From positions 1-40,710 of IMG/VR virus record IMGVR_UViG_3300037475_000123: a stretch of 40,710 bases of DNA; one strand, given 5' to 3'. This stretch comes from a virus. The notes beneath the pieces are model-generated. The model saw nothing but the letters and a program-made list of their open reading frames with translations. It was not told the origin of the DNA and ran no database searches. Both the position numbers and the translations under genes were made by a program. The first letter of the stretch is position 1; each line of letters begins with the position of its first letter. Below are positions 1 to 40,710 of this stretch, one piece after another.

Positions 1-127
1 ATAAAAATGGTAACCCAAGACTTTTATTCACAAACAACGTCGGACAAATAGGCTATTATGCACCACATCTTGCTAACTCTGTTGGGAATTATGTGTCATA
101 TCCCATTGTTGCTGCCCCAGATTTTCA
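1..127. repeat. Terminal overlap, left copy
   Basis: These 127 bases are identical to the last 127 bases of the window (40584-40710). The reading frame of the tail-hub gene continues unbroken through the join. An exact repeat of 127 bases is what a k-mer assembler leaves on a circular contig, so I read it as proof of circularity (circularly permuted or circular DNA), not as a biological terminal repeat. Confidence 0.95.
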
Positions 128-1841
128 AATGGTCACAGATGCTGGTGTTACAATTGCGACTATCACTTGCTTACTTCTTTTCGAAGTTAAAGACAGACTT
201 ATCATGTTGCGCACTACAGAAAACGGAATCATCAGACCTCAAAGAATTCGAATCAGCGGAACGGGAGTTAATAGCGACAACTTTCTTACGAGTGCCACCG
301 GAGCCGGTTTCATTGACATACCAGATGGCACGTGGATACAAGGAGCGGCTTTCAATAGAGATGATCTTATTATCTATACCGAATCTAGCACATGGACACT
401 CAAATATACTGGGAACGACACAACTCCATTCACCCTCGATAAAATTGACCCGTCTAGAGGTTCAGACGCCCCGTTTAGCGCATTCACATATCTAAACAAG
501 TCTTCTGTTGCTTCAAAGCGTGGGTTAACGATCACAGACGGTTACCAAGTTGCTAGAAAGGATATGCTCATACCGGACTTTGCTTATGACGAGATTGATC
601 AAGATCAATTTCATCTTTGTTTCTCTGGTGTAGTTGACGATGATAGAGATCATTATATGATCTATCCTCCAAGCGATCAAGTTGAAGGGGCAGAAGAATC
701 TAAGCGAATTCTAGTGACAAATTATGATGAAGAAAGTTACTCGATTTATCGAATACCTCTTTCTTGTATGGGAACACATGTTTCCGGTTTTGATGTTACA
801 TGGGCTGATTTGCTTAAGTATAAGAACTGGAATGAGTTTGGAAATGCTTATGGAAACTGGAACTCATTCTCATATTCTAAAGGAGCTCCTTTTTCTCTAG
901 GAGGTGGACATCATGGTGAGATATGGCAGCTAGCAAAAACAGAATCAGAAGACAATCCTGTTAAGATACGTAACATTACTATTCCAAGCCCCGGGGTATT
1001 AGAAGTAACGACAGACTGGAATAATTATGTAGACGCAACTGGCTTTGAAGCAGCAGCAGACGCAATATTTCTTACTGGAATTCTTGGAATGGTGCAAGCC
1101 AATAACAAGCAGTTTAGTATTACCTCTATTATCAGCAATAATGTTTTTAGACTACAAACTGATACAACAGGGTTTTCTACTTATACAGGCGGAGGAGAAG
1201 CGGTAAGAGTCATACCTTTCTCATCTCTCTTTAAGAAATTTAACCCGTACGTCAACACAGCAAATAAAGTTAGATGCGGTTGGATTTATCTATATGTTGA
1301 TAGTACAGATGTAAATTTAACAAGAAATATAAATATCCAATACATTTCTAAGACAATTTTAGAAGTTCCTCCAGATATTGCATTCCAGCCTTGTTATGTT
1401 ACAACGTTTATTAATCACGGCCTCACCACTGGAGATCAAGTCTTATTTCAAGCTGTTGCTGGAATGACAGAAATCAACGGATTGCAAGCTTTTGTAACCG
1501 TAACAACTCCAAATACTTTCTCAATTGACATAGATACATCGACATTTTCAACATACACTTCTGGCGGTTTTTTTGAAGTCCCTGACTTTGCAAAGCTTAA
1601 TATCGAAATCATAACCAACGACACAGTTCATAAAACAAGAATTAATAATCCAAGTCCAGAGCCATACCAAGTAAACGCAACTAATATGGTATTAGAAGAT
1701 GGGTCTAAGAAATGGTACAAAGCCTACATTAATCAAACCGGGAAATTCATTCAGTTTAGATTAACGAACACTCAGGCTGGCGCGAAGATAAATATACAAG
1801 CAACAATGATCGGTATGATGCCTTCGGGGAGATTAATGTAA
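1..1841 (+). CDS. Tail hub protein with FCCH-like domains, 3' part (starts at 39683)
   Basis: This is the downstream part of a 913-codon gene that starts at 39683 and crosses the circle join. The frame enters at base 3; the ATG at 93 is internal (residue 332). Residues about 340-600 alternate short beta strands with aromatic motifs such as LLLFEVKDRLIML, reminiscent of the propeller of P22 gp10-type tail stabilisation proteins. That family assignment rests mainly on position just after the gp4-like adaptor. Two copies of an E1-FCCH-like beta module follow, at residues about 631-703 and 764-823 (pattern VTT..NHGLTTGDQV...GM..INGLQ.FVT......F). The C-terminus ends in a beta-rich domain. The stop overlaps the next ATG by one base, so the pair is translationally coupled. 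The virion role is well supported; the exact subunit is inferred. Confidence 0.85.
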   Translation, partial: KNGNPRLLFTNNVGQIGYYAPHLANSVGNYVSYPIVAAPDFQMVTDAGVTIATITCLLLFEVKDRLIMLRTTENGIIRPQRIRISGTGVNSDNFLTSATGAGFIDIPDGTWIQGAAFNRDDLIIYTESSTWTLKYTGNDTTPFTLDKIDPSRGSDAPFSAFTYLNKSSVASKRGLTITDGYQVARKDMLIPDFAYDEIDQDQFHLCFSGVVDDDRDHYMIYPPSDQVEGAEESKRILVTNYDEESYSIYRIPLSCMGTHVSGFDVTWADLLKYKNWNEFGNAYGNWNSFSYSKGAPFSLGGGHHGEIWQLAKTESEDNPVKIRNITIPSPGVLEVTTDWNNYVDATGFEAAADAIFLTGILGMVQANNKQFSITSIISNNVFRLQTDTTGFSTYTGGGEAVRVIPFSSLFKKFNPYVNTANKVRCGWIYLYVDSTDVNLTRNINIQYISKTILEVPPDIAFQPCYVTTFINHGLTTGDQVLFQAVAGMTEINGLQAFVTVTTPNTFSIDIDTSTFSTYTSGGFFEVPDFAKLNIEIITNDTVHKTRINNPSPEPYQVNATNMVLEDGSKKWYKAYINQTGKFIQFRLTNTQAGAKINIQATMIGMMPSGRLM

Positions 1842-2134
1842 TGCCAACTCTAGAGAACAATTACAATTGGGGCTCCAATCTACAGAATGAAAATCCAGAG
1901 CTCACCAAGCAGTTGGCGCAATCTTACAGCAAAACAGCCTTGGCAGTTAATACTAAAGCTTCTAAGTACGCAACTAACGGAACTCAGAAGCCAAACGTTA
2001 ACCCTCCAGCATCTGGAGAATTTAATAAAAACTTTGAAATTGGCGACATCTACGTGCGTACGGATACGAATTCTGCTTGGATAATGACTAGCAGAACGAA
2101 CGCAACAGATGCAGTTTGGACAATTATAACTTAG
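1841..2134 (+). CDS. Small virion-region protein, 97 aa
   Basis: I do not recognise this family. The protein is 97 residues, polar, with an N-terminal half rich in Asn, Gln and Lys and a C-terminal half with a short beta pattern ending in WIMTSRTNATDAVWTIIT. Its ATG overlaps the tail-hub stop codon by one base, and the ejection-protein-like genes follow directly. That position is where P22-like phages place small tail-assembly or ejection genes, so a structural or assembly role is inferred from context only. Confidence 0.75.
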   Translation: MPTLENNYNWGSNLQNENPELTKQLAQSYSKTALAVNTKASKYATNGTQKPNVNPPASGEFNKNFEIGDIYVRTDTNSAWIMTSRTNATDAVWTIIT

Positions 2135-2143
2135 AGGTGGACT

Positions 2144-2794
2144 ATGGCATTAGATTGGGGATCAGGAGCAAGTGGAGCAGCAAGTGGAGCGGCAATGGGT
2201 TCTGCTGTTATGCCGGGTTGGGGAACAGCAGCCGGAGCAGTTGCTGGTGGTGTAATGGGATTGTTTGGTGGTGGTGGAAGGAAGAAGAAGAAGAAAGCCA
2301 AGCTTATAAGCACATTAGACCCAACACAGCAAGGTATTTACCAACAATACGCTGATGCTTTGAATGGTAAGGGGCAGTTCGCTGACTTGTATAACTGGGA
2401 CTCTCAAGGAGCAAATAAGAACTTTGATGCCAATGTCTCTAGACCTGCTTATCGTAATTTCAACGAGAACATCATTCCTGGCATCACAGGACAGTTTAGA
2501 CAAGGCAATGTACAAAATAGCTCGTACACAGGCGAAGCTCTTGGAAGGGCCGGCAGAAACGTTCAGGAGAGCTTAGATGCACAGCGGTCTAATATGCAAT
2601 TCCAAGGCCAGCAAAGCGCTAATCAAAACAAAATGAGTGGAATGAATAACATTCTTAATATGCAAACTCAAGCTTATACACAGCCGGGAGCGCGTGAACC
2701 AAATAGTGTTGATCAAATCTTGAACTCTGTTTCGGGTGTCGGAGGCCAATACGTGGCGGATTATTTCAAATATAAGCCAGCAACAGCCGCTTAA
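2144..2794 (+). CDS. Probable internal virion (ejection) protein with Gly/Ala-rich N-terminus
   Basis: This 216-residue protein opens with about 45 residues rich in Gly, Ala and Ser (glycine-zipper-like, potentially membrane-inserting), then a run of basic residues (RKKKKKAK), then a Gln/Asn-rich, mostly helical remainder. A small amphipathic leader plus a polar helical body, encoded between the tail hub and two larger helical proteins, is the arrangement of podovirus ejection proteins such as P22 gp7. No sequence identity to P22 is claimed. An AGGTGG-like Shine-Dalgarno precedes the ATG. Confidence 0.75.
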   Translation: MALDWGSGASGAASGAAMGSAVMPGWGTAAGAVAGGVMGLFGGGGRKKKKKAKLISTLDPTQQGIYQQYADALNGKGQFADLYNWDSQGANKNFDANVSRPAYRNFNENIIPGITGQFRQGNVQNSSYTGEALGRAGRNVQESLDAQRSNMQFQGQQSANQNKMSGMNNILNMQTQAYTQPGAREPNSVDQILNSVSGVGGQYVADYFKYKPATAA

Positions 2795-2805
2795 AAGGAG
2801 TCAAT

Positions 2806-4026
2806 ATGCCAGCAGCACAAGTAATTAATCTAAACGGGCCGAGAGATGAGCTAACAGCTTTACAAAGAACGGCTGAGAGCTTTAGCCAGCGTTTTATGGA
2901 GAATAGAGATAAGCAGCAGGAAAGCGATGCTCTAAAAGCGATCTATGGGAAGTATCAAGATGATGCGCAAATGATTCAGAAAAGAGCACAAGATATTAAT
3001 GCTGATCCAAATATATCGCCTACCATGAAAGTACAGTCTGTGAATCAGATGGTACAACTTGACAAACAGAACCAAGAGCTCCAAAAGCAACTTAGAGATC
3101 AAATAGGGAAAAAAGCTCTCATCGCTGGGATTGAAAAAGAACGAGGGTTTGAGCCAGGTTCATTGGCTCATTTTGAAAGCGACCCTAAGATGGCCGAATT
3201 AGCCACAAGACCTGTTAGAGAACCAAGAAAAACCCAAGCTAGCCAACCAATAGACCCAGAACAGCAAAGGCTTATGAAAGAAGTGGAATCCACGGAAGAA
3301 TACCAGAAAGCTCCATTGCCTAGAAAACATCAGATGATGAGAGAAAATAATGTCTCTAAAGAAAATGCTGATGCTGCAATAAAATATTATGCTGAAGATG
3401 AAAAGTTAAACTTTAAACAGCAGAAAAACGATCAGGAATTTAAACATAAGATTCATAAAGATTCTGAAGAATATGATGATAAAGTATTAAAAGCCTACGA
3501 GTCTGCTAAACACCAATTAACTGCAATTAAAGACGTTTCTCAATCAATTGAAAACGCTGACCCAACGTCGTTTGCAAATATTTTTAGAACTATCGGTGGT
3601 CAAGCTGGTAAAGCTTTATCTAACGCTCTTTTATCAAAAGACGAAGCTACAATCCAAGCCTCTATCCCAGCATTCCTTGAGGGAAGAAAAGAATTGTTTG
3701 GAGTTAGATTGTCCGATGCTGACTTAGCTTTGTTGTCTGATAAGCTCCCTGACATGGGTAAATCAAAAGAAGCTAACAAAGCAATCTTGAAAATAATGGA
3801 AAAGTATTCTAAAGCCTCTGTCCTTAAATACCAAGTTGCTAAAGAGATAAAAAAAGAAAATAACGGGTTTAGACGTATCAATTACAAAGATGAAGTAGAA
3901 GAAAGGTTTGCTGAAAAGATGGAGCCCGTTCAAGTAATTAACCCAAAAAATGGAAAAAAAATAACCATCCCTGCTTATGAATTGGAAGCCGCATTAAAAG
4001 CGGAAGCGAGGCTGGTAAATGAATAG
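2806..4026 (+). CDS. Coiled-coil internal virion protein, 406 aa
   Basis: Almost entirely charged and helical, with many Gln, Lys and Glu residues (for example residues 20-110 and 190-240) and no membrane segment or enzymatic motif that I can see. It has a good Shine-Dalgarno (AAAGGAG) before the ATG. The gene overlaps the next one by 8 bp. By position it is the second of three presumed ejection proteins that would be stored in the capsid and released with the DNA. The function is inferred from synteny and composition, not from a recognised domain. Confidence 0.75.
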   Translation: MPAAQVINLNGPRDELTALQRTAESFSQRFMENRDKQQESDALKAIYGKYQDDAQMIQKRAQDINADPNISPTMKVQSVNQMVQLDKQNQELQKQLRDQIGKKALIAGIEKERGFEPGSLAHFESDPKMAELATRPVREPRKTQASQPIDPEQQRLMKEVESTEEYQKAPLPRKHQMMRENNVSKENADAAIKYYAEDEKLNFKQQKNDQEFKHKIHKDSEEYDDKVLKAYESAKHQLTAIKDVSQSIENADPTSFANIFRTIGGQAGKALSNALLSKDEATIQASIPAFLEGRKELFGVRLSDADLALLSDKLPDMGKSKEANKAILKIMEKYSKASVLKYQVAKEIKKENNGFRRINYKDEVEERFAEKMEPVQVINPKNGKKITIPAYELEAALKAEARLVNE

Positions 4027-5836
4027 CTTTAATTTTGATCTTTATGATGACGAAGAAGATTACACATACACTCCTGTTCAAAAACCCAAACAAGATTCAC
4101 AAGAAAAGAAGCCTGATTTCGATTTTGATCTTTATGATGATACGCCTGAGCCAAAAGAAGAAGTAAAAAAGAAAGAATATGGTTTTCTTGACACTGCTAA
4201 AGATGTGGCTAAACAGGGCACAAAGGGTGTTTTAATTGGTGCTCTGGGAACATATGGGGACTTAACAGAACTGGCCGGAATCAATAGAGAAAACCCAACA
4301 GATACAGCAAAGAACGCTAGAGATTTTGATACTTTAGATAAGCTTAATGATTCTGGAAAGAAAAGAGGCTTTTGGGAAACATATGCCCTAGTAAATGATT
4401 TAGCTGATGATTCCCCAACATCTTTAAGGCTTCCAACATCTAAGAATATTGAATCGCTAAACGATGCTATTGGAGGACCGGGAGAAGCTGAAACTCCTTC
4501 AGGCGAAGCGTCTGGAAGAGCAGGAAGAAATTTTGGCGCAGGCTTAGCGTTTGGTCAAGTTAATCCTGCAGCTGCTGTTGTTTCTGGAGGAGCTGGACAA
4601 ATAGTTAAAGAATTAGGTGGTGGTGAGTTAGCCCAAACAGCAGCTGAAATTTCAGCACTTTTATTAACTCCGGGACAAGGCGTTAAAAGCTTAGTTGGAT
4701 CAGCAAAAAAAGAAGTTCAAGAAAAAATCAATAAACTTCGAAAGCTAGGTTATACAGAAGAAGACATTACTTTGGCTATTAATAGCGCTAGTAAGGGCAG
4801 TAAGGGCGGCGTTAAGGCTAGAAAAAGCGCTAAGACGGAAAATGCCTTTGAAGAATTTGCTGAAAGATCAGATGATTTAGTTTCTAAAATTTTCTCTCAA
4901 GAAGTCCCGGGAATAGATAAAGGAACTAAATATGTCCATGAATTGGCCTCTGACGCGTACGGACAAGTAGCTAAACAGGGTTCTAATTTAATCATTAGAG
5001 ACTCTACTCCTTTTATTAATTCGGCAACAAATGTTGTTAAAGAGCTCAGAAAAAACCTTGGAAAAAATCCAGAAGCGGAAGGGTTTTTAAATCGCTTACA
5101 TGATGCTGTTATAGCTTCTACCAAAAAACCAAGCGCTGAGTCTTTTATGAATTTCTATAAAGAATTAAATTCTATGGGAAATTGGTTGGGTCGCTCTAGA
5201 AAAGATGCTTTGATTTCTCAAGTAAAAAATGGAATCAAGGAAACTTTCAGGTCTGAAGGTAAACAGGGAATAAAACTAGCAGAAGATTTTGAAAAGGTAA
5301 ATCTTGGAGTAAAAAAAGCCTTCCAAGCCGAAGAAGCTTTTAATCTTGTGCAAAAGACAGCAACTCAAGATGGGATCGATTATAAAAAGCTAAATAAACT
5401 ATTCGATAAGCCTGACAATATAAAGATTCTTGAAGACGCTTTAGGGAAAACTCAAACTCAAAATTTAAAATTAATTTCTAAAGTTGGAAGAGAAGTAAAA
5501 GATTTTGATAAAGCTTGGAAGGCAACTCATCTTCTGCAGGGCAATACTATTGTTGATATAGCAAGGGTTGGGGGAGCAAGTTATTATCTCTATAAAGGTG
5601 ATATGGATGGCTTATTGACTATTGCAGCAACTAAAAGCGCTGGGATAGGAGCTAAAAAAATTGCAGAAAAGTTTTTAACTGACCCTAAGTTTCAAAATCT
5701 GTGGATTAAAGGTCTTCACGCTTTAAAGAATAATTCTACAAAAAACTTTGGTGCCGCTGTTAACGATATGCAATCTTATTTTGATAAAGAGGGAATTGAT
5801 ATCCAGCTTAATCCAAAAAAAGATCAAGGAAAGTGA
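4019..5836 (+). CDS. Large presumed ejection protein, 605 aa, with repeated acidic N-terminal motif
   Basis: The first 50 residues are acidic and contain the motif FDLYDD twice. Residues about 55-230 include hydrophobic Gly/Ala-rich stretches (for example GVLIGALGTYGDLTELAG and a segment rich in Ala, Gly and Val) that could span or perturb membranes. The remainder is Lys-rich and helical. It is the last gene of the tail-hub/ejection cluster and the largest of the three, matching the place of P22 gp16 or gp20. I see no lysozyme-type catalytic signature. The ATG lies inside the end of the preceding gene, which implies coupled translation. Confidence 0.75.
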   Translation: MNSFNFDLYDDEEDYTYTPVQKPKQDSQEKKPDFDFDLYDDTPEPKEEVKKKEYGFLDTAKDVAKQGTKGVLIGALGTYGDLTELAGINRENPTDTAKNARDFDTLDKLNDSGKKRGFWETYALVNDLADDSPTSLRLPTSKNIESLNDAIGGPGEAETPSGEASGRAGRNFGAGLAFGQVNPAAAVVSGGAGQIVKELGGGELAQTAAEISALLLTPGQGVKSLVGSAKKEVQEKINKLRKLGYTEEDITLAINSASKGSKGGVKARKSAKTENAFEEFAERSDDLVSKIFSQEVPGIDKGTKYVHELASDAYGQVAKQGSNLIIRDSTPFINSATNVVKELRKNLGKNPEAEGFLNRLHDAVIASTKKPSAESFMNFYKELNSMGNWLGRSRKDALISQVKNGIKETFRSEGKQGIKLAEDFEKVNLGVKKAFQAEEAFNLVQKTATQDGIDYKKLNKLFDKPDNIKILEDALGKTQTQNLKLISKVGREVKDFDKAWKATHLLQGNTIVDIARVGGASYYLYKGDMDGLLTIAATKSAGIGAKKIAEKFLTDPKFQNLWIKGLHALKNNSTKNFGAAVNDMQSYFDKEGIDIQLNPKKDQGK

Positions 5837-6004
5837 GAACGACGAAAACTACTAGATATTCCATTAATCGGCTCCGAATAAATTGTTAAGCCTTACCATA
5901 CAGTAAGTCTTTGTTTCCTGTAAATAGAAAGCTTTTTTTAAAGACGAGAAAGTCTGCGTGTCTATAATGTAAAGAAATTATTTTAATCCAATATGGAGGT
6001 TATT
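5837..6004 (+). promoter_or_regulatory. Intergenic region with weak hairpin and a TATAAT promoter element
   Basis: This is 168 non-coding bases between the ejection and fibre genes. CTTAC at 5892-5896 can pair with GTAAG at 5903-5907 (a weak hairpin followed by T-rich DNA). A perfect TATAAT lies at 5963-5968 without a good -35 match. A strong GGAGG (5995-5999) precedes the next ATG at 6005. The region probably separates late operons and allows independent fibre expression. Confidence 0.45.
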
Positions 6005-6544
6005 ATGGCTAATTCAAATATTGCTAGCCCTACAGCATACACAGGTCAACCAGGTACAAAGTATCGTCAAGGCGCTGTTCGTCTTGCTACAGATGCAGAA
6101 GTTACTGCTGGAACATCAAAAAACACTGCTGTTACACCATTTCAAATGAAAACTGTGACAACAGGGGCTATTTCTGCAACATCATTAACTGCTACTGCTG
6201 GGAATATTACAGCAACTAATGGAAATCTTGTTTTTGGGACAGCTGGCAATAAGACCATGTACACAAGCGTTGCTTCTACAACAACTGCTGGAGCTAACTC
6301 CGCTGGCAAAGTCACTCTAGCTGGTGGTACTGCAACAGTCTCAACAACTGCCGTTACAGCTAGTTCAATCATTAGAATATACCGTCAAGGTGTTGGATCA
6401 ACTGGAGCTGCAGCTCTTGGACAATTAAGTATTGGAACTATTGTTGCTGGAACTTCATTTGTTATTAATGCTTGGTCAGCAGCAAGTGCAACAGCTCTTG
6501 CAACAACAGACGTAAGTAGCATTGGCTGGGAAATCGTAAACTAA
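6005..6544 (+). CDS. Thr/Ala-rich beta-structured virion appendage protein
   Basis: This 179-residue protein has an unusual composition: long runs of alternating Thr, Ala, Gly, Val and Ser with hardly any charge after residue 45, typical of beta-rich phage fibre or capsid-decoration proteins. A start at 6005 is chosen because GGAGG sits 5 bases upstream; an in-frame ATG at 5993 lies inside that ribosome site. It is the first gene of the appendage cluster, followed by four more rightward genes. No named family is recognised. Confidence 0.75.
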   Translation: MANSNIASPTAYTGQPGTKYRQGAVRLATDAEVTAGTSKNTAVTPFQMKTVTTGAISATSLTATAGNITATNGNLVFGTAGNKTMYTSVASTTTAGANSAGKVTLAGGTATVSTTAVTASSIIRIYRQGVGSTGAAALGQLSIGTIVAGTSFVINAWSAASATALATTDVSSIGWEIVN

Positions 6545-6552
6545 GGGGCTAT

Positions 6553-6894
6553 ATGTCAGTTAAAAGAGTTTATTTCGACACACTCCGAAGCTTAGCCTTC
6601 GGTGGTATCTCAGGTGCATATGCAGCTATTGGTTCAGCTTTAACTGTCAAACCAAGAATTATGTGCATTACAAACGACACTGATGCAGCAATGATTATCA
6701 GTGATGATAACAGTGTTTCTGCTGGAAAGCTGTATCTACCTAGGGGCGCTTTTAAGTTGTTTGATTTAACAGCTAACATGAACCCTGAGAAAGACGACAG
6801 CTTTGTTGTCGCTGAAGGAACCATTCTTTATGTTAAACAAGTTACTGCCCCGGGTAGTGGTGGTGTTTACGTCGAGTATATCTATGGCGATTAA
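6553..6894 (+). CDS. Small beta-rich virion protein, 113 aa
   Basis: This compact beta-type protein has motifs such as MCITNDTDAAMIISDDN and KLYLPRGAFKLFDL, which read like a small jelly-roll or head-decoration domain; no family is certain. It sits between two appendage genes with an 8-base gap upstream and an 11-base overlap with the next gene. A structural role is inferred from context. Confidence 0.75.
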   Translation: MSVKRVYFDTLRSLAFGGISGAYAAIGSALTVKPRIMCITNDTDAAMIISDDNSVSAGKLYLPRGAFKLFDLTANMNPEKDDSFVVAEGTILYVKQVTAPGSGGVYVEYIYGD

Positions 6895-7546
6895 GGGCAT
6901 GAAGAAAGAAGATTATAAGTCCGCTCAAGAGAAGATTAATGAGAACAATTCTAATAATAATGCAAATTTTAGAATTATTGCCTTAGAAGACTCATTAAAA
7001 TCTGCTTTTGAGCGGATCAATTCATTAGAAGAAAAACAAGGCGAGTTAAAGATGGAGCATCATTTAGAAATTACTAAAGTCATGGATGATTGTAAAGAAA
7101 GCTTAAAAGGTTTTGGAAAAACAATTGATGACTTACAGATTAAAATGAATAGCCTCGTAAACAATATGGCTTGTGTGGAAAGCGATTTAAGAGAGTTTGC
7201 GTTATCACAAGATGTAAATAAACTATTTTTATCCTTAGAGTTAAAAGTTGACGGTCTATCAAACGATCATAATAACTCGTTGGCTGATTTAAGAAATGAA
7301 CTGGGCAGGCATAACTCTTGTTGCCAAGTCTTAATTCAACAGTTTAAAGACGATGTTCTTTCTATTCCTTCAGAGATTCCAGAGCTTAAAAATCTAATAG
7401 ATAAGAAATTAGAACTTGTTGAGTTGAATGGTCAAAACTCCATTCTTCGCTCAACCAATAATGAAAGGCATATTCATCTTTTAGAGAAAAAGATTGAAAA
7501 CCTTTATCAGTTAATAAAAAAATTTGACCTAGATAACCAAGGGTAA
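6884..7546 (+). CDS. Coiled-coil protein in fibre cluster, 220 aa
   Basis: Highly charged and heptad-like through most of its length (repeated Leu/Ile spaced with Glu, Lys and Asn), so a long trimeric or dimeric coiled coil is likely. It could be a fibre shaft, chaperone or head protein. The ATG at 6884 overlaps the preceding gene by 11 bases; a later ATG at 6899 is an alternative start. No transmembrane segment or enzymatic motif is visible. It ends 3 bases before the next fibre gene. Confidence 0.75.
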   Translation: MAIKGMKKEDYKSAQEKINENNSNNNANFRIIALEDSLKSAFERINSLEEKQGELKMEHHLEITKVMDDCKESLKGFGKTIDDLQIKMNSLVNNMACVESDLREFALSQDVNKLFLSLELKVDGLSNDHNNSLADLRNELGRHNSCCQVLIQQFKDDVLSIPSEIPELKNLIDKKLELVELNGQNSILRSTNNERHIHLLEKKIENLYQLIKKFDLDNQG

Positions 7547-7549
7547 CCC

Positions 7550-8779
7550 ATGAGCCAGGCTGGAATAGCAGATCTAATTAGTAATAATCCCTCTATCCCC
7601 ACTCAATTTGATGCGGATACCAGCTTTGCTATTCCAATAGCGAATAATCTGGACATAAAGGGGACGGCAGCCCAAGGGATCTCTACTGTAGGAGATGGAT
7701 TAAATAAAATAACCATTACTGCGGCTAATGCAACGACTGCCTCCAAAGGAGTTGCTCAATTTGACCCAGCAGGATTTTCTGTTACAGCCGGCGTTGTTAG
7801 CCTTATTGGTGGAGGCGGCACTGTAACAAGCGTCTCTGGTACAGCAAATAGAATTACATCGACTGGCGGTGCAACACCAGTAATAGACATCTCGGCTTCG
7901 TATGTAGGGCAATCCTCTATCACAACTTTAGGGACTATCACAACGGGCGTTTGGTCTGGCACTATAGTAACTGTTGCAAAAGGCGGAACTGGGGTTGGAA
8001 CTTTAACAGGTGTATTAACAGGAAACGGCACAGGAAACGTTACAGCTAACGCAGTAACGCAATACGGTGTAGTTATTGGTGGAGCCTCAAACGCGGTTGC
8101 TTCAACTGCCGTGGGTAGTGCTGGTCAAATTCTTCGCTCTGGTGGAGCTGGAGTTAACCCATCTTATTCTGTTCCGACATTTCCAGTAACCGCAAGTGCA
8201 GCATCTAGAAAGATGATAGTTTCCGATGGTACAAATTGGGTTGCTAGCACTGAAACGTATGCAGTTCCGGGGACAAGTGGAAACGTTTTAACTAGTGATG
8301 GCACTAATTGGACTAGTGCTAGTGTGGCATTACCTGGTCAGCTAAATGTTGCGGCTGTTACATTAACATCTGCACAAATAAAAACTATTCATGGGACACC
8401 TTATGTGCTTGTTGCAGCCCCTGGAGTTGGAAAAACAATAATTGTAGTAAGTGCTTGGGCTAACTTTGTGTACGGAGGAAGTAACGTATTCTCGGTTGGA
8501 GGTAGTCAAAGTATAAGTTTATATTATGGCACATCAGGAACGGCAGCATCTCTAGCCACAGCATCTTCACTTGGGCCCAATACTCTTATAGGTAGCTCTG
8601 CCACAGTTATTATGGCTCAAAGCCCTTTAATAAGTGCTGCAACAACAGGAACAACAAGAACAGTATTACAAAACACAGCTTTGAATGTTTATAATCCAGT
8701 GGTTACAGAAATAGCAGGAAATGCAGCAAATGACAATACAATGACTTTTACTGTTTTGTACTACATAGCAACTTTATAA
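7550..8779 (+). CDS. Tail fibre protein with beta-repeat shaft, 409 aa
   Basis: A fibre-like protein with low charge and many Gly, Thr, Ser and Val residues. The middle contains the motif series GTVTSVSGT, TLGTITTGVWSGT, VAKGGTGVGTLTGVLTGNGTG and later AVPGTSGNVLTSDGTNWTSA, patterns widely seen in phage and viral trimeric fibres. The last 150 residues look like a separate globular beta domain, presumably the receptor-binding head. It is co-oriented with a second fibre gene, so the phage appears to carry two alternative or complementary fibres. Confidence 0.85.
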   Translation: MSQAGIADLISNNPSIPTQFDADTSFAIPIANNLDIKGTAAQGISTVGDGLNKITITAANATTASKGVAQFDPAGFSVTAGVVSLIGGGGTVTSVSGTANRITSTGGATPVIDISASYVGQSSITTLGTITTGVWSGTIVTVAKGGTGVGTLTGVLTGNGTGNVTANAVTQYGVVIGGASNAVASTAVGSAGQILRSGGAGVNPSYSVPTFPVTASAASRKMIVSDGTNWVASTETYAVPGTSGNVLTSDGTNWTSASVALPGQLNVAAVTLTSAQIKTIHGTPYVLVAAPGVGKTIIVVSAWANFVYGGSNVFSVGGSQSISLYYGTSGTAASLATASSLGPNTLIGSSATVIMAQSPLISAATTGTTRTVLQNTALNVYNPVVTEIAGNAANDNTMTFTVLYYIATL

Positions 8780-8805
8780 TATTTTTACATAGATAGGTTA
8801 TTAAA

Positions 8806-10017
8806 ATGAGCAGTCCATCACTTACAGGATCATCGCCCAACAATCCAACGAAATATCTAGGCCCAAGTGTTGGATTAAATATCGTTGTTACCAGAAAAAG
8901 AGCGCCAACGGGCGCTGATATCAAGCAGCCAGAGACAGGCAAGTATTATTCATTTGGGACTATATGGTTGGTTGGAAAAGACCCAACGACAGGCGTATTT
9001 GGCGACATGTGGTATCTATCAAAGATTGAAGCAAATGTTGCGTATTGGGTGCAAAGTGGGACTGATTTTACATTGGCTACAGACGGAACAGACATTAAAT
9101 TTACGAATGTCGGTAATGATTGGTTATTGGATTTTAATAAACATAATATCGTTATTGGTTCTAATCTTGATTTTGATGTTAATTCAGACAATAACACTGC
9201 ACTTGGGTATCAATCTCTTAGTAAAATGACAAGTGGTAGTTACAACTGCGCTGTTGGTTATTTCAGTGGTAATAGGTTGACAAGCGGAAATAATAATACT
9301 TTAATCGGCCCCTTCGCAGGAGAGAGGATTACTACTGGGTTCAGTAATTGTGCTGTTGGTAATTTTGCCCTTGCCGAATTAACAACAGGATCATATCACA
9401 CTGTGATTGGAGATTTAGCTGGGGCTCAGCTTACGGGTGGTTCGCGAAATATCATTCTTGGGCGCACTGCTGGGAATGCCTACACCAGTACCGAATCTCA
9501 CAATATATTGTTAGGAAGCCTTGGAGTCGTTGGTGATAATAACCTAATAAGGATCGGGAATGAAGGTTCTGGAGCCGGCCAACAAAATGAGTGTTACATA
9601 GCAGGGGTTGCTACTACTGTTGTTGCTGACGCAAGACAATTACTTATGACAGTTGAATCTGATACAGGACGTATTGGCCATACAAATGGATATGTTAAGA
9701 CAATCTTTGTAGATGGATTTGCAACAGCATATCATGCTACCAGTGTATCAAGCTATAATGTTTTAGTAGATGATTGTGTTGTTGGAATAACAGATACTAC
9801 CATCAACAGAACGATGAATATGCCAACAACTGGTATGCGAGGCGGTCAGAGATGGACGTTTAAAGATCAGTCTGGAAATGCTGGAGCAGCTGCTGGGAAC
9901 AATATTATTATCAGCGGAAACGGAGCTAATATTGATGGCGCTCTGAATTATAGAATTGACACCAACTTCGGCTCCGTTTCGCTTTATTGGAGCGGCTCAG
10001 CCTTCTTCACATTCTAA
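8806..10017 (+). CDS. Tail fibre with repeated NTALGY-like head modules, 403 aa
   Basis: Residues about 125-240 hold at least five imperfect 22-residue repeats of the type N.ALGY.SL...TSG.YN, known from trimeric-autotransporter heads and phage fibres. The N-terminal 120 residues include GKYYSFGTIWLVGKDP and DMWYLSK motifs, probably the virion-attachment part. The C-terminal ~110 residues form another beta domain ending in SLYWSGSAFFTF, similar in style to phage tip domains. Such repeats often precede an S74 chaperone domain, but I see none here. The stop overlaps the leftward lipoprotein gene by 4 bases. Confidence 0.85.
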   Translation: MSSPSLTGSSPNNPTKYLGPSVGLNIVVTRKRAPTGADIKQPETGKYYSFGTIWLVGKDPTTGVFGDMWYLSKIEANVAYWVQSGTDFTLATDGTDIKFTNVGNDWLLDFNKHNIVIGSNLDFDVNSDNNTALGYQSLSKMTSGSYNCAVGYFSGNRLTSGNNNTLIGPFAGERITTGFSNCAVGNFALAELTTGSYHTVIGDLAGAQLTGGSRNIILGRTAGNAYTSTESHNILLGSLGVVGDNNLIRIGNEGSGAGQQNECYIAGVATTVVADARQLLMTVESDTGRIGHTNGYVKTIFVDGFATAYHATSVSSYNVLVDDCVVGITDTTINRTMNMPTTGMRGGQRWTFKDQSGNAGAAAGNNIIISGNGANIDGALNYRIDTNFGSVSLYWSGSAFFTF

Positions 10018-10208
10018 ATAACACCCGGCATCTTCACATTAGCGCTTAGCGTTGGTGTGTTGGTGCTGACTTCATCGATTAAATCTGACGCTGAGCCTTC
10101 AGTGTGTGCTAGTGTAATGTTGTATGAACACGATGCTAGCGCGCAATTAATCAATAAAAATGCTAAGATCATATTAATACCCCAACCTATGATGCTTAGT
10201 AAGCTCAT
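10014..10208 (-). CDS. Putative small lipoprotein, 64 aa
   Basis: Residues 3-24 form a hydrophobic export signal ending in a textbook lipobox, Leu24-Ala25-Ser26-Cys27. The mature part would be only 38 residues. The ATG overlaps the stop codon of the recT-like gene (ATGA), so it is the last, coupled gene of the leftward recombination operon; an in-frame ATG 21 bases upstream lies inside recT and is less likely. Candidate roles are an outer-membrane spanin (Rz1-like) or a superinfection-exclusion lipoprotein, but neither can be proven from sequence. It converges with the fibre gene, overlapping it by 4 bases. Confidence 0.75.
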   Translation of the reverse strand: MSLLSIIGWGINMILAFLLINCALASCSYNITLAHTEGSASDLIDEVSTNTPTLSANVKMPGVI

Positions 10209-10966
10209 TTCTGTTGATTCGCTTTCCATATATTAAATCTCGCTTTTGTTTTTTCTACATCTTTAAGAAGTTCTTCAATGGTTTGGGATGTATCCCATTT
10301 AAAATGCAAAGAAACTACGTGGATATACTTTTCAAGCATCTCTTTATCTTCTTCTGGAAATCCATCAGTTAAGTCGCCTGTAGAATATTTTGGTATTTCA
10401 ATTTCATCATAGCAACTTACCTGCGCTTCTTCGCTGTAAACTGCACCTGCTCTAGTTTCTGTTCCGCTGATTTCTCCCTCAACGTAACCAATTCCAATTA
10501 CATCGCTAAACAACTGGCGTGCTAAACGGCTTAAAGCCCTCGCAAACAGCATATCTTTAGGCCACTTAACCCAACCCCCACCATTCTTAATTAAACCCGC
10601 TAATTGGGCCTCCTGGATCGAAAATGAAGCACTCTGAACTTCTCCAGTGTCGCCACGCAATCCCATTAGCACACATTCAGTCGCTGTAGATTCTTTAATG
10701 GAAATTTGATGGCCTGCTTTGCGAATTAAAGCACTCATCATTCGAGCAGAGATCTCAACCTTTCCGTTGATGATATTCAAGCCGCCATTAAGCGCAGCCA
10801 TCGGGGAGATTCCAAGCTCTCTTGCTGATAGCATGATCATCATGATTCCAGCCTTGTCGCCGATACCACGATACATTTTAGAGTCAACTGCTTGAGCGGC
10901 CATAGTTTGGAAAACCATCATCTCATGCTCTTGTGGTACCTGTCTGATTGCTATTTCGTTGGACAT
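10205..10966 (-). CDS. recT: RecT-family single-strand annealing protein
   Basis: This 253-residue protein matches the RecT pattern. An N-terminal helical region leads into SARELGISPMAALNGGLNIINGK and VEISARMMSALIRKAGH, followed by the ...WVKWPKDMLFARALSRLARQLF block that resembles the RecT signature of a Trp/Pro motif plus an ARALSR.AR helix. RecT binds single-stranded DNA and pairs homologous strands in phage recombination. A PD-(D/E)XK exonuclease lies two genes upstream in the same leftward operon, which is the usual partner. The C-terminal 60 residues are acidic and variable. Confidence 0.85.
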   Translation of the reverse strand: MSNEIAIRQVPQEHEMMVFQTMAAQAVDSKMYRGIGDKAGIMMIMLSARELGISPMAALNGGLNIINGKVEISARMMSALIRKAGHQISIKESTATECVLMGLRGDTGEVQSASFSIQEAQLAGLIKNGGGWVKWPKDMLFARALSRLARQLFSDVIGIGYVEGEISGTETRAGAVYSEEAQVSCYDEIEIPKYSTGDLTDGFPEEDKEMLEKYIHVVSLHFKWDTSQTIEELLKDVEKTKARFNIWKANQQK

Positions 10967-10967
10967 T

Positions 10968-11171
10968 CTATCTCCGGAATTCAGGGTTTTTCTGTAGATG
11001 CTCTTTCCAGCTCTTTGCGTCGCGGTCTTCTATGTCTTGAATGCTATCTAGATAGTCACCTTTTGAAACGAACCCTCTTTTCTGTGGTAAAGGGAGCTGT
11101 TCAGGCTTTTTCATCCAGTTATCAAGTCTGGCTTGCATTGCTGGGCTAAGATTGTTTGCATGGTTACTCAT
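10968..11171 (-). CDS. Small protein between exonuclease and RecT, 67 aa
   Basis: An unrecognised 67-residue hydrophilic protein, Lys- and Gln-rich (MKKPEQLPLPQKRGFVSKGD). It lies 1 base upstream of recT and 16 bases downstream of the exonuclease gene, so all three are on one transcript. Its place within a Red-like module hints at an accessory recombination factor, but nothing in the sequence shows this. Confidence 0.75.
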   Translation of the reverse strand: MSNHANNLSPAMQARLDNWMKKPEQLPLPQKRGFVSKGDYLDSIQDIEDRDAKSWKEHLQKNPEFRR

Positions 11172-11187
11172 AAATCGTTATTCCCTG

Positions 11188-11763
11188 TTATATTTGCTTT
11201 GAAACAGTTTTTTTTGCGTAGAAATGATTATAAACGCGCAGAATTGCCAAGAAGAAGTCGTCGTCAATTGGATATTCATATAGCTTTGGAGCTTTGCCGT
11301 TCTTATTGAGATGCAAGAAAATTACTTTTTTGATGTCGTAGCCGGCTTTTTTAGCGAGCATCGCGTAAGCAGCTCCCTGAGCAGGCCAGGTCTTCGACGG
11401 ACGAGAAGAAGTTTTGATGTCAACAATAGCCAACCCATCTTTATCAGCAACAATGAAATCAAGTTGTCCCGTGATAAGTAAGTCGTCTTCCCAGAATCTT
11501 TTCTCCATTTCGACAATGGTTTGACCAGCCTCCCACCAATTTTTAAATGATTCAACATATCCCCACGTCTCATCTTCAACCCCAATTTCACCTAAACCAG
11601 CCACAATTCCTTCGCAAATATTGTGCACTTTCGTGCCTCTCTCCGCTGCATAAGCCAATACGTCAGCATCAATCTTTTCCAACCCAGAGAACGGATATAA
11701 AACGCTTGTGACGCGCAAATAATCTTCCCTCTGTTTTTCTATAGATATTTCATTCTGTATCAT
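11188..11763 (-). CDS. PD-(D/E)XK exonuclease (RecB/Cas4-like fold)
   Basis: The nuclease core is visible: His47 in GTKVHNICEG, Asp102 in GQLDFIVA, Asp116 and Lys118 in AIVDIKTS, and Gln129 with Tyr133 in AQGAAYA. This is the H-D-DxK-Q..Y order of RecB-type phage exonucleases. It probably resects double-stranded ends to make the single strands used by RecT. It is the first gene of the leftward recombination operon. It is preceded by a promoter candidate at 11818-11846 and an operator-like inverted repeat at 11794-11807. The 191-residue length is normal for compact phage members. Confidence 0.85.
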   Translation of the reverse strand: MIQNEISIEKQREDYLRVTSVLYPFSGLEKIDADVLAYAAERGTKVHNICEGIVAGLGEIGVEDETWGYVESFKNWWEAGQTIVEMEKRFWEDDLLITGQLDFIVADKDGLAIVDIKTSSRPSKTWPAQGAAYAMLAKKAGYDIKKVIFLHLNKNGKAPKLYEYPIDDDFFLAILRVYNHFYAKKTVSKQI

Positions 11764-11793
11764 GTAGAGTACTCTTAAGATTGATAGAGAAGG

Positions 11794-11807
11794 GTTTACG
11801 TGTAAAC
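11794..11807. promoter_or_regulatory. Operator candidate GTTTAC-N2-GTAAAC
   Basis: A 6-bp inverted repeat with a 2-bp spacer lies 31 bp upstream of the exonuclease start and just downstream of its predicted transcription start. It shares the TTTAC...GTAAA half-site with the repeat at 12118-12137, so one dimeric repressor might bind both. Confidence 0.5.
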
Positions 11808-11817
11808 ACTTTATTTC

Positions 11818-11846
11818 AATATAGACAATTGAAGGTTAAAAAACAA
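11818..11846 (-). promoter_or_regulatory. Leftward promoter for the recombination operon
   Basis: Read on the minus strand: -35 TTGTTT (11846-11841), a 17-bp spacer and -10 TATATT (11823-11818), placing the start near 11811, about 48 bases before the exonuclease ATG. The spacing is ideal for sigma-70. A palindromic site lies immediately upstream (11853-11865) and an operator-like repeat downstream. Confidence 0.55.
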
Positions 11847-11852
11847 AGAGCG

Positions 11853-11865
11853 AACATTCAATGTT
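11853..11865. promoter_or_regulatory. Perfect palindrome AACATT-C-AATGTT
   Basis: A 13-bp perfect palindrome located 7 bp upstream of the leftward -35 element; it is suited to an activator or repressor dimer. Confidence 0.4.
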
Positions 11866-11910
11866 TTTAGATAATCAAAGACTTACTGAAATTAAATAAA
11901 ATGAAGAATT

Positions 11911-11941
11911 CTGTAGATTTTTAAAATTAAATTATCTACAG
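11911..11941. repeat. Inverted repeat CTGTAGAT / ATCTACAG
   Basis: Perfect 8-bp arms (11911-11918 and 11934-11941) flank 15 AT-only bases. It lies between the exonuclease promoter and the terminator of the candidate RNA. It could be an operator pair or a hairpin; no function can be assigned. Confidence 0.4.
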
Positions 11942-11948
11942 TGAAGAC

Positions 11949-11989
11949 AAAAAAAGAAAAAAACCCTTAACACCTAAGTGCTAAGGGTT
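11949..11989 (-). terminator. Strong intrinsic terminator, leftward
   Basis: On the minus strand AACCCUUA-G-CAC, loop UUAG, GUG-U-UAAGGGUU forms a 12-bp stem (11989 to 11962) followed by a long U-tract (11961-11949). The central G-U pair and the U-tract exist only in the leftward transcript; the plus strand would have an A-C mismatch and no U-tract. It would end transcription coming from about 12120. Confidence 0.8.
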
Positions 11990-12120
11990 ACATTTTGGGA
12001 AATGTGATATAGAGATAACTGATATACAGAGATAAATGCAGGTTGTAGTCTCGACCAAAAGACTAACAACAAAAAAACCTTAAGCCGGTTATGCATTCAT
12101 CCTATATCACTCTTCCCAAT
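11990..12120 (-). ncRNA. Candidate structured non-coding RNA (rod-shaped, leftward)
   Basis: The minus-strand transcript can fold into a nested rod. Outer stem: 12119-12102 with 12012-11995, 17 of 18 paired. Middle stem: 12100-12092 with 12040-12032, 9 pairs. Inner stem: 12070-12061 with 12050-12042, 9 pairs with one bulge, and a 10-base loop. Large asymmetric internal loops lie at 12091-12071 and 12031-12013. Wobble pairs in the outer and middle stems pair only in the leftward strand, and an intrinsic terminator follows directly, giving an RNA of about 165 nt. There is no open frame. The overall shape recalls 6S-like RNAs, but no family match is claimed. I saw no convincing sigma-70 promoter upstream. 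The alternative is a DNA-level element in the divergent control region. Confidence 0.6.
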
Positions 12121-12137
12121 TTTACAATAGTAAAATT
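12118..12137. promoter_or_regulatory. Operator candidate AATTTTAC-AATA-GTAAAATT
   Basis: Perfect 8-bp arms with a 4-bp spacer, located at the predicted 5' end of the leftward RNA and 34 bp before the rightward gene at 12171. It shares TTTAC/GTAAA half-sites with 11794-11807. Confidence 0.5.
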
Positions 12138-12144
12138 ACACAAT

Positions 12145-12159
12145 GTGCATATATTGCAC
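12145..12159. promoter_or_regulatory. Operator candidate GTGCA-TATAT-TGCAC
   Basis: A 15-bp inverted repeat directly upstream of the ribosome site (GGAG at 12160-12163) of the gene at 12171. A protein bound here would block rightward transcription or initiation. Confidence 0.45.
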
Positions 12160-12170
12160 GGAGAGCGTAT

Positions 12171-12440
12171 ATGGATAGATACTCAATCACCTCCCAAGAG
12201 ATACTAGAAAGGATCTCTCGTCATTGCCCAGAAGCACTTTCGGTTTATCTTCAGTGTATAAATCGTGCTGATTCTGATGGCATGGTTCATTTTTCTCGAG
12301 ATACGATCGATGTTGAAATGTCTGAAAACTGGCACCCATTCAAAAATAATCTCAAAAAGCTTGCCCGTGAAAATCTTCTTCAGTGGCTGCCATTTAACAA
12401 TGGAATTACAGTCACATTGGAGCAGCACGATGACGAGTAA
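12171..12440 (+). CDS. Winged-helix-like DNA-binding protein, 89 aa
   Basis: The pattern CPEALSVYLQCINRADSDGMVHFSRDTI, then KNNLKKLARENLLQW and two short strands (ITVTLEQ), fits a small winged-helix domain: helix, HTH, beta wing. It is the first gene of the rightward replication cluster, just downstream of two operator-like repeats, so it may be an autoregulated early regulator or a replication accessory protein. The family is not named with certainty. The stop overlaps the next gene by 11 bases. Confidence 0.7.
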   Translation: MDRYSITSQEILERISRHCPEALSVYLQCINRADSDGMVHFSRDTIDVEMSENWHPFKNNLKKLARENLLQWLPFNNGITVTLEQHDDE

Positions 12441-12714
12441 ATATTACATCTCTTGCCCACAATGCGTTGAGAATATTGGCAAAATTGATACCAAAGCTGC
12501 GCGGCTTTGGATGGATTTATGCGCTCTCAATCTGAAAATAGATGATATTTTGCTTTTTGATTATTGTTCTCCAACGGTGAGTTTGCTGGAGAATCATGGG
12601 TACATAGTCACAACAGAAACCGATAAATTTAAAATACTACTGAAATTGAAAGGAAATTTTTATGAACGCACATCAAATGACGTCTTCTGTGTCAAAGGTT
12701 GTTCCTATGATTGA
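12430..12714 (+). CDS. Small Cys-containing protein, 94 aa
   Basis: Unrecognised. It starts with ISCPQCVENIG (a CxxC knuckle) and ends with FCVKGCSY, so the two Cys pairs could bind one zinc ion. The middle is helical. The ATG at 12430 overlaps the preceding gene by 11 bases, implying coupled translation, and its end overlaps the next gene by 53 bases. Confidence 0.65.
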   Translation: MTSKYYISCPQCVENIGKIDTKAARLWMDLCALNLKIDDILLFDYCSPTVSLLENHGYIVTTETDKFKILLKLKGNFYERTSNDVFCVKGCSYD

Positions 12715-13042
12715 GAGTAAATCATGCACTAAGTGCTTAACAATCAAAAGTTTAACTGAATTTTATCGCTCTATGGGATATTACCGCAGCGATTGCAAAG
12801 ACTGTTTTAATGCGCATTGTAAAAAAACTCAACCGACATACAAAGAAAAATACCCTACGAAAGAATCGAAAGAAGGAAGACGAGAGTATGCAAGATGTTA
12901 TTACGCAGAAAACAGAGAACAATTTAAAAAATACAGAGGTTTAACAACACCTGTAAAGAAAAAGAATCCGGAGAGCGAATTGTCGCAACTCCGGAGCCAT
13001 CAGACAAGCACTGAAACCACAATTCTTAAAGAATTGGCTTAA
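12662..13042 (+). CDS. Zinc-knuckle protein resembling the N-terminus of endonuclease VII-like proteins
   Basis: The segment CTKCLTIKSLTEFYRS followed by CKDCFNAHC matches the CxxC...FY...CxxC N-terminal zinc motif found before recombination endonuclease VII/HNH domains in many phages. The second half is Lys/Arg-rich (ARCYYAENREQFKKYRG), but the catalytic HNH residues are not evident, so it may be a truncated or regulatory form. The 126-residue gene starts inside the previous gene (53-base overlap). Confidence 0.65.
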   Translation: MNAHQMTSSVSKVVPMIESKSCTKCLTIKSLTEFYRSMGYYRSDCKDCFNAHCKKTQPTYKEKYPTKESKEGRREYARCYYAENREQFKKYRGLTTPVKKKNPESELSQLRSHQTSTETTILKELA

Positions 13043-13136
13043 TTACGACGTCAAACACAAATAACTAAAAATAGGGTATTCAATGAACTTGCAATGCAAC
13101 CAGATCTCTAAATATGAAAAAGGATCTATCTAAACT
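13043..13136 (+). other. Short gap with a possible leader peptide
   Basis: The only frame is a 16-codon ATG frame at 13084-13134, ending just before the replication gene at 13137. There is no strong promoter match. It may serve as a short upstream frame, but nothing proves translation. Confidence 0.2.
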
Positions 13137-14084
13137 ATGACAGATGAAGAATTAGAAGTCAACAATGGCGATTCAAAAAGACCAACGATTATTCGAGTGG
13201 TACACAATCGCGAGAATCCATTTGTCCAACTTAATAAGGAAGCTCTCTGGGATTGTAGTCTTTCTTTAAAAGCTACTGGGTTATGGGCACGTTGCATGTC
13301 GCGCCCTAATGATTGGACGTTTAACATACGCGAGCTTCAAGGAAAATGCAAAGAAGGACGAAAGGCTATAGACGCAGCAATGCATGAACTTATTGAACAT
13401 GGGTATGCTTGTCGGCTAGAGTTTAGCGGAAAAAAAACAGACGGAAAATTTATTGGGAAAATTATTGAATATATATTCTTTGAATTTCCAGCTTCCGAAG
13501 GGGAAAAGCTTAAACAATTGGAAATATTCAAAAAATCTTTCCATGATTCCGTAAATGGAAATTTCCGTATCGCAAATTTCCGAAAGGACGAACTACTAAT
13601 AAAGAGTTCTACTCAAACAGAAAACTTTCAAGAAGATATATCTCCTCCTATACCTCCTCATTCGAGGCTTAAAGAAAAAGAGCCAGCTAAAGCTGTCGAG
13701 GAGAGAGATAAATCTAATCTCAATCTTTTTTCTGAAGAAGGTCTTCGAATCGCAGATGACATGATTGCCGCTTTGAAAGAAGTCAAACCAACATACAAAG
13801 CGCCTAAGTTAACGACTCAAATTTTAGTTGAAATCGACAAAATGATCCGGCTTGACTCTAGAGATCCCAAGTTAATTTGCCTTGTTTTTCGATGGGCGGT
13901 TGCTGATTCGTTCTGGTCTGACAAAATGTTTAAACCTAATCCAGCAAAATATCTCCGTGAGAAATTTGACCAACTTGAAATGAAAATGAACGCAAAACCA
14001 CCTCAAAAAGAAAGGAAATTTGCTCCCTGCTCTAACACCCAAGCAGCTGTTCAAGCGCTTAAAGACAAGAAGGGGGCAATTTGA
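13137..14084 (+). CDS. Phage replication initiation protein (helix-turn-helix, lambda O-like)
   Basis: Residues 25-110 form the winged-helix start domain typical of phage replisome organisers: FVQLNKEALWDCSLSLKATG, then WTFNIRELQGKCKEGRKAID, then AMHELIEHGYACRLEF. A low-complexity linker (residues ~125-205) follows, and then a helical C-terminal domain (residues ~205-315) likely to contact the helicase loader. The next gene is a DnaC-like ATPase with a 1-base stop/start overlap, giving an O/P-like pair. DNA encoding the linker carries repeats and AT-rich tracts that could be the origin. Confidence 0.8.
   Translation: MTDEELEVNNGDSKRPTIIRVVHNRENPFVQLNKEALWDCSLSLKATGLWARCMSRPNDWTFNIRELQGKCKEGRKAIDAAMHELIEHGYACRLEFSGKKTDGKFIGKIIEYIFFEFPASEGEKLKQLEIFKKSFHDSVNGNFRIANFRKDELLIKSSTQTENFQEDISPPIPPHSRLKEKEPAKAVEERDKSNLNLFSEEGLRIADDMIAALKEVKPTYKAPKLTTQILVEIDKMIRLDSRDPKLICLVFRWAVADSFWSDKMFKPNPAKYLREKFDQLEMKMNAKPPQKERKFAPCSNTQAAVQALKDKKGAI
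13443..13590 (+). other. Candidate replication origin inside the initiator gene
   Basis: GGAAAATTTATTG (13443-13455) is followed at once by GGAAAATTATTG (13456-13467), then an AT-rich run. GGAAATTTCCG at 13557-13567 (its first ten bases palindromic) is repeated as AAATTTCCG at 13574-13582. Lambdoid origins sit in exactly this linker region of the O gene. The repeats are few and short, so this remains a hypothesis. Confidence 0.35.
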
Positions 14085-14908
14085 TGGATTTTAAAAACGC
14101 TGCCGATATTGCAAGAAATCAATTTAAACCAAGTAATTTACCAGTCATGTGTGATTATGTCCTTGGACCTTGGGGAGAAATCAAGAAAGAGCCCTTCAAT
14201 TCGCTGGAATACAAGTGCGAATTTTGTGGGGGAGATGAATATTTTACTCCTATGTTTCAAGGGAAAAAGATTTGGCAATGTTCAAGACTCGATTGCGCGG
14301 TCATGGAGGTGAATAAAATGCCAAGAGCTACCACCACACAGGTTATACCTCAAAGAGCGCTAGAATGGCCGTTATTTTGCGAAATTCACGGTATTGGAGA
14401 TGGCAACCTCAATGTTAAGTTTGAAGATGTGAATTTACCGCCGGCTCAATTGGATTATTTACGCAAATTTGCTGCTACACCAAAAAACATTCTTGTTATG
14501 CAAGGTGATTTTGGAACGGGGAAAACATTTGCTGCCCTTGGAGCGTGTGAAATGTTTACCAGAAAAAGCACTTCAGCAATTTTTTTAACTCAGAAAGAGT
14601 TGGTTAAAAAATGGCTTGAAACATTTAATTCAAAAGAGTTGAATACTTTTATCCAAAAAATCACCACTACAACTCTTTTGGTTGTTGATGATTTTGGGAC
14701 TGGAGAGATGACGCCAGCATTTCTAAGCTTCTTTATGGATTTAATTAATAGCCGAATGCAATGGACAAACAGAGGGACTATTATAACAACCAATTTAAAT
14801 GATGATAAAATTGGTGAATTTTGTGGTGATGCTTTTGTCGACAGATTATTAACGGGTCAATTCTTTGAATTTACTGGACCTTCAAAGAGAAAGAAAAATA
14901 TCTTATAG
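14084..14908 (+). CDS. DnaC-like helicase loader, AAA+ ATPase with N-terminal zinc ribbon
   Basis: Residues 45-71 carry a zinc ribbon (Cys45, Cys48, Cys66, Cys71). The ATPase core has Walker A GDFGTGKT (141-148), Walker B LLVVDDFG (198-205) and a sensor-like TIITTNL at about 232-238, with a late Arg (DRLL) as arginine-finger candidate. DnaC/IstB-type proteins load the replicative helicase. It directly follows the initiator gene; the ATG overlaps its stop by one base and a strong AGGGGG lies upstream. No phage helicase is seen, so it presumably recruits the host DnaB. Confidence 0.85.
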   Translation: MDFKNAADIARNQFKPSNLPVMCDYVLGPWGEIKKEPFNSLEYKCEFCGGDEYFTPMFQGKKIWQCSRLDCAVMEVNKMPRATTTQVIPQRALEWPLFCEIHGIGDGNLNVKFEDVNLPPAQLDYLRKFAATPKNILVMQGDFGTGKTFAALGACEMFTRKSTSAIFLTQKELVKKWLETFNSKELNTFIQKITTTTLLVVDDFGTGEMTPAFLSFFMDLINSRMQWTNRGTIITTNLNDDKIGEFCGDAFVDRLLTGQFFEFTGPSKRKKNIL

Positions 14909-14918
14909 GAGATAAACA

Positions 14919-15242
14919 ATGATAGAAGTACAAAATATAAATGCAGTCAATAAAAACAGCTTATTAGCAACTTGCGACGTGCATATTATTCCATGGAAGC
15001 TGACGTTGACAGAAGTAAAGATTTTCGAAAAAGGCGTACAGCGTTGGATTGGTATGCCATCTCGTGAATACACCAATGATCTTGGTGAAAAAAAGTACAT
15101 TGAGTTAATTACTTTTGATAACGACGGTGTAAAAGCTAGATTTAGAAATCAAGTAATGGGGGCTATTGATAAATTTCTATCTCAAAACCCAGAAATGAAG
15201 CCGGAAGATGTTGTTAATAATAGCGATGCGTTTCCATTCTAG
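14919..15242 (+). CDS. SpoVG-fold nucleic-acid-binding protein with SSB-like acidic tip
   Basis: Residues 15-85 follow the SpoVG pattern: a beta hairpin (LLATCDVHIIPWKLTLTEVK), then RWIGMPSREY, then a second strand pair, then a helix (FRNQVMGAIDKF). SpoVG proteins bind DNA or RNA. The C-terminus is acidic and ends in SDAFPF, strikingly like the DDIPF-type tip by which bacterial SSB recruits partners. Together with its place among replication and recombination genes this suggests a phage single-strand-binding protein. The fold call is mine by eye. Confidence 0.6.
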   Translation: MIEVQNINAVNKNSLLATCDVHIIPWKLTLTEVKIFEKGVQRWIGMPSREYTNDLGEKKYIELITFDNDGVKARFRNQVMGAIDKFLSQNPEMKPEDVVNNSDAFPF

Positions 15243-15255
15243 ATAATACCATGAT

Positions 15256-15279
15256 CATATCGAGCATATCCTCGATATG
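15256..15279 (+). repeat. Hairpin CATATCGAG / CTCGATATG
   Basis: Perfect 9-bp arms with a 6-base loop lie between the SpoVG-like gene and the gene at 15303. No U-tract follows, so it is more likely an mRNA processing or stability element, or an operator, than an intrinsic terminator. Confidence 0.5.
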
Positions 15280-15302
15280 GTCTATTAAAACCCCAGGATT
15301 AA

Positions 15303-15563
15303 ATGTCAAATAAAGATCTAGATAAAAATATTGCTTTCTTACAAAGAGCGGTTCCCCCCGACGACATTTATTTATTCGCTGAATTAAACTATGATGCTTC
15401 TATTTACCTGCTGTCTAAGATAGATGACGTATTAGATATAAATGTAATGATGAAAAAAGATGAATATTTTGCTAAGATAGTGCGAAATATCGTGTGCTAC
15501 CATACCGCTAGATTAGAAAACAGAGATGTAACATTGAATCTGAGGTCTTATGATAGTGATTGA
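15303..15563 (+). CDS. Hypothetical protein, 86 aa
   Basis: Unrecognised small helical protein; the sequence LFAELNYDASIYLLSKIDDVLDINVMM suggests two helices. AGGA precedes the ATG. It overlaps the RusA gene by 14 bases, which implies joint expression within the replication cluster. Confidence 0.65.
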   Translation: MSNKDLDKNIAFLQRAVPPDDIYLFAELNYDASIYLLSKIDDVLDINVMMKKDEYFAKIVRNIVCYHTARLENRDVTLNLRSYDSD

Positions 15564-16179
15564 TGGAGTGCCTTTAGCCCAAGCACGTATGAGAATGTTT
15601 AATCGGGGTGGAATACCCCGTGTATACGACCCTCTTTCGAAAGAAAAGAATGTAATCAAAGGGCAAATAAAGATGAAATTCAAAGGGAATAAATTAAAAC
15701 ACCCTCGAATCTCTTTCTTGTTTCTTATGCCAATTCCAAAAGCGACGCTCAAGAGAGATTTAGCACTCTATGGTAGTGGACTGCTAAAACACGAGAAGAA
15801 ACCGGACACGGACAACTTAATTAAATTATTTTTGGATTGTATGACAGGAACTGTTTTTGAAGATGACGCGTGCGTGATGCTTGGCTCGTGCAATAAAGTC
15901 TATCACCCCGAGCCTAAAACAATTATCTTTATGCATGAAGAAGGGCATACTCTTGAACCGGAACATCTTGAGCCTTGGGTCTACAACGCCCTTTTCGATG
16001 TAGAATCCTCAAAATACTGGTTTTCTGAAACGCCTTTCCTGCCCGATTCAAACACCCTTCCTTCGCAAGCTCTACGCAGATCGACTGATACGACATACCC
16101 ACATCAAACAGCCTACACATCAAGTCCAGAGTTTCAAGCTCTTGAGCATTATCTAAGAGAATACCCGGCTTCAATGTAG
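15550..16179 (+). CDS. rusA: RusA-family Holliday-junction resolvase with extended C-terminus
   Basis: Core RusA features: an N-terminal strand (MIVIDGVPLAQARMR), the catalytic-type motif KPDTDNLIKLFLD (residues 84-96) and FEDDACV (residues 103-109). RusA dimers cut four-way junctions and help clear recombination intermediates before packaging. The family is normally about 120-140 residues; this frame runs to 209. The extra C-terminal ~65 residues lie antisense to the end of the serine recombinase gene and read like a fortuitous open frame (Ser, Thr and Pro-rich), so the extension may be a recent fusion by DNA rearrangement. Confidence 0.85.
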   Translation: MIVIDGVPLAQARMRMFNRGGIPRVYDPLSKEKNVIKGQIKMKFKGNKLKHPRISFLFLMPIPKATLKRDLALYGSGLLKHEKKPDTDNLIKLFLDCMTGTVFEDDACVMLGSCNKVYHPEPKTIIFMHEEGHTLEPEHLEPWVYNALFDVESSKYWFSETPFLPDSNTLPSQALRRSTDTTYPHQTAYTSSPEFQALEHYLREYPASM

Positions 16180-16687
16180 TACCGTTGCCGTCTTTATTTT
16201 TGACAGCAACTAGACTATTCATGTCTAATGATTTCCCATACGGCATTTGAATAGTGGTTCTTTCTCCACGCGATACTTTTACATCCAGCTTTTCTTTAAC
16301 ACGTGCTCTTAGAGTTTTTGTTTCTTCAAAAGCCATTCCCGCATAAACACCCAACATTATTCTGTTATTAATTCCAGGTTGCTCTACTAAAAGAATCTCT
16401 GCATTTCTTTTCCTTAACTCATCAACCAAAATGTTTATCTCGGTGGGATTACGAGTTATTCTATCTACACGCATGGCAACTAAGATATCCCCGCTTCGAA
16501 TCGCTTCTTTCGCCTCTAAAAACCCTTTTCGTTTTTCAATAGATTTCTTAGATGTTATGCTATCACTGAACACTAAATATTGAAATGAGCCACCATTTCT
16601 AGACTTTAAAAACTCTAAACAGTGGTGTAATTGTGTGCTTTCGTCTTGTTTTTTCGTTGAGACTCTGAGATAAATTACGTATTTCAT
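15929..16687 (-). CDS. Serine recombinase (resolvase/invertase family)
   Basis: The catalytic N-terminal domain begins with MKYVIYLRVSTKKQ: Arg8 and nucleophile Ser10. The distal Arg motif is MRVDRITRNP (residues 72-81). The linker helix and a recombinase DNA-binding part follow (SICVELAKEGCLNRAGKAFQKTSILRIL). At 252 residues it is larger than Tn3 resolvase and shorter than large serine integrases. Roles could be multimer resolution of a circular prophage, DNA inversion or integration. It is the last gene of the leftward early operon, immediately after a small membrane protein, and overlaps rusA by 251 bp tail to tail. Confidence 0.85.
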   Translation of the reverse strand: MKYVIYLRVSTKKQDESTQLHHCLEFLKSRNGGSFQYLVFSDSITSKKSIEKRKGFLEAKEAIRSGDILVAMRVDRITRNPTEINILVDELRKRNAEILLVEQPGINNRIMLGVYAGMAFEETKTLRARVKEKLDVKVSRGERTTIQMPYGKSLDMNSLVAVKNKDGNGTTLKPGILLDNAQELETLDLMCRLFDVGMSYQSICVELAKEGCLNRAGKAFQKTSILRILHRKGRCRPKAQDVPVQEYALLHA

Positions 16688-16855
16688 TTAAAATTCCCCT
16701 CTTTCCATCATTTTTAATGATTCCATATATAAATATGCTGTGCCTACAAAAAGAAAGCTGTATTTTAAACCATCAAAGCTTTTATTTAATAAACTCATAA
16801 CTAAAAATACAGTCATTGCTATTAAAAATATAATTGTGCTAAACAAACTATTCAT
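16688..16855 (-). CDS. Small two-helix membrane protein, 55 aa
   Basis: Translation from the ATG at 16855 gives a 55-residue protein: residues 4-22 (LFSTIIFLIAMTVFLVMSL) and residues ~32-44 are hydrophobic, so one or two membrane spans are likely. Its start overlaps the preceding gene's end by 8 bases and its stop lies just before the recombinase ATG, so the three genes are coupled. Possible holin or membrane anchor; not recognised. Confidence 0.65.
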   Translation of the reverse strand: MNSLFSTIIFLIAMTVFLVMSLLNKSFDGLKYSFLFVGTAYLYMESLKMMERGEF

Positions 16856-17186
16856 TTTCTATATTCTTCTTTTTAACAGTTCTTTTGTTAGGAATCTTAA
16901 CATTCGGCATCATCATCTTTAGAGATTCGATGATCTGCTTCTCATCAATAGCAGTTCTATCAAGAACATTTTGCATTTGAGTTTTGTATAAGCCTATTAA
17001 GCGTTGTATTTCCCAACAAATAGTCTTTCCGGCTTCCAATTCATCTTCATCTAATAAGCCTATGCTAAATGCTTGAATATGAAATGCTTCCAGAGTCTTT
17101 AATGAATAGACGCCACTTAACAGTGCTGCGCCATACTGTTCTAAAGATTTCATTTCTGTGGGATTAACAAATTGAATGTCGTTCAT
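16848..17186 (-). CDS. Hypothetical protein of early leftward operon, 112 aa
   Basis: An all-helical 112-residue protein with an acidic middle (IGLLDEDELEAGKTICWEIQ) and a strongly basic tail (KIPNKRTVKKKNIENE). No family is recognised. It overlaps both neighbours by a few bases, typical of a tightly packed early operon. Confidence 0.7.
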   Translation of the reverse strand: MNDIQFVNPTEMKSLEQYGAALLSGVYSLKTLEAFHIQAFSIGLLDEDELEAGKTICWEIQRLIGLYKTQMQNVLDRTAIDEKQIIESLKMMMPNVKIPNKRTVKKKNIENE

Positions 17187-17395
17187 TTTTTCCTTTTCAT
17201 AAATTTAAATGAATAATCTGAAATATCAATCGGCGGTGACAAAGATTTATATGCCATTTTCTTAAACGGTTCTAAAGAAGTCTTTCTTTCGTCTGAAATT
17301 TCATAAATGTGAAGATCATACTCGTCTGAAAGATTCTCTAAAATCATTGTGTTTCCGAACGCTTTTACATTTAAAATACTATTGTCCTTTTCCAT
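17183..17395 (-). CDS. Hypothetical protein next to XRE regulator, 70 aa
   Basis: The start at 17395 is chosen because GAGGGG lies 5 bases upstream; a longer frame would need initiation within the HTH gene. The product is 70 residues with an N-terminal beta pattern (ILNVKAFGNTMILENL) and a basic end (FKFMKRKK). Unrecognised. It overlaps the XRE gene by 17 bases, so the two may act as a pair. Confidence 0.6.
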   Translation of the reverse strand: MEKDNSILNVKAFGNTMILENLSDEYDLHIYEISDERKTSLEPFKKMAYKSLSPPIDISDYSFKFMKRKK

Positions 17396-17567
17396 CTTTT
17401 CCCCTCTCTTTAACTGCTTCGATCTTTTCCATTGCCATTGAGCTTGGCTTTGCAACTCCATTTTCCCATCTGTTTATAGATGTCGTTGTTACATTCAATA
17501 ATCTAGCAAACTTCTCTTGAGTAAGCCCAAGAGAATCGCGTAATTTCTTAATCTCTTTAGCTTGCAT
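17379..17567 (-). CDS. XRE/Cro-CI type helix-turn-helix regulator, 62 aa
   Basis: Residues 5-50 form a classic HTH_3 domain: IKKLRDSLGLTQEKFARLL, then NVTTTSINRWENG. With no C-terminal oligomerisation domain it resembles a Cro-type or minimal repressor. It is encoded within the leftward operon whose promoter region (20433-20506) carries palindromic operator candidates, so autoregulation or control of the lysis-lysogeny choice is plausible. A short overlap with the gene upstream implies cotranscription. Confidence 0.85.
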   Translation of the reverse strand: MQAKEIKKLRDSLGLTQEKFARLLNVTTTSINRWENGVAKPSSMAMEKIEAVKERGKDGKGQ

Positions 17568-17889
17568 GCCTAAAATCCGTCGTTAGTTGTGTTAAAATCT
17601 CTGAGGCTTGTCTTGGCCTATACTCTATATCAACTTCCAAGCCCTCGCCATGTTCGTTATACATCTCTTCCAACTGTGATATCGTATAAAGAGTTGTTTT
17701 GGGATTATCGCATTTATTCGTTTGAATAATGCAATAAATTGTGTCCTCGTCTTCATCATACATTCCGATAATGTAGCACTGAAAAGATGAGATCGGGTCG
17801 TATACTCTAAGCTCTGCATTGCATTGCAATCCGTGGGCATTATCCCAATTCTTCATAAGCTTTTGCTTTTGCTGATAACTAATCTTCAT
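17557..17889 (-). CDS. Hypothetical protein, possibly DUF2958-like, 110 aa
   Basis: A beta-rich 110-residue protein: a helix (MKISYQQKQKLMKNW), then ELRVYDPISSFQCYIIGM, TIYCIIQ and a C-terminal IEYRPRQASEIL. The order resembles DUF2958 proteins of mobile elements, but the match by eye is weak. It overlaps the XRE regulator gene by 11 bases. Confidence 0.65.
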   Translation of the reverse strand: MKISYQQKQKLMKNWDNAHGLQCNAELRVYDPISSFQCYIIGMYDEDEDTIYCIIQTNKCDNPKTTLYTISQLEEMYNEHGEGLEVDIEYRPRQASEILTQLTTDFRHAS

Positions 17890-17902
17890 AAAAATCCTTT
17901 AA

Positions 17903-18160
17903 TTATTCTTTGTTCCATATAACAGGCTTTGCATGCTCAACATTATCTTCTTCCCACTCATCTACGCCTGAATTAATTGCGTTGTTACACAGCTTTAAAA
18001 TAGCCACAGGATTAGATGCATTCTCTAACATCATCGTTGTTGCAGCCATAATTAAAGTATGCCCCACCTCGTGGGGGGGCACTTTTTCGATATGAGTTTC
18101 TATTAAAGTCATCATATCCATATAAAATTGGTTATAATTCTTCTTTTCTTTTGAATTCAT
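17903..18160 (-). CDS. Hypothetical helical protein, 85 aa
   Basis: The ATG at 18160 shares a base with the stop of the upstream gene (TGATG). The 85-residue product is helical with the motif HEVGHTLIMAATTMML; it resembles HExxH only superficially (the order is HEVGH with no further zinc ligand), so I do not call a protease. It shows similarity of layout (helix with GHTLIMAA) to the protein at 18599-18850, hinting at paralogy. Confidence 0.65.
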   Translation of the reverse strand: MNSKEKKNYNQFYMDMMTLIETHIEKVPPHEVGHTLIMAATTMMLENASNPVAILKLCNNAINSGVDEWEEDNVEHAKPVIWNKE

Positions 18161-18393
18161 CAGACAACCCACTGGTTCAACACATTATTTAAGTAGTCTA
18201 AATACTCTTCATGAGCACGTGACAACCACGGGTCCCATTTATATTTAGTGGCCTTCGCCAACGCATGATCACGTAACAATTGCAATGCAATAAGCGATTT
18301 GCTAAGATCAGAAGTGTTATCGCCGTAAGCGTAACCGGTTGTTGCTATGTGGGGCCCCTTCGTCCGGGCCTCATTTTCATTATATAGCCTCAT
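18160..18393 (-). CDS. Hypothetical protein, 77 aa
   Basis: The start at 18393 is preferred because GAGG lies 6 bases upstream; an in-frame ATG at 18405 would add four residues. Residues 20-45 are hydrophilic and helical (SKSLIALQLLRDHALAKATKYK), followed by an aromatic tail. Unrecognised. It overlaps the upstream gene by 14 bases and the downstream gene by 1 base. Confidence 0.6.
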   Translation of the reverse strand: MRLYNENEARTKGPHIATTGYAYGDNTSDLSKSLIALQLLRDHALAKATKYKWDPWLSRAHEEYLDYLNNVLNQWVV

Positions 18394-18580
18394 TTTCACC
18401 CTCATTCTTTTTGATTAAATCTTTCAAAGTTCTTCTCACATCTTTTAACATGTCTAGCCTTCCGACTACATACATTTGATGTATTCTCTCCCCTGTTCTT
18501 GCGTATTTCATCGCTGTTAGCTCTAACGATGCTAAGTCGATCTTGTAGCTATACACTAAATCTTTGACGTCTTGTAACAT
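18380..18580 (-). CDS. Hypothetical protein, 66 aa
   Basis: A helical 66-residue protein (LDMLKDVRRTLKDLIKKNEG at the end). An AAGGAG ribosome site lies 6 bases before the ATG inside the recurrent AACAAAAAGG spacer seen between genes of this operon. Unrecognised. Confidence 0.65.
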   Translation of the reverse strand: MLQDVKDLVYSYKIDLASLELTAMKYARTGERIHQMYVVGRLDMLKDVRRTLKDLIKKNEGENEAI

Positions 18581-18598
18581 TATTCTCCTTTTTGTTAG

Positions 18599-18850
18599 TT
18601 ATTCTGCACTAGCACGATAATCTTCATACTCATGAATCCCGTTAGTAACACACAATAGGGCCACTTCCATTGCGCCTAACTCACTTTCTTCAACGTGCAA
18701 AAGAAGGTTAACAGCCATGCTAATCATTCTTTGAGCTACATGTTGAGTGTTAAGCTCTTCTCCATATTTTTCTATTAAGTCTAGAATCTCCAAACTCAAT
18801 TTATCTGAAGCTTTTTTACATTTGCATGCATGTTTTTCTTTGTTTTTCAT
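18599..18850 (-). CDS. Hypothetical Lys/Cys-rich start, helical protein, 83 aa
   Basis: The N-terminus KNKEKHACKCKKASDK is basic with two close Cys residues; the rest is helical (AQRMISMAVNLLLHVEESELGAMEVALLCVTNGIHEYEDY). The C-terminal half resembles that of the 17903-18160 protein (helix, small residues, then N.I...E.WE/E.YED), so they may be distant paralogues. The ATG overlaps the stop of the 47-residue gene upstream. Confidence 0.65.
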   Translation of the reverse strand: MKNKEKHACKCKKASDKLSLEILDLIEKYGEELNTQHVAQRMISMAVNLLLHVEESELGAMEVALLCVTNGIHEYEDYRASAE

Positions 18851-18993
18851 TATTTCCCTTTTTGTTGTTTGATCTTCTTTTTGAGCCTTTCATTTTCATC
18901 TATCAATGCATTGATTCTGCCTTTGTAAAACAGTGTTTGTAATCTTGTAAAAGCAATGCGTATTTTGAAATAAGCAATGTAAAAAGGTTTCAT
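18850..18993 (-). CDS. Small basic protein, 47 aa
   Basis: An ATG at 18993 opens a 47-residue frame with an aromatic hydrophobic first half (PFYIAYFKIRIAFTRLQTLFY) and a charged coiled tail (LIDENERLKKKIKQQKGK). Its TAA overlaps the ATG of the next gene (TAATG). I see no clear Shine-Dalgarno before it, so it could be coupled or silent. It fills an otherwise empty 170-base gap. Confidence 0.45.
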   Translation of the reverse strand: MKPFYIAYFKIRIAFTRLQTLFYKGRINALIDENERLKKKIKQQKGK

Positions 18994-19023
18994 TGTTTCT
19001 GCATGGATGGTAGTAATGTTTTG

Positions 19024-19251
19024 TTATTCTGCATATTCACCAAACAATTCTTCACACTGTTCAACGCTACAGGTGGTTTCAACCTCTCTACGGATTAACT
19101 CCTCAGACCTTGGTATAATTTCATTTGTCGAAATGCTATACGTGAAGAATTCTCCGTTTTTCTTTCTGTAAATAACTTCTCCATATGTTATTTGAGCAAA
19201 GAAATCTGCTGTCTCTGTGTCATATTTCTTTCCATTAATGATTTGTTTCAT
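19024..19251 (-). CDS. Small conserved-type mobile-element protein, 75 aa
   Basis: It opens with MKQIINGKKYDTETADFFAQ and continues with VIYRKKNGEFFTY, a pattern that I know from many short hypothetical proteins of phages and conjugative elements (NGKKYDTxTA...YxKKxGEFF). No biochemical role is established. A GGG-type ribosome site lies in the AACAAAA spacer upstream. Confidence 0.7.
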   Translation of the reverse strand: MKQIINGKKYDTETADFFAQITYGEVIYRKKNGEFFTYSISTNEIIPRSEELIRREVETTCSVEQCEELFGEYAE

Positions 19252-19273
19252 TTTAACCCTTTTTTTTGTTATT

Positions 19274-19543
19274 CTATTCTTTCATATACTTTTGAAGCGC
19301 GTCTCTATCAGAATCATTAAAAAGCTCTCCTCGTTTTATAAGATCTCTTTTTAAACATTCATCTCTATATTTTCTAACCAAAACCTTACATCTTTCAGTT
19401 TCTGCGGTGTTGCAAAGCTCTATAAATAGCTTTTGCAATTCTTCTCTAAGAGGCAAAGATTCCATTGCCTCAGCTAGGCAGCCAATAGCGCCTAATAGTT
19501 GTTGATAGTGATAAGGGTCTATCATTTTTGTTTCATATGTCAT
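19274..19543 (-). CDS. Hypothetical protein, 89 aa
   Basis: An 89-residue helical protein with an acidic start (YHYQQLLGAIGCLAEAMESL) and a charged C-terminus (LFNDSDRDALQKYMKE). AGAGGTG lies before the ATG. Unrecognised; part of the early leftward operon. Confidence 0.65.
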   Translation of the reverse strand: MTYETKMIDPYHYQQLLGAIGCLAEAMESLPLREELQKLFIELCNTAETERCKVLVRKYRDECLKRDLIKRGELFNDSDRDALQKYMKE

Positions 19544-19600
19544 TTTACACCTCTTTTGTTTGTTAAATTCTCATCGTAGCCCTTGAATTTCAAAAGCAAC

Positions 19601-19924
19601 TCAATAATTTTCTGCACATTCTAGCACATCTTCAAGATAAGGTGTTGAAGATTCTCTATTCGCACAAACAAATTTTACTTGTGGAATATCGTCACGTGAA
19701 TTTGAATATTCATAACCGTCCGTGTACCCGTTAAACTCGCCATATTGATATTTTTTAATAACAGCTTCAACTTCTCTGCTTTTTGGTCCGTCAACATAAT
19801 AAACATCTATAGATGTACCCATTGAAAAAGAATCAGATACCACCCGAAACTTAATGTTCGGGAAGGCCTTCTTTAAATCAGCTCTTATTAATTTTGCTGC
19901 ATGTGCATGTGTTGATAAAGTCAT
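19601..19924 (-). CDS. LPD29-domain-like protein, 107 aa
   Basis: The sequence AAKLIRADLKKAFPNIKFRV, then MGTSIDVYYVDGP, then VEAVIKKYQYGEFNGYTDGYEY fits the LPD29 (large polyvalent protein-associated) domain of mobile elements: an alpha helix followed by an SIDV.W.DGP strand and a G-rich tail. The function is unknown even in the family. Its 30-base leader nearly matches that of the neighbouring gene at 20125. Confidence 0.7.
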   Translation of the reverse strand: MTLSTHAHAAKLIRADLKKAFPNIKFRVVSDSFSMGTSIDVYYVDGPKSREVEAVIKKYQYGEFNGYTDGYEYSNSRDDIPQVKFVCANRESSTPYLEDVLECAENY

Positions 19925-19954
19925 CTTGTTACCCTCGTCCGGTTGTTTTGTTGT

Positions 19955-20125
19955 TTAATTATGAATTGCTTCAATAAATGATTCCATTCCGCCATCATAG
20001 TAACGATAAATGCTTGACTCAAGCTCATCAACATTCAGTTTGTTAATTTCTTCTTGTTCGTATTCATCGGTGAAACACTCAAGTAACCACACTCTCATTT
20101 CTTCTTCTAAATTTATAATAATCAT
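19955..20125 (-). CDS. Small acidic protein, 56 aa
   Basis: An ATG at 20125 gives 56 residues, strongly acidic (NLEEEMRVWLLECFTDEYEQ ... NVDELESSIYRYYDGGMES). The leader (AACAACCGGAC..., then GTAACAAG just before ATG) is almost the same as that of the LPD29-like gene, supporting real translation although a classical Shine-Dalgarno is missing. Unrecognised. Confidence 0.6.
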   Translation of the reverse strand: MIIINLEEEMRVWLLECFTDEYEQEEINKLNVDELESSIYRYYDGGMESFIEAIHN

Positions 20126-20151
20126 CTTGTTACGGTCCGGTTGTTTTGTTA

Positions 20152-20185
20152 AGAATTGACCGATAAATTGATCGCGGTCAATTCT
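20152..20185 (-). repeat. Perfect 11-bp hairpin between early genes
   Basis: Arms AGAATTGACCG and CGGTCAATTCT with a 12-base loop, in the leftward transcript between the stops and starts of two tiny genes. There is no U-tract on the leftward side; probably an RNA processing or stabilising element. Confidence 0.5.
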
Positions 20186-20186
20186 G

Positions 20187-20330
20187 TTATTTCTTTAAAA
20201 TCTCTAACTCTCTGTCTGATAAATCACAATAATTGATCGCAAAATGTCTCGCTTCCGTTTGTGATTCAAAGAACTTTACATCTCCACTTCTTGTTGAAAT
20301 AAAGCCTTCTTTTGTTTTTAAGTAATACAT
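20187..20330 (-). CDS. First gene of the leftward early operon, 47 aa
   Basis: An ATG at 20330 gives 47 residues: MYYLKTKEGFISTRSGDVKF and a helical end (LSDRELEILKK). GAGAG sits 9 bases upstream. It is the promoter-proximal gene, about 100 bases from the predicted leftward start site. Unrecognised; small but with good codon structure. Confidence 0.55.
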   Translation of the reverse strand: MYYLKTKEGFISTRSGDVKFFESQTEARHFAINYCDLSDRELEILKK

Positions 20331-20432
20331 GGTTGATCTCTCAATATTGGTTGTTTTGGTCTAATCTCTATACCACTTTGTCTAATCGTCGTTGCGTATT
20401 CGCTCTGATTGAGTAATCGTGTTATGTATCTA

Positions 20433-20461
20433 TTTATATCATATGATGTGTATTGATACAA
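20433..20461 (-). promoter_or_regulatory. Leftward early promoter
   Basis: Minus strand -35 TTGTAT (20461-20456), 17-bp spacer, -10 TATAAA (20438-20433). The palindrome ATCATATGAT (20438-20447) lies within the spacer and touches the -10, an ideal place for repression. Transcription would start near 20426 and read the small-gene operon. Confidence 0.6.
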
Positions 20462-20488
20462 GATATATGATGAAAATAGATGAAAATA

Positions 20489-20506
20489 TATCATAAATAT
20501 ATGATA
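20489..20506. promoter_or_regulatory. Operator candidate TATCATA-AATA-TATGATA
   Basis: Perfect 7-bp arms with the 4-bp spacer AATA, 28 bp upstream of the leftward -35. Half-site TATGAT also occurs at 20438-20447. The same AATA spacer is found in the 12118-12137 repeat. Likely a repressor site; its protein is unknown (the XRE protein is a candidate). Confidence 0.5.
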
Positions 20507-20569
20507 GTCAGCAGGTTACAACGGCAAAGGAGTAGTATAATAAATCTTCATTAGGATTAAAAAAAAGAC

Positions 20570-20598
20570 TTGACAGCGTTTTTAACATGATCTATACA
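20570..20598 (+). promoter_or_regulatory. Strong rightward sigma-70 promoter
   Basis: TTGACA (20570-20575), exactly 17 bp, then TATACA (20593-20598); a perfect -35 and near-perfect -10. A second TATAAT follows at 20606-20611. It should drive the small terminase-like gene at 20734 with a leader of about 130 bases containing a hairpin and two palindromes. Confidence 0.75.
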
Positions 20599-20660
20599 TA
20601 AAAGGTATAATCAGGCTTGACCCACCGGCTCTCGGCCGCAGAGAGACTTGTAGCTTTGTT

Positions 20661-20690
20661 GTTAAGCTTAACTGTTTAAATAAGCGCTTA
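20661..20690. promoter_or_regulatory. Two related palindromes in the terS-like leader
   Basis: GTTAAGCTTAAC (20661-20672) and TAAGCGCTTA (20681-20690) share TAAG/CTTA half-sites, and their centres are 19 bp apart, about two helical turns. They could be an operator pair or part of a packaging recognition site. Confidence 0.4.
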
Positions 20691-20733
20691 GCAAACACTC
20701 AAAAGCCAAATAAACATAATAATAGTAGGTTAT

Positions 20734-21162
20734 ATGGCCGGCTTCCCGACAGTAGCAAAAGGCAATAAGATAGGCGAAAAAGCAAAAAGGCCAAAGCCTG
20801 GAATGCCATTTGACAAAGAAACGATTGAAAAACTGATAATAGAGCAATGTGGAAATCTTAGCAGAGTAGCTGATCGTATCGGTTCAAGCCGTGGAGCTAT
20901 ACGCAATTTTGTTGATAGGCATGAGGATCTAAAGGCTATATTAAAAGACTGTCGCGAACGTCAGATTGACGAGCTTGAAGCTAGCGTGTTTGATCGTGCT
21001 GTTGATTCAAATGATACAACGCTTCAATTGTTTGTGCTAAAGACACAAGGTAAACACCGCGGTTGGGAACAGTCTGAATCTAAAGATGTGGCTAAGGATA
21101 TAGCCTCAGCAGCATTCGACTATATACTCAACAAGTCTAAAAACCCAGCAGAGCGACAATAA
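20734..21162 (+). CDS. Terminase small subunit-like HTH protein
   Basis: The 142-residue protein has an HTH (GNLSRVADRIGSSRGAIRNF), a helix with VDRHEDLKAILKDCRERQIDE and the motif LFVLKTQGKHRGWE, all commonly seen in phage small terminase subunits, which recognise DNA and load the large subunit. It has its own strong promoter. It lies about 9.5 kb from the large subunit gene (30660), which is unusual since the two are normally adjacent. An alternative role as a DNA-binding regulator cannot be excluded. Confidence 0.65.
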   Translation: MAGFPTVAKGNKIGEKAKRPKPGMPFDKETIEKLIIEQCGNLSRVADRIGSSRGAIRNFVDRHEDLKAILKDCRERQIDELEASVFDRAVDSNDTTLQLFVLKTQGKHRGWEQSESKDVAKDIASAAFDYILNKSKNPAERQ

Positions 21163-21534
21163 CCCTCATACTATATCTACAACACTATATCACCTCCCTA
21201 TTATGTGGACACAGCTCAAGTGGCTGGTGTCCACTTCTCATTTACATACTACATGTTGGTTGAACATACTATATATAGTGTTGGGTCCCATCCAACCAAA
21301 CTCAACACTTGATTTTCCTCTCAGGTCGATCCTTAGCGGTACCGGTACTAGAGATTATCTATATCTACTCCCCCACGAAACACTTACACCACTTTTCAGA
21401 AAAATTTTATAATATTATGTTGTGGTGTCTATTATGTTCCCTATCTTAGTTATTATGCGTCTCTTCTCTAAAAAATTCTCTTGTGAAAAAAAAATTTTTC
21501 TATAAAATGGCCGCCTGGAACAAGGGAGATGTTT
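21163..21534. other. Hairpin-rich non-coding region after terS-like gene
   Basis: 372 bases without a credible gene; a 69-codon open frame here lacks a ribosome site and coding character. It holds a hairpin with arms GTGGACAC/GTGTCCAC (21205-21212, 21227-21234), ATGTT/AACAT (21253-21267), nested AGTGTTG/CAACACT (21277-21283, 21303-21309) and GTTGG/CCAAC (21280-21284, 21292-21296), and the palindrome GTACCGGTAC (21339-21348), then AT-rich DNA with A- and T-runs before 21535. Position next to a terS-like gene makes a packaging (pac/cos) site or terminator cluster plausible. Confidence 0.5.
21205..21234 (+). repeat. Hairpin GTGGACAC ... GTGTCCAC
   Basis: Perfect 8-bp arms, extended by AGC/GCT with one bulged base to 11 pairs. 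No U-tract follows. It is the most stable hairpin in the region and a candidate terminase recognition element or transcript stabiliser. Confidence 0.5.
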
Positions 21535-21852
21535 ATGAAGTGTGTTATGGAGTGGATAGATGTTGATGATCGTCTGCCGAAAGATAGAGAAGATGTTATT
21601 ATAGCGTATAATGATTTGGCGTTATCTGGTTGGTATATAAGTGGTGCGTTCTTTTTTGACACTCCATGGGGCTGTATTGAAAAACAAGAAGGTGTTGAAT
21701 ATTGGATGGCTATGCCGCCTGCACCAGAATGTAAGCCTGTGGAAAACATACCTCCAGAAATTATAGCCTATTATCACGACCGACTATTAAGCCCAAGCAA
21801 TGTTGATTGGCCAATAAAAAAAAATAACATGGAAAATGAAAATGATGATTAG
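21535..21852 (+). CDS. DUF551 protein, 105 aa
   Basis: MEWIDVDDRLPKDREDVIIA near the start and EYWMAMPPAPE at residues ~55-65 are the two hallmarks of DUF551 (W...LP...VL... and WMPLP.PP), a small phage family of unknown function. An acidic C-terminal extension of about 40 residues follows. The start at 21535 is 6 bases after GGGAG. The gene overlaps the GroES-like gene by 17 bases. Two more DUF551-like genes lie at 23082 and 28756. Confidence 0.8.
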   Translation: MKCVMEWIDVDDRLPKDREDVIIAYNDLALSGWYISGAFFFDTPWGCIEKQEGVEYWMAMPPAPECKPVENIPPEIIAYYHDRLLSPSNVDWPIKKNNMENENDD

Positions 21853-22090
21853 ACCAGTAGCCAAGTCAATCTTGGTTAAGAGAATACCAGAAGAGAAGGT
21901 GTGCTTGATTATTGTCTCTACGACAAAGAACAAGCCCTTTAAAGTTGAAGTGATATCTATGGGTAAAGCTGTTGAATTAGATGTGGCTGTTGGTGATACG
22001 ATACTGATCACTAGTGGATTTCAATATAACGAGAATGATGAAGAGCACTTGCTGGTGACTGAACGAGAAGTAATTGGGGTGGTGATATGA
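21836..22090 (+). CDS. GroES-like co-chaperonin, 84 aa
   Basis: The chain IRPVAKSILVKRIPEEK, EVISMGKAVELDVAVGDTIL and a final LVTEREVIGVV lines up with the whole cpn10 fold: N-terminal strand (..RP...ILVKR), a mobile-loop region rich in hydrophobics (VCLIIVSTTKNK), a V.VGD strand and the C-terminal strand with the conserved Glu-x-Ile. GroES homologues cap GroEL; phage versions such as T4 gp31 adapt it for capsid folding. It is about 10 residues shorter than usual. Early rightward operon, overlapping both neighbours. Confidence 0.7.
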   Translation: MKMMIRPVAKSILVKRIPEEKVCLIIVSTTKNKPFKVEVISMGKAVELDVAVGDTILITSGFQYNENDEEHLLVTEREVIGVVI

Positions 22091-22293
22091 CTGAAGAAGA
22101 AACTATAGACCAATTGACAAAAGCCAAATTAATTCAAGAAGAAGTGCTCCGGCTTAAGAGCAGACTTTCTAATTTAATGTTAGATTTACAGATGGTTCCC
22201 CATTATGGGATTTTTGTCTCAGATATAGAGCGGTCATCAAATGAAAGAGTCGCGAACTTGAGAATACAATTATGCCAAATTCGGGGAGAATAA
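22087..22293 (+). CDS. Small helical protein, 68 aa (tandem paralogue A)
   Basis: A 68-residue charged coiled protein ending in LRIQLCQIRGE. The last codons (CGGGGAG) double as the ribosome site of the next gene. The following 61-residue protein ends in the same TLCQLRGE pattern, so the two seem to be tandem duplicates. Unrecognised. Confidence 0.65.
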   Translation: MTEEETIDQLTKAKLIQEEVLRLKSRLSNLMLDLQMVPHYGIFVSDIERSSNERVANLRIQLCQIRGE

Positions 22294-22479
22294 ATGGACA
22301 AGCTGCGAGAAGCAAAACTGGTAGATGCAATATCTCAACTGAAATTGATTGAAGACGATTTAGACGTGCTTATCGGTGAAGATGTGGTTAAGCAATCTCT
22401 TATGAGCAATGCCAAGAACTATGTGAATATGGCTATACGCGAGACTAGAGAAACACTGTGTCAACTCCGGGGTGAGTGA
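22294..22479 (+). CDS. Small helical protein, 61 aa (tandem paralogue B)
   Basis: Starts directly after the previous stop. MDKLREAKLVDAISQLKLIE and the C-terminal ETLCQLRGE resemble the preceding protein. Probably helical and oligomeric; no known family. Its terminal GGGGTGAG again forms the Shine-Dalgarno of the next gene. Confidence 0.65.
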   Translation: MDKLREAKLVDAISQLKLIEDDLDVLIGEDVVKQSLMSNAKNYVNMAIRETRETLCQLRGE

Positions 22480-22481
22480 AT

Positions 22482-22802
22482 ATGGGTATGTATTGCTGTT
22501 GTGGAGTAAAAAAAAGAGATGGATGGGTATGTGAATGTGATTGGAATGGATGGTTTTTGTGTTTTGAATCAGAGAATATTCCTAACCCTCCCCCCGTTAA
22601 ATGTCATCCTGATAAAGATGGACTATATGATGTAAGAGTCTTTGAAGACGGAGATTACAATGAGACTGAGAGCGAATTTTGTACCATAGCGAAAAACTGG
22701 GGTGAATATACGAATCAAGCTATTTCAAAATGGAAAATTGTATATGACGATCATTATTGTGGGTTTAGAGGGGTATTTGCTTGGAAGAAAAAAAAGGAAT
22801 GA
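22482..22802 (+). CDS. Cys/Trp-rich small protein, 106 aa
   Basis: The start MGMYCCCGVKKRDGWVCECDWNGW holds five Cys and several Trp residues in the first 25 positions, then an acidic middle (KDGLYDVRVFEDGDYNETESEF) and a basic tail. Possibly metal binding. The ATG at 22482 lies 5 bases after GGGGTGAG; its stop overlaps the next ATG (ATGA). Unrecognised. Confidence 0.65.
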   Translation: MGMYCCCGVKKRDGWVCECDWNGWFLCFESENIPNPPPVKCHPDKDGLYDVRVFEDGDYNETESEFCTIAKNWGEYTNQAISKWKIVYDDHYCGFRGVFAWKKKKE

Positions 22803-23080
22803 ACATGCAACCATTTGACGGTTCTGGTTACGGCATATCAATGTACTGGCGTAACACAATGAAAGATATAGCGAATGACTCTGGAGAATGTTGCCCATGT
22901 TGGAATAACACAGAGCCATTAATCAAATTCATTCCGCCTACATCGCCACGAGAATGCACAGATGTTAATGACTTTAAGATAGCCGTGCAATGCCAACAGA
23001 AGACTGAAGAATGCAAGAAAAGCTTCTCTGCTACAGAGATTGAATTGATTAAGAAATTTAAGGAATTTTACAAGGTTTAA
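22799..23080 (+). CDS. Small protein with Cys motifs, 93 aa
   Basis: Contains SGECCPCWNN (a CxxC-like cluster) and later QCQQKTEECKKSF. An AAAGGA ribosome site sits in the overlap with the previous gene. Reminiscent of short phage proteins with zinc-binding loops, but not assignable. Confidence 0.6.
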   Translation: MNMQPFDGSGYGISMYWRNTMKDIANDSGECCPCWNNTEPLIKFIPPTSPRECTDVNDFKIAVQCQQKTEECKKSFSATEIELIKKFKEFYKV

Positions 23081-23081
23081 C

Positions 23082-23276
23082 ATGGAATGGATTAGCGTTA
23101 AAGAAAGATTACCCCCTGAAAATACACGCGTTTTAGTTTATGAAAAACGGGGTGTTCATGGGGGAAACCCTATAGATATAGAATATATGGATGAATCGGG
23201 TGATTGGGAAGGGCAAGGGATAGTTTCTGGAATAACACATTGGATGCCACTTCCAAAAGAACCTGAAAATATGTAA
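23082..23276 (+). CDS. DUF551 protein, 64 aa (second copy)
   Basis: A compact, complete DUF551 domain: MEWISVKERLPPENTRVLVY at the start and ITHWMPLPKEPE at the end. It follows the preceding stop by one base. The function of the family is unknown; the three divergent copies in this genome are discussed in the findings. Confidence 0.8.
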   Translation: MEWISVKERLPPENTRVLVYEKRGVHGGNPIDIEYMDESGDWEGQGIVSGITHWMPLPKEPENM

Positions 23277-23360
23277 TACAAGCACCCAATTGATCAGTCT
23301 GGGTATCGATATTACATGAAATCAACTAATTCCCCTTTTAATTTTTTTAACGGGGGGACT

Positions 23361-23531
23361 ATGGCTTTAACTTATATAGAACAACAACAACGGCGTAAAG
23401 AACGCTCTAAGATGACTCAAGCCGAGAAATGGCTTACCAAGATGACTCCAGAGAAACCAAATGCTGCAGCAATCGCTTACGCACCATTCAAAGAGCAATG
23501 GCGTCCAAAAAACAATGTATTCAGGGGGTAA
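23361..23531 (+). CDS. AEKWL-type microprotein, copy 1, 56 aa
   Basis: The start at 23361 follows GGGGGG by 2-3 bases. The core KMTQAEKWLTKMTPEKPNAA is shared almost exactly with the 52-residue protein at 26529 and more loosely with the 51-residue protein at 23533. The pattern is a basic N-terminal helix, the (Q/Y)AE(K/R)WL.K..P core and an APF.EQ..PK-type basic tail. No known family comes to mind. Confidence 0.65.
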   Translation: MALTYIEQQQRRKERSKMTQAEKWLTKMTPEKPNAAAIAYAPFKEQWRPKNNVFRG

Positions 23532-23532
23532 A

Positions 23533-23688
23533 ATGACTGAAGAACAATCTGAAGAGAAGCCAAAACATAAACTTACGTATGCAGAGAGATGGCTGGCTAA
23601 GAAAACACCAAAGACTAGTGGGTTCTTTAAAAATACTTCTTATAATAAGCATGTTCATGCGCCAAGACGTAAGGATAAGGATGAATGA
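23533..23688 (+). CDS. AEKWL-type microprotein, copy 2, 51 aa
   Basis: MTEEQSEEKPKHKLTYAERW, then LAKKTPKTSGFFKNT and a His/Arg/Lys-rich tail. The core YAERWLAKKTP aligns with copies 1 and 3. A GGGGG ribosome site lies just upstream. The basic C-terminal half suggests nucleic-acid or membrane-surface contact. Confidence 0.65.
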   Translation: MTEEQSEEKPKHKLTYAERWLAKKTPKTSGFFKNTSYNKHVHAPRRKDKDE

Positions 23689-23914
23689 TGATTATTTTGT
23701 ATTCTATGGAGAAAGATTTTATCCTTCTGGCGGGTGGAAAGACTTTTCAGCAGCATTTAAGTCCTTGGAAGAAGCTGTGGAGTATATAGAAGCTATTGAC
23801 CCGTGTTGCGCTTGGGCTCATGTTATGCATAAGGGTAAAGTTGTAGTAGATGTAATCGAAGTATCTAATATCTATGAAGGCTCTAAGTGGAAGTTTGAAG
23901 ATCCAGATGACTAA
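23681..23914 (+). CDS. Hypothetical protein, 77 aa
   Basis: The start at 23681 lies just after AAGGATAAGG and overlaps the previous gene by 8 bases. The product begins MNDDYFVFYGERFYPSGGWK and contains FKSLEEAVEYIEAIDP and VVVDVIEVSNIYEG, a small alpha/beta domain of the type often found as unknown phage accessory proteins. Confidence 0.65.
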   Translation: MNDDYFVFYGERFYPSGGWKDFSAAFKSLEEAVEYIEAIDPCCAWAHVMHKGKVVVDVIEVSNIYEGSKWKFEDPDD

Positions 23915-24035
23915 AAAGAAGTACCTGAAATCAACACCTAAATACTGCCAGTCACGCATTTGCCGAATCCGTAGATTTTGCAACTGTATGGTTGGCGGCC
24001 ATCGTAAATGGATGGCGTTTAAATATTATGGCTAG
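23907..24035 (+). CDS. Cys-rich basic microprotein, 42 aa
   Basis: The ATG at 23907 overlaps the preceding gene by 8 bases. The product has four Cys residues (positions 13, 18, 24 and 26) in YCQSRICRIRRFCNCMVGGH within a strongly Lys/Arg-rich protein, suggesting a tiny zinc finger. It is the last gene before two terminators. Confidence 0.55.
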   Translation: MTKKKYLKSTPKYCQSRICRIRRFCNCMVGGHRKWMAFKYYG

Positions 24036-24090
24036 TATACTTAAGCCAACAGTATTTTGCACAAATACTTCTCATGATTGTCTATTTCTC

Positions 24091-24130
24091 GCGCTTGGTG
24101 GATGTGGTAGTATGCCAAGCGCTACTTTTT
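24091..24130 (+). terminator. Intrinsic terminator 1
   Basis: GCGCTTGG (24091-24098) pairs with CCAAGCGC (24115-24122), 16-base loop, then TACTTTTT. It ends the early rightward operon. Confidence 0.65.
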
Positions 24131-24158
24131 AAAACAATCAAATATTATATCTAGTTTA

Positions 24159-24191
24159 GGGCTCGCTTAAAACGCGGAGCTCTATTTTTTT
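24159..24191 (+). terminator. Intrinsic terminator 2
   Basis: GGGCTC-GC with GC-G-GAGCTC (24159-24182, one bulged base, one G-U pair) followed by TATTTTTTTG. Tandem to terminator 1, so insulation of the downstream HNH-parA unit is strong. Confidence 0.75.
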
Positions 24192-24192
24192 G

Positions 24193-24222
24193 TAGACATA
24201 AATTATCCACTAAATGTATAAC
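24193..24222 (+). promoter_or_regulatory. Promoter for HNH-parA operon
   Basis: TAGACA (24193-24198), 18-bp spacer, TATAAC (24217-24222), directly after two terminators. AGATC-N5-GATCT (24238-24252) lies at the predicted start region and may be an operator, for example for the RHH proteins. Confidence 0.5.
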
Positions 24223-24257
24223 ATGTATCTAAATGGTAGATCGCTTTGATCTCCATA

Positions 24258-25382
24258 ATGGATAAAAAATATATAAAAGTGAGCTCCTTAAACCACATGA
24301 CATTACATATTGACTATTCAGGGGAAAAAATAGGACGTGTTTTGATTATAGAGGCATTGCCTCGTCTTAAATGGAACTGTCTTTGTGATTGCGGGAATTA
24401 TTTCGTTAGCTCCTCTCAAAGTTTTAAAAGGGGTGAAACTTTTGAATGTAACCCATGTAGGTTTGAAAGAAGGAGAGGAGTTGACTTAACCGGTCGAAAA
24501 TTTGGTAGATGGTCTGTTAAAGAAAGAAAAATAGACTCTAACGGAAAAACAAAATGGTCTGTGCTTTGCGATTGTGGTAATACAGGCTTGGTTTCCACCT
24601 CCAGTTTAGGAAAGAAGGGAAGATCGATGAGTTGTGGGTGCCTTGGAAGAAAACAAAAATCCAAAAGAGCTAATTCTACTCTTTATCCTCCAGAACATTT
24701 AACTTCTGTAACCGACTTATATTGCATTAGAGCACGAATCTTACAAGGGTGTTATAATCCGAACAATGTAGCTTATAATAAATATGGAGCCATAGGAGTT
24801 ACAGTTTGTGATTTATGGAGAAATAGCGCTAAAGACTTCCATGATTGGTGTTTAAAAAACAAATGGAAGAAAGGGGATGTAGTTCATCTTAAACGCGGAA
24901 AGACCGTTTTTTCTCCTGAGAATTGCGCTATTTTACATCCATCCGAAAGTCAGAGAGAACAACTAGCAAAACGTATTACTATAGACGGTGAAAACTTAAA
25001 CGTCTATGAATGGTCAGAAATTTCAGGAATACCAAGACACACAATCTTAGACAGGCTTTGCAAAGGTTATTCTGAATATGAGGCTGTCTTTTGTAAAAGA
25101 CATAAAAATTCAGGAAAAAAATCCTGGCCAGACGAAAAAATAAAAGCTCTATATGAGAGTGGATTATCTATGTCAGATATAGGTAGAAATTTAGGGATTA
25201 ATTACCAATCAATCTCCAAACGACTGAAGGCGATGGGTGTTGAGATCGATAAAAACGGAACTTCTAGAAGGAAATATCCTTTAAAAGCATGTAATACATG
25301 TAATACTGAGTTCCATCCCAATAATTCTAGGGCTAAATTTTGCTTAGAGTGTAGAGAGAAAAAACAAAAGGTAACAATATGA
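24258..25382 (+). CDS. Composite HNH-type endonuclease with zinc ribbons and HTH
   Basis: 374 residues with several modules. Two zinc-ribbon-like repeats come first (CLCDCGNYFV...CNPC and VLCDCGNTGL...SCGCLG; the IGRVLI and GRKFGRWSV starts are typical). An HNH-type core follows (RARILQGCYNPN, YGAIGVTVCDLWRNSAKDFHDW, then SPENCAIL). A NUMOD-like helix comes next (ISGIPRHTILDRLCKGYSEYEA), then an HTH (MSDIGRNLGINYQSISKRL) and a C-terminal CxxC...CxxC finger. This is the build of phage free-standing homing endonucleases. It is odd that it heads the parA operon, overlapping parA by 4 bases. Confidence 0.75.
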   Translation: MDKKYIKVSSLNHMTLHIDYSGEKIGRVLIIEALPRLKWNCLCDCGNYFVSSSQSFKRGETFECNPCRFERRRGVDLTGRKFGRWSVKERKIDSNGKTKWSVLCDCGNTGLVSTSSLGKKGRSMSCGCLGRKQKSKRANSTLYPPEHLTSVTDLYCIRARILQGCYNPNNVAYNKYGAIGVTVCDLWRNSAKDFHDWCLKNKWKKGDVVHLKRGKTVFSPENCAILHPSESQREQLAKRITIDGENLNVYEWSEISGIPRHTILDRLCKGYSEYEAVFCKRHKNSGKKSWPDEKIKALYESGLSMSDIGRNLGINYQSISKRLKAMGVEIDKNGTSRRKYPLKACNTCNTEFHPNNSRAKFCLECREKKQKVTI

Positions 25383-26023
25383 TTTTGGTTATTGGTGGAA
25401 TAAAAGGCGGGTCTGGAAAGACCACCTTAGCAACAAATCTAGCAGTAATGCGATCAAATGCGGGCAAGAAGGTCTTGCTGGTGGACGCAGATGAACAGCG
25501 TTCAGCTTCAACTTTCGCTAGTCAGAGAGAAGCGTCTGGCATTAGCACCTCTTGGTTTACAATTCAATTGGTTGGGCGAAGCGTCCACACTCAGTTGATG
25601 AAATTCAAAGCTGACTTCGACGACATCATTGTTGATGTTGGCGGAAGAACAACTGATTCTCAAGAGTCTGCTCTATTAGCAGCAGACATGTTTCTAATAC
25701 CCTTCAATCCAGCAGCTTTTGATGTATGGACATTGCCAGACGTTAGGAAATTAGTGAGTAGTAAGAGCCTTTCAAATGAGAATCTGAAGAGCTATGCTTT
25801 GGTTAACCGGGCAGACCCAAAAGGGGCTGATACAGAAGAGACAATTTCAATCTTAAATGAATGTGAAGAGTTTCATACTCTAAGATTCACTATTGGAAAT
25901 CGTAAGACTTTTCGTTCTGCAACCAGCGAAGGATTGGCGGTCACAGAGATGAAAATACAAGATAAAAAAGCCATTCAAGAGATTGGACAGTTGTACGAAT
26001 ATGTGTATAACTGGTATATATAG
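25379..26023 (+). CDS. parA: ParA/MinD-family partition ATPase
   Basis: Deviant Walker A KGGSGKTT (residues 9-16), the signature LLVDADEQRSA (about 33-43) and DDIIVDVGGRTTD as Walker B region. At 214 residues it has the size of small plasmid ParA (type Ib) proteins without an N-terminal HTH. Such ATPases form gradients on the nucleoid and segregate plasmids with a DNA-binding partner. Two ribbon-helix-helix genes follow at once, as expected for type Ib systems. It overlaps the HNH gene by 4 bases. Confidence 0.85.
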   Translation: MILVIGGIKGGSGKTTLATNLAVMRSNAGKKVLLVDADEQRSASTFASQREASGISTSWFTIQLVGRSVHTQLMKFKADFDDIIVDVGGRTTDSQESALLAADMFLIPFNPAAFDVWTLPDVRKLVSSKSLSNENLKSYALVNRADPKGADTEETISILNECEEFHTLRFTIGNRKTFRSATSEGLAVTEMKIQDKKAIQEIGQLYEYVYNWYI

Positions 26024-26085
26024 TAGAGATAAGTTTTACCTAGCGTTTGTCTATGGATTACGTAAAGGTTATATAAGAGGTGTAT

Positions 26086-26298
26086 ATGGTGAAGAAGTCT
26101 CCAGAAATGTTAAATAGCCTCATTGCTGTGGATAGAAGGGCAGTAAAAAAGAGTACTTTTATTAGGCTTAGAATTCCTGACGAGTTTCTTGCAGAGATTG
26201 ACAGAGAAGTCGCATCACATAGAGGGCTTAGTAGAACTGCATGGATTTTGGAAGCAATTGATGAATCATTAAAAAGAAAATATGAAGGGAAAATATGA
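26086..26298 (+). CDS. Ribbon-helix-helix DNA-binding protein (ParB/CopG-like), copy 1
   Basis: 70 residues: STFIRLRIPDEFLAEIDREV gives the N-terminal strand and helix A, and HRGLSRTAWILEAIDESL the second helix, a canonical RHH fold with a basic N-terminal tail that could stimulate ParA. GAGG lies 5 bases before the ATG at 26086. The 62 bases between parA and this gene may contain its binding site. It overlaps the next gene by 4 bases. Confidence 0.75.
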   Translation: MVKKSPEMLNSLIAVDRRAVKKSTFIRLRIPDEFLAEIDREVASHRGLSRTAWILEAIDESLKRKYEGKI

Positions 26299-26525
26299 AC
26301 CCAAAAGAGAAAGAAAGCTATTATCAAATGACTAGAGAGTATTTTAAAAAGTGTAAAGAAACTTATGAAAAAAAGTATGAGCCAGAGAAATCTATTATTA
26401 GCGTCGACTTGCCAATAGAAATAGTAGCCGGGATAGATGAAGAGTTAAAGACAAGGCCGGGAATGAGTAGAAGTGCTTGGATAATGGAAGCTGCTATTAA
26501 TTACAGAAACAGAGATAAGGAGTAA
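26295..26525 (+). CDS. Ribbon-helix-helix DNA-binding protein, copy 2
   Basis: 76 residues: a charged N-terminal extension (MTREYFKKCKETYEKKYEPE), then ISVDLPIEIVAGIDEELKTR and PGMSRSAWIMEAA. The RHH part aligns with copy 1 (GLSRTAWILEA versus GMSRSAWIMEA), so the two arose by tandem duplication. Possibly one is the centromere-binding protein and the other a regulator, or they form a heterodimer. Confidence 0.75.
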   Translation: MNPKEKESYYQMTREYFKKCKETYEKKYEPEKSIISVDLPIEIVAGIDEELKTRPGMSRSAWIMEAAINYRNRDKE

Positions 26526-26528
26526 AAC

Positions 26529-26687
26529 ATGAATCCACAAGAAAAAAGAGAAAGAGCAAGCGCTCGTCTAAAAATGACACAAGCAGAAAAGTGGCTATCT
26601 AAAATGTCACCAAAGCCGGGTGCTGCAACTCTTGGGCATGTGCCATTCAATGAGCAGATAAGATCAAAACGAGTTAAGGTTGGTTGA
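26529..26687 (+). CDS. AEKWL-type microprotein, copy 3, 52 aa
   Basis: An ATG at 26529 gives 52 residues whose core KMTQAEKWLSKMSPKP and following AA....VPFNEQ.R.K match copy 1 (23361) nearly residue for residue. Lies 3 bases after the second RHH gene and just before the HAD phosphatase. Confidence 0.65.
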   Translation: MNPQEKRERASARLKMTQAEKWLSKMSPKPGAATLGHVPFNEQIRSKRVKVG

Positions 26688-26689
26688 AT

Positions 26690-27223
26690 ATGATCATATT
26701 CGATTTAGATGGTACTTTAGCTGACTGCGAGCATAGACGGCATTTTATTGAGCCTCTTCATCCTAAGAATATTGATAACGCTGAAATGTTATCGTATAAT
26801 GCTTTTACTGGGGAGCTTGTAAAAGCTATTGGATGGAAACCAGACTGGAAATCCTTCTATGAGGCTTGTGATAAAGATAACGCAGTTTGGCCTTCGATAA
26901 ATATTTTAAACCGTATGTTAATAGATGGCGGTGAAGAAATCAATATTTGGTCTGGAAGATGCGAGTCAGTAAAAGATAAAACAGTATCTTGGTTAAAAGA
27001 TTATTTAGACTGTGATGCATGGTTTTATAGAGATTGTTTAAAAATGCGACCTATAGTGGATTCAACGCCTGATTATGTGCTTAAAGAAAAATGGCTAGAT
27101 GAAACATTAACAACAGGAAAAACAATTGACTATGCATTCGATGACAGGCCAAAAGTAGTCCGCATGTGGCGTCGTAGAGGAATTTTCGTGTTTAACTGCT
27201 TACAGCATGACAGAGAGTTCTAA
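26690..27223 (+). CDS. HAD-family phosphatase, polynucleotide 3'-phosphatase-like
   Basis: Motif I FDLDGTLAD (residues 4-12) with both catalytic Asp, motif II INIWSGRCE, and the late motif AFDDRPKVVRMWRRRGI; DWKSFYEACDKD, MRPIVDSTPDYVLKEKWL and the fold order match the phosphatase domain of T4 PseT/Pnkp. Those enzymes remove 3'-phosphates from nucleic acids, for example during tRNA repair. The kinase domain is absent; 177 residues is normal for the phosphatase alone. The stop overlaps the next gene's ATG by one base. Confidence 0.75.
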   Translation: MIIFDLDGTLADCEHRRHFIEPLHPKNIDNAEMLSYNAFTGELVKAIGWKPDWKSFYEACDKDNAVWPSINILNRMLIDGGEEINIWSGRCESVKDKTVSWLKDYLDCDAWFYRDCLKMRPIVDSTPDYVLKEKWLDETLTTGKTIDYAFDDRPKVVRMWRRRGIFVFNCLQHDREF

Positions 27224-27645
27224 TGGATGATGCTATTGAAAAAGCTGTAAAAGATATCATGGAAAATCACCATAAAATAATTAATGATTGGTGTAAAGCC
27301 TATATGGCTCAGATTTATCAAGAAACGGGATCTATAAAACCCGGAGACTTTATTCTAAACGAACAAGTAGCAATGTTTCATAAGGGTGAAAATTGCATGG
27401 CTAAAAAATATTGGTTTGAACTTAAGGGGATTGACTTTATGGAACCAACAAAACCAGACTACTACAAAGCCAAAGGCATGGAATGCTTTGATATCATTGA
27501 AGCGTATGAGCTTGGATTTAACCTTGGAAATGTAGTAAAATACACCCTACGAGCAGGCAAGAAGGAAGACAAGGTTAAAGACCTCCAGAAAGCCATCGTT
27601 TACCTTCAAAGAGAGATAGAGCTTTCTCAAAAAGGAGAGGTCTAG
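27223..27645 (+). CDS. DUF3310 protein with N-terminal extension, 140 aa
   Basis: The C-terminal half carries the DUF3310 signature: DYYKAKGMECFDIIEAYELG, then FNLGNVVKYTLRAGKK and DLQKAIVYLQREIE. This family is frequent in phages; its function is not settled, although nucleotide-related roles have been suggested. Residues 1-75 are an additional helical part (KDIMENHHKIINDWCKAYM) not normally part of the domain, perhaps a fusion. It overlaps the following small membrane gene by one base. Confidence 0.8.
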   Translation: MDDAIEKAVKDIMENHHKIINDWCKAYMAQIYQETGSIKPGDFILNEQVAMFHKGENCMAKKYWFELKGIDFMEPTKPDYYKAKGMECFDIIEAYELGFNLGNVVKYTLRAGKKEDKVKDLQKAIVYLQREIELSQKGEV

Positions 27646-27764
27646 TGATACTGGTTGTTATTTTTGTCCTTTGGATGGCTAATACTTTACCAACTTCTTT
27701 CCTTCTTGGAGCTGTCGTAGGGCACACGCTTTTATGTATTTTCGTAGAAAAGTCAGAATGCTAA
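27645..27764 (+). CDS. Small membrane protein with GTG start, 39 aa
   Basis: A GTG at 27645 is preceded 7 bases upstream by AGGAG, one of the best ribosome sites in the region. The 39-residue product is almost wholly hydrophobic (two segments around residues 2-12 and 17-33) with a short charged end (VEKSEC). It could be a minimal holin or regulatory membrane peptide; not recognised. Confidence 0.6.
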   Translation: MILVVIFVLWMANTLPTSFLLGAVVGHTLLCIFVEKSEC

Positions 27765-27839
27765 TTTATTTTCAGTAAGTCTTTGAAACACATCAACTTA
27801 GCTATTTTCTCATATTTCACAAATCCAGTATAACAAGGG

Positions 27840-27927
27840 CGTAGTTGATTTTACATACGACTCACGCTTTTTGTTTACGGTTTACAGGGCCCTTGATTTC
27901 TCGGTAGTTTTCAGGGGCCTTGTTTTA
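27840..27927 (+). terminator. Complex terminator/attenuator region
   Basis: First hairpin GCGTAGT (27840-27846) with ACT-C-ACGC (27861-27868) and TTTTTG. A second potential hairpin is GGCCC (27889-27893) with GGGCC (27916-27920), then TTGTTTTA. An upstream CAAGGGC (27835-27841) can alternatively pair with GCCCTTG (27890-27896), which would disrupt the second one. Together they fill the 178-base gap between 27764 and 27943. Confidence 0.5.
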
Positions 27928-27942
27928 TACTAGGATTTGACT

Positions 27943-28143
27943 ATGTACTTACTTCTAATAAAAGAAAAAAACTGTCATGGGACTGAAATTTTTCAACCAT
28001 ATTTCACAGAAGACAGCCTGGCTGTCTCTGACGCACAAAAAGCACATAAAGACAGTTGTCGAATCTATAAGCTAGATAATCTTTCCCAACTACAGACTAT
28101 TGAAGTCTCTTTTAAAGAAACACTTTTATCTCCGGTGGCATAA
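27943..28143 (+). CDS. Hypothetical protein, 66 aa
   Basis: Starts MYLLLIKEKNCHGTEIFQPY; a small alpha/beta protein with no known family. Its stop overlaps the next ATG by one base. First gene after the complex terminator region. Confidence 0.65.
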   Translation: MYLLLIKEKNCHGTEIFQPYFTEDSLAVSDAQKAHKDSCRIYKLDNLSQLQTIEVSFKETLLSPVA

Positions 28144-28370
28144 TGAAGCAATACATGATGATCTTGACAGAAGATATGAAGAAGCGCCTTGAGCTAATCA
28201 TTGGCGGTGGAATTGAGTTTCTAGAAGTGGTTGGAATGACTTCAGTTCAGAATGGGCATAGCTTTGATATTTTAATGACGCCTTCAAATCGCCCAGTTCC
28301 AAATATACTTGAAACTAATGAAGCTGACTTGCCCACTCAAGATGTTATAACCACTGAAGAAGTAGTATAA
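28143..28370 (+). CDS. Hypothetical protein, 75 aa
   Basis: Begins with MKQYMMILTEDMKKRLELII, then GGGIEFLEVVGM and a Pro/Asp-rich C-terminus. Unrecognised. Coupled to the previous gene by a one-base overlap. Confidence 0.65.
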   Translation: MKQYMMILTEDMKKRLELIIGGGIEFLEVVGMTSVQNGHSFDILMTPSNRPVPNILETNEADLPTQDVITTEEVV

Positions 28371-28372
28371 GT

Positions 28373-28618
28373 ATGGATCTTAGTAAAAATTTAATAAGCC
28401 GCCTAGAAGATATTGGTGCTGCTAGGATGCTGGTTGCAGGCATCTTAGGGCACAGTATCTTCGACAACTTATCAAAGCACAACCCATATTGGGAGTCTAC
28501 AGATTCAGTAGCATGTGAAAAACTGTACGATACGCGAGTCGAGCTAGCGTGTATTGAAGATGAATTACTGAAAGTCGCCTCTGTATTAAAGAAGGACTTA
28601 GATGATGTTGAAGATTAA
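28373..28618 (+). CDS. Hypothetical protein, 81 aa
   Basis: A helical, acidic protein (MLVAGILGHSIFDNLSKHNP; ends LKKDLDDVED). It follows the preceding stop by 2 bases and overlaps the small membrane gene at 28605 by 14 bases. Confidence 0.65.
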   Translation: MDLSKNLISRLEDIGAARMLVAGILGHSIFDNLSKHNPYWESTDSVACEKLYDTRVELACIEDELLKVASVLKKDLDDVED

Positions 28619-28754
28619 GGCTATTTCTTTGGTCGTATTGCTACCACTTATACTATTCTTCTCAGTTTTCTTCACAATGACATCTAAGAAGTTGGATAGC
28701 AAGAGTTCAAACGTTAGGGTGAGTTCTAAACCGTCATTTAGCAAAGTTAAATAA
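28605..28754 (+). CDS. Small single-span membrane protein, 49 aa
   Basis: The ATG at 28605 lies inside the end of the previous gene. Residues 6-25 (AISLVVLLPLILFFSVFFTM) are a clear transmembrane helix with a Lys-rich, Ser-rich tail after it. It resembles the size and layout of small holins or antiholins, but this is only composition-based. Confidence 0.6.
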   Translation: MLKIKAISLVVLLPLILFFSVFFTMTSKKLDSKSSNVRVSSKPSFSKVK

Positions 28755-28755
28755 A

Positions 28756-28929
28756 ATGAGTGATTGGTATACGTGTAAGGAAAAGCTTCCGCCAGTTTGG
28801 AAGACTGTCATTGTTAAGAGATTCGGACTCGAGAGCTTCAAGTATCGAGCTTTATTCTCTTTGACATGGAATGGAAATTATTATGACCCAGTAGAACCAG
28901 ATGATCAATGGATGTATTTCAATGATTGA
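28756..28929 (+). CDS. DUF551-like protein, 57 aa (third copy)
   Basis: MSDWYTCKEKLPPVWKTVIV and the terminal DDQWMYF follow the DUF551 order (W...K..LPP....V, ending in Wm) though more diverged than the other two copies. It starts one base after the preceding stop and overlaps the next gene by 8 bases. Confidence 0.6.
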   Translation: MSDWYTCKEKLPPVWKTVIVKRFGLESFKYRALFSLTWNGNYYDPVEPDDQWMYFND

Positions 28930-29125
28930 GCCAACTAATCTATATCCTACTTGGATCTGCGCTGAATGTGCCAGACCTATTACAGAACGATTGCATGGGA
29001 CTATTTGGGGTTGGGGTGAAAATGAATGTGGTTGGTGTGAGAAAATTAAGTCTGTGACGCATGTACGAAACTATGGATGGCCTGAACCTCCTCCATCAAA
29101 AGGTGAAAATGATTATAGAAAATAA
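28922..29125 (+). CDS. Small zinc-finger-like protein, 67 aa
   Basis: Two CxxC knuckles, WICAEC and ECGWCEK, separated by about 20 residues, with several Trp residues. Probably a zinc ribbon. Overlaps both neighbours, consistent with the compact accessory operon. Unrecognised family. Confidence 0.65.
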   Translation: MIEPTNLYPTWICAECARPITERLHGTIWGWGENECGWCEKIKSVTHVRNYGWPEPPPSKGENDYRK

Positions 29126-29342
29126 AGAAGACGTTAAGCTTTGTGATGACTTCTTCGACCAAGTTAAAGCATTGATTCCAGAAGAAAGAATAGATATAGC
29201 CGCTTCGGCTCTAACGAATCTGTTGGTGCAAATTTGTTCTCTAAGCGGCCTTTCTCGACAAGGCTTCTTGATGTATATGGGGACAGCTTTTGATTTGAAT
29301 TCAGAAGAAGAAATGAATGATCGTAAAAGAAAAGAAGCGTAA
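29109..29342 (+). CDS. Helical protein, 77 aa
   Basis: Start at 29109 after AAAAGGTG. Predominantly helical (IDIAASALTNLLVQICSLSG) with a basic end (NDRKRKEA). The stop is only 7 bases before the first tRNA gene, so the tRNAs are likely processed from the same transcript. Confidence 0.65.
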   Translation: MIIENKEDVKLCDDFFDQVKALIPEERIDIAASALTNLLVQICSLSGLSRQGFLMYMGTAFDLNSEEEMNDRKRKEA

Positions 29343-29349
29343 AGAACTT

Positions 29350-29425
29350 GCCGTATTAGCTCAATTAGTAGAGCGCTATTGAAATTAGACAGTAGAGGTC
29401 GTTGGTGCAATTCCAACATACGGCT
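29350..29425 (+). tRNA. tRNA-like gene with expanded anticodon loop
   Basis: Acceptor GCCGTAT/ATACGGC (7 pairs), D-stem GCTC/GAGC with loop AATTAGTA, T-arm GTTGG-TGCAATT-CCAAC, variable AGGTC. The anticodon stem CTATT/AGTAG (one G-U) encloses ten bases (29381-29390) rather than seven; with one more G-C pair the loop is eight. The only U33-like context gives anticodon UAG (Leu CUA codon), but the class-I body is not leucine-like. CCA is not encoded. Functional decoding is uncertain. Confidence 0.7.
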
Positions 29426-29428
29426 TTA

Positions 29429-29522
29429 GCTGGATTGGGAGAGAGGATTATTCCAGTAAGCGTCAAAGCTTATTGCTTGTGGGGATCCCTGTGAGCCGTA
29501 CGTTCGAATCGTACATCCAGCG
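29429..29522 (+). tRNA. Class II tRNA-like gene, anticodon probably CAA (Leu)
   Basis: Acceptor GCTGGAT/ATCCAGC, D-stem GGAG/TTCC with a GG-containing loop, T-arm GTACG-TTCGAAT-CGTAC (canonical), and a 24-base variable arm that forms a stem (class II, Leu/Ser/Tyr type). The anticodon stem GTAAG/CTTAT leaves eight bases (29461-29468), or six if TAAGC/GCTTA is used; seven is not possible. U33 with CAA next suggests tRNA-Leu, but the discriminator is G rather than the usual A. Confidence 0.75.
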
Positions 29523-29545
29523 ATGTTGAACAGCTGCCTCTTACC

Positions 29546-29567
29546 GTAGATGCACATCCGCATCTAC
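29546..29567 (+). repeat. Hairpin GTAGATGC / GCATCTAC
   Basis: Perfect 8-bp arms with a 6-base loop directly downstream of the second tRNA; perhaps a processing signal for the tRNA 3' end. Confidence 0.45.
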
Positions 29568-29574
29568 ATTTCAT

Positions 29575-29613
29575 TCCAAGGTTCTCTCCTGATTTCCTTG
29601 GAGTGTTTTTTAT
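29575..29613 (+). terminator. Intrinsic terminator after the tRNAs
   Basis: TCCAAGG (29575-29581) pairs with CCTTGGA (29596-29602), 14-base loop, then GTGTTTTTTAT. It ends the accessory rightward transcript; the U-tract overlaps the stop of the leftward gene at 29610. Confidence 0.65.
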
Positions 29614-29741
29614 TTACCGTAGACGCCAGCACGCTTCTTATCACCACTAGCTTTAATCTTTGGAGTTAAGCTTTTTGGTGTTGGTGTCTTACTAGGTTTT
29701 TTACCTTCAACGAATGAGGCGACGATAGATTTCTTAGCCAT
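29610..29741 (-). CDS. Isolated leftward basic microprotein, 43 aa
   Basis: An ATG at 29741 with GGGAG 6 bases upstream opens a 43-residue frame: MAKKSIVASFVEGKKPSKTP, then PKSLTPKIKASGDKKRAGVY. It is very Lys- and Pro-rich and probably binds nucleic acid or is unstructured. It is the only leftward gene in the 20.7-30.6 kb block. The excellent ribosome site argues that it is real. Confidence 0.6.
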   Translation of the reverse strand: MAKKSIVASFVEGKKPSKTPTPKSLTPKIKASGDKKRAGVYGK

Positions 29742-29803
29742 GATTATCTCCCTTGTTTTTCTGTATTGTCTTCTGTATCATGAATTTAAGTAAAGGGGTA
29801 GTC

Positions 29804-30058
29804 ATGATAGATGCAATGAAAAAAAGTGAATTTTTTAATTTTGGATTGCTCCCAAGTGTTTGCATTCACTCTTTGGTAGAAGATCAATATTCAGCATTAT
29901 ATATAGCTCGAGAAAAATGCGATTGCGGATGTTGCGAATGGGTTGAAGGAGAAATGGAAATGTTTAAAAGCTTAGTTTCGCCTGAGCATAAATTTCCAAA
30001 AAAGAAAGTTCATAGATGCTCTAATTGCAATGAAGTAAGATTAGCGGATTATAAATGA
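29804..30058 (+). CDS. Small zinc-binding protein, 84 aa
   Basis: The start at 29804 follows AAAGGGG by 6 bases; longer upstream frames lack a ribosome site. Contains KCDCGCCEW and HRCSNCNEVR, two Cys clusters for a zinc ribbon. Coupled (4-base ATGA overlap) to the next gene. Confidence 0.65.
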   Translation: MIDAMKKSEFFNFGLLPSVCIHSLVEDQYSALYIAREKCDCGCCEWVEGEMEMFKSLVSPEHKFPKKKVHRCSNCNEVRLADYK

Positions 30059-30207
30059 AATATAGGCGTACATTTTGTAATGACCCTGAAGCCTTAAGAA
30101 TATGCGGTACTTTATGGGGTTTTCAGCCTGTTGATTTAAGAAAGAAATACTTTAAATGTATTAATTGTAAAAAACCGCATTTAGTTAAAGTAGGAGTTAT
30201 TAAATGA
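30055..30207 (+). CDS. Small Cys-containing protein, 50 aa
   Basis: An ATG at 30055 in the ATGA overlap gives 50 residues with YFKCINCKKPH and earlier FCND and RICG Cys residues; likely zinc binding. The stop overlaps the next ATG (ATGA) so the three genes 29804-30584 are one coupled unit. Confidence 0.6.
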   Translation: MKYRRTFCNDPEALRICGTLWGFQPVDLRKKYFKCINCKKPHLVKVGVIK

Positions 30208-30584
30208 CACTTCCACCACCCCAACCTCTTGATTCATTTCCTTGCGGAGAAGATTCATCTCCTAGCCACTTCGCTGTTAGACAATTTACTCCAGAAAACA
30301 TTACAAATACACAGCCAATTGTTGTAACAATTACAGATCATGGATTCCAAAATGGACAAGCGCTCAGAACGACAAAATTCATATCGATGCCATTTGCTAG
30401 CGCTACTGGTATGGAACAGCTTAATAATCGTCTCTTCTACGTTCAGCAAGCCACAGCAGATACTTTTATTCTCGCTGACGCTAGCGGTACACCTGTTGAT
30501 GGACGTTCTTATACGACCTATGTCTCGGGAGGACAATTCACATTAACAGGGCCAACTCTTCCAATAGTTAACCCCGTCGAGTAA
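30204..30584 (+). CDS. FCCH-domain protein upstream of terminase, 126 aa
   Basis: Residues 35-110 form one FCCH-like module: PIVVTITDHGFQNGQALRTT, GMEQLNNRLFYVQQATADTF and ASGTPVDG..YTTYVSGG, the same pattern found in the tail hub and in the 36501 protein. FCCH is named after a half-domain of ubiquitin E1 but is common in phage structural proteins, where it is probably a beta-barrel decoration. Its place right before the large terminase suggests a virion component. Confidence 0.75.
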   Translation: MTLPPPQPLDSFPCGEDSSPSHFAVRQFTPENITNTQPIVVTITDHGFQNGQALRTTKFISMPFASATGMEQLNNRLFYVQQATADTFILADASGTPVDGRSYTTYVSGGQFTLTGPTLPIVNPVE

Positions 30585-30659
30585 ATAACTCACTAATATT
30601 CAACGACTTACTGATTATTCTTCTTATAAAGAAATTATTTTACATGTTACATCTTGGAT

Positions 30660-32147
30660 ATGATTTCACAAGAGCAAGTATTGTCACAACTCGGGGACGT
30701 CGAATGGCGTCTCAACAATCTCTATAAGATCAAAGATAAACAGGGCCAGATTGTTTTCTTTGAACTTAATTGGGCTCAGAAGAAGCTTCTTTCACCACAC
30801 TACTTGAATATCATCGTAAAAGCCCGCCAGCTTGGCTGTACGACCTTTACTGCGATATTGTTCCTTGATACATGCCTTTTCAATCACAACGTGAACGCAG
30901 CTATTGTTGCCGACAGTAAGGATGTTGCAAAAGAAGTATTCATCGACAAGGTTAAATTCGCTTATGACAACTTGCCCCAGTTCGTTAGAGACATGTGCCC
31001 GGCGTATCGCGATAACGTTCACCAGATGCGTTTTTCCAACGGTTCCGTTTTTAGGGTGGCAACTTCTCTTCGCGGAGGAACACTTCAGCTATTGCACATT
31101 ACAGAATTTGCGAAGATTTGCCAAGAGAACCCATCCAAAGCTAACGAGATCGTCTCAGGAGCGCTTAATGCGGTTCAAGCTGGCCAATTTGTTTGTATCG
31201 AGTCTACAGCAAGGGGAAGAGAAGGACATTTCTTTAATTTATACAAGCAATCCAAGGCATTACAAGATTCAAAAGCTCAACTTGGGCAACTAGATTGGAA
31301 GCTTTGGTTTTTTTCTTGGCACGAACATCCAGATTATGTGCTTGATTCAAAAAATGTCTTGATAACAAAGACCATGCAAGAGTATTTTCTGTCTCTAGAA
31401 AGTAAAGACATTTTTTTAACCCCGGAACAGAAAGCTTGGTACGTGAAGAAAGAACAGACCCAAGGCGAAAACATGAAACGGGAGTATCCAAGTACAGCAG
31501 AAGAAGCCTTTGAATCAGCTAACGATGGGTTTTACTTCGCTAAGCAAATATCACAAGCACGACACGAAAACAGAATTTGCCATCTACCATACGACGAGCA
31601 CGCGAAAACATACACAAGTTGGGATATCGGAATCGGAGATTCGTGTGCTATATGGGTATGGCAGACGGTTGGAAAAGAAATACATTGTTTAGATTACTAT
31701 GAGAATAGCGATGAATCTCTTGCACACTATGTTAAATGGCTTAAAACGAAGCCTTATATGGTTGAAAAACATTTTCTTCCGCATGATGCGGCGTCCAGAG
31801 AAAAAGGTTCCGGAAAGTCGTTCGCAGACATCGCCAGGGAAATGGGACTCAAAGTTGAAATTGTACCCAGGCAAACGAATGAAATGTTTGGGATCGAGTG
31901 TCTCCGGAACATGTTGCCGAGATTCTTCTTCGACTACCAAAAGTGCGAAAAAGGCATCAAAGCCATAGAGAACTTCAGAAAAGAATGGAACGAGAAGCTG
32001 GGATGTTACCGTGACCGTAGCTATCATGACTGGGCATCTCACGGATCAAAAGCATTAATTTACGGCGCAGAATCAATACAACGTTTAGTCGGTGGTAGCG
32101 GTATGTCAGCAGCAGAATGGAATAGAATGCGTAAGGAGTGGATTTAA
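30660..32147 (+). CDS. terL: Terminase large subunit
   Basis: 495 residues. ATPase: Walker A-like VKARQLGCTTFTAIL (around residue 55), Walker B region LQLLHITEFAKI (about residue 145). Nuclease: YTSWDIGIGDSCAIWVW (first metal Asp), the middle LPHDAASREKGSGKSF and the end DRSYHDWASHGSKAL with the final Asp. It powers packaging of DNA into the procapsid through the portal and cuts concatemers. A TTG two codons upstream is an alternative start. The portal gene overlaps it by one base. Confidence 0.9.
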   Translation: MISQEQVLSQLGDVEWRLNNLYKIKDKQGQIVFFELNWAQKKLLSPHYLNIIVKARQLGCTTFTAILFLDTCLFNHNVNAAIVADSKDVAKEVFIDKVKFAYDNLPQFVRDMCPAYRDNVHQMRFSNGSVFRVATSLRGGTLQLLHITEFAKICQENPSKANEIVSGALNAVQAGQFVCIESTARGREGHFFNLYKQSKALQDSKAQLGQLDWKLWFFSWHEHPDYVLDSKNVLITKTMQEYFLSLESKDIFLTPEQKAWYVKKEQTQGENMKREYPSTAEEAFESANDGFYFAKQISQARHENRICHLPYDEHAKTYTSWDIGIGDSCAIWVWQTVGKEIHCLDYYENSDESLAHYVKWLKTKPYMVEKHFLPHDAASREKGSGKSFADIAREMGLKVEIVPRQTNEMFGIECLRNMLPRFFFDYQKCEKGIKAIENFRKEWNEKLGCYRDRSYHDWASHGSKALIYGAESIQRLVGGSGMSAAEWNRMRKEWI

Positions 32148-34183
32148 TGTACGCATATCAAACAGATGGCTCAAGTCATAATACTCCAGATCATAATGAT
32201 AAAATATTCCAATGGTCTAGCTTTTTTTTCGATGCCTATAGAACATGGGGCCCATACTATTCACAAGCTTATAGAGATTTAAGAGCATATGCAGGGGATA
32301 ACTGGACAAATCTTGAGAGAACGAAGCTTGAAAGACAAAATCGTATGGTATTGGAGCTCAATAAAATACGAAGGGTCGTCAATCTCTATTCCGGATATGA
32401 GCGTGAAAATCGCACGCAAACAGTCACTGCCCCAGTGGAAAACTCTGATGAAGTTACGGCTGATCTCTTTTCTAATATCATGTATTACGTATACGACAAG
32501 GGTAATGCCGACTACGTCTTCTCGGAAGCCTTTGAACATTCGCTTAAGACCGGTCTGGCGATTGTCGGAATTTACATGGACTATTCAAAAGACAAAATAC
32601 ATGGCGATATTAAGTTCTACTGGAAGCCCTTCAACGCGCTTATGCTCGACCCCTACTTCACTAAGCGCGATCTTTCCGACTGTGACCAAGCTTCAACTCG
32701 TGATTTACTCTCAAAAGAAATGATCAAAGCGATGTTGCCCTGGATTGAAGAATCAGTAATTGATCAATTGCCTACTGGTTTGAATGACAATAAGTATCAA
32801 TATCTAGGCATTTATCGACAATACAACGCCACTTACATCTCTAAGAATCTCTGTACGTATGATCAACATTGGAAGCGCATAACTAAAGCTCAGAAATACT
32901 TGGTAGATGAAGAGTCCGGCGCATGTGATGAATGGGAAGGAACTAGAGAAGAAGAGAAAGAGCTTAAGAAAGCTTTAGAAGCAACTCCAACTGTTCGCTT
33001 GATTACTACTCATAAGAGAACTGTAGAGCTTAACATTATCGCTGGTGGACAGTTGCTGTATTCCGGGCCTGACCCAACTGGACTGGATAACTTCCCTTTC
33101 ATGCCGATCATCATGTACCACGAACCCCTGATTGACACGTATGAGCTTAAGATTCAAGGACTTGTGCGTTCTATCAGAGACGCACAAAGACAATATAATA
33201 GACGACACAGTCAAATCATCGACCTTATGGAGTCGATTGTTAACACGGGGTGGATCACCAAGAACGGCGCGGTATTGGATCCAACTATGTTGCTACAAGC
33301 AGGACAAGGACGGCAAATTGTCGTCAATGAAGGTTATGATGTTAATGCGGACGTTAGAGAGATTAGCCCACCACATATACCGCCCGGATATCTCCAATAC
33401 CAAGACATTATCGACAAAAATATCATGGAAATACCGGGGGCTTCGGACGAACTCTTGGGCTTGTCTTCTACTGGGGACTCTCAAGTATCCGGGAAGTTGG
33501 CAGAAGTCAGAGCTTCAAACGGCCTTAAAGGTAATCGAGGCATCTTTGATAATCTGGAACAAACAAAGAAGTACGTTGGCTTGTTGGTTTTAGAGTGCAT
33601 CCAAAAGAATTACAAGCCCGGAAAGATTCAGCGCATCACGGGGCAAGAGCCCACAGAAGAATTCTTTTCCGGCAACTTCAGCGAATATGACTGCGCAATC
33701 AAGCAAGCAGTTAAGACTACCACCCAAAAAGAAGCTTATTACTTTCAACTTCTCCAACTTGTTGAGCTTGGTGCTCCAATTCCATGGGAAGATGTATTGG
33801 AAGCCGCACCACTTCAAGGTAAGACAGAACTCTTAGAGAAGATGCAACAGCGTGCTGAACAACAGCAAATGCAGCAGCAGAAGATTGATGAAGCAGAGCA
33901 GCTTGAAAAAGCACTTACCATCTCTCAAGTTGAACAGAATACAGCGCTGGCTGAAGAACGTAGAGCTAGAGTTCTTGCGGATATTGGACTTGCTAAAGAG
34001 AGAATGTCTGAACAAGCACAGAATTACTCTAAGGCTATGTTAGATAACGCGAAGACAGCGAAAGAAATTCAAGAGATGGACAGAAAACCTCTGCTTGAAG
34101 TCATGAAGTTAGCAGCAGAAATTCGTATGGCTGAAGAAGACAGAGTTGAAGTTGCTCTAACAAGAGATGCTAACAGGATTTAA
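32147..34183 (+). CDS. P22-type portal protein
   Basis: 678 residues. The N-terminal FFFDAYRTWGPYYSQAYRDL and LELNKIRRVVNLYSGYERENR, the middle FMPIIMYHEPLIDTYELKIQ and GLVRSIRDAQRQYNRRHSQI, and the ending with long Gln/Glu-rich coiled coils (QQRAEQQQMQQQKIDEAEQ) fit the P22-like portal family including its helical barrel. Portals form dodecameric rings at one capsid vertex. A strong AAGGAG lies upstream of the ATG at 32147. Followed by two small head genes and the scaffold. Confidence 0.85.
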   Translation: MYAYQTDGSSHNTPDHNDKIFQWSSFFFDAYRTWGPYYSQAYRDLRAYAGDNWTNLERTKLERQNRMVLELNKIRRVVNLYSGYERENRTQTVTAPVENSDEVTADLFSNIMYYVYDKGNADYVFSEAFEHSLKTGLAIVGIYMDYSKDKIHGDIKFYWKPFNALMLDPYFTKRDLSDCDQASTRDLLSKEMIKAMLPWIEESVIDQLPTGLNDNKYQYLGIYRQYNATYISKNLCTYDQHWKRITKAQKYLVDEESGACDEWEGTREEEKELKKALEATPTVRLITTHKRTVELNIIAGGQLLYSGPDPTGLDNFPFMPIIMYHEPLIDTYELKIQGLVRSIRDAQRQYNRRHSQIIDLMESIVNTGWITKNGAVLDPTMLLQAGQGRQIVVNEGYDVNADVREISPPHIPPGYLQYQDIIDKNIMEIPGASDELLGLSSTGDSQVSGKLAEVRASNGLKGNRGIFDNLEQTKKYVGLLVLECIQKNYKPGKIQRITGQEPTEEFFSGNFSEYDCAIKQAVKTTTQKEAYYFQLLQLVELGAPIPWEDVLEAAPLQGKTELLEKMQQRAEQQQMQQQKIDEAEQLEKALTISQVEQNTALAEERRARVLADIGLAKERMSEQAQNYSKAMLDNAKTAKEIQEMDRKPLLEVMKLAAEIRMAEEDRVEVALTRDANRI

Positions 34184-34203
34184 CCTCAACAATAGGAGAC
34201 ATC

Positions 34204-34452
34204 ATGGCAAAGCCAAAAATGATGCCCACAATGGATACTTACGGTGGACAAGAGTCCCCGGGATATAAGCCGCCAGCTGGCAACGCTGGAGCGAAAGCAA
34301 GGGGCGAGTACAGCACTAAGGGTAATCCGCTCTCTACGCCAGCAAAGGGATCGTCTATCGGCCCCGGATATGGCAACGCTGATCGCATGAAAGCTATGGC
34401 TTCAAAGAATGAGCAAGCGACTAAAGAAAACCTACGGGGTAAACCATGCTAG
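34204..34452 (+). CDS. Small Gly/Pro/Lys-rich head-region protein, 82 aa
   Basis: Low-complexity: MAKPKMMPTMDTYGGQESPG, then many Gly, Pro, Ala, Ser and Lys residues. No fold is recognised; probably disordered. Located between portal and scaffold with GGAG upstream. Overlaps the next gene by 7 bases. Likely a minor head or assembly protein by position. Confidence 0.65.
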   Translation: MAKPKMMPTMDTYGGQESPGYKPPAGNAGAKARGEYSTKGNPLSTPAKGSSIGPGYGNADRMKAMASKNEQATKENLRGKPC

Positions 34453-34808
34453 TTTTGCCTGCTCATATCCAAATGCAAAGACACGTTGAAGCAAGAGAAG
34501 GGCTTGTAAGCCATTTCGATACTCAACTAGAGAAAATTCTAAATGAAAATTCTCATAAAGAACTTTATTGGGTGCTGGGCAAGGCAAAAATAGAGAAGGC
34601 AAAAGGTAAAGATATTGTTCGACCTTTCCTGCAAGCGTGCGATGAAAAGCCCGGCTTGATCAAAGATTCATTCGTGTATGAAGTGGACAATACACGAGGA
34701 GTTAAGACTCTACTCTGGTTACTCCAAGGAGATGTTTTAACTTTCCCAACGCTAGGGAAGTCCGTTCGTGTCGCTAACGCAAAAAGCGCATCAATCTTAG
34801 TGCCGTAG
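34446..34808 (+). CDS. Head-region protein, 120 aa
   Basis: Residues 5-60 are helical (QRHVEAREGLVSHFDTQLEK and KELYWVLGKAKIEKAKGKDI), the rest mixed. I do not recognise it. It lies between portal and scaffold, often the place of small head genes. The antisense strand also has a long open frame, which is a shadow. Confidence 0.7.
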   Translation: MLVLPAHIQMQRHVEAREGLVSHFDTQLEKILNENSHKELYWVLGKAKIEKAKGKDIVRPFLQACDEKPGLIKDSFVYEVDNTRGVKTLLWLLQGDVLTFPTLGKSVRVANAKSASILVP

Positions 34809-34833
34809 TAACTGCACAATTCGGGAGTAAAAT

Positions 34834-35487
34834 ATGACCAATGAAGAACAAGACTATGACGAAGCTGCCTCCGAGCTAGCGCCAGAAGTCCAGGAAGAGA
34901 ATCATGAGCCAACGATGGTTCCGCTTGCTGCTCTGCAGGCTGAACGTCGTAAGCGTCAAGATCTTGAAGCCCGGGCTCAAAAGGCAGAGGCTGACTCACG
35001 TCTATATCAAGATCATCTAATGCGCGCCAATCAAACGGCACAAGCACCGGAAGAGGAAGAAGATCCCAACGCTCTTGTTGAGAGACAACACCTCGCCCAA
35101 AACAATGCCATGACTAAGCGCGACATTCTAGAGACGCTGTATCAAGATACGAAGCCTGAAGCTGTTCAAATGATTAACAAATATCTGAAAACGATTTTAG
35201 AAAAAAAGCCTTGGTTGGCTCAGTCGGTAGATACAGCTCAGAATCGCTACGCTCGTGCATACGAGATCGTGCAAGACTATTTACATCTGGTGGAAGAAAA
35301 GCCTGCAGTTGCTAGACAGTCTGGTATGACAGATGGACAACGGATAATCGCCAACGCTCAAAAGCCAAGATCACCAACGGAAGTTGGGAAGTCTGCACGG
35401 CCAGAAGGCGCAGAATATCTTAAGTCTATTCAAGGCAAGAAAGAGTTCCGTGAATACCGTCAAAGAGTCATGAGAGGCGAGGCTTAG
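34834..35487 (+). CDS. Scaffolding protein
   Basis: 217 residues, highly charged: an acidic N-terminus (DYDEAASELAPEVQEENHEP), a long coiled-coil centre (LAALQAERRKRQDLEARAQK) and a basic C-terminal helical tip (GKKEFREYRQRVMRGEA), the layout of P22-type scaffolding proteins whose C-terminal helix-turn-helix binds the coat. It precedes the coat gene as usual. No protease is seen, so release without cleavage (as in P22) is likely. Confidence 0.8.
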   Translation: MTNEEQDYDEAASELAPEVQEENHEPTMVPLAALQAERRKRQDLEARAQKAEADSRLYQDHLMRANQTAQAPEEEEDPNALVERQHLAQNNAMTKRDILETLYQDTKPEAVQMINKYLKTILEKKPWLAQSVDTAQNRYARAYEIVQDYLHLVEEKPAVARQSGMTDGQRIIANAQKPRSPTEVGKSARPEGAEYLKSIQGKKEFREYRQRVMRGEA

Positions 35488-35546
35488 AGACAGAAGACTA
35501 AAAATTTTTGTCTCTACAGTCAAATCATTTTTTGACAGGAGATAAA

Positions 35547-36491
35547 ATGGCCACAGGAACTACTACTACAAGCACCGTTGACCCGGAAGTAAGCTTGTTC
35601 TTTGACAATATTTTGCTGGATCGTCATCAGCCGTATTATTGCTACGGATACTTTGCCCAAGAACGAAGAATTCCTCAGAAGAATTCTAAGACAGCGATCT
35701 TTCGTCGTTATGACAACCTTGCTGATGCCCTCACGCCGTTAACTGAAGCGGTTACTCCGAACGCTGAGCAAGTTACTAAGTTTGACCTTACAGCGATTGT
35801 AAGCCAGTACGGTAAAGTTGTTGAGCTCTCAGATGACATCATAGTCACAGTACAGGATCAGACATCCAATGAAGTTGCAGATATGCTCGCACAAAACGCT
35901 GCAAGCACATATGACAAAGTCGTACGTAATATGTTGGTTGCTACTGCATCTCAAATTGACTGCTTAAACGGCGTTAATGGAAATGCAATCACTGAAGTAA
36001 CAACGACTGACCTTGAGTTAGCTGTTGATTACCTTGAAGCAAACAACGGTAAGAAGTTGTCTCCTAACCAAGAAGGTACAAACGCTTTTGGAACATCTCC
36101 AGTTTGGGCAGCCTATTGGATGATCATTTCAACTGATCTACGTTCTGACTTTAAGAACTTGTCTAACTTCTTGCCAACTGCACAGTATCCAAGACAGCAA
36201 TCTGTTCTTGAAGCTGAGTATGGTTCATGCGATGAAGTTCGCGTAGTTAAGACTACAGACGGTTACAAAGACACAAGTGTTACTCCGGCTGTTTATTACA
36301 ACATGCTATTTGCTGCTAATGCTTACGGAAGAATTGCTATTGATGATCAGTCAATGGAAATGATCATTAAGCCTCTTGGAGCTGGTGAGGATGCACTTAA
36401 TCAAAGATCGACTATGGGTTGGAAGGGCCGCCTTGGCTCAATTATCCTCGACGATAGCTGGTGCGTAGCATTACGATCAACAAAAGCATAA
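35547..36491 (+). CDS. Major capsid protein, N4-gp56 family
   Basis: 314 residues. YGYFAQERRIPQKNSKTAIF then RRYDNLADALTPLTEAVTPN and VSQYGKVVELSDDIIVT are the recognised start of N4-gp56-type HK97-fold coat proteins, with the later DDQSMEMIIKPLGAGEDALN and the closing GWKGRLGSIILDDSW region. AGGAG precedes the ATG at 35547. Hundreds of copies would build the icosahedral shell. Strikingly paired with a P22-type portal. Confidence 0.85.
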   Translation: MATGTTTTSTVDPEVSLFFDNILLDRHQPYYCYGYFAQERRIPQKNSKTAIFRRYDNLADALTPLTEAVTPNAEQVTKFDLTAIVSQYGKVVELSDDIIVTVQDQTSNEVADMLAQNAASTYDKVVRNMLVATASQIDCLNGVNGNAITEVTTTDLELAVDYLEANNGKKLSPNQEGTNAFGTSPVWAAYWMIISTDLRSDFKNLSNFLPTAQYPRQQSVLEAEYGSCDEVRVVKTTDGYKDTSVTPAVYYNMLFAANAYGRIAIDDQSMEMIIKPLGAGEDALNQRSTMGWKGRLGSIILDDSWCVALRSTKA

Positions 36492-36500
36492 GGGGGATAT

Positions 36501-37199
36501 ATGACAGCGCCAATAGGAACTTCAGCGAATTTAACAAACGGGCTTAAACAGCTTGGTTCAGTTACAAATACTTATGCAGGATATCTGCAATCTGCCGGGG
36601 CTGCTTACAGCCTTGTATTGCCGTTTCGGGCAGATAAAATCTCGTGGTGGAATTACACCACTTTTGCGACAAACACAACTAATTTATCTGGTGTTTGGTT
36701 TAGAGACATGCCTGCTGGAGATGGATTAATCATAGCACGCGGAACAACAACTCTAACCTCAACATTAGAAACGACTAATGGAGTGACCAATGCAGCTACT
36801 GCGGGGGGTTATGTTGATGAGCATCGTATTATTAGTGGTATTTCCGCTGGTGTGGTTACTACTAGTACCGCTCACGGTCTTGTAGATGGTTCAAGAGTCA
36901 AACTTACTAAGATCATTGGTACAGTAGGCGCTCAGTTGAACAACAATACTTATGTAGTTGATGTTCTTACAACAACAACTTTTAAGTTGTATGACACCTT
37001 TGGGGTGCCAATTACTCAGTCAGGGACATGGACGTCTAGCGGTCAAGTTACAAATACAGGCCCTGAGCTTGGCATTGTTAACGCGCCGGTTAGTTACGCT
37101 TACACTCTTGGCTCTGCGGTTATGGGGTTAGATAACGAAATTATCTACTTCGAAGCGGTTCAGTATAACAACTACGTCAACTTGGGCGATGTTGCTTAA
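36501..37199 (+). CDS. Coat-adjacent FCCH-domain protein, 232 aa
   Basis: N-terminal 100 residues are a Thr/Ala-rich beta domain. Residues 105-190 are an FCCH-like module (HRIISGISAGVVTTSTAHGL, then VGAQLNNNTYVVDVLTTTTF). The third part is a short beta end. By position just after the coat gene it may be a decoration or head-fibre protein. GGGGG upstream; a terminator follows. Confidence 0.75.
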   Translation: MTAPIGTSANLTNGLKQLGSVTNTYAGYLQSAGAAYSLVLPFRADKISWWNYTTFATNTTNLSGVWFRDMPAGDGLIIARGTTTLTSTLETTNGVTNAATAGGYVDEHRIISGISAGVVTTSTAHGLVDGSRVKLTKIIGTVGAQLNNNTYVVDVLTTTTFKLYDTFGVPITQSGTWTSSGQVTNTGPELGIVNAPVSYAYTLGSAVMGLDNEIIYFEAVQYNNYVNLGDVA

Positions 37200-37207
37200 A
37201 ACAGTGT

Positions 37208-37234
37208 GTGGGGGCATTTTGCTCCCACCTTTTA
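37208..37234 (+). terminator. Hairpin terminator after coat block
   Basis: GTGGGGGC (37208-37215), loop ATTTT, GCTCCCAC (37221-37228, one G-U pair), then CTTTTA. A partial terminator here would raise coat expression relative to the downstream tail genes. Confidence 0.65.
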
Positions 37235-37245
37235 TGGAGAATATA

Positions 37246-37716
37246 ATGGCTAAAAAAGAAACCTTTCAAGAGACAGAAGCAAAAGAACTAGATGTTCCAT
37301 TTGATTTCGAAACTTTTGAGTTTAAGACCTTAGAAGACTTTAAGACTTACAATCAGCATGTAAGACGCGCTTTTAGAGAAGCAAAGAAAGCTAATCCACG
37401 TTGTGACCCACCAATGAAAATCAAGGTGCCAGACGCAAGCTTTCATCAACACATGACTGTGAAATTCCAGAGATTTGATCAGCCAGAAAACGTTTTGAAG
37501 GTACGAGTATATACAAAAGATATCGACTGGACTGGACAACTGAAGCCCGGTGGAACATACGAATTACCCCTTCCAGTGATCAAATTTCTAAACAAGCTCG
37601 CTACACCAATCTTCTCTGAAGTAAAAGTAGAGAATGGTGGCGAAACGAAGACTGAAACTAAACAAACTGGTGAGCGCCCACGCTTTGCATGCCAGTTAGT
37701 TGACTTAGCAGCTTAG
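37246..37716 (+). CDS. Hypothetical head protein, 156 aa
   Basis: The start at 37246 follows GGAG; upstream in-frame codons fall within the terminator and lack a ribosome site. Mixed alpha/beta with FDFETFEFKTLEDFKTYNQH, KVRVYTKDIDWTGQLKPGGT and an acidic/basic tail (NGGETKTETKQTGERPRF). Unrecognised; placed among head completion genes. Confidence 0.7.
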   Translation: MAKKETFQETEAKELDVPFDFETFEFKTLEDFKTYNQHVRRAFREAKKANPRCDPPMKIKVPDASFHQHMTVKFQRFDQPENVLKVRVYTKDIDWTGQLKPGGTYELPLPVIKFLNKLATPIFSEVKVENGGETKTETKQTGERPRFACQLVDLAA

Positions 37717-37723
37717 GGGTAAC

Positions 37724-38383
37724 ATGACTGTATCAACTGCGGATCTAATTCTAATATTAAGAAATGTAACTGGACGAGTAGATAATACTGATCCGCAGTT
37801 TACAGATGCGATCATGACTCAATATTTACAGAACTTTATAAGTTTGAGTTCTACTCAAGAAATCAGGTTATTTAAAAACTATACTTGGTGGGAATTTGAG
37901 TTCGGCCCAGATGGAAGCAACCCATATCCTTTTGATTTAGAGAGTATTGTATTATCAAATGGAAATACCGGGGCATCAACTATTGGCCCATTATGTTATG
38001 CGAGTGGGTTTCCGGTAGTTTGGCATGAAAACCCGCGGGAGTTCTATGCTCTATGGCCTGAGTCACAAACAACTTTTACTCCACAAAGACCTACTCATGT
38101 CCTTTATTATAATAATGCTTTAACTTTCCGTGGCCCGCCAGACATTGACTACAACATTAAAATCCAAGCTTACTCTTTAGAAATACAATTAACTACTACT
38201 GGACTGCAAGCCGATTATCTCTATAGATATGTAGCGTACGGAGCTGCATTAGATATCTTCTCTGATTTTGGAGAAATGGATCGTTGGAATGAAATCTTTC
38301 CTGTCTTCAGAAGATACCGCTCGTTAGTTTATTCGAGAACAAATTCTCAATATCAAAGCCAAAGACCAAGCCCGGAGTTTTAA
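37724..38383 (+). CDS. Head-tail adaptor, gp4-like
   Basis: 219 residues: VNTDPQF-like NTDPQFTDAIMTQYLQNFIS, repeated aromatic residues (YTWWEFEFGPDG), YDLEI-like beta motifs and a C-terminal helix region with FPVFRRYRSLVYSRTNSQYQ. Size and place after the coat block resemble the tail accessory factor gp4 of P22, which binds the portal ring. The similarity is by layout, so moderate confidence. Confidence 0.65.
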   Translation: MTVSTADLILILRNVTGRVDNTDPQFTDAIMTQYLQNFISLSSTQEIRLFKNYTWWEFEFGPDGSNPYPFDLESIVLSNGNTGASTIGPLCYASGFPVVWHENPREFYALWPESQTTFTPQRPTHVLYYNNALTFRGPPDIDYNIKIQAYSLEIQLTTTGLQADYLYRYVAYGAALDIFSDFGEMDRWNEIFPVFRRYRSLVYSRTNSQYQSQRPSPEF

Positions 38384-39019
38384 ATGTCATATGATCCGTC
38401 GATTCCAAATTTTAATACGTCTCCGGGATTGTTCCCTGCTAAATGCAATACCAACTTTTCTCGTTTGCAAACCATTATTAATGCTGACCATATGTTCAAT
38501 GATTCAGCAGCAGCAACTGATGGAATACACAAACAAGTCACTTTGCTAGCTAGAGACGCTCCAGGCGCTGTAGCTGTAGGAGATGGGATCTTATATACTA
38601 AGCTAGTCACAGGTGTTTCGCAGTTGTATTTTTATAATGGCACCACAGACATGAAGATTACCCCAGCGCTGTCTCTTGGTGCAACGATTAAAGCTTGTGT
38701 GAATTTTGATGGGACTGGAGCTTTTGGCACGCTTCCAAGTGGAAATATTAGAAGCCAGTTTAATATTTCAAGTGTAGTTCACGACGATACTGGAGAATAC
38801 ACAATTAATTTTGCAACTCCTTTAACAGACGTTAACTATATTGTTCTTCTCTGTGGTATGCGTCAAGAATCTTCCAGTAAGCCTGTTTTTGGGTATGTGA
38901 ATTCCGCTCCTACTTACGCAGCATCAGTAACTGTTGATTTTGTAAAAATACAATTCACTGGTGAAAGTGCTTTAAGAGACGTTCTTATGGGTAATGTGAT
39001 TATTTATAACGCTGCTTAG
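38384..39019 (+). CDS. Beta-rich tail protein, paralogue 1, 211 aa
   Basis: Starts one base after the previous stop. The N-terminal half (SIPNFNTSPGLFPAKCNTNF, INADHMFND, DGIHKQVTLL) is shared with the next gene, as are YFYNGTT..ITP and the final beta region. It may be a tail appendage adaptor or virion surface protein. No known family is recognised. Confidence 0.75.
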   Translation: MSYDPSIPNFNTSPGLFPAKCNTNFSRLQTIINADHMFNDSAAATDGIHKQVTLLARDAPGAVAVGDGILYTKLVTGVSQLYFYNGTTDMKITPALSLGATIKACVNFDGTGAFGTLPSGNIRSQFNISSVVHDDTGEYTINFATPLTDVNYIVLLCGMRQESSSKPVFGYVNSAPTYAASVTVDFVKIQFTGESALRDVLMGNVIIYNAA

Positions 39020-39026
39020 AGGTTTT

Positions 39027-39683
39027 ATGGCTTTTGATCCTTCCGTCCCTAATGCAGCACAGAACCCGAGAATGTTTCCTCAGCAGGGATCTATAGATTT
39101 TACACGCTTAAAAAACATCGTCAATGCTGATCACATATTTAACGATGCAGTTACGGCGAATGATGGTATTCATAAACAAGTCACATTAATAAATAAAGAT
39201 AAAGATAGCGTTCCCACATTCGTTCCTGAAAACACATCTCTTCTTTACTCCAGGTTGGAAGGCGTGGATCAGCCTACTCAACTATATTACTTTAATGGAA
39301 CAACAGAACAACAGATTACTCCTGATATTGTTACATTCCCGAAGCTTCACGCCTATGCAAACTTTAAAGGAACTGCAGCAGGAGATGAAGGACGGATAAG
39401 AAGTAGTTTCAATATTAAAAGTATACTTTGGGCAGGTGCCGGTCTGTATTTAATCACCCTTGTAGAACCTGCCCCCGTTAATCAATATATTGTTCAGATT
39501 ACAGCTTCAGATCCGAAAATAGAGTCAAATTTTGACGCGAGCTTAGTTTATGGATTTGTACATTCGTCTGAAAGTTATGGGAACACGATTTACGATAACC
39601 AAGTCTTAATACAGCTAAGAGATATTAATGGGCATAAGAGAGATGTTAACATGGTAAATTTTGCTTTAATCAGGGTTTCATAA
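39027..39683 (+). CDS. Beta-rich tail protein, paralogue 2, 218 aa
   Basis: Tandem homologue of the preceding protein: SVPNAAQNPRMFPQQGSIDF, VNADHIFND, DGIHKQVTLI, LYYFNGTTEQQITP. Estimated by eye at roughly 35-40 percent identity, highest at the N-terminus. Its stop overlaps the tail-hub ATG (TAATG). Confidence 0.75.
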   Translation: MAFDPSVPNAAQNPRMFPQQGSIDFTRLKNIVNADHIFNDAVTANDGIHKQVTLINKDKDSVPTFVPENTSLLYSRLEGVDQPTQLYYFNGTTEQQITPDIVTFPKLHAYANFKGTAAGDEGRIRSSFNIKSILWAGAGLYLITLVEPAPVNQYIVQITASDPKIESNFDASLVYGFVHSSESYGNTIYDNQVLIQLRDINGHKRDVNMVNFALIRVS

Positions 39684-40710
39684 TGACATATCAGCCATAT
39701 CTTATAGCAAACTATTCAACTGGAATTGACAAAAGCCTACAACCTTGGCTTACTCCAGATGATGCACAGCAAGAGTTATTTGATGGTGATGTCTACAGAG
39801 GCACCATGTCTAAAAGAGATGGTTATAAATATTATGCAACTGGTGAAGAAGGCGGCTACCCATATACTGAGTCGAGAATTGTTAATTTTATCTCCAATGA
39901 AGAAGCCAAAGATTCAGGGGTGCCTGTTGTTGGAAATGGAACGGCAGGCCCATATACTTTCAGGCTAACGAACGATCAAGTCAAGCGCGGCTCTGTAACG
40001 GTAACAGCTGGGGCTCAAAATGCTATAGATGATGGTTTAGGTGGATTTATTACAACTCCAGCAGGCGGTAATGGAACAATATCATATGGCGGCGGAAACA
40101 TCACCATCACCTTTTTAAATAACGTCCCAGCTGCCACTCCAATTACAATTGCTTACAGCTATGCTCCTGGCTGGCCGGTCTTAATGATTGCTACTTTTAT
40201 TACCGGAACAAACATTAAAAGCTCGATCGTAGCAGATGGTCGTAGATTAAACATCTATAACTTCACAACCAACACTTACGATTACTTAGGGCTTACAGCT
40301 TCTATTACTGGGATAACAAATGCTAACCCAGCAGTTGTTACGACTGCAGCGGATCATAATTTGTCAACTGGAGATAAGGTTTTCATCTATGGCGTTAGAG
40401 GAATGAATAACGTCAACAACCAGACATATGACATCACTGTTTTATCTCCAACTACATTTTCTTTAGGCGTTTCATCTCTTCTATATCCTGCTGCCACTAT
40501 AAATACTGGAATCGTGCAGCTTGTTTATCAAGGGAGCATAGCAGCCCCAGCAACGAGCTTTTACTCGTGGGTTAACTATGCTGATAAAAATGGTAACCCA
40601 AGACTTTTATTCACAAACAACGTCGGACAAATAGGCTATTATGCACCACATCTTGCTAACTCTGTTGGGAATTATGTGTCATATCCCATTGTTGCTGCCC
40701 CAGATTTTCA
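39683..40710 (+). CDS. Tail hub protein with FCCH-like domains, 5' part (continues at base 1)
   Basis: First 342 codons of the 913-residue gene; bases after 40583 repeat the start of the window and the frame continues to 1841. It begins TYQPYLIANYSTGIDKSLQP and DVYRGTMSKRDGYKYYATG, as in tail-hub or stabilisation proteins. Residues 207-278 form the first FCCH-like module (ANPAVVTTAADHNLSTGDKV then GVRGMNNVNNQTYDI). The start codon overlaps the previous stop, which argues for coupling with the two paralogous genes upstream. Confidence 0.85.
   Translation, partial: MTYQPYLIANYSTGIDKSLQPWLTPDDAQQELFDGDVYRGTMSKRDGYKYYATGEEGGYPYTESRIVNFISNEEAKDSGVPVVGNGTAGPYTFRLTNDQVKRGSVTVTAGAQNAIDDGLGGFITTPAGGNGTISYGGGNITITFLNNVPAATPITIAYSYAPGWPVLMIATFITGTNIKSSIVADGRRLNIYNFTTNTYDYLGLTASITGITNANPAVVTTAADHNLSTGDKVFIYGVRGMNNVNNQTYDITVLSPTTFSLGVSSLLYPAATINTGIVQLVYQGSIAAPATSFYSWVNYADKNGNPRLLFTNNVGQIGYYAPHLANSVGNYVSYPIVAAPDF
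40584..40710. repeat. Terminal overlap, right copy
   Basis: Exact copy of bases 1-127; see the left copy. After trimming, the circle is 40,583 bp. Confidence 0.95.

Follow-up and report, generated by a model that had tools for sequence, protein, structure and literature searches.

The element located upstream of the replication operon in the analyzed phage DNA is, with a probability of roughly two in three, a switch that works by countertranscript (antisense RNA) and resides in the 5′ leader of this operon. The analyzed DNA, hereafter the window, is the IMG/VR virus record IMGVR_UViG_3300037475_000123 (40,710 bases). Computation revealed the architecture of the element, the positions of its promoter and terminator in a group of related phages, and an alternative pairing of the leader that covaries among these phages. 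The coordinates of the features are given in Table 1.

Table 1. Positions of the switch components and neighbouring genes in the window.
Feature	Position	Strand	Basis and remarks
Exonuclease, PD-(D/E)XK	11188–11763	−	PHROG/Pfam; start of the exonuclease–recT operon
Candidate rightward promoter of the replication operon	11914–11942	+	TAGATT, 17 nt, TACAGT; assigned by position, weak
Intrinsic terminator of the predicted antisense RNA	11949–11989	−	Fold; relatives have terminators at the same place
Predicted antisense RNA	11957–12092	−	About 136 nt; 5′ end placed by the promoter prediction, 3′ end by the terminator
Alternative rightward site	11967–11994	+	TTAACA-16-TACATT; from the scan
Upstream arm ("pre-emptor")	11995–12040	+	Pairs with 12092–12119
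Dual-use arm	12092–12119	+	Pairs upstream (rod) or, as 12097–12115, downstream with the initiation region
Candidate antisense promoter	12099–12127	−	−35 TTGTAA 12127–12122, 17 nt, −10 TAGGAT 12104–12099; start at about 12092
Translation initiation region	12160–12179	+	Shine–Dalgarno GGAGAG 12160–12165, ATG 12171–12173; maskable by the arm
89-aa gene, first in the replication operon	12171–12440	+	21-sequence alignment A3; predicted target of the switch
O-like initiator	13137–14084	+	Replication operon
DnaC-like loader	14081–14908	+	Replication operon

To the left of the element, the minus strand carries the exonuclease gene and a RecT-like gene; to the right, the plus strand carries the 89-aa gene, an endonuclease VII-like gene and the genes of the O-like initiator and the DnaC-like loader, in this order. 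The exonuclease was assigned by PHROG and Pfam. The original prediction, made from the sequence alone, had placed the element between recombination and replication operons. It was also said to contain no reading frame, and the list of open reading frames includes none of at least 50 aa within this stretch. A comparison of the region with GenBank phages at the DNA level returned only short chance matches and no near match.

Folding of the minus strand of positions 11949–12120 recovered all the stems named previously. The outer stem consists of 8 + 9 pairs (12119–12112/11995–12002 and 12110–12102/12004–12012), the middle stem of 10 pairs (12101–12092 with 12031–12040) and the inner hairpin of 5 + 6 pairs (12070–12059 with 12042–12052), while the terminator is a 12 bp hairpin (11989–11978 with 11962–11973) followed by a U tract (A-rich 11949–11961). 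The minimum free energy was −63.7 kcal/mol versus −32.7 ± 3.8 kcal/mol for shuffled sequences (z −8.3); the fold is thus 31 kcal/mol below the shuffle mean, and none of 200 shuffles was as stable. The plus strand was nearly as exceptional (−52.4 kcal/mol, z −7.9), so the fold of the window by itself does not choose the strand. The minus orientation had been argued from three C/A positions (12112/12002, 12098/12034 and 11981/11970) that form G-U pairs on the minus strand. These pairs are present in the window as described, but the argument does not extend to the rod across the 20 phages compared below, where 24 pairs are G-U wobbles on the plus strand alone and 30 on the minus strand alone. Another method of counting gave 13 versus 5 in favour of the plus strand, and the wobble asymmetry of the rod was dropped as evidence for either strand. 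A caution for similar work is that strong folding of one strand pointed to the wrong RNA until the relatives were compared.

A search with the 89-aa protein revealed 7 viral contigs, a search with its alignment revealed 23, and rescanning with a still deeper alignment returned the same 23. The sequence upstream of the gene was extracted from all of them. The rod and the leftward terminator were found in the same place in every contig except a group of three identical loci (L038–L040); the rods of L010, L013, L035 and L037 are weaker. The element of L032 is the same as that of L033, which leaves 19 distinct elements and, together with the window, a set of 20 phages. In these 19 relatives both the leftward terminator, a hairpin with a T run, and a promoter-like site are in place. 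An exact-motif scan with AACTTTACTCTGGACA was also tried and gave 14 matches, among which the element is present only in L014 (the L009 contig); the others were judged to be chance matches by reading the sequence.

The rod sequences are nearly unalignable, with a mean identity of 0.53 versus 0.49 for shuffled sequences in pairs of phages whose gene is 74% identical. Despite this divergence, the arms of each rod fit their own partner (−24.3 kcal/mol versus −11.0 kcal/mol with the arms of other phages, z −11.8, 20 phages). What these phages retain is thus the base pairing. The loci L038–L040 represent a natural deletion: upstream of 3001 they are without the rod, the antisense promoter and the terminator, and the exonuclease gene directly adjoins. 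The rodless L038 retains an ATGACA-N17-TAGTGT site beside the gene, and its preservation in these phages is as expected if this site drives the operon. In several relatives (e.g., L009, L010 and L007), a flanking inverted motif, AACTTTACT ... AGTAAGTT, was noticed by eye; its halves seem, also by eye, to change jointly (AATTTACT ... AGTAATT), as the halves of an outer stem or of a paired protein-binding site might. In L007, a series of short near-repeats (GTCCATGTGTCCATTTGTCC) has been inserted between the rod and the terminator.

Promoters were scored against shuffled sequences using a sigma-70 matrix of textbook consensus frequencies, which may not be those of the hosts. The leftward promoter-like site of the relatives (typically TGGACA or TAGACA, 17–18 nt, TAnnAT) begins 15–26 nt before the gene start, and the 5′ arm of the rod is made up of its −35 box and spacer. 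Collectively, such sites were significant (Stouffer z 6.2), and individually they were so in only 7 of the 20 phages. In the window, the dual-use arm read on the minus strand carries the spacer and the −10 box of the candidate site, which has the best minus-strand score between 12220 and 11950 (6.4) and is not significant alone (0.215 of shuffles were as good). The original prediction had noted no good promoter at 12121–12170; that was the wrong interval to look in, and the best leftward promoter-like site lies inside the rod, at 12127–12099. With the promoter inside the 5′ arm, the predicted leftward RNA would begin within the rod, would not include that arm and could not form the rod. Its predicted length is about 80–190 nt in most relatives, and in the window it is complementary to the mRNA leader.

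These data change the reading of the transcript. The original prediction was a free-standing minus-strand rod RNA of about 165 nt, either 6S-like or a phage regulator. A leftward, self-terminating and regulatory RNA is retained from it, whereas the full rod is not. A free-standing rod RNA would explain the highly stable minus-strand fold. It would not explain why the relatives' promoter sits within the 5′ arm and why the sequence is not conserved, and it would have scant room before the divergent gene, since the −35 box begins so close to the start of that gene. In addition, the 6S covariance model of Rfam had no match in the window at the gathering threshold and was absent from the permissive matches in 11700–12300. 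Neither threshold gave anything relevant, so that the element is new to Rfam as had been supposed, and the 6S-like reading is not supported. Taken together, a free-standing rod RNA appears extremely improbable. Control of the exonuclease–recT operon by termination had been suggested as well; this was not supported. The likely target of the predicted leftward RNA is the replication operon, and the terminator sets the small RNA apart from exonuclease–recT.

Rightward promoter-like sites were found in the relatives just left of the terminator (TTGACA/ATGACA/TGGACT, 17 nt, TACTTT/TACGGT and similar). Collectively they, too, were significant (Stouffer z 4.5), the window's own site being weak and not significant. 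If transcription of the replication operon starts in this position, the entire rod would be part of the mRNA leader, and it is this rightward transcript that the full rod fits. In L008, L031, L033 and other relatives, a rightward WIRMPE-type reading frame, absent from the window, is located left of the terminator, and its last codons and stop fall inside the leftward terminator hairpin; part of the conservation of the rightward sites could therefore be coding. In the window, an inverted repeat at 11912–11941 (CTGTAGAT ... ATCTACAG) spans the candidate rightward promoter and could be an operator. That the rod can form in full solely in the rightward transcript would suit a structure that serves this mRNA only, as a 5′ stabiliser or a protein-binding site, with an incidental leftward RNA; the gene product is DNA-binding-like and could regulate itself. 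The positions of the leftward promoter and terminator are conserved across the set, which makes such a purely mRNA-directed role highly unlikely.

The leader of the window can form two structures that share one arm. The rod helix joins the dual-use arm to the upstream arm, which lies wholly within the span of the predicted antisense RNA. In the OFF-state fold, the dual-use arm pairs instead with the initiation region and covers both GGAGAG and ATG; the two helices are mutually exclusive. In the 20 phages, the arm paired with its own start region at −13.9 kcal/mol versus −11.3 kcal/mol with the start regions of other phages, and none of 20,000 permutations reached this difference (p < 5e-5), although this and the following p-values presume too much independence for related phages, even if kinship, on the other hand, makes the off-diagonal pairs more alike. 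The cognate signal sits at the start codon and the beginning of the reading frame (first codons, z −5.2), while the Shine–Dalgarno part alone was not above chance in the 20 phages (z −0.5). The controls gave z −0.1 for the upstream arm and z +0.4 for the wrong strand; the inner region gave z −1.7, and the 3′ arm of the antisense RNA gave a weaker signal (z −2.7).

When the part covered by the antisense RNA was removed, 18 of 20 phages had a start region that was less accessible with the native arm than after shuffling of the arm (p 2e-5), and pairs between the arm and the start outnumbered the shuffled-arm null, again in 18 of 20 (p 7e-6). The accessibility of the Shine–Dalgarno sequence alone gave a weak signal in this comparison. 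A direct ON/OFF comparison of accessibility (20/20) was replaced by the shuffled-arm null because added sequence lowers accessibility in general. In the best ungapped helices between the arm and the initiation region, wobble pairs favoured the plus-strand RNA by 16 to 5, a bias due partly to one recurring position. At equilibrium, the start region in the full leader of the window is predicted to be only 23% accessible, so the ON state of the window needs co-transcriptional folding.

Two further explanations were weighed against these pairings. The first is an element acting at the DNA level, in which a promoter-containing inverted repeat folds in single-stranded DNA and serves as a single-strand promoter or complementary-strand origin, like F-plasmid Frpo and M13 ori(−). 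A promoter within a long imperfect hairpin adjoining replication and recombination genes would be expected of it, as would the lack of strand bias in the rod pairing. Such an element does not predict the conserved leftward terminator or the complementarity to the start codon, which moreover is missing on the wrong strand, and we consider it very unlikely. The second is ordinary antisense inhibition through mRNA cleavage or a direct ribosome block, in the style of lambda OOP or pMV158 RNAII, without a structural switch. Overlapping transcripts of this kind have identical anatomy, and the partial complementarity of the 3′ arm of the antisense RNA to the initiation region agrees with it; the match of the leader arm to its own start (z −5.1) and the coevolution of the rod arms are left unexplained, so that this explanation is rated as unlikely.

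Under the preferred reading, a switch in the leader, the rightward RNA would contain in order the complement of the terminator, the upstream arm, the inner hairpins, the dual-use arm, and the ribosome binding site of the 89-aa gene with its start codon. Being transcribed before the dual-use arm, the upstream arm would capture it; the rod would form, the start region would be free and translation would be on. The promoter embedded in the dual-use arm would give rise to a short RNA that ends at its own terminator and can pair with the leader as far as that arm. By binding the upstream arm, this RNA would free the dual-use arm to mask the start-codon region, and less of the replication genes would be translated. 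That both RNAs are produced, that the antisense RNA is the one to switch translation off, and what role this plays in the phage, we infer from the arrangement of these parts. The switch may keep replication down in lysogens or at a late stage of infection, and possibly limit the copy number of an extrachromosomal prophage; copy-number control is a guess.

In plasmids, control by antisense RNAs that act on a leader with two states is textbook knowledge. As in the pT181/pSK41-type systems, an antisense RNA with its own promoter and terminator is predicted opposite the leader in the 20 phages (the window promoter being weak), and two leader folds that exclude each other, because both use the same arm, were found in the window and in the set. 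RNAI of pT181 controls repC by countertranscript-driven attenuation, mainly through transcription termination (PMC5703833). The likeness lies in an antisense RNA that can pair with the untranslated leader, in the competition of a pre-emptor and an initiation-region stem for one arm, and in antisense binding that favours the masking stem. The difference lies in the termination of transcription, since a terminator-like U run after the masking helix was not seen in the phage sequences read. RNAI of pSK41 (about 83 nt) binds the rep leader and brings about a stem in which the ribosome binding site is hidden, while transcription is not attenuated (PMC5703833). The action predicted here is similar in that a leader-bound antisense RNA induces a stem masking the initiation region, at the level of translation. 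However, pSK41 is a staphylococcal RepA_N plasmid, not a phage family, and in the phages the predicted masking falls mainly on the start codon and the masking arm itself contains the antisense promoter.

Among phages, an antisense RNA is said to control the replication gene of the P1 lytic replicon (Heinrich et al. 1995, cited in PMC9948254); by the title of the cited work, the likeness is that of a phage replication gene with an antisense RNA, and the 89-aa protein has only weak fold similarity to RepL-type proteins. The lambda OOP RNA (77 nt) is short, self-terminating and opposed to the cII coding sequence (PMC3349717). The RNA predicted here is likewise a short self-terminating RNA directed against a rightward operon beside replication genes, but it opposes an untranslated two-state leader rather than a coding sequence. 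Extrachromosomal mycobacteriophage prophages have RNA-based origins, at which RNA is needed to initiate replication (PMC7157519). They also rely on a non-coding RNA for prophage replication, whereas the RNA of the window would, by prediction, act as a repressor of replication genes that encode proteins. An earlier report on this phage family was not found in the open-access literature, which is weak evidence of novelty.

A phage family with such a switch before its replication operon would show plasmid logic governing phage DNA replication, and its 20 natural variants can be used to study how these switches diverge while keeping both pairings. The rod identity close to the shuffled level, the gene identity of about 74% and the strict own-partner pairing also bear on a more tentative idea, which we regard as doubtful: the divergent rods might define RNA incompatibility or immunity types, in which a resident antisense RNA silences a superinfecting phage with the same rod and not one with a different rod. 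As part of this idea, a single arm might have three functions at once, those of antisense promoter, half of the rod and mask over the start codon. The same picture would arise by ordinary drift if pairing were the only constraint. If the rods do define incompatibility, they would provide an RNA-based route to superinfection control.

The 89-aa protein had no match in one genome scan, in GenBank phages or in plasmids. Modeling using AlphaFold2 led to a predicted winged-helix domain (pLDDT 82), and the nearest structures in Foldseek were phage replisome organizers, RepL/O-like proteins, HTH proteins and the CodY winged helix, all with weak E-values. The protein is predicted to be a winged-helix DNA-binding protein. 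Judging by gene content, extrachromosomal maintenance of the prophage is possible. Similarity of TerL to "plasmids" was dropped because the inspected record has an integrase and a lambda-like gene order. The host could not be assigned from TerL either, the single 83% match, to a short contig of a Bacteroidales MAG, being too weak.

Several other genes of the window were recorded. A ParA-like partition ATPase is encoded at 25379–26023 (+) (phrog_164, E 4e-39), and its close homologues were found only in the L031 and L036 records (2 of 25 related records), which indicates that partition genes come and go within the phage family. A tyrosine integrase was present in 1 of the 25 related records, in a search that did not include the window. 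A small serine recombinase of the resolvase/invertase type (252 aa) is encoded near the replication genes at 15929–16687 (−); it was found in the window and in 22 of the 25 records. In addition, the window contains a tRNA gene at 29350–29425 (+) (Rfam tRNA, 49.7 bits).
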